This document shows positions 1-42,993 of a stretch of 42,993 bases of DNA, in pieces. Origin of the DNA: Armatimonadota bacterium (GTDB taxonomy: Bacteria > Armatimonadota > UBA5829); the NCBI GenBank assembly GCA_039679645.1, contig JBDKUO010000043.1, positions 1 through 42,993 on the forward strand. Direction: 5' to 3'. How positions within the stretch are numbered: position 1 is the first letter of the stretch; every line of letters starts with the position of its first letter. Under the pieces are notes generated by a model. That model was given only the letters and a program-made list of their open reading frames with translations, did no database searches and had not been told where the DNA came from. The position numbers and the translations under genes were made by a program.

Positions 1-82
1 CTGCTGGCATGATTGTGGCTCGCCTCCTTTATTTTCTCACAAAAATGAATTCGGCGTTGACCGTCCATTTTCATGCCAGCAG
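1..82. repeat. Perfect 12-bp inverted repeat at the window edge
   Basis: Bases 1-12 (CTGCTGGCATGA) are the exact reverse complement of bases 71-82, with a 58-base spacer. The left arm starts at the first base of the window, so the repeat may be longer. No coding sequence is supported between the arms. It could be the end of a structured RNA, a terminator of the upstream gene or a short mobile-element remnant; the sequence here does not decide. Confidence 0.5.
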
Positions 83-143
83 CCTCATCTTTTACCTATT
101 AAAATTCCGTAGATTTGACACGCACCCCAAAAAGACCCCGCGC

Positions 144-173
144 TTGTATACTCTGCTTCGCTCGTGCTACAAT
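144..173 (+). promoter_or_regulatory. Possible sigma-70 promoter placing the start at the ATG (leaderless)
   Basis: TTGTAT (144-149) and TACAAT (168-173) are separated by 18 bases. A start point about seven bases after the -10 box would be near base 180, which is the A of the ATG of the small ORF that follows. No Shine-Dalgarno sequence precedes that ATG, which agrees with a leaderless mRNA. The -35 box is weak. Confidence 0.35.
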
Positions 174-179
174 CGAGCA

Positions 180-368
180 ATGAATCACACTGAGTCGGTT
201 TTTCGGACAATAAAAGACAGAGTAGCCGCCGCTATCGGCGAGTTGGAAGAAGCGTCCGCAGCGGCTGAAAAGAAAGAAAACCACCGCCGTCTTTCAAATG
301 CGGCGTTGGAACTTCACAAATGCGCCGACGAGATGCAGAATGTGCTTATGCGCATTAAACCGCGATGA
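180..368 (+). CDS. Small helical hypothetical protein (62 aa)
   Basis: The frame is open for 62 codons from ATG 180. The product has charged, Ala/Glu/Lys-rich heptad-like stretches (residues about 8-55, including EELEEAS- and AAEKKEN-type runs) that would form one or two amphipathic helices. There is no signal peptide or membrane segment, and I recognise no family. The frame stays open upstream to base 9, but the upstream part (His/Phe/Leu-rich, then basic) looks non-coding, and ATG 180 directly follows a possible -10 box. The gene is isolated: about 220 bases with a repeat remnant separate it from the translin gene. It is either a real small protein gene or a fortuitous ORF; the helical composition modestly favours a real gene. 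Confidence 0.45.
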   Translation: MNHTESVFRTIKDRVAAAIGELEEASAAAEKKENHRRLSNAALELHKCADEMQNVLMRIKPR

Positions 369-472
369 GCCAATGTGGCAGCTTCGGCCGCTTCGCAACC
401 GAAGCAACTAAACCGAAGTAGGGAACAGGGAACAGGCAACTGATTGCAAAGCCGGAAAACTTTTTATGTATA

Positions 473-525
473 GTCATTCCGAGCGAATGCGAGGAATCTG
501 CTGTGAACCCGACTTGGCAAGAGCA
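473..525. repeat. Half copy of a dispersed palindromic repeat
   Basis: This segment begins GTCATTCCGAGCGAATGCGA and closely matches the left arm and centre of the complete copy at 21,268-21,345: ...GAGGAATCTGCT-TGAACC-GAC---G--A-AGCA. The right arm is missing after AGCA. It lies in the gap between the small ORF and the translin gene. A short GGGAACAGGGAACAGG tandem repeat sits just upstream at about 421-436. Nothing else was recognised in 369-587 apart from a possible promoter. Confidence 0.75.
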
Positions 526-542
526 TATATAGGTTCTAATAA
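514..542 (+). promoter_or_regulatory. Possible promoter of the translin gene
   Basis: TTGGCA (514-519) is followed after 17 bases by TAATAA (537-542). A start near 549 would give a leader of about 40 bases before ATG 588. The -35 box lies inside the repeat remnant, so the repeat may have supplied part of the promoter. The -10 match is only moderate. Confidence 0.35.
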
Positions 543-587
543 TACAAAGTGTGGCGAGCGTTCCGGACTTTCCACTATGGAGGGCAA

Positions 588-1259
588 ATGGAAAACATAA
601 CAATAATCGCTGATGAAATTCGCGAACTGCTGGATGAGACAAATGCCGTAAGAGAAGCGGCGTTAAAGCTGTCGCGTGAAACTATCAGGCTCTGTGCAAA
701 CTCCATTCGCGCAAGTCATAGAGAGGACTTTGACGAGGCCTGCAGGCTGAAATCCGAGGCTCGCAAAAAGGTCGAAGAGGCAAAGCAGATACTCAAGGAC
801 AAGCTCGAAATTTATTACACGGGCTATGTTCAGGATGCTCAGAAAGAGTATGCCGAGTCGGAGCTGACTTATGCTATAATCCGGGAGATGGAGTTTCCGC
901 GCCATGAGGATCTGGGTGTCGAGGCGGCGGCGTATCTCAACGGTATGGCCGAGGCCATTGGCGAGAGCAGACGCCACGTGCTGGATGTGATGCGTCACGG
1001 CGATCTGGTTAGGGCCGAGCGGATTCTGGATATAATGGACGAGGTATACTACATACTCATTACGTTCGACTATCCAGACGCAGTCACGCAGGGCCTTCGC
1101 CGGCAGACGGATATGGTCAGAGGTGTTCTCGAGCGCACCCGAGGGGACATCACTCTTCTTCAACAGCAGCAGAGGCTCGAGGGCGCGATCGAGACCGCTA
1201 TAGAGCGGATGTGCAATGAACCGGGTAATCGAAAAGCTTCGGAGGGCGACACAAAATAG
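588..1259 (+). CDS. Translin-family RNA/DNA-binding protein
   Basis: A 223-residue, almost all-helical soluble protein of the translin family (archaeal-type, COG2178-like). Recognisable features in order are an N-terminal helix with a RETIRLCANSIRASHREDFD stretch (residues about 33-52), the YYTGYVQDAQKEYAESE segment near 76-92, the GVEAAAYLNGMAEAIGESRR helix near 111-130, and the FDYPDAVTQGLRR/VRGVLERTRGDIT signature near 161-188. Translins form ring-shaped octamers that bind single-stranded nucleic acid, and TRAX relatives are RNases in eukaryotic C3PO. Nuclease activity here is not established. ATG 588 is chosen because AGGG lies just upstream; the frame also opens at GTG 549. The last 44 bases overlap the nucleotidyltransferase gene, so translational coupling and a shared RNA-related role are likely. 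Translin is common in archaea and eukaryotes but unusual in bacteria. Confidence 0.85.
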   Translation: MENITIIADEIRELLDETNAVREAALKLSRETIRLCANSIRASHREDFDEACRLKSEARKKVEEAKQILKDKLEIYYTGYVQDAQKEYAESELTYAIIREMEFPRHEDLGVEAAAYLNGMAEAIGESRRHVLDVMRHGDLVRAERILDIMDEVYYILITFDYPDAVTQGLRRQTDMVRGVLERTRGDITLLQQQQRLEGAIETAIERMCNEPGNRKASEGDTK

Positions 1260-2580
1260 CCCATATGCGGGACGGCTCTATCTGGTCGGCGGCATTGTTC
1301 GCGACAAGTTTATGGGTATTCCTCCCGATGAGGACATAGACATTGTGCTCGAAGGCGACGCTGCCGGGCTTGCGAATTTTTTGCACGAGCGCGGCGTCGC
1401 CGATTACCGCCCGGTAACTTTTGCGCGTTTTGGGACGGCTATGATCATAGTCGATGACCGTCAGGTCGAGATTGTGGGGGCTAGGAAAGAGTCATATGAT
1501 GCCTCCAGCCGCAAGCCGATCACACAGCCCGGAACACTTGCCGACGATGCGGCGCGCCGCGATTTCACCATAAACACTCTGCTTGAAAACCTCCATACCG
1601 GCGAGGTCCTGGACCTTACCGGCCAGGCTGAGCGCGATATCCGCGATGGAATCATCCGCACTCCTGTCGATCCTATAGTCACTTTTAATGACGACCCTCT
1701 GCGCATGCTTCGCGCAATACGCTTTGCATCCCGATTTGGGTTCAAGATCGATGAAAAAACTTACTCAGCCATATACTCCAGCGCCCACAGATTGAGTATC
1801 GTCAGCCAGGAACGTATTAAGGACGAGTTTCTGAAAATATTGATGAGCGCCGGAATGGTCCGGGGTTTGGAGATGCTGCGTGAAACCGGCTTGCTTGCCA
1901 TATTTGCGCCTGAGCTTACGGCCATGCATGGAGTCACCCAAAACATCTATCACATATATGATGTATGGACACATTCATTAAAGACGCTTGAGTCAATTCC
2001 CGCCGAAGCGGGTATTATAATGAGGCTGGCCGCTTTGATGCATGATATAGGTAAGGTCGAGGCAAGGTCCGTTGCTCCCGATGGAGCAGTTCACTTTTAT
2101 AATCATGCTCAGGTGGGCGCGAAGATAGCCCATAGGATTATGCGCAGATTGAAATTTTCAAACTCGCAGATCGCCCAGGTCGAATTTCTAATATCAATGC
2201 ATCTGCGAGTTGGGGAATATGATAAACAGTGGACCGATGCAGCCGTGCGTCGTCTTATTCGTGAGGCGGACCATCACCTAGATGATCTGATAATGCTGAC
2301 CCAGGCGGACAAGTCCGCATCGAATACGGATATGCCTTCGGTCGATCTGGATGCGTTTTGCGAACATGTTGCGCGAGTAAAGACAAAGCTGGCCGGTCAT
2401 AAGATTACAAGCCCGCTCGACGGACGTGAAATAATTGAACTGCTGGGTATTGATCAGGGGCCGAAAGTTGGCGAGGTCAAGGCATATTTGGAGAGGGAAA
2501 TTATTGAAGGGAATCTTTTGGCGGGTGACAAAGCAGGGGCTGCCGAATTAATCGGGCATAAGTTTGGCGTAATATCTTAG
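1216..2580 (+). CDS. tRNA nucleotidyltransferase / poly(A) polymerase with HD domain
   Basis: A 454-residue class II nucleotidyltransferase that adds CCA or A residues to RNA 3' ends. The catalytic head shows YLVGGIVRD (about 22-30) and the metal-binding carboxylates in DEDIDIV (D40, D42). It is followed by the RRDFTINTL segment and the DDPLRMLRAIRFASRFGF segment typical of the neck/body. A C-terminal HD domain carries the HDIGK motif (H276-D277), as in enzymes that also have phosphohydrolase activity. Length fits the HD-containing bacterial CCA/PAP group. The ATG lies inside the 3' end of the translin gene in another frame, which implies co-translation. Sequence alone does not separate CCA-adding, A-adding and poly(A) activity. 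An inverted repeat follows the stop at 2,603-2,650. Confidence 0.9.
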   Translation: MNRVIEKLRRATQNSPYAGRLYLVGGIVRDKFMGIPPDEDIDIVLEGDAAGLANFLHERGVADYRPVTFARFGTAMIIVDDRQVEIVGARKESYDASSRKPITQPGTLADDAARRDFTINTLLENLHTGEVLDLTGQAERDIRDGIIRTPVDPIVTFNDDPLRMLRAIRFASRFGFKIDEKTYSAIYSSAHRLSIVSQERIKDEFLKILMSAGMVRGLEMLRETGLLAIFAPELTAMHGVTQNIYHIYDVWTHSLKTLESIPAEAGIIMRLAALMHDIGKVEARSVAPDGAVHFYNHAQVGAKIAHRIMRRLKFSNSQIAQVEFLISMHLRVGEYDKQWTDAAVRRLIREADHHLDDLIMLTQADKSASNTDMPSVDLDAFCEHVARVKTKLAGHKITSPLDGREIIELLGIDQGPKVGEVKAYLEREIIEGNLLAGDKAGAAELIGHKFGVIS

Positions 2581-2592
2581 ACTGAATTAAAA

Positions 2593-2621
2593 TTGACAGT
2601 GTCCATGGGGCATGATATACT
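2593..2621 (+). promoter_or_regulatory. Consensus sigma-70 promoter upstream of rpoN
   Basis: A perfect TTGACA (2593-2598) and TATACT (2616-2621) are separated by 17 bases. The predicted start is near 2628, about 205 bases before rpoN, so the mRNA has a long leader. The remainder of the 2,622-2,833 leader holds no ORF or known riboswitch that I recognise. Confidence 0.75.
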
Positions 2622-2650
2622 CCAGGTAGTAACTTCTTCATGCCCCGTGG
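2603..2650. promoter_or_regulatory. Palindrome overlapping the rpoN promoter, possible operator
   Basis: The arms are CCATGGGGCATGA (2603-2615) and TCATGCCCCGTGG (2638-2650). They are inverted and match at 12 of 13 positions, with a 22-base spacer. The left arm fills the -35/-10 spacer, while the right arm lies just after the predicted start point, so a dimeric regulator bound here could block transcription. Alternatively the hairpin terminates the preceding nucleotidyltransferase transcript. Confidence 0.55.
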
Positions 2651-2833
2651 TAAATAGTTAATTACGCAGAAAATATGAAATCCCCCTCATTGTCTGCCGA
2701 TAATAGTTAAGTAATATGGCAGGTGAGTGAGGCATCCATATAGATTAAGTGGGTGACTCCAGATATAACTGAGCGGCAGCGGTTCCGAGCTTTTAGCTCT
2801 CTACTCTCCGCTTTCAGCCGTTTTCTTAGGTAG

Positions 2834-4261
2834 GTGAGCTACGGATTGCTGATCGAGCAAGGTCTAAAACAGACTTTATCACAACGGATTGACCCCAAGT
2901 TAATCATGGCCAACAACATACTGCAGCTTTCATCACTGGAGTTGCAGCAGGTCGTCGAGCAGGAACTTGCGGAAAATCCGGCGCTTGAGGTGCCTGAGGA
3001 GGACCCTTGCGAAGGCTGCGAACAGCCAAAAACTCTGTGCCTTGACTGCCCGTTCCGCAAGCAGTCCGTCTCTTCGGACGATTCCGATCTGAGCGTGTAT
3101 GAGTTGGATGAGCCGATTGATTTTGCTGCCGATGCCGATGATGGCGAGGGTGATTTCATATCAAACATACGCGCCGAGGTCACGCTTCACGACTACCTCA
3201 CCGAGGTTTTGCGCGCCGTAGTACCTTCCGAGCAGTGGGATATCGGCGAGTATATCATATCCAACATCAATGAATCGGGCTATCTAGAATGCACTATTGA
3301 AGAGCTTGCTCATGAGATGGGTAAGGATATAGATGAAGTCGAGCTGGTCCTTTCGGTCATACACACCCTCGATCCTCCGGGGATCGGCGCGCGCAATCTG
3401 CAGGAATGCCTGCAGATTCAGCTCGAAAGGCTGGAGGAAGATGAATGCGGTAATCCGGTCGCGCTGGCCATTGTGCGCGACTATTGGCAGGAAATGCTCT
3501 CCGGTAAGGTAGGCAGAATAGCTCGCCGCCTGAAGGTGACTGCAAAGGATGTCGGTTTCGCAATCGAGTTTGTCAGAAAGCAGCTAAACCCCTATCCCGG
3601 CAACAGTTTCCGGCCTCCTTATCAAAATGAGCCTGTAAACCAGGGTGGAGCGGTCAGGCCGGATGTCGTGGTGCGCCGAACACCGAACGGCTACGAGATC
3701 GACGTGGCGGGCAGCGATTTTTACCTGTTGTCGATCAACTCAAGATACCGCCAGATGTATAACGATATCCGTAACGGTGGAGCTAAAAAATTCAGCGGAG
3801 ATGATAAGAGCCACATTTCACAGTTTGTCGAGCGAGCTGACCTGTTCATACGATATATAAATGAAAGGCGCAAGACACTGCGGCAGATCACGAAATCGAT
3901 TGTGGAGTATCAGCAGGGCTATATAGAGACCGGCGCGAAATCTTTTCTAAGGCCGCTTACCCGCACCAAGATAGCGCGCGCGCTGAAGATGCATGAATCT
4001 ACTGTCAGTCGCGCTACGGCGAACAAGTTTGTTCAACTTCCAAGCCAGGAAGTTGTACCGTTCGACTTTTTCTTCGACGGCTCAGTATCAATCAAGGATG
4101 TAATTGGGGAACTCATAGCCTCGGAAGACAAGTGTAATCCTCTCAGTGACCAGCAGATCGCAAAGATTCTGCAGGAACAGGGCCTTAATGTTGCCCGCAG
4201 AACGGTGGTCAAATACCGTGAAGCGCAAAAAATCCTCTCCAGCCGCCAGCGGCGAAGATAA
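2834..4261 (+). CDS. rpoN: RNA polymerase sigma-54 factor
   Basis: A 475-residue sigma-54, which directs RNA polymerase to -24/-12 promoters and needs AAA+ enhancer-binding activators. The N-terminal activator-interacting region has the Gln/Leu-rich LSSLELQQVVEQELAENPAL segment (about 32-51). The core-binding domain follows, with an IGARNLQECL segment. Then comes a helix-turn-helix around 377-398 (KIARALKMHESTVSRA) and the diagnostic RpoN box ARRTVVKYRE (454-463). The start is GTG 2834, since no ATG precedes the conserved N-terminus. Unusual: residues 59-72 form CEGC-6-CLDC, two CxxC pairs that could bind zinc, just after the activator-interacting helix. No activator gene is in the window, and I found no convincing -24/-12 promoter in its intergenic regions. 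Confidence 0.95.
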   Translation: MSYGLLIEQGLKQTLSQRIDPKLIMANNILQLSSLELQQVVEQELAENPALEVPEEDPCEGCEQPKTLCLDCPFRKQSVSSDDSDLSVYELDEPIDFAADADDGEGDFISNIRAEVTLHDYLTEVLRAVVPSEQWDIGEYIISNINESGYLECTIEELAHEMGKDIDEVELVLSVIHTLDPPGIGARNLQECLQIQLERLEEDECGNPVALAIVRDYWQEMLSGKVGRIARRLKVTAKDVGFAIEFVRKQLNPYPGNSFRPPYQNEPVNQGGAVRPDVVVRRTPNGYEIDVAGSDFYLLSINSRYRQMYNDIRNGGAKKFSGDDKSHISQFVERADLFIRYINERRKTLRQITKSIVEYQQGYIETGAKSFLRPLTRTKIARALKMHESTVSRATANKFVQLPSQEVVPFDFFFDGSVSIKDVIGELIASEDKCNPLSDQQIAKILQEQGLNVARRTVVKYREAQKILSSRQRRR

Positions 4262-4381
4262 TAACTCCAATGATCCAAGTACAATAATGTAACCTCCAAG
4301 GCTTTTGCGCGTCTAATCTCAATTGAGGGCGAGGCTCCCGCCGAGCCGCAATCCGGTGCATTTGGCTAAGTTCCGTTGGGG

Positions 4382-4396
4382 CAGATTTGCAATCTG
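4382..4396. repeat. Short inverted repeat in the rpoN-STN protein gap
   Basis: CAGATT (4382-4387) and AATCTG (4391-4396) pair around TGC, and the stem can continue outward with GGG/CCC after a mismatch. A GC-rich GAGGC-TCCCGCC-GAGCC segment lies at about 4330-4347. The 4,262-4,478 gap holds no ORF that looks real. A TATAAT at 4444-4449, with TTGCAT 19 bases upstream, may serve the next gene. Confidence 0.4.
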
Positions 4397-4478
4397 GTCC
4401 CTCCTGGGCAAAGTTATCTTGCATAGAACCTGCTTGTAAGGTCTATAATAAATGTAAGCAAGTTTTGGAGGAGTTGAG

Positions 4479-5267
4479 ATGAGAACAGCATTGTCCGCAT
4501 TCATTATTATGTTGTCACTTGTTTCGGCAGCATACGCAGCCGGGCAGGTAAGCCTGAATGTCAGCGATATGCCCATCAAGGATGTCGCTTCTCAGATTGA
4601 GCAGCAGTCAGGGGTTTCTATAGCTCTTGACCCAAAAGCTCAGGGGAATATCTCGGTGAGCATCAGCGATGTTGATGTCAGCCAGGCTCTGAATATTATC
4701 ACCAAGCTCAATAAGCTTACCTGGAAGAAGCTTCAGTTTGCTAAACCGGCTGACTCAACGATAAAGCTGGACCAGCTAAAGTCAGCTATGTTGGCTTTGA
4801 GTGCGTTGCCGGTGGTTGGTCTGTCTGTGGAAGATCCTGCGAGCAAGACGACCGCGGTATACGCAAAGGATCTTGCCAAATCCCCTGATACATCCAGCCT
4901 GCTACTGCCCGAGGGCTACACATGGGCTACCGTATATGTCATACTCAATCCGGAGGCCGATGCCGCGCAGGAGGCCAAAGCGGAATCGGATGTTGACAGG
5001 ATCAGCAAAGCAGAAGCAAAAAACGCTATTGATATGGCGAATATGACGCCTGAGCAGAGGCAGCAGATATTTACAAATGAGATGAGCGCATATATGACAT
5101 TAACTCCTGAGAACAGACAATCAATTTTAGCCGACAGGATGCGAGCGATGTTCAATATGAGTTCTCAGGACAGTCAGCAGTTCAGGCAGGATATGCATTC
5201 GGTGATGCAGAGTCTGCGCCAGTCCGGCGAGGCTCCGAACTGGGGCGGACATCAAAATCACAATTAA
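4479..5267 (+). CDS. Secreted protein with secretin/TonB short N-terminal (STN-like) domain
   Basis: A 262-residue exported protein. Residues 1-20 form a signal peptide ending AYA, with cleavage likely before A21. Residues about 23-85 resemble the STN/secretin N0 fold: VSLNVSDMPIKDVASQIEQQ, then SGVSIALDP, then VSISDVDVSQALNII and a WKKL end. This fold is usually found at the start of TonB-dependent receptors, FecR-linked receptors and secretins. Here no beta-barrel or secretin domain follows. Instead there is a middle region and a Gln/Met-rich helical C-terminus (about 165-262) with MTPEQRQQIF-type repeats. A GGAGG site precedes the ATG. It stands alone after rpoN on the same strand. Function unknown; a periplasmic adaptor role is a guess. 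Confidence 0.7.
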   Translation: MRTALSAFIIMLSLVSAAYAAGQVSLNVSDMPIKDVASQIEQQSGVSIALDPKAQGNISVSISDVDVSQALNIITKLNKLTWKKLQFAKPADSTIKLDQLKSAMLALSALPVVGLSVEDPASKTTAVYAKDLAKSPDTSSLLLPEGYTWATVYVILNPEADAAQEAKAESDVDRISKAEAKNAIDMANMTPEQRQQIFTNEMSAYMTLTPENRQSILADRMRAMFNMSSQDSQQFRQDMHSVMQSLRQSGEAPNWGGHQNHN

Positions 5268-5367
5268 TAGTGTAAATTGCAAAACTATCGCATGACAAGT
5301 GTTGATTATTTTTTGTAATTACTTCAATAGACAACAAACGCGAAATATTTCTGATGGAGGAACAAAG

Positions 5368-6852
5368 TTGGAGTTCAAAGCAAAGCAGGGCTCGCTTCAA
5401 GACCAGCAGAGCGATATTGTAATAGTAAACCTTTTCGAGGGGGTCAAACATCCGGGCGGCGGCACGGGCGCTGTGGACCAGGCTCTGCACGGCGCCATAT
5501 CCGATGCTATCCGTGATGAGGAGTTCGACGGCAATCTCGGCGACACTCTGGTTATAAGGACTCTCGGCACAATCCCTGCGAAGTATGTGATAGTAGTCGG
5601 TCTGGGCAAGAACGCTGACTTTGATCTGCTCAAGGCAATGCGGGCTTCCGCCCGCGCGGCAAGAAAGTGCCGCGAACTCAGAGCAAAAACAGTCTCCAGC
5701 ATACTTCATGGAGCGGGAATCGGCGGCCTGCCTGTCGAAGACTGCGCGCGTGCCGTGACTCTTGGTGCGATATTCGGAACTTACGAGTATACCGATCTCA
5801 AGACCGAAAAAGTTAAAGAAAACCCGATCGAGCAGTTCAACATTGTCGAGCTATCCGGTGATAAGTTAGACAGCATTGCCTCTGGTATCGCTAAAGCGCA
5901 GGTTGTTGGAGATGAGGTCATTTTCGCCCGTGACCTTGCCAATGCGCCGTCAAATATAGTAACTCCTGCTTATCTTGCCGACCTTGCAGAACGGATTGCC
6001 GGTGAAACCGGGCTGGAGTGCCGTGTAATGGACCGCGCCGCAATCGAGTCTGCCGGAATGGGCCTTTTGGCGGCGGTCGCAAGGGGAAGCAAGGTGGAGC
6101 CTCGCTTTATCGAGCTGCGATATTGCTCGGAAAAGCCCTCAAAGACTGTCGCGATAGTCGGCAAGGGCATCACGTTCGACTCCGGCGGTTACTCTCTCAA
6201 GCCGAGCGAGTATATGTACGGCATGAAAGACGACATGTCCGGCGCGGCTGCTGTGCTTGCGGCCATGCAAGCAGTGGGCCGCGAGAAACCCGGCCTTAAC
6301 GTGATAGGTCTGATCCCCGCGACTGAGAATATGATCGGCCCGGCAGCAATCCACCCCGGTGATGTGTTCACGTCGTACAGCGGCAAAAGCGTTGAGGTCA
6401 ACAACACAGACGCCGAGGGCCGTCTGATCCTGGCCGATGCGGTCGCGTATGCCGACAAGCTCGGAGTCGATGAAATAATCGATGTGGCGACTCTTACCGG
6501 AGCGTGTGTGGTCGCTCTTGGTCGGGAACTAAATGGTGTATTCGGCACCGATGATGCTATGGTTGATAAGCTTATAAATGCCGGACGCTCGTGCGGTGAA
6601 ATCATGTGGCGTCTGCCTCTCTACGACGACTATAAGGAAAACCTCAAGAGCGATGTTGCCGATCTGAAGAACACGGGCTCGCGCGAGGGTGGGGCGATAA
6701 GCGCGGCTCTCTTCATAAAGAGCTTCGTAGGCGAGACGGCATGGGCGCATATCGACCTGTCGGCATCCTCTGTCGAGAAGGATACCGACTTGGCCAGAAA
6801 AGGAAGCACCGGATCGGGGGCGGGCACGTTGGTCGAGTATCTGCTGCGATAG
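5368..6852 (+). CDS. pepA: Leucyl aminopeptidase (M17)
   Basis: A 494-residue cytosolic di-metal aminopeptidase that removes N-terminal residues from peptides. The C-terminal catalytic domain shows VGKGITFDSGG (K266 and D271 as metal/catalytic residues) and the family signature NNTDAEGRL (345-353, D348 and E350 metal ligands). It ends with the GSTGSGAGTLVEYL tail. The N-terminal macro-like domain is intact, and total length is normal for the family. The frame opens at base 5299, but TTG 5368 has GGAGG seven bases upstream, whereas the upstream extension has none. The stop lies eight bases from the end of the convergent STAS gene. Confidence 0.93.
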   Translation: MEFKAKQGSLQDQQSDIVIVNLFEGVKHPGGGTGAVDQALHGAISDAIRDEEFDGNLGDTLVIRTLGTIPAKYVIVVGLGKNADFDLLKAMRASARAARKCRELRAKTVSSILHGAGIGGLPVEDCARAVTLGAIFGTYEYTDLKTEKVKENPIEQFNIVELSGDKLDSIASGIAKAQVVGDEVIFARDLANAPSNIVTPAYLADLAERIAGETGLECRVMDRAAIESAGMGLLAAVARGSKVEPRFIELRYCSEKPSKTVAIVGKGITFDSGGYSLKPSEYMYGMKDDMSGAAAVLAAMQAVGREKPGLNVIGLIPATENMIGPAAIHPGDVFTSYSGKSVEVNNTDAEGRLILADAVAYADKLGVDEIIDVATLTGACVVALGRELNGVFGTDDAMVDKLINAGRSCGEIMWRLPLYDDYKENLKSDVADLKNTGSREGGAISAALFIKSFVGETAWAHIDLSASSVEKDTDLARKGSTGSGAGTLVEYLLR

Positions 6853-6860
6853 TCGATCTT

Positions 6861-7235
6861 CTATCTCTGCCAGTTCAGCGGTTGGACTCGCTGCTCTCTG
6901 GTTTTTGTGTAGATCGGAGTGCTTACGTTCAATAGTTGGTATATTCCGGCGAGTTTCAGCACTCGCATAACTTGCGCGCTGCACTGAATAATACGGGATA
7001 TCCGATCTTTTTGACGCACTTTATTAAACAAGTTGAGCAGGAGTCTGATCCCTTCGCTGTCAATGAAAGTGACCTTTGCCATATCCAGCAGGAGGTCGCA
7101 GTCACTGTCATTGACTATTTCCGACAACATAGGGTCGAGGTCTATCGAGGCCGCGAAGTCAATTTCACCGGACAGCCTGACGATCAGTGAATGTTCGTTT
7201 CGAGCCAGTGAGATGTCGAATGATTGTGATTTCAC
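6861..7235 (-). CDS. STAS-domain anti-anti-sigma factor (SpoIIAA/RsbV-like)
   Basis: A 124-residue single STAS domain. It contains LIVRLSGEIDFAAS (residues 17-30) and the phosphorylation-loop motif TFIDSEGIRLL, where S60 is the expected kinase target. In partner-switching systems the unphosphorylated form sequesters an anti-sigma kinase, and the kinase inactivates it by phosphorylating this serine. The start is GTG 7235; an in-frame stop lies just upstream, so no longer start exists, and GAAGG precedes the GTG closely. The usual partners are not adjacent, but a HATPase-type protein and a PP2C phosphatase lie 7-9 kb away at 14,536 and 16,118. Confidence 0.85.
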   Translation of the reverse strand: MKSQSFDISLARNEHSLIVRLSGEIDFAASIDLDPMLSEIVNDSDCDLLLDMAKVTFIDSEGIRLLLNLFNKVRQKDRISRIIQCSAQVMRVLKLAGIYQLLNVSTPIYTKTREQRVQPLNWQR

Positions 7236-7373
7236 AAACCTTCACCATCCTTTTCTCTTTGACCAGTGTTGAACTCAATGAACTTGGGGGTTATACCCAT
7301 GTCTGCCGTTTGAAGTAAACCATTTATATGTGTTTGTTCGCTATAATATCTTATATGTAATTTTGCAGACCTG

Positions 7374-7402
7374 TTGACTCCGTATAGTGATCCTGCTAGT
7401 AT
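7374..7402 (+). promoter_or_regulatory. Likely promoter of the GH116 gene
   Basis: TTGACT (7374-7379) and TAGTAT (7397-7402) are separated by 17 bases. The predicted start near 7409 gives a leader of about 25 bases containing the GGGGAG ribosome site. It lies in the divergent gap between the STAS and GH116 genes. Confidence 0.6.
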
Positions 7403-7433
7403 ATGCAGAAAATGACCGGGGAGCTGCAAGCAT

Positions 7434-9866
7434 TTGAGTAACAAGATTTACAAGGACGATTGTCTTAACCATATAGCATTTCCGCTGGGCGGCATTGGCG
7501 CAGGTATGATCTGTCTGGAGGGCGCTGGAGCACTCTCGAACGTGTCCATACGCAACCGTCCGAATGTGTTCTTTGAGCCCTGCGTCTTTTCGGCGATATG
7601 CGTAAAGGGAGAACAAAATATTGCCCGCGTGATCGAGGGTCCCATTCCGGACAGGAAGATATTCGGCTCTCCGGGTACGGGTAATGGCGGCGCTCACAAA
7701 TCGTACGGTCTGCCCAGATTTGCCGGAGCAAGCTTCAGCTCGCGCTTCCCATTTGCAAATATAGACTTCACCGATGAGAACTTGCCGCTTGATATCTCGC
7801 TAATCGGCTGGAGCCCTTTTATTCCCGGCGATGCCGACAATTCCAGCCTCCCCGTTGCCGCCCTGGATTACAAATTTACAAATAACACCAGCGATACAGT
7901 CGAGGCAGTCTATTCATTCAACGGAAAGAACTTTATGGATACCGGCTCTCATATGGCGCAAGTTCTGGAAGCGGCAAACGGTTTTGTATTTTGGGAGCCG
8001 GGTGCAGAAGACAAGCCGTGGGAACAGGGCGCGTTCTGCGCATCTGTGGACAGCCCTGAGGCCGCAGTCAACTGCGCGTGGTTCAGGGGCGGATGGTTCG
8101 ATTCGCTTACTATGGCCTGGGATGAGATCGAATGCGGGGAGATCAATGCTCGCCCTCCGATTGCTGATGGTGATCCCAGCCCCGGCGCAAGCATATATGT
8201 TCCATTTATTCTTAAGCCAGGTGAGGATAAGATAATAAGGCTTATGCTCTCCTGGTATGTCCCGCGGACCGACCTGCATTTTGAGTGGGAAGAAAAAAAG
8301 TGTTCGTGCGGTTGTGATTGTGGAGGGGAATCTGCCAAAGGCGATGATTACTACCATCAGCCCTGGTATGCGGGCGCGTTTGACGGCATTGAGTCTGTCG
8401 CAGCGTATTGGCGTAATAACTACGATGGTCTCAGGTGCAAGTCTGCGCACTTTTCTGATACATTCTTTGACACCAGTCTGCCTGATGAAGTGATTGAGGC
8501 GGCGGAAGCAAACCTCTCTATCCTAAAATCGCCGACAGTCCTGAGGCAAAAGGACGGCAGACTCTGGTGCTGGGAAGGATGCTGCGATGGTGACGGATGC
8601 TGTGCCGGGTCATGCACACACGTTTGGAACTATGCCCAGGCTCTGCCTCATCTGTTTCCTGACCTCGAACGCACGCTGCGTGAGACTGAGTTTCACGAGG
8701 GTCAGGACTCAAATGGCCACCAGTCTTTCCGTGTGCCGCTCCCGATAAAGACCGCAACTCATGGCAAACAGGCTGCGGCGGATGGCCAACTCGGCGGCAT
8801 AATCAAAGTCTATCGCGAGTGGCGTATCAGTGGCGATGCGCAGTGGCTGGAAAAGATGTGGCCGCAGGTCAAATCCAGCCTTGATTATTGCACTAAAATA
8901 TGGGACCCGGACAGTGAGGGTGTCATCAGGGAGCCGCATCACAACACATACGATATCGAGTTCTGGGGAGCCGATGGGATGTGTACGAGCGTTTACCTTG
9001 CAGCCCTAAAAGCTGCAGTATCGATGGGCGGGTCACTCGGTGAAGATACCGCGCACTACGCTGAGCTTTTGAGTAAGGGGTCGGCCTATCTGGATAGCGA
9101 GCTTTGGAACGATGAGTATTATATCCAGAAGACACAGTGGGAGGGTCTTCATTCGGGAAATCCACTGGAGTATCAAGCTCTGGCTTTTTCAGGCTACTCG
9201 CCGGAAGCATCAGCCATTCTTGCCAAAGAAGGTCCGAAATATCAATACGGAACCGGGTGCCTCTCCGATGGCGTTATAGGTTTCTGGATGGCCGAATCGG
9301 CAGGTCTCGGCACATTTGGTAATCCCGAGCACATAAAGAGCCACCTCGCGTCTATTCATAAATACAACCTCAAACGCAATCTGTCAGCACATGCAAATCC
9401 TCAGCGGTCCACATATGCGCTCGGCAAAGAGGGCGGTCTGCTGCTGTGTTCATGGCCCAGGGGCGGCAAGCCCTCACTGCCGTTTGTATACAGCGATGAG
9501 GTCTGGACAGGCATCGAGTATCAGGTCGCGGCACACTGCATTATGATGGGTCTTGTAGATGAGGGGCTTGAGATTGTCCGAACCTGCCGCGCAAGATATG
9601 ACGGCAAGAAGCGCAATCCATATAATGAATATGAGTGCGGCCACTGGTATGCCAGGGCTATGTCGTCTTACTCGCTGCTTCAGGCTCTGACGGGGATACG
9701 CTATGATGCAGTCGAAAAGACACTCTATGTTGACCCAAAAATCAGAGGCGACTTCCGCAGCTTTCTCTGCACAGCGACAGGATACGGCACTGTTGGCATC
9801 AAGGACGGCGATGTCTTTGTCGAAGTTCAAGAGGGTGCAATCGATATTATGAACATCGTGCGTTAA
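7434..9866 (+). CDS. GH116 family glycosidase (GBA2/DUF608-type)
   Basis: An 810-residue protein with the two-domain layout of GH116 beta-glucosidases and glucosylceramidase relatives. The N-terminal beta domain begins FPLGGIGAGMICLEG. The C-terminal (alpha/alpha)6 catalytic domain includes SCTHVWNYAQALPHLFPDLE and NTYDIEFWGADGMC; D507 in the latter is the candidate acid/base aspartate. No signal peptide is seen, so it probably acts in the cytoplasm on imported glycosides. Odd features are two cysteine clusters: CSCGCDC (C290, C292, C294, C296) and CWEGCCDGDGCCAGSC (379-394), next to the active-site region. The start is TTG 7434 after a GGGGAG site; there is no better ATG. Substrate specificity (beta-glucoside, xyloside or N-acetylglucosaminide) cannot be read from sequence. 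The gene appears monocistronic. Confidence 0.88.
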   Translation: MSNKIYKDDCLNHIAFPLGGIGAGMICLEGAGALSNVSIRNRPNVFFEPCVFSAICVKGEQNIARVIEGPIPDRKIFGSPGTGNGGAHKSYGLPRFAGASFSSRFPFANIDFTDENLPLDISLIGWSPFIPGDADNSSLPVAALDYKFTNNTSDTVEAVYSFNGKNFMDTGSHMAQVLEAANGFVFWEPGAEDKPWEQGAFCASVDSPEAAVNCAWFRGGWFDSLTMAWDEIECGEINARPPIADGDPSPGASIYVPFILKPGEDKIIRLMLSWYVPRTDLHFEWEEKKCSCGCDCGGESAKGDDYYHQPWYAGAFDGIESVAAYWRNNYDGLRCKSAHFSDTFFDTSLPDEVIEAAEANLSILKSPTVLRQKDGRLWCWEGCCDGDGCCAGSCTHVWNYAQALPHLFPDLERTLRETEFHEGQDSNGHQSFRVPLPIKTATHGKQAAADGQLGGIIKVYREWRISGDAQWLEKMWPQVKSSLDYCTKIWDPDSEGVIREPHHNTYDIEFWGADGMCTSVYLAALKAAVSMGGSLGEDTAHYAELLSKGSAYLDSELWNDEYYIQKTQWEGLHSGNPLEYQALAFSGYSPEASAILAKEGPKYQYGTGCLSDGVIGFWMAESAGLGTFGNPEHIKSHLASIHKYNLKRNLSAHANPQRSTYALGKEGGLLLCSWPRGGKPSLPFVYSDEVWTGIEYQVAAHCIMMGLVDEGLEIVRTCRARYDGKKRNPYNEYECGHWYARAMSSYSLLQALTGIRYDAVEKTLYVDPKIRGDFRSFLCTATGYGTVGIKDGDVFVEVQEGAIDIMNIVR

Positions 9867-9867
9867 G

Positions 9868-9920
9868 GGTTTACAGTTGTCGGTTGCCGATTATCAATTC
9901 CTAACCGTCAACTCATAACC
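9868..9920. terminator. Hairpin between convergent genes, possible bidirectional terminator
   Basis: Arms 9868-9885 and 9903-9920 pair at 14 of 18 positions (core GTTGTCGGTT / AACCGTCAAC) around a 17-base loop. It sits exactly between the GH116 stop and the BON-gene stop. There is no strong T-tract. The arms resemble the GAGTTATGGGTTG repeats at 13,776, so this may also be a dispersed repeat. Confidence 0.5.
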
Positions 9921-10525
9921 TACTCCACTGGTGTGCCGGTATCTCCTTGTTTAATTCTCAATTTGCTGTTGATGCCCAATACGCCTCGCATGCGGAGTAT
10001 CATTTCTTGAATGCTGTTCAGGTCATCTGCCGTTTCGACACTGCCTTCGAGGTTCACGATCTGGTTTTCAGAGTTGAACTCAACGTTTGATATATCTACT
10101 TCGCTTTGTGTCTGGAATTCACGTTCGATCTGGGATTCTATTTCATCGTCAGAAAACTGTCCGGGAAACTGCTCGCTTGTGGGTGCGCCCGGCCCGGGGA
10201 CGTTATCCGCAGCCGACAGCGAAAAGGCTATGTCTCCGGCGTCACCTTCAGCGGGTCCGAATCCCAGCCGCGCGTCGAAACCGTCATAGGCGGATGCTTT
10301 GCCCGGAACCCTGGGAACTACGCGGATGTTATTTATGACTCCTTTAATGTCTTCTTCATATACCAACTGTTCTGCGAGCAATTTCTGTTCTTCAGTGTCG
10401 ACATCTCCCTCAAGCACGACCACTCCGCCATGCACATTTACGTCTATCTCTGATAGCCCTTCCATTTCATTTGCTATCAGAACCGCTTTTATCTCTTCAG
10501 CTTTTAACCTGTCTCCAACTGCCAT
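9920..10525 (-). CDS. Protein with two BON domains
   Basis: A 201-residue protein with an N-terminal BON domain (about residues 5-65: VKAVLIAN-like helix, VNVHGGVVVLEGDVDTEEQK, then VINNIRVV) and a second BON-like domain (about 130-190: ISNVEFNSENQIVNLEGSV). A Gly/Pro/Asp-rich linker joins them. BON domains are small alpha/beta modules, usually periplasmic or membrane-associated, that bind phospholipid or other ligands. No signal peptide or membrane helix is visible, so the location is uncertain. The frame extends nine codons to ATG 10552, but AAAGGG lies at good spacing before ATG 10525. It is convergent with the GH116 gene and divergent from the isomerase-like gene. Confidence 0.75.
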   Translation of the reverse strand: MAVGDRLKAEEIKAVLIANEMEGLSEIDVNVHGGVVVLEGDVDTEEQKLLAEQLVYEEDIKGVINNIRVVPRVPGKASAYDGFDARLGFGPAEGDAGDIAFSLSAADNVPGPGAPTSEQFPGQFSDDEIESQIEREFQTQSEVDISNVEFNSENQIVNLEGSVETADDLNSIQEMILRMRGVLGINSKLRIKQGDTGTPVE

Positions 10526-10640
10526 CGTCAGTGCCCTTTCTCGCGCGATCATTATGTAAGTTCTATACCCAAATAGTTGCAGGACGTTGCGCCTGCATTG
10601 GTTAAGGAGTGCGTGAGAAACATTCTAGTGAGGGAAACAA

Positions 10641-11426
10641 ATGATATCCTGCGACACTTACAGTGTGAGAGACTACTTCAAAGAGGGCAAGATCGACTGC
10701 CTTAGTGTGCCCAAGCTCCTTAAGGACCTGGGTATATCGGGTGTGACGTACAACCAGCTATATATGAGTTCTTACGACACAGAGTATCTCGATAAGATCA
10801 AGCAGGCTTGTGCCGACGCCGGGGTCAAGATCACCGGGTTTATTATTGAGGGCAACCTTGCTGGTGATGATGCCCAGGCTCGCGAGAAGCAGATGGCCGA
10901 TGACGAGATGATGATGCGAGCGGCAGCGTATATGGGCGCGCCTGTTGTGCGGATCAATCTCGGCAGTACTGGAGACTTGGAGCGTGACAAGACGGAAGGC
11001 GTGCAGCGGTGCATTGAGGCGTTCAATCGACTTATCCCGATTGCAAAGCAGCTCAATGTCAAGATCACGATTGAAAACCACGGCGGTGTCAGCAAGACCG
11101 CCGACATGATCCTGGATGTGATAAACGGAACTGACCGCGAATGGGTCGGTTCATGTCTGGACTTCGGCAACTGGACCGATGACGTGCGCTACACCGAAAG
11201 CGCCAAGCTCGCTCCGTATGCCTATCATGTGCATGCCAAGACCCATGAGTTTAATGATAAGGGCGAGGATATCAATAAAGACTACAAGCGCCTTCTGCAA
11301 ATGCTTAAGGACGTGGACTATAAGCGCGCCGTCTCAATCGAGTATGAGGGCCCTGACGACCAGGTCGAAGGCGTCAAAAAGACTCGCGACCTGATCCTGA
11401 GATACTGGCCCGAACTGGCTGATTAG
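10641..11426 (+). CDS. Sugar phosphate isomerase/epimerase-like TIM-barrel protein
   Basis: A 261-residue protein of the xylose isomerase-like/AP endonuclease 2 TIM-barrel superfamily. Expected divalent metal ligands are E145 (in ITIENHGG), D174 (in CLDFGNW), H198 (in YHVHAK) and E234 (in SIEYEG), spaced along the barrel as in the family. Members isomerise or epimerise keto-sugars and inositol derivatives; the substrate here cannot be inferred. A GAGGG site precedes the ATG. No signal peptide. It lies upstream of hairpins at 11,449-11,537 and convergent with a 2-hydroxyacid dehydrogenase gene. Confidence 0.8.
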   Translation: MISCDTYSVRDYFKEGKIDCLSVPKLLKDLGISGVTYNQLYMSSYDTEYLDKIKQACADAGVKITGFIIEGNLAGDDAQAREKQMADDEMMMRAAAYMGAPVVRINLGSTGDLERDKTEGVQRCIEAFNRLIPIAKQLNVKITIENHGGVSKTADMILDVINGTDREWVGSCLDFGNWTDDVRYTESAKLAPYAYHVHAKTHEFNDKGEDINKDYKRLLQMLKDVDYKRAVSIEYEGPDDQVEGVKKTRDLILRYWPELAD

Positions 11427-11448
11427 CGAGGGTAGGGGATAATATTCT

Positions 11449-11469
11449 GCGGGGGAATGATTCCCCCGC
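11449..11469. terminator. GC-rich hairpin after the isomerase-like gene
   Basis: GCGGGGGAA (11449-11457) and TTCCCCCGC (11461-11469) form a perfect 9-bp stem with a 3-base loop, 23 bases after the stop codon. No T-tract follows, so a factor-assisted or bidirectional terminator is likelier than a classic intrinsic one. Confidence 0.55.
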
Positions 11470-11482
11470 CGATCTGCGTTCT

Positions 11483-11537
11483 GTCATTCCGAGCGAAGTC
11501 GAGGCTCGTTCGGGCGCGATATCTGATCGCGCCCGAA
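11483..11537. repeat. Repeat fragment plus perfect 12-bp hairpin
   Basis: Bases 11483-11504 (GTCATTCCGAGCGAAGTCGA then GG) match the outer end of the dispersed repeat at 473 and 21,268. They are followed by TTCGGGCGCGAT (11509-11520), whose exact reverse complement stands at 11526-11537 around ATCTG. The segment lies between two convergent genes and may also serve as a terminator. Confidence 0.6.
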
Positions 11538-11619
11538 ACAGAATCTCCGCGATTTCAGATTGCGATAACCATTCAGCGTCTCAATACATTTCAACGCCTC
11601 AGCAGTTCCGTGATCCAGT

Positions 11620-12636
11620 TTAAGCCAGACGTGCCAGGTCCTGTTGCGTGACCTCATACTTCAGCGTTTCACCAGTGAAGAACCTCTCCAGCTCGCTTAC
11701 GGCATAGCTGCCCATACGTGCCATATTGTTTGCTATTGCACCGGCGATATGCGGTGTAAATACCACATTCGGCAAGCTGCGCAGGGGGTTGTCCTCCAAC
11801 GGCGGCTCAGGTTCGGTAACGTCCAGGCAGGCTGTGATGCGGCCTGTCTTGAGTTCATCGTATAGCGCGGATTCGTCTATTATGGCTCCGCGCGCAGTGT
11901 TTATGATAATCGCTCCATCCTTGAGGAGCTTGAGGTTGTGCGAGTTGATCATGCTTGCTGTTTCAGGCAGGCTGGGTGCGTGGATGGAGATCACATCGGC
12001 CTCACGCATCATGTCGTCGAGGTTATCATATTTCACAACACCCATCTGTTTGGCAGCCTCATCTGAAACGAACGGGTCGTATAGCAGAATATCCAGGTCA
12101 AAATTACTCAGTAGCTTGATAAAATGCCGTCCGGCATTTCCAGCGCCAATAACTCCCACCTTAATCCCGTAGGCTTCCACTATCTTATTTCTCTCGTCTT
12201 TGTCGAGCCATCCGCCTTTGTGGATTATATCGTTGAGCCAGTAAGTGCGCTTCATTGTGGAGAGCATCAGACCCAGAGCGTGCTCGGCTACACCTACGGC
12301 AATCGCAGCAGCGCCACTGGTTACTTTAATTCCGCGCTCCCAAACAGCGTCAGAGACAATAGGTTTCACGCTCCCTGCCGTATGAGCAATCATCTTGAGA
12401 TTCGGCGCCGCGTCCAGAATTTCGGTGGTTAGTTTTGGTGTGCCCCAGCCGGTAAGGCATGCGTCAGCACCCGCGATGATTTGTCTCACTGTGCCCGGGT
12501 CGGCGTCAGGCATGTCGGTGTTTATTATCTGAGCGAACTGTTCAAGCCGCTGGATATCTTTATGATAAATAACCGCTTCGCTGAGCGGTTGCCCCCTGTA
12601 ATTCCTCAATAACAAAACAGCAACTTTAGGTTTCAA
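11620..12636 (-). CDS. D-isomer-specific 2-hydroxyacid dehydrogenase
   Basis: A 338-residue NAD-dependent dehydrogenase related to D-3-phosphoglycerate dehydrogenase. The Rossmann motif is VIGAGNAGR (G164, G166, G169) with an acidic residue after LLYD. The catalytic triad candidates are R249 (INTARGA), E277 (DVTEPEPP) and H296 (TPHIAGA). There is no C-terminal ACT domain, so it is not the long serine-pathway SerA; a glyoxylate/hydroxypyruvate reductase or another 2-ketoacid reductase is equally possible. The start is TTG 12636, preceded by GTGAGGTG. Its promoter region faces the DAHP synthase gene, divergently transcribed 118 bases away. Confidence 0.85.
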   Translation of the reverse strand: MKPKVAVLLLRNYRGQPLSEAVIYHKDIQRLEQFAQIINTDMPDADPGTVRQIIAGADACLTGWGTPKLTTEILDAAPNLKMIAHTAGSVKPIVSDAVWERGIKVTSGAAAIAVGVAEHALGLMLSTMKRTYWLNDIIHKGGWLDKDERNKIVEAYGIKVGVIGAGNAGRHFIKLLSNFDLDILLYDPFVSDEAAKQMGVVKYDNLDDMMREADVISIHAPSLPETASMINSHNLKLLKDGAIIINTARGAIIDESALYDELKTGRITACLDVTEPEPPLEDNPLRSLPNVVFTPHIAGAIANNMARMGSYAVSELERFFTGETLKYEVTQQDLARLA

Positions 12637-12754
12637 CTTTGCACCTCACTACACAATCATCTGCAAGACTACCCTATGTGGATGGTGATGTCAATAGCTG
12701 GATTTTTGAACGTAATTTAAGGTATACTTGTTCTTGAAACAGGGAGGCATCGGA

Positions 12755-13777
12755 ATGATTATCATTATGCACACGCAGGCAACTGAAGACGAAGTGAGGG
12801 CAGTAAAACAGGAAATTAAAAAAATCGGCTTCAGACCTTTTATGAACCCCGGCGTGGAGCGAAAAGTAATTGCAGTGCTCGGAGAACTGGACGTACGCAA
12901 GGCCGATCTGGTCGAGCACTTCAATGCAATGAGTGGAGTCGCGAGGGTAGAGCTGATCTCCGATTTGTGGAAACTTGCCTCGCGTACATATCATCCGGAG
13001 AACACCGTCGTCAGTATTGGCGATGTCAAAATAGGCGGCAATGAGGTAGTAGTGGCTGCAGGGCCATGCTCTGTCGAGACCGAGGAGCAGACAATCGAGG
13101 TTGCGCAACAGGTCAAGGCAGCGGGAGCCAAGATGCTGCGCGGCGGCGCATTCAAACCCAGGACCTCTCCGTATGCTTTCCAGGGCTTGGGCGAGGAGGG
13201 TCTCAAGATACTCGCCAGCGCCCGCAAAGAGACTGGTCTGCCCGTCGTGACTGAGGTAATGGACACACACGAGGTCGATCTGGTGTGCGAATATGCCGAT
13301 GTGCTTCAGATCGGCGCGCGCAATATGCAAAACTTTGCTCTTCTAAAAAAAGTAGGGTCGGCCGGTCGGCCTGTGCTGCTCAAGCGCGGGCTTGGCTCCA
13401 AGGTCAAAGACCTGCTCATGTCTGCCGAGTATATAATCTCCGAGGGAAACCAGAATGTCATTCTGTGCGAGCGCGGCATTACGACTTTTGAGGACTCGAC
13501 CAGGAACACCACTGACATCAACGCAATCCCTGTGCTCAAGAACTGGACTCATCTGCCTGTAATGCTCGATCCGAGCCATGCCACAGGCAACTGGCTATAT
13601 GTCGGCGCCGTTGCGAAGGCTGCGGTGGCAGGCGGAGCCGACGGCCTTTTGCTGGAGGTCCATAATGATCCGGCGCATGCCATGAGCGACGGACCTCAGT
13701 CTCTGCGACCCGAGAAATTCGCCCACCTGATGGGTGAGCTTAAGCGGGTAGCCGCTGCGGTTGACCGGGCGATGTGA
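12755..13777 (+). CDS. aroF: 3-deoxy-7-phosphoheptulonate (DAHP) synthase, type I-beta
   Basis: A 340-residue first enzyme of the shikimate pathway, condensing phosphoenolpyruvate with erythrose 4-phosphate. Residues 1-70 form the ferredoxin/ACT-like regulatory domain of the Thermotoga-type enzymes, beginning [14 protein letters not shown]. The barrel domain contains [38 protein letters not shown] and the metal-binding DPSHATG. Length matches the I-beta class with regulatory domain, which is usually inhibited by tyrosine or phenylalanine. ATG 12755 has GGGAGG seven bases upstream; a TTG nine codons earlier lacks a site. A TATACT box at 12723-12728 lies upstream, with a poor -35. No other aromatic pathway gene is nearby. 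Confidence 0.93.
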
Positions 13778-13818
13778 GTTATGAGTTATGGGTCGCGAGT
13801 TATGGGTTGAGGGTTGAG
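13776..13818. repeat. Degenerate GAGTTATGGGTTG repeat
   Basis: Four imperfect copies of a GAGTTATGGGT/GAGGGTT word run head to tail, starting inside the stop codon of the DAHP synthase gene. The same word appears in reverse complement at 9,903-9,920. No coding content. Confidence 0.55.
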
Positions 13819-13892
13819 TCCAGGTATTACTACCGGTTTTACACCTCAAGACCCCGTATATGCGCCAGGACATGGAACACATGCATTAGGGA

Positions 13893-13910
13893 CCCGGCAA
13901 GGATGCCGGG
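13893..13910. terminator. Short GC hairpin
   Basis: CCCGGCA (13893-13899) and TGCCGGG (13904-13910) form a perfect 7-bp stem with an AGGA loop between the DAHP synthase and lipoprotein genes. No T-tract follows. It could be a weak terminator or a leader hairpin of the lipoprotein mRNA. Confidence 0.4.
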
Positions 13911-13944
13911 ACAGAAATAATAGGTGTGTTTCCGGAGGTTGGGC

Positions 13945-14475
13945 ATGCATAAGGTTTTGTGGGGTTTATCCGTAATCATGATTGCAGCAATAGCAGGATG
14001 CGGGGGTGGAGGAGGTTCCGTCAGCGGGACCACACCGTCGTCCTCACTCAAACTGTCGGATGAAGTTGTGGGGGCGTGGCAAGTGGCGAGTTTGAGCCTG
14101 CCCAATAACCAGATCGTTATTGAAGAAGACGGCGACGTTGCGGTCGAAGTCACCGGTTCTCAAACTCGCGGCGACAGCACGGTTGTCATAGGCAGTTGCG
14201 GCAGCGATGGCACACTTAGCCTGAACGGCAATTGGACGGCTGATGGAGCCAAGCATACGATTGATGCGACCGGAAGTGTCGATTCAAACAGCAGCAAGCT
14301 ATCGCTGTGCGCCACTGTCCGTCAGGACGAGGAGATCATTTGCCAGAACGTCACTGTGACGGGAGTCAGGAGTGATGACACTTCAGATCAAACCGGTGAT
14401 GATGTTGAGACTCCGCCTGCCCCGCCTAGTATGGATGATCCATACGATACTCCACCGGCGCCGCCTTCTTTCTGA
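13945..14475 (+). CDS. Putative lipoprotein
   Basis: A 176-residue exported protein with a lipoprotein signal peptide: short basic start, hydrophobic core, and lipobox IAGC with the lipidated cysteine at C19, followed by a run of glycines. The mature part (about 35-150) has alternating beta-like stretches such as NQIVIEEDGDVAVEV and TLSLNGNWTADG, suggesting a small beta-sandwich like those that score residual variance of a modelled structure. The C-terminus is Pro/Asp-rich with a repeated TPPAPPS word. GGAGG precedes ATG 13945; the frame extends upstream to 13924 without a site. No family recognised. It is convergent with the PAS-HATPase gene. Confidence 0.7.
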   Translation: MHKVLWGLSVIMIAAIAGCGGGGGSVSGTTPSSSLKLSDEVVGAWQVASLSLPNNQIVIEEDGDVAVEVTGSQTRGDSTVVIGSCGSDGTLSLNGNWTADGAKHTIDATGSVDSNSSKLSLCATVRQDEEIICQNVTVTGVRSDDTSDQTGDDVETPPAPPSMDDPYDTPPAPPSF

Positions 14476-14535
14476 CATAATAAACCGAGATCAGACGGTC
14501 GTCCGACGTAATGCCGGGCGACCGGAAATGGTGTG

Positions 14536-15924
14536 CTACCACACATCCGTAAGGCACGACAGAGCAGAAGGTTCTTTTGCACGATGAAGCGCGACTTGCA
14601 ATGCCACTGTTGTGCCGAGAGGTCCGGTCGCCAGATAGACCGCATCCGCAATTGAGATCATTGTCTTATAGCCCATACCCAGCGATATTGCAGTCGTATA
14701 TCCTCTGGTTAAAGCCACGTGAGGAAGCGCAAGAACGTCAATTCCAGTGCCATGGTCCGACATTACAAAAACCAGCGCTTCGGGCATTTTGTGCAGAGAC
14801 GCATGCCCTCCGCTATCATGCTTGAGGGAATTACTCGTTGCTTCACCTGCGCACAGCACCAGGTCTTCAATTTTCGATTCTTCCATGCCGAATGATTTTG
14901 CAGCCTGTGCAACTTCTTCTCTTATAGAACTCAGGTGTTCTTCGTTCTTTATACACCAGGATGCCAAAGGCATTCCCACCAGTTGTTCTATTTCCTCGTG
15001 GCTGGAAATTGCGAGTTTCCCGCATGTTGCCGCAAGTATCGTGCGTTTATAGAATTCCCGCATATGAGTTTCAAGCTCTCGACTTTTTTGCTCGGCCTTC
15101 TTTAGCTGAGTAATGTCCATTCCCAGGTCCAGTCCCATGATTACCTTTTCCTCCGCATTAAAAATGGGGGCCGCATTGCTGAGCACTAGAACAGTTGATC
15201 CGTCGGCGCATCTTTCTTCCCATTGAATGTTATCGATAACTTCTCCGGCGAAGACTCGTGCAATAACCGCTTCTCTCTCTGCTCTGTCTTCCGGTCTGGC
15301 GATCGTGTCGTACAGTGAACGTCCTACAAGATATTCGACAGTGAATCCCAAAGTATGTTCGGATGCCGCATTGGCCTGGGTAATAACTCCATTGCGGTCA
15401 TATGCGTAGATAACTGCAGGCACATAGTTAAAAATTGCGCGGAAGCTCTGTTCCGAGCGCATCAGTTTTTCTTGAGCTTCGGTGCGTTCTGTGATATCGT
15501 GGGCTGCTCCGTGGTAACCTATCAAGTTGTTTTCAAAATCAAAGATTGATTTGGCATTGATCTCCAAGTAACGTATTTGCCCACTTTTGGAAACAAAGCG
15601 AAGCACACACCCGATAGTCTTATTTCTTCGTGCGACTGTGTCGTTGAAAGTCTCAATCAAACTTACGCGGTCCTCAGGGAGCGCGAAGTCAAAGGCGTTC
15701 TTGCCGATCACTTCTTCTTCCGTATAACCGAGTATCTTGTGTAACGCCGGACTTGAATACATGAAGCGTGCATGCGTGTCTATTGTCCAAACCCAATCCG
15801 ACAGAGCTTCAACAAGTTCCTTGTAATCGCATTCCGAAACAGCCCCTTCGTCCCGTGGGTTCTTATGGTCATTAACTACCTGTTCGGATAGAAGTTGTGC
15901 AGAATTTTTCCGCTTAGTCGGCAT
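14536..15924 (-). CDS. PAS-domain protein with anti-sigma-type histidine-kinase-like ATPase domain
   Basis: A 462-residue soluble protein. Two PAS domains (about 30-150 and 155-280) carry VWTIDTHARFMYSSPALHKI and VIYAYDRNGVITQANAASE segments, and each ends in a PAC-like part. A short coiled linker leads to a C-terminal GHKL ATPase domain (about 330-450) of the RsbW/SpoIIAB kind, with CAGEATSNSLKHDSGG as the N-box and MSDHGTGI as the G1-like box. No phosphoacceptor His domain is visible, so it is more likely a serine kinase/anti-sigma-like switch than a classical sensor kinase. ATG 15924 is preferred over GTG 15933 because GAGGTGAAGG precedes it. It is divergent from the PP2C phosphatase gene at 16,118, which suggests joint function. 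Confidence 0.85.
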   Translation of the reverse strand: MPTKRKNSAQLLSEQVVNDHKNPRDEGAVSECDYKELVEALSDWVWTIDTHARFMYSSPALHKILGYTEEEVIGKNAFDFALPEDRVSLIETFNDTVARRNKTIGCVLRFVSKSGQIRYLEINAKSIFDFENNLIGYHGAAHDITERTEAQEKLMRSEQSFRAIFNYVPAVIYAYDRNGVITQANAASEHTLGFTVEYLVGRSLYDTIARPEDRAEREAVIARVFAGEVIDNIQWEERCADGSTVLVLSNAAPIFNAEEKVIMGLDLGMDITQLKKAEQKSRELETHMREFYKRTILAATCGKLAISSHEEIEQLVGMPLASWCIKNEEHLSSIREEVAQAAKSFGMEESKIEDLVLCAGEATSNSLKHDSGGHASLHKMPEALVFVMSDHGTGIDVLALPHVALTRGYTTAISLGMGYKTMISIADAVYLATGPLGTTVALQVALHRAKEPSALSCLTDVW

Positions 15925-16117
15925 TACCTTCACCTCAGTCGTATAAGAAGATATGGCACTATGACCTTATATACCCGTCTGGAATGTCTTCTCGTCAGTT
16001 GTAATGTCATTTCAAGCGCTGAGCCAGTGGTATGCCATTATTTTTGCTGCATTAAGTGATAATACTAGTTCATCTGCTCAATCATAGTTGGTATAATATT
16101 GATATAGATATGCAATT

Positions 16118-17953
16118 ATGACTAGCAATATGCTTAAAAAACGAATATTGATTGTTGGAGACAGCGCGGCACTGGAGAACGCCTATCTTCAGATACCATC
16201 CGGTGTCGCAGTTGAACTTGTGCACACATTCGATGAGGCTCTGGAGAAACACTCGCGCGCCGCTTCGGATAAAATCGTAATCGACCCTGCATTTCTTTTT
16301 CAGTCCGATGTGGAGATATTCAGCGCGTTTGACGCTGTCCTTCGTGCCGAAGATCAAAAGGTCATATTGGCTGGCGAGAAAACAGCCATAGCGTATATAG
16401 ATTCCGATTTCAAATTCATATGGGCCAACCCTGCATATGAAGCGCTGTTCGGAGTCGTGATCGATTTCAAAAAGGACAGCTATTTCGATTTACACTCCGG
16501 CTGCAATGACCGGGCCGTTATTGAATGCGTGCGAAATACCATGCTGCCGATAAGGATTAGTGCCTGCCCTGCCAAATCCGATTTGGAACTCATATGCACC
16601 ATTTCTCCGCTTGCGAGTGCGACTGAAGAGTTCTATGGGTTTGCAATATCCATAACCCAGTGCAAGTTCAATACGCAAGTCGACAGAAAGCCTCATACGC
16701 CGCGAGTCGAAGAGTTGCAGGCGACTATAGACAGACTCCACGCCGAGATTGAACAGCGCAGACTGGCAGAGGAAGAACTCATAAATGCCCGAGCGATTGC
16801 CGAGCAGCGCGCTAATGAAATAGAATCGCTGATTTCCGGAATGACTGAAGGAGTGGCGCTCTTTGACGCCCAAGGGAATGTGCGACTCATAAATGGCATC
16901 GGGCAGAATCTGCTGGGTATCGAGTCTAAAATGTCCCATATCGATTGGGCAAAAACACTACACAGATACACACTTGAAGGCCAGGAAATGACTGTTGAGC
17001 GGCATCCGTTGACTCGCGCGCTGAGCGGCGAAAGAGTTATCGATGAGCGCTATAGAGTTATTACGAGCGCAGGACGAGATTTCATTGTCAGTGTCAGCGC
17101 GGCTCCTGTTAAGGATTGCCATGAATGTGTAATTGGAGCCACTCTCGTCTTTCGGGATATCAGCGATCTTGTTGCAATAGAGGATCAGAAGCGTGAAGTA
17201 TATGAGCGAGAGCACAGGATTGCGGAAATACTTCAACAGGCTCTCATCCCGCCGCAGGTAAGTTATAACATCGAAGGCTGCAAAATCGTAGTGAAGTATC
17301 AGCCCGCGCTTGACGAGGCAGCCGTGGGCGGCGATTTCTATGATATTTTTGATATGGGTGACGGAAAGATAGGCATCCTTATCGGTGATATTGCGGGCAA
17401 GGGGCTTCCCGCCGCGATACGAGTGGCTGCCGCCCGTTATTCCATACGCAGCTATGCTTTCTTGGACCCGAGTCCGTCTGTGGTTATGACTTTGGCAAAC
17501 CAGGCTTTATGCAAAGAGGAAACCTCAGAAATAGGGCTGCTTACCGCGTTTTTTGCCGTGGTGGATGTGCCCAGCGGCATCATTACATACGCAAACGGAG
17601 GTCATGAACCTCCGCTCGTGCTGGGCGCGGATGGGGATGCCAAGGAACTCGAACTGCAGGGCGGCGGACTTGGGTTTTATGACGGGTTCGTCTATGCCGA
17701 AGCCTCTCTGGAGCTAAAGCCGGGTGATGTAATGATTATGATAACCGACGGGATCACGGAGGCCAGATCGGCAAACGGGGAGATGTTCAACAAAGAGGGC
17801 GTAAAGCAATATCTAGTGAAGAGCCGCCGCCGCAACCTCGATTCTCTGGCTCAAGGCATTGTTGAATCGGCCAGGCATCACGCGGGCGGAAACCTTCAGG
17901 ACGATGCGGCAGTGGTTGTCGTGCAGCTTGAGGGCGTGCCGAACACCGACTGA
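16118..17953 (+). CDS. PAS sensor with SpoIIE/RsbU-type PP2C phosphatase
   Basis: A 611-residue signalling protein. Residues about 8-85 look like a degenerate receiver-like region (RILIVGDSAAL start). A PAS-like region follows at about 85-190. A coiled coil spans about 195-235, then a second PAS domain about 235-355 (MTEGVALFDAQGNVRLINGIG). The PP2C-type phosphatase fills about 375-605, with metal-binding aspartates D406 (VGGDFYD), D424 (GDIAGKG), and D595/D596 in the terminal DDAAVVVV motif. Such enzymes dephosphorylate STAS anti-anti-sigma proteins. A TATAAT at 16092-16097 lies 20 bases before the ATG; the -35 is poor and no ribosome site is evident, so the start is tentative. It is divergent from the HATPase gene. 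Confidence 0.88.
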   Translation: MTSNMLKKRILIVGDSAALENAYLQIPSGVAVELVHTFDEALEKHSRAASDKIVIDPAFLFQSDVEIFSAFDAVLRAEDQKVILAGEKTAIAYIDSDFKFIWANPAYEALFGVVIDFKKDSYFDLHSGCNDRAVIECVRNTMLPIRISACPAKSDLELICTISPLASATEEFYGFAISITQCKFNTQVDRKPHTPRVEELQATIDRLHAEIEQRRLAEEELINARAIAEQRANEIESLISGMTEGVALFDAQGNVRLINGIGQNLLGIESKMSHIDWAKTLHRYTLEGQEMTVERHPLTRALSGERVIDERYRVITSAGRDFIVSVSAAPVKDCHECVIGATLVFRDISDLVAIEDQKREVYEREHRIAEILQQALIPPQVSYNIEGCKIVVKYQPALDEAAVGGDFYDIFDMGDGKIGILIGDIAGKGLPAAIRVAAARYSIRSYAFLDPSPSVVMTLANQALCKEETSEIGLLTAFFAVVDVPSGIITYANGGHEPPLVLGADGDAKELELQGGGLGFYDGFVYAEASLELKPGDVMIMITDGITEARSANGEMFNKEGVKQYLVKSRRRNLDSLAQGIVESARHHAGGNLQDDAAVVVVQLEGVPNTD

Positions 17954-18104
17954 TACGGATGTCGACAATAGTATCTGCTCAGCATCATATACCCACGCCT
18001 GATCGGTTGTGATTGTTACCCTCAGCCGTGGTGATTGCATTCTCGTTGTCGGCAACAACGATGCCGATGTGGTCCGAATCAACATCTTCGATAAGCTCCA
18101 AAGT

Positions 18105-18133
18105 TTGACTTATGTTAGTTTGTATGTTAAATT
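18105..18133 (+). promoter_or_regulatory. Possible promoter upstream of lysA
   Basis: TTGACT (18105-18110) and TAAATT (18128-18133) are separated by 17 bases. It lies directly before the terminator-like hairpin at 18,141, so if used it would make a transcript that meets a terminator before lysA. The rest of the 17,954-18,204 gap contains no ORF that I trust. Confidence 0.35.
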
Positions 18134-18140
18134 ATTTCTT

Positions 18141-18174
18141 GAACCGGCTTTGATGTGGGCTGGTTCCTTTTTTT
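18141..18174 (+). terminator. Intrinsic terminator, or attenuator, before lysA
   Basis: GAACCGGC (18141-18148) pairs with GCTGGTTC (18159-18166) using one G-U pair, followed by C and seven T residues. This is a normal Rho-independent terminator for the phosphatase gene, 190 bases after its stop. Its position between a possible promoter and lysA would also allow attenuation. Confidence 0.7.
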
Positions 18175-18204
18175 GTATATGCATGGAAGGGTAATTATCT
18201 GTCT

Positions 18205-19548
18205 ATGATGTTGCTTGGAACACAAAGAGTAAACAGCCGCGATCACCTTGAAATTGGCGGTTGTGATTCGGCTGATCTGGCGGCAGAGTTCGGCACGCCA
18301 TTATACGTAATGGACGAAAAATTAATTCGCGATAAATGCCGGGCTTACAGGCAGGCATTTGCTCGTGAATATGGTGATGCGGATATAGCATACGCAAGCA
18401 AGGCGTTTATTGTGACTGCAATGTGCGCTTTAGCCGACCAGGAATGCATGTGGCTGGATGTCGCAAGCGCAGGCGAGCTTTATACGGCCAAATGCGCGGG
18501 CTTTCCGATGGAGCGCATACTGGTCCATGGCAACTTCAAATCTGCTGATGAGCTTGAGATGGCTGTCGGATATGGCGCGAAATATGTAGTTGTCGACAGT
18601 TTCATAGAGCTCGAACTGCTCAGCGCAATCGCACAAGATGCAGGCAAGACTCAGGATATACTGCTCAGGTGCAATCCGGGTGTAGACCCTCACACTCATA
18701 GACTGATCCGCACCGGCCAGGAAGACAGCAAGTTCGGCTTCAATATAAAAGACGGCTCGGCTATGAAGGCTGTAAAGCAGGCGCTCGGATGCAAGGGTAT
18801 TGCACTGAGGGGTGTACACTGCCATGTCGGCAGCCAGCTCTTCGATCTTTCGCCGTTCATCGATTCGGCTCCGATCATGGCCGATTTCATCAAGCGGATA
18901 AAGAGTGAGACCGGCACAGTGATCGAGGTCCTGGATATAGGCGGCGGCCTGGGTGTCAGATACCTTGAAGAGCACGATCCTCCCAGCATAGACGAGTTCG
19001 CCAAGGTTATCAGCGAAGCCGTGATTGCTGCCTGTGGCGTAAGGGGAATAGACAAACCGCATCTGATATTGGAGCCCGGCAGGTCCGTTGTCGGCGAGGC
19101 CGGCACTACGATCTACACAGTCGGCGCTCCCAAGCAAGTGGATATCTCCGAGGACCCGGGCACACGGACATACCTGCCGGTGGACGGCGGTCTTTCGGAC
19201 AATCCCCGTCCGGCTCTGTATGACGCGCAGTACTCGGCGATATTGGCAAATCGCGCAGGCGATGAGCCGTCAAATTTATATACGGTCTGCGGCAAGCACT
19301 GTGAGACCGATAATCTCATTACAGATATCCTGCTGCCTGAGGCAAAGACAGGCGACCTGTTGGCCGTACAGACCACGGGAGCGTATAATCATTCTATGGC
19401 CAGCAACTATAACCGGTTTACGCGACCGCCTGTGGTGTTTGTCGCGGACGGGCATGCCGATCTGGTCGCGCGGCGGGAGAGTATGGACGATCTTGTATCC
19501 TGCGATTTACTGCCTGAGAGGTTCAAGGGTTCAGAAACGAAAGTCTAG
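18205..19548 (+). CDS. lysA: Diaminopimelate decarboxylase
   Basis: A 447-residue PLP-dependent enzyme of fold type III that converts meso-diaminopimelate to lysine. The PLP lysine is K66 in YASKAF. HCHVGSQ, GGGLGVRY and EPGRSVVGEAG segments bind cofactor phosphate and substrate. The catalytic cysteine motif is CGKHCETDN (C362 and C366). Length is at the upper end of normal. ATG 18205 and the adjacent ATG 18208 cannot be separated; GGAAGGG lies rather far upstream. The next gene (M50 protease) starts two bases after the stop, so they are probably co-transcribed. DapB and Asd of the same pathway are encoded 17 kb downstream. Confidence 0.94.
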   Translation: MMLLGTQRVNSRDHLEIGGCDSADLAAEFGTPLYVMDEKLIRDKCRAYRQAFAREYGDADIAYASKAFIVTAMCALADQECMWLDVASAGELYTAKCAGFPMERILVHGNFKSADELEMAVGYGAKYVVVDSFIELELLSAIAQDAGKTQDILLRCNPGVDPHTHRLIRTGQEDSKFGFNIKDGSAMKAVKQALGCKGIALRGVHCHVGSQLFDLSPFIDSAPIMADFIKRIKSETGTVIEVLDIGGGLGVRYLEEHDPPSIDEFAKVISEAVIAACGVRGIDKPHLILEPGRSVVGEAGTTIYTVGAPKQVDISEDPGTRTYLPVDGGLSDNPRPALYDAQYSAILANRAGDEPSNLYTVCGKHCETDNLITDILLPEAKTGDLLAVQTTGAYNHSMASNYNRFTRPPVVFVADGHADLVARRESMDDLVSCDLLPERFKGSETKV

Positions 19549-19550
19549 TT

Positions 19551-20180
19551 ATGTTCAATAATTTTAACCCATACCAGTTCGTTCTTTCGATGATCGCTCT
19601 GGTCGTATGCATCACTATCCATGAGTTTGCTCATGCTTACTCGGCATGGAAGGCTGGTGATGATACACCAAAGGCGCAGGGACGCATATCGCTCAATCCA
19701 TTCGATCATCTTGATCCGATAGGCACAATAATGATGGTTGTGTCTTCTCTTGCGGGGTTCGGGATCGGCTGGGGCAAGCCCGTGCGTATCAATCCGGGCA
19801 ACTTTCGCAGCCCAAGATGGGATAATTTATGGGTTTCGCTCTGGGGACCGCTCTCAAATCTGCTGACCGCGCTGGTTGTAGGGACTGCTCTTCGGCTTTT
19901 TTCGGGGTATATGACCAGTAGCGTGACTGAGTTTCTGTTTGTAATCACTCTTATCAGCATCGCGCTCGCAATTTTCAACCTGATACCCATAGCTCCGCTG
20001 GACGGCTCTCACATCGTCTCTTCGCTGCTGCCGGTTGAGCAGGCGCGCAGGTATGATATGTTTATGGCTCGGTATGGATTCATAATTTTTCTGGCGCTGA
20101 TATTCCTTGCGCCTGACATTTTACGCTCGATAATGGAGCCGCCGAGCAGGTTCTTACTTCATTTATTTGTTGGGGTTTAA
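19551..20180 (+). CDS. M50 family (site-2-type) zinc metalloprotease, YwhC-like
   Basis: A 209-residue integral membrane protease. The zinc-binding motif HEFAH (H24, E25, H28) lies in the first membrane segment, and NLIPIAPLDGSHI in the third core segment supplies the third ligand (D). About four to five hydrophobic segments are seen, with no PDZ domain, matching the short M50B group. The physiological substrate is unknown. The gene starts two bases after lysA and overlaps trpS by one base (TAATG), so lysA-M50-trpS looks like a translationally linked operon. Pairing of this protease with trpS occurs in other bacteria. Confidence 0.9.
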   Translation: MFNNFNPYQFVLSMIALVVCITIHEFAHAYSAWKAGDDTPKAQGRISLNPFDHLDPIGTIMMVVSSLAGFGIGWGKPVRINPGNFRSPRWDNLWVSLWGPLSNLLTALVVGTALRLFSGYMTSSVTEFLFVITLISIALAIFNLIPIAPLDGSHIVSSLLPVEQARRYDMFMARYGFIIFLALIFLAPDILRSIMEPPSRFLLHLFVGV

Positions 20181-21154
20181 TGAGGATGAGTAAAGGTAGA
20201 TTACTTTCTGGCATGCAGCCGACCGGGCTGCTTCATTTGGGCAATCTGGAGGGCGCGCTGGCCAACTGGGTCAAGCTGCAAGACGAATACGAAGCTTTCT
20301 ATTTCATAGCGGACTGGCATGCCCTGACCACTATGCTCGACCGAACAGAGGAGATAGCAAAGTACAGGCGTGAAGTCGCTGTCGACTTTCTGGCTGCTGG
20401 TTTGGACCCGGAAAAGTGCGCCATCTTCGTTCAGTCGGATATCAAGGAGCATGCTGAGCTGTTCCTGCTGCTGAGCATGTCCACGCCCATCGGCTGGCTG
20501 GAGCGCGTGCCGACTTTCAAAGAGAAGAAAGAGCAGCTTCATATAGAGTCGGTCAGCTACGGTCTTATGGGCTATCCCGTCCTTATGGCTGGCGACATTC
20601 TTATATATAAAGCCGACGCGGTGCCGGTCGGCCAGGACCAGCTTCCGCATTTGGAACTCACGCGTGAGATAGGCAGACGGTTCAACAGCATCTTCGGCGA
20701 GATATTCCCGGAATGCAAGGGTCTGCTCACAAAGTACGCCGCCATGCCTGGTCTCGACGGTCGCAAGATGTCCAAGAGCTATAATAACGCCATATATATT
20801 TGCGACAGTGCGGAGGAGACGACGGCTAAGGTGCGCACTATGTTCACCGACCCTCTGAAGATTCGCAAGAACGATCCGGGTCATCCTGAGGGCTGCGCCG
20901 TCTATGCAATGCTGGATGTCTATGGCAAGGCTGATATGCATGATGACTGCACAGCAGGCACGATAGGCTGCATGGAGTGCAAGAAGCGCCTGTCAACTTT
21001 CCTGAATGATCGGCTCGCCCCTATCCGCGAGCGCCGGAATGATCTTATCGGTCATCCTGAAAAATTTGATGAGATTCTGGCCGCAGGAGCCGAAAAAGCT
21101 CGAAAAGTAGCGCGGGTAAGTATGGAAGAAATCCGCGCATCTATGCACTTTTGA
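20180..21154 (+). CDS. trpS: Tryptophanyl-tRNA synthetase
   Basis: A 324-residue class I aminoacyl-tRNA synthetase that charges tRNA-Trp. The N-terminus has GMQPTGLLHLGN, where HLGN (19-22) is the HIGH-type motif. MAGDILIYKADAVPVGQDQ forms part of the active site, and KMSKS (196-200) is the second ATP signature. Length is typical. The ATG overlaps the stop of the M50 gene in TAATG; a second in-frame ATG two codons later (MSKGRLL) is the likely alternative. Four cysteines near residues 254-273 (HDDCTAGTIGCMECKK) form a possible metal site. Confidence 0.95.
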   Translation: MRMSKGRLLSGMQPTGLLHLGNLEGALANWVKLQDEYEAFYFIADWHALTTMLDRTEEIAKYRREVAVDFLAAGLDPEKCAIFVQSDIKEHAELFLLLSMSTPIGWLERVPTFKEKKEQLHIESVSYGLMGYPVLMAGDILIYKADAVPVGQDQLPHLELTREIGRRFNSIFGEIFPECKGLLTKYAAMPGLDGRKMSKSYNNAIYICDSAEETTAKVRTMFTDPLKIRKNDPGHPEGCAVYAMLDVYGKADMHDDCTAGTIGCMECKKRLSTFLNDRLAPIRERRNDLIGHPEKFDEILAAGAEKARKVARVSMEEIRASMHF

Positions 21155-21267
21155 TAAAGTTAATTCGGTTATCAAAGAAGAATCGGATGAAATGGTGATA
21201 ATAACTGTCTGCACAAGCCTATTGTAAAATATGAACGCATCAAATTAAGTCATCCGTTTCAAATATA

Positions 21268-21345
21268 GTCATTCCGAACGAATGTGAGGAATCTGCTTTG
21301 AACCTGACGTTGTAAAAGCAGATTTCTCGCTGCGCTCGAAATGAC
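21268..21345. repeat. Complete dispersed palindromic repeat (MITE-like)
   Basis: The left arm 21268-21296 (GTCATTCCGAACGAATGTGA...) and right arm 21318-21345 (GCAGATTTCTCGCTGCGCTC...) are imperfect reverse complements over about 28 bases, around a 21-base centre. The RNA of either strand would fold into a long hairpin. A half copy occurs at 473-525 and a fragment at 11,483. Similar TCATTCCGAGCGAA elements are seen in other environmental bacteria. The flanking 21,155-21,267 holds nothing recognisable. Confidence 0.85.
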
Positions 21346-21402
21346 AGTAATATGGATTTCTGCAATTACCTTACGCGTAATACTTTTAGTGTGGAAGATA
21401 AC

Positions 21403-21624
21403 ATGAAGATTAGCTATGATCCTGAAATTGACGCTTTGTATATAAAGCTTATTGAAGACGGTCAGGAGTGCCGGACATTGCGGTTAAACGAGGAGATAGC
21501 ATTGAACATCGGTCCGGGTGAAACACTTGTCGGAATAGAAATCCTCGATGCCAAGGAAGTGTTAGGTAAAGGCGAACTGCCTGAAATAGTCCTTGAGAAC
21601 CTGCACCTGGCACAAGCTGCATGA
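21403..21624 (+). CDS. DUF2283 family small protein
   Basis: A 73-residue protein that fits the DUF2283 family, beginning MKISYDPEIDALYIKL and containing LNEEIALNIG and LVGIEILDAKEVL. The family is small, soluble and of unknown function; some members sit beside toxin-antitoxin-like genes. ATG 21403 is chosen because the family starts exactly at MKI/V-YD and GGAAG lies upstream; the frame opens earlier at 21352 just after the palindromic repeat. It is separated by only seven bases from trmFO, so co-transcription is likely. Confidence 0.85.
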   Translation: MKISYDPEIDALYIKLIEDGQECRTLRLNEEIALNIGPGETLVGIEILDAKEVLGKGELPEIVLENLHLAQAA

Positions 21625-21631
21625 TGTAAGC

Positions 21632-22942
21632 ATGGATTATATAACGATCATAGGAGGCGGGCTTGCCGGGTGCGAGGCCGCCTTTCAAATTGCTAATAGG
21701 GGATTGCATGTCAGGCTCTATGAGATGAGACCTGTCGTGATGACACCTGCGCACCGCTCAGGCAACCTCGGTGAACTGGTGTGCTCGAGTTCGCTTAAGT
21801 CCAACTCGCCTATGACAGCGCACGGCCTGCTCAAAGAAGAGATGCGCGCTATGGGCTCGATCATACTCGAATGTGCGGCAAAAGCATCAGTTCCGGGAGG
21901 CGATGCACTATGTGTGGACAGAGAGCGCTTCGGCGAACTGGTCACTAACGCTATTGAGAGCAATCCCAATATCGAAGTCATCCGCGAACAGGTCACACAG
22001 ATTCCGACCGACAGACCCTGTATAATAGCGACCGGTCCTCTCACATCTCCCGCGCTTTCAGAAAGTATCCGTGAGCTTACCGGAGCAAATAATCTCCACT
22101 TCTTCGACGCTATTGCGCCCTCTGTGGATGCAGACAGCATCGATTACAACAAGTGTTTCAAACAGTCTCGCTATGACAAGGGCGAGGCCGCGTATATAAA
22201 CTGCCCCATGACACGCGAAGAGTATGAGGCGTTTATTGATGCTCTGGTAGATGCTAAGATAGCTGATCTGCACCTGGAGGAAGAAAAGGACGCGCAGTAT
22301 TTCGAAGGTTGCCTGCCTGTTGAAGTGATCGCAAAGCGGGGTAGGGATACGCTCGCCTACGGCACCATAAAGCCTGTCGGCCTGACTGACCCGCATACAG
22401 GCCGTAGGCCCCATGCAGTAGTCCAACTCAGGCAGGAAAATGCCGAGGGCACTGTCTATGGCCTGGTCGGTTTCCAGACCCAACTCAGGCAGGGCGAGCA
22501 GGACCGGGTCTTTAGGATGATCCCTGGTCTGGAGCATGCCGAGTTTGTAAGGTACGGCGCAGTCCATCGCAATACGTATATCGGCTCGCCCAATCTGCTC
22601 ACAGCCGCGCTGCACACTAAAGTTGATATGGGTCTCTTCTTTGCAGGCCAGGTTGTAGGAGTGGAGGGGTATATGGAGTCGGCTGCGTCGGGGATAGTTG
22701 CCGGAATCAATGCCGCGAGGGTCGCGCTTGGACAATCGCCCGTCATCCCGCCCAAGGAGACAGTCATAGGCGCATTGCTGGATCACGTAGCAAACTGCCC
22801 GATAGACGATTTCGAGCCGATGAACTCCAACTTCGGTATTCTTCCTCCTATACTCGAAAAACACCCCAAAAAGATGCGCAAAGAGATGAAAGTGGCGCGC
22901 GCGCAGCAGGCCATGCGCGAGTTCGTGAGCCGTCTGAGCTAA
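21632..22942 (+). CDS. trmFO: Methylenetetrahydrofolate--tRNA-(uracil-5-)-methyltransferase
   Basis: A 436-residue FAD- and folate-dependent enzyme that makes 5-methyluridine at position 54 of tRNAs. The N-terminal dinucleotide motif IIGGGLAGCEAA starts at residue 6. CSSSLKSNSP and the FFDAIAPSVDADSIDYNKCFKQSRYDKG block, with its catalytic cysteine region, are characteristic. It ends near the AGQVVGVEGYMESAASG FAD segment and a short tail. The length matches the family from ATG 21632; the open frame upstream overlaps DUF2283 and is not needed. Ribosome site is weak, so coupling to the preceding gene is plausible. Confidence 0.95.
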   Translation: MDYITIIGGGLAGCEAAFQIANRGLHVRLYEMRPVVMTPAHRSGNLGELVCSSSLKSNSPMTAHGLLKEEMRAMGSIILECAAKASVPGGDALCVDRERFGELVTNAIESNPNIEVIREQVTQIPTDRPCIIATGPLTSPALSESIRELTGANNLHFFDAIAPSVDADSIDYNKCFKQSRYDKGEAAYINCPMTREEYEAFIDALVDAKIADLHLEEEKDAQYFEGCLPVEVIAKRGRDTLAYGTIKPVGLTDPHTGRRPHAVVQLRQENAEGTVYGLVGFQTQLRQGEQDRVFRMIPGLEHAEFVRYGAVHRNTYIGSPNLLTAALHTKVDMGLFFAGQVVGVEGYMESAASGIVAGINAARVALGQSPVIPPKETVIGALLDHVANCPIDDFEPMNSNFGILPPILEKHPKKMRKEMKVARAQQAMREFVSRLS

Positions 22943-22997
22943 AGCCTCCCCGCTTTACTCCCGATATATTAGATGGAAAAACACGAGGGAGGCAAAG

Positions 22998-24212
22998 ATG
23001 GAAAAGATATTGAAATATGGCGCGCTCGTTTGCGCGTTTGTGGTGCTTGCTGCCGCGCCGGTATGCGCAAAAGTTGCAAGCAAGTATGAAGTAGTGGATA
23101 TTGTTGGAACTCAGGATATCTATATCAACACTGCTTTGGGTATCAACAACTCAGGCGTGATTTATGGCAGCGCTTATCAGCGAAGCACGAGCACTTGGGG
23201 TATCTATAGATACAATACAACCACCGGCGCAACTGGGTTCACAGATCAGATGCACATCGCTAGAGATATCAACAACTCTGGAGCGATTGTCGGGTTTTAT
23301 TCAATGAGAAACGGTGAAGACCAATATTGTGTGTGGAATGCAGATGGGTCTATCACCGATCTGCCGCACATGCAGGTCTCTTATTATCTTAGTGGCTCCA
23401 ATACATCTATCAACGATTCAGGCGTTGTGCTTGGCAACAGCAACGGTTCAATCCTAAGCCGCACATCCACCTTTATCTGGACGCAGGGCACCGGTATATC
23501 GGCTCCTCCTCTTCCTGCCGGATCGGATGTATGGACTGTCAATGGTTTCAACAACAACGGCTACTATCTCGGAACTTACCAAAAAGGCTTGAATACCATC
23601 ATCAGTGATGTGCCCATACCGCTGCCGGATATTGTTGATGGGCCGCCATATGTATACAGCGTGCCGGAGTATCGAGATGCGATATGGTCAGGCGACGGCA
23701 GCTATAGTGAAATACTAAGCCCTGCCGAGAATCAGACACTGAGATGCAATTTCCTGAATGATCAAAACCAGGTTACCGGAACCATATACAGCGGTAATAA
23801 TGAGACACACGTCTTCTTATGGAGCTCAGCAGATGGGATGCTGGATATTACACCCGGCGTGGGTAATGACTTTTGGTGCGATGCCCTTAACAATAACGGC
23901 CAGGTGTTATTGGAAGGATGCACTCACATTGGCGATACCTATACAGGCGGAAACTACATTTGGGATGCGGATGATGGCCTGGTTTCAGTTCAAAACCTGA
24001 TTGACCCGGAGAGCGGTTGGCATCTTGAGAACTTCAGAGGGATCAACGACAACGGCTGGATCGTGTCCGGCGCGTACAATGAGATAACTCATGAATCGCG
24101 CGATATAGTCCTCCGCCCGATTACCACACCAGAGCCCGGCAGTGTAGTCGCGCTGATTGCAGGGCTGGTCGGTCTGGCGGGCTTTGCCTCCAGGCGAAAA
24201 CCCTCGAAATAA
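22998..24212 (+). CDS. Secreted HAF-repeat protein with PEP-CTERM sorting signal
   Basis: A 404-residue exported protein. A signal peptide at 1-24 ends in PVCA-K. The body contains about seven imperfect repeats with an INNSG-I-G pattern (ALGINNSGVIYGSAY, ARDINNSGAIVGFYS, STSINDSGVVLGNSN and others), the HAF-repeat type that probably forms a beta-propeller-like extracellular domain. The C-terminus is a PEP-CTERM signal: TTPEPGS, a hydrophobic helix, then ASRRK. Such signals are recognised by exosortase (EpsH/XrtA-type) for surface anchoring, usually in exopolysaccharide-producing bacteria; no exosortase is in the window. GGGAGG precedes ATG 22998. Its specific role is unknown. Confidence 0.88.
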   Translation: MEKILKYGALVCAFVVLAAAPVCAKVASKYEVVDIVGTQDIYINTALGINNSGVIYGSAYQRSTSTWGIYRYNTTTGATGFTDQMHIARDINNSGAIVGFYSMRNGEDQYCVWNADGSITDLPHMQVSYYLSGSNTSINDSGVVLGNSNGSILSRTSTFIWTQGTGISAPPLPAGSDVWTVNGFNNNGYYLGTYQKGLNTIISDVPIPLPDIVDGPPYVYSVPEYRDAIWSGDGSYSEILSPAENQTLRCNFLNDQNQVTGTIYSGNNETHVFLWSSADGMLDITPGVGNDFWCDALNNNGQVLLEGCTHIGDTYTGGNYIWDADDGLVSVQNLIDPESGWHLENFRGINDNGWIVSGAYNEITHESRDIVLRPITTPEPGSVVALIAGLVGLAGFASRRKPSK

Positions 24213-24220
24213 TGCTATAC

Positions 24221-24245
24221 GGGGCGCGAGTATATCTTGCGCCCC
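24221..24245 (+). terminator. Hairpin after the PEP-CTERM gene
   Basis: GGGGCGCGAG (24221-24230) pairs with CTTGCGCCCC (24236-24245), 10 bp with one G-U pair and a 5-base loop, starting nine bases after the stop. No T-tract follows. Confidence 0.6.
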
Positions 24246-24295
24246 GATCAAACGTAAATCGCATTAACCTGCCCCGTCACCTGTTCCGTCCTGAT

Positions 24296-24324
24296 TTGAC
24301 TTCCTCGCTTGCCCCTATTACCAT
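24296..24324 (+). promoter_or_regulatory. Possible tyrS promoter
   Basis: TTGACT (24296-24301) and TACCAT (24319-24324) are 17 bases apart; the predicted start near 24331 leaves a leader of about 60 bases. The -10 is weak. No T-box-type leader was recognised. Confidence 0.3.
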
Positions 24325-24389
24325 GAATACGGACTGAGTCTACAATGACTATAGGCGAAGCCGAAAATATTATTATACAGGGTGATGAA

Positions 24390-25661
24390 ATGACGATTTA
24401 CGAAGACTTGAAATGGCGAGACATTATATTCCAGAGTTCGGATCCGGAGGGAATTCCCGAGCTTCTTGCAAAGGCCGGCCAAACCCTGTATTGCGGCTTC
24501 GACCCGACTGCAGCCAGCCTGCACATAGGCAGCCTGCTGCCTCTGCTTACACTCAAACGCTTCCAGCTTGCCGGACACAAGCCCATAGCGCTGGTTGGCG
24601 GCGCGACAGGCCTGATCGGTGACCCAAGCGGCAAGACGACCGAGCGTACGCTCAACACCAAGGAGACAGTCGATGGGTATGTTGCGGGAATCCGCTCGCA
24701 GATAGAGAGAATACTCGATCCGTCCGGCTCCACCGGCGTTCGGGTGGTCAATAACTATGACTGGGTCGCTCCCATCACGGCGATTGAGTTTTTGCGTGAT
24801 GTGGGCAAGCATTTCAGCGTCAATATGATGATGGCCAAGGACTCTATCAGCGCCAGGCTCGAAAGGGACGAAGTCGGTATATCCTACACCGAGTTCAGCT
24901 ACATGCTGCTGCAGGCGTATGACTTCTATCATCTCTACAAAGAGTGTGACTGCAAATTGCAGGTCGGAGGCGCCGACCAGTGGGGCAACATGACCGCCGG
25001 GATAGAGTTGGTGAGAAGAAAGCTTTCAAAACAGGCATACTGTCTCACCTTCCCGCTGGTCACCAATGCTGCGGGCCAGAAGTTCGGCAAGTCAGAGGCA
25101 GGCGCAATCTGGCTTGATGCTGAGCTGACTTCGCCCTACGCGCTGTATCAGTATTTCGTGAATACGGACGACCGCGACGTCGTGAAATATCTTAAGTACT
25201 TCACTCTTCTGAGCCATGAGGAGATATCTGACCTGATCAATAAGGTTGAAACCCAGCCTGAACGCCGCGAAGCGCAGAAGAAACTGGCCTATGAAGTGAC
25301 TGCTATCATCCACGATAAGACCGAAGCAGATAAAGTGGTTGCGGCAAGCCAGGCTCTCTTCGGTGACAGCGACCTTGCGAGTGTCGATCTGAAGACGCTG
25401 CTTGCGGCTGTGGAGAGCGCGCCTGCGTTGAACTATGAGTCAGTCGAATCGGTTCCCAATGCCTTGCAGCTTGCGGTCGACAGCGGCCTGATAGCTTCAA
25501 AGTCCGAAGCAAGGCGCCAGATAGGCGCCGGGGGAGTATATATTAATAACCAGCGAGTCTCTGATATAGACTTCCAGCCTAAAGCGTCCGATTTCATACA
25601 TGGCGCTCTGCTTTTGATCAGAAGAGGCAAGAAGAACTATGCTGTCGTGAAGTTGGACTGA
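24390..25661 (+). CDS. tyrS: Tyrosyl-tRNA synthetase
   Basis: A 423-residue class I synthetase that charges tRNA-Tyr. It contains GFDPTAASLHIGS with the HIGH-type motif HIGS at 45-48, DWVAPITAIEFLRDVGKHF, QVGGADQWGN, and the KMSKS-type motif KFGKS at 231-235. The C-terminal about 60 residues form an S4 RNA-binding domain (SEARRQIGAGGVYINNQRV). ATG 24390 is chosen because it gives the normal length and has GGTGAT upstream; the frame opens 15 codons earlier. It is convergent with the DUF4139 gene, with a hairpin at 25,674-25,705 between. Confidence 0.95.
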   Translation: MTIYEDLKWRDIIFQSSDPEGIPELLAKAGQTLYCGFDPTAASLHIGSLLPLLTLKRFQLAGHKPIALVGGATGLIGDPSGKTTERTLNTKETVDGYVAGIRSQIERILDPSGSTGVRVVNNYDWVAPITAIEFLRDVGKHFSVNMMMAKDSISARLERDEVGISYTEFSYMLLQAYDFYHLYKECDCKLQVGGADQWGNMTAGIELVRRKLSKQAYCLTFPLVTNAAGQKFGKSEAGAIWLDAELTSPYALYQYFVNTDDRDVVKYLKYFTLLSHEEISDLINKVETQPERREAQKKLAYEVTAIIHDKTEADKVVAASQALFGDSDLASVDLKTLLAAVESAPALNYESVESVPNALQLAVDSGLIASKSEARRQIGAGGVYINNQRVSDIDFQPKASDFIHGALLLIRRGKKNYAVVKLD

Positions 25662-25673
25662 CAGGAACGGAGT

Positions 25674-25705
25674 GAAGGTGGAGATGCTCTTCGCTTTCCA
25701 CCTTC
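25674..25705. terminator. Hairpin between convergent tyrS and DUF4139 genes
   Basis: GAAGGTGGA (25674-25682) and TCCACCTTC (25697-25705) pair perfectly around a 14-base loop, and outer GAG/CTC bases extend the stem with gaps. It probably serves both genes; there is no T-tract. Confidence 0.55.
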
Positions 25706-25719
25706 TACTCTCCACTTGA

Positions 25720-27165
25720 CTACCAACTGGTCCTGATCGTATATGTGATGGTTACCTCGCCGTCCTTGGGCACATTCACCGGAAACTCGATAGTGCTTGC
25801 GTCCTTTTTGACGTAGTCACAGGTAGATTTGACAACTTTCCAGTCGGACCATACATGGTCGACCACCTTGACTTCTACAGGCACATCCTTATGGTTTCTG
25901 ATCTTGACCTCGAAACTCTCCTCGACTACATTTGCGGCTATTTTTCTATAATTCGTGCGCTTGTAGTCACCCACAACATCAAACGCATCGCCTATATACA
26001 GCCGAATTTTTTCATCCTTAGGAGTATGGTCGATAGCATCTTCACCGATAAACTGCTGGCTGCCTGTGTCGTCGAACTTGTAGACCCTGATCTTGCCCGC
26101 CGGAAGAGGCATGCCCATGTGGTTTTCCTTGGAGTTCTTGAGCTCTAAGATGACATTCACTTTGTGATAGTCCGACGTGTCGTAGCCGCTGCCCGGGTCG
26201 TATTCTTTTCTGCCCGGATAGAACCAACTCTTGAACCAGTCGCCGCGAGCGTCATAGATCATCTCTTTCTTTACACCGGCGTTGGATGCGTTGAGCAGTG
26301 AGAGCTGTTTGGTTTCGTTATCTCGAATATCAGTCGGACGATCCATCGTATACATGTGATACTCAGAGAAGCTCTTCTCTTCAAATTGAGGCGCGCTGGC
26401 TGCATAAAGGGCACTGGTAGGGATCTCAGACTTATCGTAGCGATATGTGTTCTGCATCCTTCGCACATCACCCGCCATCAAAGTCAGCTTGGCATTTTGG
26501 TATGTGGCGCCGCTCTGGTTGTTGAGTGTTACCCATCCCGCCAGATCCAGAGCCGAGTCGTCTTTATTGACCAGTGCAACGTAATCGGCCTTCCAGCCTA
26601 TCCCATCCGTTATATAGCTGATCTCGACATTCTGATCACACGCCTTATTACTGGCAACCAGCCAGTTGAGAGTCGGCTTGGGGTGCAGGCCTTCGGGCAT
26701 CTGCTTCAAAGTTATCTGACCCGACGGGTTCATCACCAGGTTACCGTCGTCCGTCCTGATTACAATGCCGCCGTTAGCCGGAGGGTTCAAAAGAATACCC
26801 TCCTGCTGGCGCATGGAGCCGTCCATACTGAAATTGGTGAACACAACTCTCTGGCCGACGGACTTATTGAGAATATTGTCCGGGCTGATGAGGTCATACT
26901 GATAGTTCTGCTCCAGGATCGAGACCGAATTAGGAGCCGTGAGGGACTTAAACAGCACGCTGGTCGGGTCGATCTTTGCAGCCACATCCTCGACATCTAT
27001 CGAGTTCGCTCCCTGTGTCAGGCTCACCGCGCGGGTGTCCTTGACCAGTGCGAAGTTGCCGTTATATACAGTCAGAGCAATCGATTTTGGGCTTGATACA
27101 GTGGCAGCCATGCCGGCGCTCGCCAGCGCAAGCACAGCGGCAATGTAAACTATAGTCTGTTTCAT
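25720..27165 (-). CDS. Secreted DUF4139 domain protein
   Basis: A 481-residue exported protein. A signal peptide (MKQTIVYIAAVLALASAGMA-A, cleavage near residue 20) is followed by an N-terminal beta region beginning SIALTVYNGNFALVKDTRAV. The DUF4139 core occupies most of the rest: YITDGIGWKADYVALVN, LAGWVTLNNQSGATYQNAKLTLMAGD, and the LPAGKIRVYKFDD, VEESFEVKIRNHKD and EFPVNVPKDGEVTITYTI segments near the end. The family is widespread, extracytoplasmic and without an assigned biochemical function. ATG 27165 has GGAGG seven bases upstream; a longer frame to 27240 lacks support. It is monocistronic and divergent from the SecD-like lipoprotein gene. Confidence 0.85.
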   Translation of the reverse strand: MKQTIVYIAAVLALASAGMAATVSSPKSIALTVYNGNFALVKDTRAVSLTQGANSIDVEDVAAKIDPTSVLFKSLTAPNSVSILEQNYQYDLISPDNILNKSVGQRVVFTNFSMDGSMRQQEGILLNPPANGGIVIRTDDGNLVMNPSGQITLKQMPEGLHPKPTLNWLVASNKACDQNVEISYITDGIGWKADYVALVNKDDSALDLAGWVTLNNQSGATYQNAKLTLMAGDVRRMQNTYRYDKSEIPTSALYAASAPQFEEKSFSEYHMYTMDRPTDIRDNETKQLSLLNASNAGVKKEMIYDARGDWFKSWFYPGRKEYDPGSGYDTSDYHKVNVILELKNSKENHMGMPLPAGKIRVYKFDDTGSQQFIGEDAIDHTPKDEKIRLYIGDAFDVVGDYKRTNYRKIAANVVEESFEVKIRNHKDVPVEVKVVDHVWSDWKVVKSTCDYVKKDASTIEFPVNVPKDGEVTITYTIRTSW

Positions 27166-27309
27166 TTGTTTCCTCCCTGCAGAGCTAGATATATTATTAG
27201 ACGAGACTCGACTGCATTTGTCATCCGATAAGTTCAACAACTTTTGGCAGGAATTATGGTGATTGTGAAGAATATAATGACATAAGCGGTTCGATCAAAG
27301 CAATTTACG

Positions 27310-27392
27310 CTAAGTAAAATGCACGTCTTGGTTTTAATACCGTATCTTCAGAGTACTTCCTTGATACAAGTTTATGGCCGTACTTTACTTAG
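27310..27392. promoter_or_regulatory. Inverted repeat whose right arm covers a ribosome binding site
   Basis: CTAAGTAAA (27310-27318) and TTTACTTAG (27384-27392) are perfect inverted repeats 65 bases apart. The right arm ends in the first bases of the AGGAGG ribosome site (27391-27396) of the SecD-like gene. Either a DNA operator pair or a long-range mRNA stem is possible. No consensus promoter was found in 27,166-27,401. Confidence 0.35.
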
Positions 27393-27401
27393 GAGGAAAA
27401 A

Positions 27402-28238
27402 ATGCCAAGCAGCCGTTGTTTATTTGCATTATTGCTGATAATGTCGGTCCTGATTTCGGGGTGCAATAGCCTCGTTGGGAGAACCGGCGGCAAGGGTTTG
27501 TTAATAGTCGTCCAGCCGGACCCGACTGCCAAGGTCTACTGGTCTACGACAAAGAACGGACGTGCAAAGATACTCGAGGAGACTCGAGACTTACTGGAAC
27601 GGCGGCTTGCCGGCGTTGATGGAGTGATAGACCCAAGTGTCGAACTACGCGGCGATGCATTGGAGTTTGTGATACCGGATAGTATCAACAGCAAAACCGT
27701 GCTATCCCAGCTCATTGCAAGCGGGAAGCTGGAGTTTTATTTCCTCAAGGATATTCAGGGTCAAAAAAATCCGATTGGCAAGTGGCGTATGGAAGCTCCC
27801 ACGATGCCGAACGCGGGATACATTTTCACAGACTCGAAGAGAAACGCCATAAACAGTATAAATAATCCAAACGACGTGTTAGTAAAAGTTGTCGATGTAT
27901 CCAACAATAAGCCCATTCTGACGGGTCGAGATGTGCTGCCCAACGCTAAAGCAAACATCAATCGGGTAAACCAGATTGTGGTTTGCATTGAGTTTAATGC
28001 TGATGGCGCTCGAAAGTTCAGCAATTTTACCAGAGAGCATGTGGACGATTATCTGGCTGTTTTCTTTAATGATCGGCTTATTACTTCTCCCAAAATCAAC
28101 GAGCCTATTCTGGGATCAGAAGCTGAGATAGCAGGGTTTGTCAACCTGAGACAAGCCAAGCAAGCTGCGGACCAGCTAAACTCCGGTCAAATGCCTGTAA
28201 TGCTGCGAGTAGTCTCAAAGAAACATGTCAAAATGTAG
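27402..28238 (+). CDS. Lipoprotein with SecD P1-like periplasmic domain
   Basis: A 278-residue lipoprotein. The signal peptide ends in lipobox ISGC with the lipidated cysteine at C21. The remainder resembles the periplasmic P1 head of SecD: TRDLLERRLAGVDGVIDPSVE, then VIPDSINSK, ASGKLEFYFL, NKPILTGRDVLPNAKA, VCIEFNADGARKFSNFTREH, and a FNDRLITSPKINEPILGSEAEIAGF end. Full SecD is a six-helix membrane protein of the Sec translocon; here all membrane helices are absent and the head is lipid-anchored instead. A perfect AGGAGG site precedes the ATG. It is not beside secF or yajC. Function unknown; a role in export or folding at the membrane is inference. Confidence 0.8.
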   Translation: MPSSRCLFALLLIMSVLISGCNSLVGRTGGKGLLIVVQPDPTAKVYWSTTKNGRAKILEETRDLLERRLAGVDGVIDPSVELRGDALEFVIPDSINSKTVLSQLIASGKLEFYFLKDIQGQKNPIGKWRMEAPTMPNAGYIFTDSKRNAINSINNPNDVLVKVVDVSNNKPILTGRDVLPNAKANINRVNQIVVCIEFNADGARKFSNFTREHVDDYLAVFFNDRLITSPKINEPILGSEAEIAGFVNLRQAKQAADQLNSGQMPVMLRVVSKKHVKM

Positions 28239-28325
28239 TTTTATCAGCTTGGCGGATTGACCACTCATCCAATTGTCCGGAATGCTCAATATCACGCGTG
28301 TTTTCCTCATCCGACAGGATTTCGG

Positions 28326-28355
28326 TTGACAACAGCCTCTGCGTTGTGGTACTTT
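28326..28355 (+). promoter_or_regulatory. Possible promoter of the GlpT-type transporter gene
   Basis: TTGACA (28326-28331) is followed after 18 bases by TACTTT (28350-28355). The start near 28362 gives a leader of about 40 bases. The -10 match is only partial. Confidence 0.4.
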
Positions 28356-28401
28356 TCACACAGTAATTTACCCACCGACCTAATAATGACGAGGAAGCAT
28401 T

Positions 28402-29757
28402 ATGAATTTTCTGGCGCCGGCGCCGCAGCAAAAGCGACTGCCTGATGATGAAGTAAAGAAGCGTTATCCAAAATACCGATGGCGAGTGATGGAGTCGACG
28501 TTCATCGGGTATGCGATGTTCTATCTGGTCCGCAATAACTTCTCTGTAGTCTCCAAGGACATACAGGGGGCGCTTCACTACACCAAGTCCGATATCGGTA
28601 GCATCCTCGCGATCTCGGCCGCCACATACGGTCTGGGCAAATTCCTTATGGGCGCAGTATCGGACAGAAGCAACCCCCGCAAGTTTATGGCGCTCGGGCT
28701 GTTTCTTACCGCGATCTGCAACTTTGCCTTCGGCGGTGTGCAGAACCTAAACATACACATCTGGTTGTGGGCTCTTAACGGTTTCTTTCAGGGAATGGGC
28801 TGGCCTCCCTGCGGTCGATCAATGGGCCACTGGTTTAGTGAGCGCGAGCGCGGCCTGACATTCAGTATATGGAACACCGCTCACAATGTCGGCGGCGGGC
28901 TTGCCGGTGTTGTAACGGCCTGGGCGGTCACGTCCTTCGGCGGGTGGCAATATGCGTTTTACGTGCCCGGAGCAATCGCGCTGGCATGTTCTATATATAT
29001 ATTCTTTAGGCTCTGCGATACCCCGCAGTCGGTCGGGCTTCCGCCGGTTGAGGAGTATCGTAATGATTATCCCGCTGCGCAGGAAGAGTGCACGAACCTC
29101 GAGCGCGAACTCACCACAAAAGAGCTTTTCGTCAACAATGTTCTAAAGAACAAGCTCATCTGGCTTCTTGCCGTTGCCAACTTTTTTACCTATGTCTCGC
29201 GTTACAGTATGCTCGACTGGGGTCCAATGTATCTGCGCGAGATGAAAGATGCCACACTGATTGGCGGCGGTATTGCGGTGCTCATAACCGAGTTCGGCGG
29301 GATCCCATCGACTATCTTTTTCGGGTGGATATCGGACAAGGTCGGCGGGCGCCGCGGCATGATCTGCACACTGTGTATGATACCGGTATTGGGCGCGTTC
29401 ACAACTATTCTGTTCACTCCGCCGAGTATGATATGGCTGGACATGGTAATGCTCGGGCTTGTGGGGTTCTTTGTGTATCCGGTCATTAACCTGATCGCAA
29501 TCATTGCTCTGGACCTGACATCGAAAAAAGCGATAGGCACTGCAGCCGGGTTTATCGGTTTGTTTGGTTATATAGGCAGAATGGTGGAGGCCAAGGGCTT
29601 TGGCTGGATGCTTGACCATTTCGGCGCAACATACGGCAAGAGCGCAGCATGGCATATAGTCATATACGGCATTCTGGGCTGCACATTCCTTGCGGGAGCG
29701 CTGCTGGCATTTACGTGGAACATAAGGCCCTGCAAAGTCAAGCGCAAGTCTGCATAG
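28402..29757 (+). CDS. MFS transporter, organophosphate:phosphate antiporter type (GlpT/UhpT-like)
   Basis: A 451-residue major facilitator with about 12 hydrophobic segments. It shows the organophosphate:phosphate antiporter signature in the N-terminal half: RNNFSVV, GKFLMGAVSDRSNPRKFM, GFFQGMGWPPCGRSMGHWFS and ERGLTFSIWNTAHNVGGG. Family members exchange glycerol 3-phosphate or hexose phosphates for inorganic phosphate across the inner membrane. The N-terminal Arg and the central WNTAHN residues fit glycerol-3-phosphate transport best, but UhpT- or UhpC-like roles cannot be excluded. A GAGGAAG site precedes the ATG. No glycerol metabolism gene lies nearby. It is convergent with the URO-D gene. 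Confidence 0.88.
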   Translation: MNFLAPAPQQKRLPDDEVKKRYPKYRWRVMESTFIGYAMFYLVRNNFSVVSKDIQGALHYTKSDIGSILAISAATYGLGKFLMGAVSDRSNPRKFMALGLFLTAICNFAFGGVQNLNIHIWLWALNGFFQGMGWPPCGRSMGHWFSERERGLTFSIWNTAHNVGGGLAGVVTAWAVTSFGGWQYAFYVPGAIALACSIYIFFRLCDTPQSVGLPPVEEYRNDYPAAQEECTNLERELTTKELFVNNVLKNKLIWLLAVANFFTYVSRYSMLDWGPMYLREMKDATLIGGGIAVLITEFGGIPSTIFFGWISDKVGGRRGMICTLCMIPVLGAFTTILFTPPSMIWLDMVMLGLVGFFVYPVINLIAIIALDLTSKKAIGTAAGFIGLFGYIGRMVEAKGFGWMLDHFGATYGKSAAWHIVIYGILGCTFLAGALLAFTWNIRPCKVKRKSA

Positions 29758-29774
29758 CTAAACCTCGCCCCGGC

Positions 29775-29792
29775 CCTCTCCCACGGGAGAGG
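29775..29792. repeat. CCTCTCCC hairpin element between convergent genes
   Basis: CCTCTCC (29775-29781) and GGAGAGG (29786-29792) form a perfect stem with a 4-base loop, within a CTCGCCCCGGCCCTCTCCCA context that resembles a short repeat common in many bacterial genomes. It could also act as a terminator for both flanking genes. Confidence 0.5.
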
Positions 29793-29838
29793 ACGCAGCC
29801 TCCCAATATTCATCTTTAGTGGCCCGATACAGTGCCGT

Positions 29839-30936
29839 TTATCGATGAGCGAGTTCGGCTGAAAGGTCAAGGTATAGTTTAATGGCTTCCGGCGGCGTGT
29901 TCCATGGGATCTGGTTTCCGATGCACATAAAGTAGCCGCCGCATATTTTGGCAGTCTCCACCATGCTCTCGACCATGGCGCGTATCTCCGTGGGATTATT
30001 TCGCATAAGTATGCGCACATCCCCTTCACCCGCAAGAAAAATATCACCGTATCTGTGTGCAATAGCTTTGAAGTCAGTATGGGGTTCAGTGATGATGCCT
30101 GTCGCACCACATGCCATAACATCGTCTGCATAACGGTCCATGCATCCGTCGGACATAAAGATAGTCCTTTTACCGCCGGCTTTGAGTATGCTCCAATACT
30201 CCTCATATCTGGGGAACACATACTTATTCATCCAAGCTGGTGAGCAGACAGGACCCCTGGTGTTTACGATATCGTCATGGCAGACGACGAAATTGACCGG
30301 CAGCTTGGCAAAAGCCGTGAAGAGCCGCCTGTTGATTTCTGCGAATTCGTCCATTATGCGCTCGAACCTGTCATCCAGGCAAGTCTCAAGAAAAAGCTCC
30401 CACCCGAATGTCAGCAGCGGCCACATAAAAGTAGTATTGTAGAAGCTGACCATTGCCGTTGAGCCTTCGGGCGCAGTGTCTCCCCACTCGGCTGGAAATC
30501 CCGGTCGATATGCATTGTATATTACGTCAACGCTCGAATAGTCCCGACCTTCATTAATCGGCACGCCGGTCAGATCGATATTTTCAAGCGGAGAGTAGGC
30601 AAACACGTCCTCTGCGCTTTTGAACCGATTTCCCCAGTCCCAGTGACTCGTCTCGGAATCGCCCCAGCGGACATGATGGAGGCCTTCGCCGTCCGTATTT
30701 GCGGTATCCCCATCGGAACCGAGAGTGGGACGCGGCTTAGGATCATCCGTCTCGAATACCGGAAGAGCAAGCTGCGGATATAGCTCCCGAAGTTTTTGAC
30801 GACAGCGCTTCGGGTGTTCATAGTAATCGATACCCGTCAGAAAGGTCTCTGCATCGGGGCACGACCAATGCTCCCAATGCGGCACACGTTTGGGCGCTTT
30901 GCCCATATAGGCCAGATAGTCGTTTGTAAATTCCAT
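29839..30936 (-). CDS. Uroporphyrinogen decarboxylase-family (URO-D) protein
   Basis: A 365-residue TIM-barrel protein of the URO-D/methylcobalamin methyltransferase superfamily. Recognisable parts are FNTTFMWPLLTFGWELFLE-like helix segments, VVCHDDIVNTRGP, the SPAWMNKYVFPRYEEYW barrel segment, FMSDGCMDRY and the late GATGIITEPHTDF and FLAGEGDVRIL strands. Paralogues of this kind are numerous in environmental bacteria, and most are not haem enzymes; some transfer methyl groups. The frame is open to 31059, but a perfect promoter lies inside that extension (31,009-31,037), with a predicted start near 31002. ATG 30936, with a GGGGATGG site, is therefore the best start. Substrate unknown. It is divergent from the TlpA-like gene. 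Confidence 0.8.
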   Translation of the reverse strand: MEFTNDYLAYMGKAPKRVPHWEHWSCPDAETFLTGIDYYEHPKRCRQKLRELYPQLALPVFETDDPKPRPTLGSDGDTANTDGEGLHHVRWGDSETSHWDWGNRFKSAEDVFAYSPLENIDLTGVPINEGRDYSSVDVIYNAYRPGFPAEWGDTAPEGSTAMVSFYNTTFMWPLLTFGWELFLETCLDDRFERIMDEFAEINRRLFTAFAKLPVNFVVCHDDIVNTRGPVCSPAWMNKYVFPRYEEYWSILKAGGKRTIFMSDGCMDRYADDVMACGATGIITEPHTDFKAIAHRYGDIFLAGEGDVRILMRNNPTEIRAMVESMVETAKICGGYFMCIGNQIPWNTPPEAIKLYLDLSAELAHR

Positions 30937-31008
30937 CCATCCATCCCCGCGATATATGTTATTTCTGAACATGTTAGTGTGGCTAAACGCACTATATCTA
31001 ACACGAGC

Positions 31009-31037
31009 ATTATAGTTACCCATATAGAGCGTGTCAA
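31009..31037 (-). promoter_or_regulatory. Consensus sigma-70 promoter of the URO-D gene
   Basis: On the minus strand TTGACA (31037-31032) and TATAAT (31014-31009) are both perfect and separated by exactly 17 bases. The start point near 31002 lies downstream of two in-frame ATG codons, which rules them out as starts for this transcript. Confidence 0.8.
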
Positions 31038-31098
31038 CAAAATTGGGGTATATATTCAAAGCACAAATTTATGCAGTTTTTGCAAACGGAGGACGTGC

Positions 31099-31614
31099 AT
31101 GACAACAAAAAAGTATATGACCCTGTCAGTCGTCATATTGGCGATTTTCGCATTAGTTGCGTCTGCGAGCGCTGTGGTATCGGTAGGCAGCAAGGCGTCT
31201 GACTTTCAACTGACGAGTGTGGATGGGAAAAGCGCGATAAAGCTCTCGAGCTATTTCGGAAAACCTATGCTTCTGGTATACTGGGCAAGTTGGTGTCCGC
31301 ACTGCCGTACTGAGGTCCCGGTGGTTCAAAAGATATACAACGACCTTCACTCTGCTGGGCTGGAGATAGTCGGCGTCAGCTTTGATAGAAGCGCCAAGGA
31401 CGCTCGGGATTTCATGAAGTCAAAGTCCGTAACATTTCCTGTGGCTTTCGGAGGTACGGATCAGGGCATGAAAGTAGCCGATATTTATGGTGTCAGCGGC
31501 ATACCGGTCACGTTCGTGCTCGACAAAAATGCGGTAGTGAAGACAGTCTTTAGAGGTGACCCCGGGGAGAAGGCAATACGCGCGGAACTTACAAAATTAG
31601 GTTTGTCGAAGTAG
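31099..31614 (+). CDS. TlpA/ResA-like secreted thioredoxin
   Basis: A 171-residue exported thioredoxin-fold protein. A signal peptide or N-terminal anchor spans about 1-26 (hydrophobic VVILAIFALVASASA). The active site is WCPHC (C66 and C69) in a LLVYWASWCPHCRTEVPVV segment. GLEIVGVSFDR and the cis-proline loop GIPVTFVLD follow. Such proteins reduce or otherwise handle disulfides outside the cytoplasm, for example in cytochrome c maturation. GGAGG precedes ATG 31099; a longer frame to 30796 runs antisense through the URO-D gene and is rejected. The rpsO promoter begins right after its stop. Confidence 0.88.
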   Translation: MTTKKYMTLSVVILAIFALVASASAVVSVGSKASDFQLTSVDGKSAIKLSSYFGKPMLLVYWASWCPHCRTEVPVVQKIYNDLHSAGLEIVGVSFDRSAKDARDFMKSKSVTFPVAFGGTDQGMKVADIYGVSGIPVTFVLDKNAVVKTVFRGDPGEKAIRAELTKLGLSK

Positions 31615-31616
31615 AT

Positions 31617-31646
31617 TTGACAGTCGATTCTTATTTGTGGTACACT
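31617..31646 (+). promoter_or_regulatory. rpsO promoter
   Basis: TTGACA (31617-31622) and TACACT (31641-31646) are separated by 18 bases. The start near 31653 yields an 85-base leader containing a strong hairpin before rpsO. Confidence 0.75.
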
Positions 31647-31663
31647 CACAAGGTATGAGTCGA

Positions 31664-31716
31664 AATGCAAAAGCTATGTGGGGCGGCATTGAGGCTGACA
31701 GACAGGCTTTTGCATT
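31664..31716 (+). ncRNA. Structured rpsO leader, candidate S15 autoregulatory element
   Basis: AATGCAAAAGC (31664-31674) pairs perfectly with GCTTTTGCATT (31706-31716) around a 31-base G-rich loop (GGGGCGGC near its 5' part). The structure ends eight bases before the GGAGG ribosome site of rpsO. In several bacterial groups S15 represses its own translation through unrelated leader RNAs, so this position fits that role; the fold does not match a class I can name. Confidence 0.5.
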
Positions 31717-31737
31717 TTGATTTGGAGGTGCAATTAA

Positions 31738-32007
31738 TTGGCGCTTGTTAAAGAAAAGAAAACAGTATTAATAGACGAGTACAAGCAGCACGACGGCGAT
31801 ACGGGTTCGCCTGAGGTTCAGATAGCACTGCTCAGCGCTCGGATCAACCAGCTCACCGAGCATCTGAAGGAGCACAAGAAAGATCACCACTCCAGAAGAG
31901 GCTTACTGATGATGGTCGGCCAGCGTAGAAGGCTTCTGAACTATCTGAGCAACAAGGATATCACCCGATATCGTGAGGTAATTGCTCGGCTCGGCATTAG
32001 ACGCTAG
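31738..32007 (+). CDS. rpsO: 30S ribosomal protein S15
   Basis: An 89-residue ribosomal protein, the standard length, which binds 16S rRNA helices 20-22 early in small-subunit assembly. [24 protein letters not shown], the [21 protein letters not shown] block and the C-terminal IARLGIRR are diagnostic. The start is TTG 31738 after GGAGG; the Met-Ala-Leu-Val start fits the family. It is followed by pnp after 17 bases, the arrangement known from many bacteria, where S15 and PNPase are co-transcribed and post-transcriptionally regulated. Confidence 0.97.
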
Positions 32008-32024
32008 GAGACAATATATTCGGA

Positions 32025-34250
32025 ATGACAATTAACAAAGTGGAGATTGAGCTTGGCGGTAAGACTATTGCCCTGGAGACGGGACGTATAGCAAACCAGG
32101 CTAATGGCGCGGTATTGCTGAGCTGTGGCGAAACCATAGTTATGGCCACGGCAACCATGAGCGCTAAACCGAGGGAAGGAATGAACTTCTTCCCTCTTAT
32201 TTGCGATTATGAAGAGAGGAAATACGCCGTCGGTAAGATCCCCGGCGGTTTTGTGAAAAGGGGCGGACGTCCCTCTGAGAAGGCTGTTCTCACCTCTCGT
32301 TTAATCGACAGGCCTATGAGGCCGCTTTTCCCCGACGGCATGCGAAATGACGTTCAGGTCATCGCGATGCCTATTTCAATGGAGCCGGAGTCACCCGCTG
32401 ATGTTCTGGCGGTTACGGCTGCATCGGCTGCACTCGCGATATCTGATATTCCCTGGGGCGGTCCGTTGGCTTGCGTCAGGGTCTGCAGAGTCAACGGCGA
32501 ACTCGTCCTGAACCCGTCAATCGAGCAGATCAATGAGTCCGATATGGAACTTGTGGTCGCGGGCATGGACGGCAAGGTCATGGAGATCGAGCTCGAAGCG
32601 GGCGAAGCGACCGAAGACGAATTGATGATAGCGATGGATTTTGCGCACGAAGCGATAGACAAACTTGTTGCGCTTCAGCGTGAACTGATCGAGAAAGTCG
32701 GCAAGCCTAAAGTTGAGGTTCCGATTCTTGCGCCGGACCCCGAACTCTATGAAGAGATCGCTCCAAAGATTGCCCCTCGGATAGCCGAGTTTATAAAGAA
32801 TCCCGAAAACGCAGCTAAAGAAAAGGCAATTTTCGATCTGGAAGCGCAGCTAAAGAATGAGTTGGCTGAAGAATATCCTGAGCGCGAAGCAGAGATCGGC
32901 GAGATCGTCTATAAGGTAATTAAAAAGCAGGTTCGCCGGATGATCCTCGAAGAGGGCGCGCGCGCCGACGGCCGGGCTCTGGACGAAATCCGCCCACTTA
33001 AGGCCGAAGTCGGTTTCCTGCCGAGAGTTCACGGGTCAGCTCTGTTTTCAAGAGGACAGACACAGGTGCTTACTGCACTTACACTCGGCTCACTGGATGA
33101 TGCGCAGAAAGTGGACAGCCTCGAGGAAGACACAGAGAAGCGCTTTATGCACTTCTATAATTTCCCACCATACAGCGTCGGCGAAGTCAGCCCGCTGAGG
33201 GGCGCCGGAAGACGTGAAGTCGGTCATGGCGCGCTTGCGGAGAAGGCTCTTCGGCCTATGATTCCTCCGACTGAGGAATTTCCATACGCTATGCTGGTGA
33301 CATCCGATGTTATGGAGTCTAACGGCTCCACATCGATGGCAAGCACCTGCGGATGTACCCTCGCATTATTGGATGCGGGAGTGAAGCTTAAGGCACCTGT
33401 TGCAGGTATTTCGATCGGTCTGATTACCGGTGAAGATAAGAAAGTCCTGCTTACAGACATCCAGGGTCTTGAGGACTTCCATGGTGACATGGACTTCAAG
33501 GTTGCCGGAAGCCGCAATGGCGTGACTGCAATTCAGGTGGACACCAAGACTGATGGTCTCACTCGCGACGTAGTAGAGGGAGCTTTGCAGAAGGCCAAAG
33601 AAGCCAGAATGAAGATTCTGGACGTTATCGCCAGTGCGATCCCTGAAGCAAGGGAGAACATGAGCGAGTATGCGCCGAGAGTATTTGTCGTGGAAATCCA
33701 CCCCGACAAGATCGGTGACATAATAGGCCCAGGCGGCAAGGTCATTAAAAAGATCGAAGCCGAAACCGGCGCGAAGCTCGATATCGAGCAGGACGGCCAT
33801 GTCTATATAACTGCGGTCGATGCTGCCGGTGGCGAGAGAGCTAAGAAGATCGTCGAGGACATCACCAAAGAGGTCCAGGTCGGCGAGGTATATACCGGCA
33901 AGGTGACCCGGATCGAGCCATTCGGTGCATTTGTGGAGCTTACTCCCGGCAAGGATGGTCTGGTTCATATCTCCCAACTTGCCAAAGAACGTGTCGAGCG
34001 GACGGAAGATGTCTGCCAGCTTGGCGATGAGCTGCTGGTTAAGGTAATCGAGATTAGTCCCGATGGAAAGATTCGTCTGACACGCCGTGGTTTGATCGAG
34101 GGTGACGAAGACTACGTAGCGCCGCCCCCCGAGCCTCGCGGCGGACGCGGCGGCGGGCGACCGCATGGCGGCGACCGTGGAGGTTACCGTGATCGTGGAC
34201 CGCGTGAAGGCGGTGACGGGCCTGGAGCGAGATTTCGTCCCAAGAGATAA
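32025..34250 (+). CDS. pnp: Polyribonucleotide nucleotidyltransferase (PNPase)
   Basis: A 741-residue phosphorolytic 3'-5' exoribonuclease. The first RNase PH domain (about 10-140) contains FFPLICDYEERKYAVGKIPGG. It is followed by an all-helical linker, then the second, catalytic RNase PH domain (about 310-460) with RGQTQVLTALTLGS and FMHFYNFPPYSVGE. The KH domain (about 560-615) shows IGDIIGPGGKVIKKI. The S1 domain (about 618-690) shows GKVTRIEPFGAFVEL and KDGLVHISQLA. The tail (about 700-741) is Gly/Arg-rich with RGG-like repeats, an RNA-binding extension seen in some bacteria. ATG 32025 is preceded by AGGAG about 14 bases away. A large inverted repeat follows the stop. Confidence 0.97.
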   Translation: MTINKVEIELGGKTIALETGRIANQANGAVLLSCGETIVMATATMSAKPREGMNFFPLICDYEERKYAVGKIPGGFVKRGGRPSEKAVLTSRLIDRPMRPLFPDGMRNDVQVIAMPISMEPESPADVLAVTAASAALAISDIPWGGPLACVRVCRVNGELVLNPSIEQINESDMELVVAGMDGKVMEIELEAGEATEDELMIAMDFAHEAIDKLVALQRELIEKVGKPKVEVPILAPDPELYEEIAPKIAPRIAEFIKNPENAAKEKAIFDLEAQLKNELAEEYPEREAEIGEIVYKVIKKQVRRMILEEGARADGRALDEIRPLKAEVGFLPRVHGSALFSRGQTQVLTALTLGSLDDAQKVDSLEEDTEKRFMHFYNFPPYSVGEVSPLRGAGRREVGHGALAEKALRPMIPPTEEFPYAMLVTSDVMESNGSTSMASTCGCTLALLDAGVKLKAPVAGISIGLITGEDKKVLLTDIQGLEDFHGDMDFKVAGSRNGVTAIQVDTKTDGLTRDVVEGALQKAKEARMKILDVIASAIPEARENMSEYAPRVFVVEIHPDKIGDIIGPGGKVIKKIEAETGAKLDIEQDGHVYITAVDAAGGERAKKIVEDITKEVQVGEVYTGKVTRIEPFGAFVELTPGKDGLVHISQLAKERVERTEDVCQLGDELLVKVIEISPDGKIRLTRRGLIEGDEDYVAPPPEPRGGRGGGRPHGGDRGGYRDRGPREGGDGPGARFRPKR

Positions 34251-34256
34251 TCAGTA

Positions 34257-34354
34257 AGTCAAAAAGTCAATATGTCAAAAGGTCAGAAAGTTAAGGCGAA
34301 TGTAATCCGGACGCTTAACTTTTTGACTTTTAGACTTTACAACTTTTAGACTTT
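34257..34354. repeat. Large AT-rich imperfect inverted repeat after pnp
   Basis: About 42 bases built from AGTCAAAA-like words (34257-34298) are mirrored by AGACTTTT-like words (34312-34354), with about 80% pairing around a 13-base centre. The long hairpin could stabilise or end the pnp mRNA. The word-repeat style resembles the other low-complexity intergenic repeats of the window. Confidence 0.6.
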
Positions 34355-34356
34355 TC

Positions 34357-34408
34357 ATGCCACCGGGAGTGTTATCCGCGTTATTGAGTGCGGGACATAC
34401 GGTGGCAT
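34357..34408 (+). ncRNA. Candidate structured leader before the M16 protease gene
   Basis: ATGCCACCG (34357-34365) pairs perfectly with CGGTGGCAT (34400-34408). Nested inside, CCGC (34376-34379) pairs with GCGG (34390-34393). The result is a two-tier stem with internal loops in a 52-base element ending 30 bases before the GTG start. No known riboswitch class was recognised. Confidence 0.4.
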
Positions 34409-34438
34409 TTTGGCCATTTTGGCGATGAAAGGTAAATC

Positions 34439-35701
34439 GTGGTTAGCAAGACGGTTCTTCCAAACGGAGTGCGGATTTTAAGCGAACACGTGCCCTATGT
34501 CGACAGCGTGTCTGTTGGGATATGGGCGCACGCGGGTTCTCGTGACGAGATCGACTCGCGCATGGGGATCAGCCACTTTATTGAGCATATGCTTTTTAAG
34601 GGTACGCACACCCGCAGCGCGAAACAGATTGCCGATGAAATGGACGGTCTCGGCGGGCACTTGAACGCCTTTACCGATAAAGAGTTCACCTGCTATTACG
34701 CCAAAGTGCTGCGCGAGCATCTGTCGAAAGCGGTTGACATCGTATCGGATATGGTCCTGAATTCCGTTCTTGATCCGGTCGAAATGGACCGCGAGAAAAA
34801 TGTCGTCCTTGAGGAGATCGGCCGTCATCAGGACACTCCCGAAGACCATGTGCACGATCTGCTTGCGGAGGTGCTATGGAAGGGCCATCGGCTTGGCAAC
34901 TCGGTCATCGGCTCCAGCGTGGTCGTCAAGAATCTGACGCGTGATGACTTGCTCGCTTATCTGCATGAGTTATACTGCCCGGACGCGCTCGTAATTTCCG
35001 CCGCAGGCAACATAGATCACCGCGAGTTTGTCGATCTGGTGGCAAAAGCATTTGGTGATCTTTCCGGCAAAAGAACTCCCAGGGTAATGCATGATGCCCA
35101 GGTCCATCTGGATGTGCGGGTCATTGATAAATCGACTCAACAGGTGCACTTTTGCCTGGGCACTCACGGCTATGCTCAGGATTGCAAAGAGAAATACGCC
35201 CTGGCTGCCATTGATTCGGCGCTTGGCGGAGGGATGAGTTCAAGGCTCTTCCAGGAAATTCGTGAAAAGCGCGGCCTGGCGTATGCCATAGGTTCATATT
35301 CTGCTTCATACCAGGAGGCCGGCATGTTTGCCATATACGGCGGCACCAGCATCCAGAATATCAAATACGTGCTCGAACTTACCCAGATCGAGTGCGACAA
35401 TATTAAAAAGAGCAGTGTGACCGATGCCGAGCTTGAGCGCGCAAAGAACCAGATACGAGGCGCGCTGGTCCTTGGTCAGGAGAGTATGTCCAACAGGATG
35501 AGTCGGCTTGCCAAGAGCGAGATGTACTTCGGCAGATTGGTCAGGCTCGAAGAGATAATAGATTCGATCATGGCTGTGACAAAAGATGATGTCGCGTCGG
35601 TCGCCTCGCAGCTTTTTGACGACTCGAAGTTTGCGATTGCCGCCATAGGTCCTTTCAAGAAGCATGCCGATCTGATTAAAGATAGTATGCTGTCAGTGTA
35701 A
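34439..35701 (+). CDS. M16 family zinc peptidase (MlpA/YmxG, mitochondrial processing peptidase-like)
   Basis: A 420-residue two-domain peptidase. The inverted zinc motif HFIEH (H46, E49, H50) and the distal ligand E126 in VVLEEIGRH sit at the family's usual spacing. The second half has GGGMSSRLFQEIREKRGLAY, the other conserved block. Single-unit proteins of this kind act as homodimers on unfolded peptides. GTG 34439 is chosen with AAAGG upstream, and the N-terminus TVLPNGVRILSE aligns with family starts. Location downstream of pnp mirrors the order rpsO-pnp-M16 of Bacillus-type genomes. The next gene is dapB. Confidence 0.92.
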   Translation: MVSKTVLPNGVRILSEHVPYVDSVSVGIWAHAGSRDEIDSRMGISHFIEHMLFKGTHTRSAKQIADEMDGLGGHLNAFTDKEFTCYYAKVLREHLSKAVDIVSDMVLNSVLDPVEMDREKNVVLEEIGRHQDTPEDHVHDLLAEVLWKGHRLGNSVIGSSVVVKNLTRDDLLAYLHELYCPDALVISAAGNIDHREFVDLVAKAFGDLSGKRTPRVMHDAQVHLDVRVIDKSTQQVHFCLGTHGYAQDCKEKYALAAIDSALGGGMSSRLFQEIREKRGLAYAIGSYSASYQEAGMFAIYGGTSIQNIKYVLELTQIECDNIKKSSVTDAELERAKNQIRGALVLGQESMSNRMSRLAKSEMYFGRLVRLEEIIDSIMAVTKDDVASVASQLFDDSKFAIAAIGPFKKHADLIKDSMLSV

Positions 35702-35765
35702 TTGGCTGCCTTGCGGATGAATTCGAACGTTGGATAATTGAGCAAACAGTAATGCGGAGAATTAA

Positions 35766-36566
35766 ATGCCTGATAAAATAAAAGTCGCGGTGCTTGGCGC
35801 ATGCGGAAAAATGGGCCGCGAAGTGATGAAAGCGGTGGCGGGCGCTGATGATATGGAGCTTGTCGGCGCATGTGACGTATATGGCGCGGGCACTAACGCA
35901 TCCGAAGCTGCGGGCGTACCCGGCTTGAGCTTTAATATAGAGGCGGATTTCAAAAAATTACTTGCCGAGTCGAAGCCGGATGTGGTTGTCTATTTCGCCA
36001 AGCCGTTCGATATGGATAATGTGCGGGCAATGCTGCATGCCGGGGTAGTCCCGGTTATTGGGACCACAGGTATCAGCGCTCAGAACCTTGATGAGATCGG
36101 CAAACTGGCCGAAAGCACCGGAACGGGCGCGATGGTGATACCCAACTTTGCAATCGGCGCTGTGCTGATGATGAAGTTTGCAGCCGAGGCTGCAAAGTAT
36201 ATGCCCAATGTGGAGATTATCGAGCTTCACCACGATAAGAAGGTCGATTCACCGTCCGGGACGGCCATAAAGACAGCAGAGATGATCGAAGCGTCCAGGC
36301 AGGAATCCGGGCTCGAGTGTGAGAAGCCGCTGGGTTCCGATGACGACCCTGCCAGGGGTGATAAGCACAGTGAGGTTCAGATTCACAGTGTGCGCCTGCC
36401 GGGACTGGTTGCCCATCAGGAAGTTCTCTTCGGTGGGACCGGCCAGATTCTCACGATCAGGCACGATAGTATTGACAGAACAAGTTTTATGCCGGGCGTT
36501 CTGCTCGCGGTGCGGCGAGCGTCTACTATAAAAGCTCTGGTCTACGGACTGGACAAGTTGTTGTAG
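35766..36566 (+). CDS. dapB: 4-hydroxy-tetrahydrodipicolinate reductase
   Basis: A 266-residue NAD(P)H-dependent reductase in diaminopimelate and lysine synthesis. The Rossmann start VAVLGACGKMGREV binds the cofactor, with GTTGIS following. The catalytic signature ELHHDKKVDSPSGTA (H155, H156, K159 region) is complete. ATG 35766 has GGAG eight bases upstream. It lies 64 bases after the M16 gene and 15 bases before asd, so dapB-asd form one unit. The dapA gene for the preceding step is not in the window. Confidence 0.95.
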   Translation: MPDKIKVAVLGACGKMGREVMKAVAGADDMELVGACDVYGAGTNASEAAGVPGLSFNIEADFKKLLAESKPDVVVYFAKPFDMDNVRAMLHAGVVPVIGTTGISAQNLDEIGKLAESTGTGAMVIPNFAIGAVLMMKFAAEAAKYMPNVEIIELHHDKKVDSPSGTAIKTAEMIEASRQESGLECEKPLGSDDDPARGDKHSEVQIHSVRLPGLVAHQEVLFGGTGQILTIRHDSIDRTSFMPGVLLAVRRASTIKALVYGLDKLL

Positions 36567-36581
36567 GAGGAGTTTCAGGAA

Positions 36582-37607
36582 GTGTCAAAGTACAAAGTTG
36601 CAGTCGTCGGCGCAGGTGCCGTCGGCGAAGAAATGGTCAAAGTGCTGCGTGGTCGCAATTTCCCGATGTCGGACCTCGTGATCCTCGCAAGGTCGTCTAG
36701 AAAGCAGACGATAGATGGGGATGAGTACCAGGTCAAAGAGACCACGGCTGAAGCATTCGATGGAATAGATATCGCATTTTTCGCCGGGACAGAGGGCGCC
36801 AAGGGCGCAAGCCAGGTCTTCGGCTGGATGGCGGTCGAAAAAGGTGCATTTGTGGTCGACAACGGCGATGATTTCCGTATGGACCCGCGCGTGCCTCTGG
36901 TAGTGCCTGAAGTGAATGGTGATGCCATTGCAAAACATCAGGGATTTGTCTCCAACCCAAACTGCAGCACCATTCAGATGGTTCATGCTCTTGCTCCGCT
37001 GCATAAGATAGCCAACATGAAGCGTATAGTCGTTTCCACATACCAGTCCGTTTCAGGCAGTGGCAGTTCTGCGATCAAAGAGCTCAAGCAGCAGGCCAAG
37101 GAATATGCTGAGGGCAAACAGATCACTCACGATGTCTACCCGGCTCAGATATTTGCGAACCTGATCCCTCAGATAAGCACTCTGAGAGATGATTTCGACG
37201 GCTACTTCGGCGAAGAGATCAAGATGATCAAAGAGACCCGCAAGATTTTCGGTATTGAGGACCTGGCGGTCTCAGCCACATGTGTTCGCGTGCCCGTCTT
37301 TAGAGCGCACTCAGAGACGGTGAACGTAGAGTTCGAAAAGCCCATTACAGCCGACCAGGCGCGTAAGGCTCTGGCCGATTGGCCGGGAATAGAAGTAATC
37401 GATGATCCGGCTGCGGGCCGCTTCCCGATGCCGCTCTTTGCTGAGGGCACCGATCCGACCTACGTCGGCCGCATTCGCCAGGACTCCTGCAATCCGAACA
37501 CGCTGGATATGTGGGTCGTTGCGGATAACATTCGCAAAGGCGCCGCTTTGAATGCTGTCCAGATCGCTGAGATGGCTATCGAGCGGGGATATGTGAAGGG
37601 CAAATAG
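36582..37607 (+). CDS. asd: Aspartate-semialdehyde dehydrogenase
   Basis: A 341-residue NADP-dependent enzyme converting aspartyl phosphate to aspartate semialdehyde for the lysine, threonine and methionine branches. VAVVGAGAVGEEMVKVL binds NADP, and the active-site cysteine is C128 in SNPNCSTIQMV. QSVSGSGSSAIKEL and the late VRVPVFRAHSE segment are conserved in the family. The start is GTG 36582, with AGGAGG and AGGA upstream. It is 15 bases from dapB, and a strong hairpin follows the stop. Length is typical. Confidence 0.95.
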   Translation: MSKYKVAVVGAGAVGEEMVKVLRGRNFPMSDLVILARSSRKQTIDGDEYQVKETTAEAFDGIDIAFFAGTEGAKGASQVFGWMAVEKGAFVVDNGDDFRMDPRVPLVVPEVNGDAIAKHQGFVSNPNCSTIQMVHALAPLHKIANMKRIVVSTYQSVSGSGSSAIKELKQQAKEYAEGKQITHDVYPAQIFANLIPQISTLRDDFDGYFGEEIKMIKETRKIFGIEDLAVSATCVRVPVFRAHSETVNVEFEKPITADQARKALADWPGIEVIDDPAAGRFPMPLFAEGTDPTYVGRIRQDSCNPNTLDMWVVADNIRKGAALNAVQIAEMAIERGYVKGK

Positions 37608-37617
37608 GAAATAACGT

Positions 37618-37658
37618 AACAGGTAATAGGCGGCAATATCTGCTGCCTATTGCTTGTT
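37618..37658. terminator. Bidirectional terminator hairpin after asd
   Basis: An 18-base arm (37618-37635) pairs with 37641-37658 apart from G-U positions, with a 5-base loop. The 3' end overlaps the stop codon of the convergent membrane-protein gene. The stem shares the GGCAG/CTGCC core. Confidence 0.75.
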
Positions 37659-38034
37659 AGTCGGTGAAATAGTTTACTGAGGATGGCCAGGTCAGGATGA
37701 TGGCAAAAATGATATACTGAGCGATGCCGACAAGCATGGTGAGTCGAAATCCATTGAACAAAGCCAGCAAGATCATCACCGGCATGAAACCGATATACAA
37801 TAGTCGCGCCCAATTGCGGCCGTTTAGCATTCCTATTCCACATGCAAGCGAAAGTCCGGCATTTACCAGAACAATGAACACGAGAGCAGGGATCGAGCGG
37901 GATGTCTCAGCTATAACATCCCGCGTTATTGGTGATGTGAAGAGCATCACTATCCATAGGAGACTGAAGAAGGCTCCGATCAACAGAAAAATGGCCACAA
38001 CACTGACCCCTATGGGTTGAGGCGATGATGTCAT
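37657..38034 (-). CDS. Small integral membrane protein, function unknown
   Basis: A 125-residue, strongly hydrophobic protein with four likely membrane segments: about 10-32 (GVSVVAIFLLIGAFFSLLWI), 47-65 (IPALVFIVLVNAGLSLACG), 75-95 (ARLLYIGFMPVMILLALF) and 100-118 (LVGIAQYIIFAIIL). The ends are short and polar. No motif of a known transporter or enzyme was recognised. ATG 38034 is preferred to GTG 38043 because AGGTGG lies five bases upstream of the ATG. The gene is convergent with asd and divergent from the YciI-like gene. Confidence 0.75.
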   Translation of the reverse strand: MTSSPQPIGVSVVAIFLLIGAFFSLLWIVMLFTSPITRDVIAETSRSIPALVFIVLVNAGLSLACGIGMLNGRNWARLLYIGFMPVMILLALFNGFRLTMLVGIAQYIIFAIILTWPSSVNYFTD

Positions 38035-38178
38035 GTTATCCACCTTGTTTGCGTCTGGTCTCGCCGGTCAATGATAGATACCGTCCATAAACGCAGCCCG
38101 AAACGTAGCAGTTAACATGTGAAACGTGATATACTTTGCCATGATAGACTGAGTATATCCCGGTCCGAGGTGAATGCG

Positions 38179-38472
38179 ATGTTCGTAATATACGGCTCAT
38201 ACATAAAACCAATTGAAGAAGTCGAGCGCGTTTTACCTTCGCACCTGGCATATTTAGACAAGCTTAACGAAGAAGGCATTCTCATCTGTTCGGGTCCGAT
38301 GAAACCGCGGACCGGCGGAGTCATAATATTCGATCTGGATTCGAGAGACAAGATAGATGAGATACTTAAAAATGATCCGTTCTATATTAAGCGCATCGTA
38401 GACTATACGATAATCGAGTTTACTCCCACAAAGGCTGCTGCCGATCTCGGCCGACTCAAAAAACTAAGTTAG
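38179..38472 (+). CDS. YciI-like protein
   Basis: A 97-residue protein of the YCII ferredoxin-like fold. It has HLAYLDKLNEEGILICSGP with a conserved His and the Gly-Pro turn, then GGVIIFD and NDPFYIKRIVDYTIIEF, the usual end of the family. Biochemical role is mostly unknown; some members catalyse simple lyase-type reactions. ATG 38179 has GAGG eight bases upstream and fits the family start; the frame opens at 38119. A TATACT box at 38130-38135 is a possible -10 for this gene. RNase J follows after nine bases, so they are likely co-transcribed. Confidence 0.85.
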   Translation: MFVIYGSYIKPIEEVERVLPSHLAYLDKLNEEGILICSGPMKPRTGGVIIFDLDSRDKIDEILKNDPFYIKRIVDYTIIEFTPTKAAADLGRLKKLS

Positions 38473-38481
38473 AAAAGGAAT

Positions 38482-40164
38482 TTGAATAAAGCAACAAGTA
38501 TGGACTCACAAAAACTGCAGATAATCCCCCTTGGCGGTGTCATGGAAATAGGAAAGAACATGACCGCTTACCAATATAACGATCAGATATTGATCGTTGA
38601 CGCAGGCCTGATGTTCCCCGACGAGGATATGCTCGGGGTCGATATAGTAATCCCCGATATCACATTTCTTGAGGAGAACGCGGAGAAAGTCCTGGGTATT
38701 GTGCTCACACACGGCCATGAGGACCACATCGGCGCGCTGCCGTATGTGCTTCGCCGATTGGACGTGCCTGTATGGGGGACGCCTCTCACCCTGGGGTTTG
38801 TATCTAATAAACTACGCGAGCATCACCTCGATGATGTTGCACGGCTCTACGAAGTCCAGTCCGGCGATACTATCGAAATAGGTGAGTTTACTGTGGAGTT
38901 CGTTCGAGTATCTCACAGCATTCCCGATGCCTCAGGAATGGTGATCAAGACTCCAGTGGGCACAATTGTCCAGAGCAGCGATTTCAAGTTCGACCAGACC
39001 CCGATAGACGGTCAGCTTGCCGATGTCAGCCGTCTGGCTAAGGTCGGTGAAGAGGGCGTGCTAGCGTTTTTGTGCGACTCGACCAATGTTGAGAAGCCTG
39101 GCTTTACCCCCAGCGAGAGTGTGGTAGGCGAGACATTTGAAAAGATCTTCCCACGCGCCAAAGGCAGGATCATAATAGCCGCTTTCGCCTCTAATATCCA
39201 TCGAATCCAGCAGGTATACAACATTGCCGCCCGCAATGGCAGACGAGTTGCAGTGGTTGGCCGAAGCATGGCTGAAAACTGCAGGATCGCCGAGGAACTG
39301 GGCTATCTGATTGTTCCTGAAGATGCGCGTTTGCAACTGAGCGAACTCAATGATCTCAGCCCTGATGAAGTCGTGATTGTGACCACAGGCAGCCAGGGCG
39401 AGCCTCTTTCGGCTCTATCGCGCATGGCCAGCGATGAGCACAAGCAGATCAAGATAGACGAGGGAGACACGGTCATAATCAGCGCTACTCCCATTCCGGG
39501 CAATGAAGACCTGATCATGCGCACGATCAATCGACTCTTTAAGCATGGCGCGGATGTGGTCTACGAGCCGTTTACGCACGTGCATGTTTCCGGCCATGGC
39601 AATCAGGAAGACATTCGTCTTATGCTCAATCTATTGAAGCCGAAGTATATTGTGCCGGTCCATGGCGAGCAAAGGCATTACGCTAAGTTTGTGGATGTGG
39701 CGGCTGGGTTAGGCTATTCGAGCGAGCAGGTATTTCGCATGTATCCCGGCGATGTCCTTGAGACTGACGGTGAAAATGCCCAGGTCACTGAAAAAGTGAC
39801 CGCCGGGACGGTTATGGTTGACGGGCTTGGGGTAGGGGATGTGGAGGATGTGGTCCTTCGCGACCGCAAACATCTTTCGCAGGACGGTGTGCTTATTGCT
39901 GTAATGGGTATCGACCAGGGGCGCAAGGAGATTGTCACAGGACCTGATATTCTCTCACGCGGGTTTGTCGGCGAAGATCTGGGCGTCGAGATCACCGAAG
40001 AGGCAAAAGGCGTGCTGCTTGCAAAGCTGCAGGATTTGATAGAAGACAACGGCATCGAAGGCCTGGATGATGTCAAAGCGGGCTGCCGTAAAGCGCTCGC
40101 GAAGTTTATTTATGAGCGGACTCATCGCAGGCCTATGATTGTGCCGGTTGTGATGGAAGTGTAA
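38482..40164 (+). CDS. rnj: Ribonuclease J
   Basis: A 560-residue metallo-beta-lactamase/beta-CASP RNase with 5'-3' exo- and endonuclease activity, central to mRNA turnover and rRNA maturation. The N-terminal GGVMEIGKNMTAY and catalytic HGHEDHIG (H77, H79, D81, H82) are intact, as are the CDSTNVEKPG and HVSGHGNQED segments of the beta-CASP part. The C-terminal domain ends with DDVKAGCRKALAKFIYERTHRRPMI. The start is uncertain: TTG 38482 is only two bases after AGGA, and ATG 38500 is an alternative. It sits downstream of dapB-asd, as rnjB does in Bacillus. Another paralogue may exist elsewhere. Confidence 0.93.
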   Translation: MNKATSMDSQKLQIIPLGGVMEIGKNMTAYQYNDQILIVDAGLMFPDEDMLGVDIVIPDITFLEENAEKVLGIVLTHGHEDHIGALPYVLRRLDVPVWGTPLTLGFVSNKLREHHLDDVARLYEVQSGDTIEIGEFTVEFVRVSHSIPDASGMVIKTPVGTIVQSSDFKFDQTPIDGQLADVSRLAKVGEEGVLAFLCDSTNVEKPGFTPSESVVGETFEKIFPRAKGRIIIAAFASNIHRIQQVYNIAARNGRRVAVVGRSMAENCRIAEELGYLIVPEDARLQLSELNDLSPDEVVIVTTGSQGEPLSALSRMASDEHKQIKIDEGDTVIISATPIPGNEDLIMRTINRLFKHGADVVYEPFTHVHVSGHGNQEDIRLMLNLLKPKYIVPVHGEQRHYAKFVDVAAGLGYSSEQVFRMYPGDVLETDGENAQVTEKVTAGTVMVDGLGVGDVEDVVLRDRKHLSQDGVLIAVMGIDQGRKEIVTGPDILSRGFVGEDLGVEITEEAKGVLLAKLQDLIEDNGIEGLDDVKAGCRKALAKFIYERTHRRPMIVPVVMEV

Positions 40165-40166
40165 AG

Positions 40167-40580
40167 CTATTCTCCCATAACCTTGACAATCACTCGTTTA
40201 CGGCGCTGGCCGTCGAACTCGGCATAGAATATCGTCTGCCATGGGCCCAGATCGAGCCTGCCGTCTGTTATAGGGATTATTACCTGGTGGTGCATCAGCA
40301 GGTTTTTGAGGTGGGCATGGCCGTTGCTTTCGCCCGTGCGGTGGTGACGATAATCGGGACCTTCGGGTGCAAGCTTTTCCAGCATGTCCATAGCGTCCTG
40401 CCAAATGCCGGGTTCATTATCGTTGACCCAAACTCCGGCTGTGATATGCATAGCCGAAACGAGCATCATACCTTCGTGAATGCCGCTCTCTTCCAGCGCC
40501 TCCTGACATTGCCCGGTTATATTTATCAGTTCGCGCTTTTTATTTGTAGTGAACCATAGATATTTCGTGTGTGCTGTCAT
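40167..40580 (-). CDS. YjbQ/UPF0047 family protein
   Basis: A 137-residue protein of the YjbQ family: the conserved [12 protein letters not shown] segment, the [16 protein letters not shown] stretch with several His residues, and [23 protein letters not shown] at the end. Structures of the family form trimers with metal-binding histidines; weak thiamin-phosphate synthase activity has been reported for some members, but the function is not settled. ATG 40580 has GGAG six bases upstream; TTG 40592 is an alternative. It is convergent with RNase J, with stops two bases apart. Confidence 0.88.
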
Positions 40581-40670
40581 CGTGTGCTCCAAATTTGTGA
40601 TGATATCATATTACGGGCTGCGCGCCAGGCAGTCAAACGATATACGATCATACGAAAAACGCTTGTTTGT

Positions 40671-40699
40671 TTGACAGGTCTCGTTACTCATCATATAAT
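40671..40699 (+). promoter_or_regulatory. Perfect sigma-70 promoter of the ABC ATPase gene
   Basis: TTGACA (40671-40676) and TATAAT (40694-40699) both match consensus exactly with a 17-base spacer. The predicted start near 40706 gives a leader of about 110 bases. A CCCCCTGTCCCGGGG-type inverted segment lies at about 40732-40746. The gene is probably strongly expressed. Confidence 0.85.
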
Positions 40700-40816
40700 C
40701 TCTTTATATGGCTGCGGTAGTCCTTATACCGCCCCCTGTCCCGGGGAAATCATTAACTTAGCTGCTTCGGCAAAATGGGGACAAGCCCGAAGCGAAAGAT
40801 GGAGGAAACCTCTAAC

Positions 40817-41914
40817 ATGGCGCAAGTCATCCTCAAGAATCTCACCAAGGCTTTCAAAGAAGTCACAGCCGTCAACAATGTAGACCTCGAGGTCAAGAAC
40901 AAGGAGTTCATGGTTTTTGTAGGTCCGTCGGGCTGCGGCAAGACGACCTGCCTGCGAATGATAGCCGGCCTCGAAGAGATCACCTCTGGAGAGGTTGTTA
41001 TCGGCGATAGAGTCGTAAACGATGTATCTCCCAAAGACCGTGACATTGCAATGGTCTTTCAGAACTATGCACTCTACCCTCATATGAGCGTCTATGACAA
41101 CATGGCGTTCGGGCTGAAGCTGCGCAAGGTCCCCCGCGACCACATAAAGACACGCGTGGCCACTGCTGCTGAAATGCTCGGGCTGACGGACCTGCTCAAC
41201 AGAAAGCCGAAGCAGCTTTCCGGCGGTCAGAGACAGCGTGTGGCTCTGGGTAGAGCTATTGTCCGCGAGCCGTCCGTATTCCTTATGGATGAGCCGCTTT
41301 CAAACCTGGACGCCAAGCTGCGTGTTCAGACCCGCGCCGACCTCATCAAGCTTCACCGAAGCCTGGGGATTACAACTATATATGTGACCCACGACCAGGT
41401 CGAGGCCATGACGATGGGCGATAGGATTATGGTCATGTGTGGCGGTCTGGTGCAGCAGGTGGATACTCCTCTCGGGCTGTATAACAAGCCGGCAAACAAG
41501 TTTGTGGCAGGTTTTATTGGGACTCCGTCCATGAACTTCCTTTCAGTCAAGATAGAGGACGGCGGTGTGATCGACGGCGGCTGTTTCAAAGTCAAGCCTC
41601 CGGCGGATAAAGTCGAAATGCTCAAGCCGTACGTGGGTAAAGAAGTCGATTTAGGCGTTCGACCCGAGGATATCTTCGACAAAAACCTGACCAACCTGGT
41701 CCAGGCTACACCGGACAACACTGTAAAGGCGACAGTCGAAGTGATTGAGCCAATGGGCTCTACCGTTACACTGTATCTGCAGTCCGGGAAGCATTCGATG
41801 CTTGCCACAATCGACGCCGAGACAAGCGCAAAAGAGGGAAGCGATATCGACCTTATTTTCGATATGGCCAAGACTCATATGTTTGAAAAAGAAACTGAGA
41901 AAGCGATTTACTAG
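40817..41914 (+). CDS. Sugar ABC transporter ATP-binding protein (UgpC/MsmX type)
   Basis: A 365-residue ABC ATPase that energises carbohydrate or glycerol-3-phosphate importers. Walker A is GPSGCGKTT (36-44), the signature is LSGGQRQR (134-141), Walker B is [13 protein letters not shown], and the switch histidine is in YVTHDQ. The C-terminal third is a TOBE-type regulatory domain with LGVRPEDIF and [14 protein letters not shown]. No permease or binding-protein genes are adjacent, so this is likely a shared ATPase serving several importers, as MsmX does. ATG 40817 has GGAGG ten bases upstream and fits family starts; the frame opens at 40775. Confidence 0.93.
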
Positions 41915-41941
41915 TCGCTCATAATTTAACAATAGTATCGA

Positions 41942-41973
41942 ACGGCCCCGGTTTTTCCGGAGCCGTTTTTTTT
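41942..41973 (+). terminator. Intrinsic terminator of the ABC ATPase gene
   Basis: ACGGCCCCGG (41942-41951) pairs with CCGGAGCCGT (41957-41966), with one mismatch and a TTTTT loop, followed by a run of seven further T residues. This is a classic Rho-independent terminator 28 bases after the stop. Confidence 0.9.
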
Positions 41974-42086
41974 GTGCCTGCAGGGCCCTATAGTAAATGG
42001 GTTTGTCCACGTCCTATATGGGAACTCTGAGAAAATGTTAGCCGCTTGCCGAAGCGGCGAGCAAATCAGGGTGGGGGTGGTCAACA

Positions 42087-42993
42087 ATGGCTTTTTCTGC
42101 GACACGTCGATACTTTACGTCTCTTGTTTTCATCTTTACTACAGTGCTGTCCATGACAGTTTCGGCTGTTGATGGGGCGAATTCCACTTTGCGGCGCGCG
42201 CCTCTGAACCCTGCATTTATCGAATATGTCACCGGACGAATGGACAGATTTATGCGCGTCAATAATGAGGAGATTCCCCGTGGGTTCATTCCAGCACCTG
42301 TAGATATGTCTTACCTTAAGGGAATGAGGGTCTTTGATGGCGTCGCGGCTGCGCTGCCGTCGCATTACGATCTGCGTGATACGGGCAAGCTCACAAGAGT
42401 TGAGGACCAGAAGACTTGCGGAAGCTGTTGGACATTTGCAACTCTGGGTTCTATGGAATCCATATTGATGCCCGGCGAGGTATGCGACTTCTCGCAGAAC
42501 AATTTGAAAAACCTCAGCGGTTTCGACAAGGAATGCTGCGCTGGTGGTGATGAGTTCATGGCGATGGCTTACCTTGCGCGCTGGGCAGGGCCTATGAATG
42601 AAAGTGATGATCCACACAACCCCAACAGTTGCACATCGCCTTCCGGTCTTACGGTACGTAAACATTTTCAGAACGGCATCATTTTGCCTGACCGCGCCGG
42701 CCCGCTGGATAATAACAACATCAAACAGGCTGTTATGACCTATGGCGCGGTTTCCACTGGAATGTATTGGGATGATGATTCATATAATGAGTCTGCATCT
42801 TCTTATTACTATACGGGAGATGAACAGTACGGTAACCATATGGTTTGTATTGTCGGGTGGGATGATAACTTCAGCAAGAACAAATTTTCACCGGCTGCGC
42901 CTGGGAATGGGGCGTTCATCATAAAAAACAGTTGGGGCACAGGCTGGGGCGAGAACGGCTTCTTCTATGTGTCCTACTATGACAATCTGATAG
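42087..42993 (+). CDS. Secreted papain-like (C1A) cysteine protease, partial
   Basis: The first 302 codons of a gene that runs off the window. A signal peptide covers about 1-27 (ending in VSA). A prosegment of about 65 residues follows. The peptidase domain begins near LPSHYDLRDTGKLTRVEDQ; the oxyanion glutamine is Q108, and the catalytic cysteine is C114 in CGSCWTF. The catalytic histidine is H251 (GNHMVCIVGWDD) and the asparagine N281 (IKNSWGTGWGENGFF), so the triad is complete. Bacterial homologues often carry C-terminal lectin-like, Ig-like or dockerin domains, which would lie beyond the window. A G-rich GGGTGGGGGTGG site precedes ATG 42087. A CCGCTT/AAGCGG hairpin lies upstream at about 42041-42056. 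It probably cleaves extracellular protein. Confidence 0.88.
   Translation, partial: MAFSATRRYFTSLVFIFTTVLSMTVSAVDGANSTLRRAPLNPAFIEYVTGRMDRFMRVNNEEIPRGFIPAPVDMSYLKGMRVFDGVAAALPSHYDLRDTGKLTRVEDQKTCGSCWTFATLGSMESILMPGEVCDFSQNNLKNLSGFDKECCAGGDEFMAMAYLARWAGPMNESDDPHNPNSCTSPSGLTVRKHFQNGIILPDRAGPLDNNNIKQAVMTYGAVSTGMYWDDDSYNESASSYYYTGDEQYGNHMVCIVGWDDNFSKNKFSPAAPGNGAFIIKNSWGTGWGENGFFYVSYYDNLI

Follow-up and report, generated by a model that had tools for sequence, protein, structure and literature searches.

A Trax-like protein of the translin superfamily and its overlap with a tRNA nucleotidyltransferase gene in Armatimonadota

The locus

The window, that is, the whole stretch of 42,993 nucleotides that was analysed, is a contig of an Armatimonadota bacterium (JBDKUO010000043.1, assembly GCA_039679645.1). 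Close to its start, two overlapping genes lie on the forward strand. The first (588..1259) encodes a Trax/C3PO-like protein of 223 aa, which is assigned to the translin superfamily by homology and predicted fold and is a predicted endoribonuclease subunit. The second (1216..2580) encodes a protein of 454 aa from the HD-type tRNA nucleotidyltransferase / poly(A) polymerase family. They share 44 bases (1216..1259, forward strand), and similar or identical overlaps are found in relatives. A Shine-Dalgarno-like GGAGGG, read from the sequence, precedes the first gene at 579..584 on the same strand. Because of this motif, and because most close relatives start at the same position, ATG 588 is taken as the start. 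The relatives give no support to the longer frame that would begin at GTG 549. The placement of the two genes, the 223 residues and the 44-base overlap are exactly as claimed in a first-pass annotation of this DNA, and the four motifs that it quoted are all found in the protein. The overlap suggests that the two proteins are probably translated together.

The gene that follows the pair is rpoN (sigma-54; 2834..4261, forward strand). It holds this position only in family f1, in most of its members (families of the class are labelled f1 to f5 here), and lies outside the conserved pair. A strong sigma-70-like promoter match between the pair and rpoN (2593..2621, forward strand; 11/12, with TG before the -10 element), which is a consensus match only, suggests that rpoN may form a separate unit. 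Neither the surroundings of the pair nor the window as a whole contained a tRNA or a known RNA family. PADLOC gave no match that would place the Trax-like protein in a defence system, and a search for plasmid carriage gave no match. Genes for polynucleotide phosphorylase and RNase J are seen at 32025-34250 and 38482-40164 of the window; both enzymes act on RNA ends, though the genes are 30 kb off.

Identity of the 223-aa protein

The nearest characterized proteins are archaeal. In phmmer searches, the 223-aa protein matches Archaeoglobus fulgidus Trax (AfTrax, 3zc1) at E 4.1e-24 and NEQ131 of Nanoarchaeum equitans at E 6.1e-9. With a profile built from 51 bacterial relatives, the E values are 2.9e-39 for AfTrax and 2.6e-16 for NEQ131, and the matches extend to human TRAX (2e-5) and Drosophila Trax (4e-4). 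Translin matches this profile at about 0.9 or worse, with Drosophila translin at ~1.

Fold comparison gives the same ranking. The AF2 model (pLDDT 93.7, pTM 0.85) is all-helical and has the translin fold across the whole chain. Foldseek aligns it with 3zc1 at a TM score of 0.91 on the target. The predicted model superimposes on A. fulgidus C3PO (AfC3PO) with Z 24.5 and 1.6 Å over 190 residues, followed by N. equitans C3PO (NeC3PO; Z 21.5), human TRAX (3pja_J; Z 20.2) and the translins (Z 12-17.5), while unrelated helical bundles among the same matches reach at most Z 11. By sequence and predicted fold, the protein is clearly a member of the translin superfamily of the Trax/archaeal-C3PO type. 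The first-pass annotation had called it a translin; its place in the superfamily stands, but it lies nearer to Trax and archaeal C3PO than to translin, and the identity as a binding-only translin was dropped on the profile and fold rankings.

The Pfam search that the first-pass annotation had proposed points the other way: PF01997 (Translin) has no match in the 223-aa protein or anywhere in the genome, although homology is clear through AfTrax. The gathering score of this model is 25.9 bits; AfTrax passes it with 47.7 bits, and a relative from Dehalococcoidia falls below it with 19.5 bits. By the refuting condition set out with that check, the missing match would have counted against the identification. 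It does not mean non-membership, because AfTrax, a member of solved structure, matches the bacterial protein at the E value given above. Judged by these scores, PF01997 fails to recognize this branch of bacterial proteins.

A conserved acidic site with one substitution

The catalytic residues of human TRAX are E126, E129, D193 and E197 (PMC9753400). In the bacterial protein, E87/E90 and E122/E126 share their spacing and align to two AfTrax motifs, QELVEA and DAVGE; the match to the human numbering rests on this spacing and on the AfTrax alignment. The codons for E87 to E90 (EYAE, against the ELVE stretch of AfTrax) lie at 846..857 and those for E122 to E126 (EAIGE) at 951..965, both on the forward strand. 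All four acids are invariant in the 51 aligned bacterial relatives, as are D83, D175, R22, R30, R128, R129 and R178. Three are identical to the human acids. The remaining one, E122, occupies the position of human D193 and is an Asp to Glu change: where AfTrax and NEQ131 carry Asp, all bacterial sequences (51/51) carry Glu. In 3zc0, a construct of the AfC3PO-RNA complex, the same Asp is Ala, which is consistent with an inactivating mutation. Exchange of Asp for Glu at a metal site could leave the activity lost or altered.

The comparison with AfC3PO (AfTrax; 3zc0, 3zc1) is the closest. The two share the fold over about 190 residues (1.5-1.6 Å, 34% identity), the organization as one Trax-like subunit that has no translin partner, the acidic cluster and the conserved Arg positions. 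They differ in the metal-site residue, in recognition by PF01997 and in the gene neighbour. NEQ131 (5jr9, 5jrc, 5jre) is likewise a single Trax-like protein of the same fold, but its identity is only 22-23% and it has Asp where the bacterial proteins have Glu. NeC3PO, a lone Trax, is reported to degrade RNA on its own via oligomerization (PMC9051087). Eukaryotic C3PO, which consists of translin and TRAX, has the Trax subunit fold and the four acidic catalytic positions. However, it contains a separate translin subunit, and one translin-superfamily gene only was found in the source genome. By analogy with these relatives, the bacterial Trax-like protein probably self-assembles, and RNase activity is likely. 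The first-pass annotation had described a protein that binds single-stranded nucleic acids; the conserved nuclease acids point instead to a predicted ribonuclease rather than a binder only.

The nucleotidyltransferase and the tRNA genes

The 454-aa protein contains the head, RNA-binding and HD domains of a class II tRNA nucleotidyltransferase / poly(A) polymerase (PolyA_pol PF01743, 1.2e-23; PolyA_pol_RNAbd PF12627, 5.3e-20; HD PF01966, 6.5e-8), in agreement with the name the gene had been given. Bacterial HD-domain CCA-adding enzymes (TIGR02692) have the same three domains. However, the protein scores 316 bits with this nearest equivalog model, under its cut-off of 438.8, and sequence does not decide between CCA and A specificity. 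The gene is the single CCA/poly(A)-type polymerase gene of a genome that is 99.7% complete. The other weak polymerase match sits in a frame of 861 codons that looks GlnD-like.

All 33 distinct tRNA genes examined encode CCA (best 30 loci; 45 tRNA matches in all). The job of the nucleotidyltransferase is therefore probably repair, quality control or tailing. The tRNA-maturation role that had been suggested for the pair fares poorly on this count, since CCA addition would be unlikely as a maturation step where the genes already encode CCA. At L107, ARAGORN calls a selenocysteine tRNA of the source genome, with anticodon tca and an encoded CCA.

Distribution of the gene and of the pair

The Trax-like gene is widespread. 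Its closest named relative is from Armatimonadetes bacterium UBA5829 (84% identity), it occurs in 39 of the 41 sampled genomes of the phylum, the source genome included, and relatives are found in many Chloroflexota and Actinomycetota. Translin-superfamily proteins in eubacteria had already been reported in 2012 (Gupta, Kale and Kumar 2012, J Mol Evol 75:155, as cited in PMC5424206 and PMC3834833). In genome G008, a second, weak Trax-like match (C125:7372-7887; 21% identity, E 3.7e-6) lies inside an open frame of 541 aa.

The pair is found far less widely than the gene. The two genes are adjacent in 17 genomes of the class, which belong to four families (f1, 10; f2, 2; f3, 2; f4, 3). Contig ends interrupt the pair in two others (G011 and G025). 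The genes are unlinked in eight genomes of the class, three of genus g5 and five of family f5, so that f5 has the pair in 0/5 genomes. Elsewhere in the phylum, the genes are linked in none of the 12 Trax-bearing genomes; in one of them (G033) some 3 kb separate the two, which are on opposite strands. The pair is also absent from 25 further genomes, most of them Chloroflexota or Actinomycetota and a few Armatimonadota, and 23 of these have a polymerase match. A universal link between Trax and the nucleotidyltransferase is ruled out by these counts. The expected conservation of the pair among relatives thus holds across four families, but as the arrangement of one lineage, not elsewhere.

Where the pair exists, it stands out from a scrambled background. 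The 17 genomes compared were chosen for having the pair; among their other neighbouring ORFs, only 14 of 1973 comparisons across f1-f4 match (0.7%), against 244 of 1227 within families. Within the genus the overlap always measures 44 or 38 bases; across the order, and likewise across f1-f3, most cases fall at 26-44 bases. In f4, a gap of 18-118 bases takes the place of the overlap. A tree, in which the two archaeal sequences both sat on very long branches, is consistent with linkage gained once and lost once. Since linkage arose about once, retention of the pair traces to one event.

Encoded CCA was considered as a reason for the linkage and ruled out, because unlinked genomes mostly encode CCA too: G020 in 22/22 tRNA genes, G026 in 21/22 and G008 in 18/22, with 17/17 in G009, a genome of the class without the Trax-like gene. 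In G009, which belongs to family f1, the nucleotidyltransferase (L135, 3863-4723) is shortened to about 286 aa and has no HD part; it adjoins a leucyl aminopeptidase gene, which is the third gene downstream in the window. Absence of the Trax-like gene alongside a shortened nucleotidyltransferase is suggestive, as a single case from a fragmented assembly.

Outside the lineage, other neighbours are seen. In Dehalococcoidia/Chloroflexota, thiE (thiamine monophosphate synthase) immediately precedes the Trax-like gene at L023, L025-L028, L031-L033, L035, L036, L043 and L058. The core role of the family cannot depend on the nucleotidyltransferase neighbour, because the neighbour differs by lineage, as with thiE in Dehalococcoidia.

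Proposed role and alternatives

The product of the first gene would be a bacterial C3PO, all-helical and Trax-like, which probably self-assembles into a barrel like its archaeal relatives. The barrel would cut short RNA by means of a metal held by E87, E90, E122 and E126. The nucleotidyltransferase, probably made together with it, would most likely repair worn tRNA ends or tail RNA, and the Trax-like protein would most likely clear tRNA-derived pieces such as leaders, trailers and broken or unrepairable tRNAs. Known systems offer parallels. Neurospora C3PO removes 5' fragments of pre-tRNA (Li 2012, as cited in PMC3834833), and archaeal TRAX genes share operons with the gene for SepRS, which charges tRNA (PMC5424206; PMC8762117). 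In both the archaeal operons and the present pair, a Trax-like gene accompanies a gene for a tRNA-acting enzyme, but the partner is an aminoacyl-tRNA synthetase there and a nucleotidyltransferase here. A bacterial C3PO paired with a nucleotidyltransferase for the clearance of tRNA pieces is the best overall explanation, and we give it about even chances. The shared pathway is the weakest step of this mechanism: that both proteins act at tRNA ends, as the gene pair hints, is a tentative reading that we would sooner bet against. A more specific version may be imagined, in which the nucleotidyltransferase repairs or tags 3' ends, a homo-oligomeric C3PO with the Glu site destroys unrepairable or tagged tRNAs, and translational coupling fixes the ratio of the two. 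This is a long shot.

The strongest alternative keeps the nuclease and drops the joint pathway. The Trax-like protein would be an RNase of general function, acting on short or broken RNA, and would share only a promoter and a translation level with its neighbour. The change of partner between lineages (the nucleotidyltransferase in f1-f4, thiE in Dehalococcoidia, others elsewhere) fits such an operon of convenience, as do the single gain and single loss of linkage; both genes are of single-copy, household type, and a shared promoter would explain their retention. However, the pair survived the reshuffling of nearly all other neighbours in four families, and the overlap was retained in three of them. 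We place the chances of this alternative only a little below even.

In the second alternative, catalysis has been lost with the Asp to Glu change, and the protein is a translin-like RNA-binding chaperone, which perhaps presents tRNAs or fragments to the nucleotidyltransferase. The fixation of Glu at the counterpart of human D193 in all 51 relatives is in line with this, and the catalytic sites of eukaryotic C3PO belong to TRAX, the other subunit being translin (PMC3834833). However, the four positions are always acidic despite a mean column identity of 54% in the 51-relative alignment of the family, as a working metal site predicts, and both sequence and predicted fold are nearer to Trax than to translin. 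Such a chaperone is unlikely.

The name haloacid dehalogenase superfamily protein, borne by the best NCBIfam models (PRK14562 series; E 4.1e-78, none reaching its cut-off), is probably an inherited annotation error, and an enzyme of that type has practically no chance of being right, since the predicted fold is all-helical and Pfam finds no HAD domain.

What the pair may mean for C3PO biology

To our knowledge, C3PO has been studied almost wholly in eukaryotes, in connection with RNA interference and tRNA fragments, and in two archaea. The protein family itself is already known, including in bacteria; what sets this case apart is the clade-wide Asp to Glu change at the metal site and the lineage-restricted overlap. 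The literature search, which had most subscription papers outside its reach, found no paper on the pairing of translin with CCA-adding enzymes or nucleotidyltransferases, and the pairing of Trax with a nucleotidyltransferase looks new but restricted to one lineage. Missed by Pfam and named a haloacid dehalogenase by NCBI, this branch represents a widespread predicted RNase hidden in Armatimonadota, Chloroflexota and Actinomycetota. A concrete guess at its substrates, namely tRNA ends and fragments, comes from the overlap with the genome's sole CCA/poly(A) enzyme. If true, a role at tRNA ends would support tRNA clean-up as an ancestral job of C3PO.
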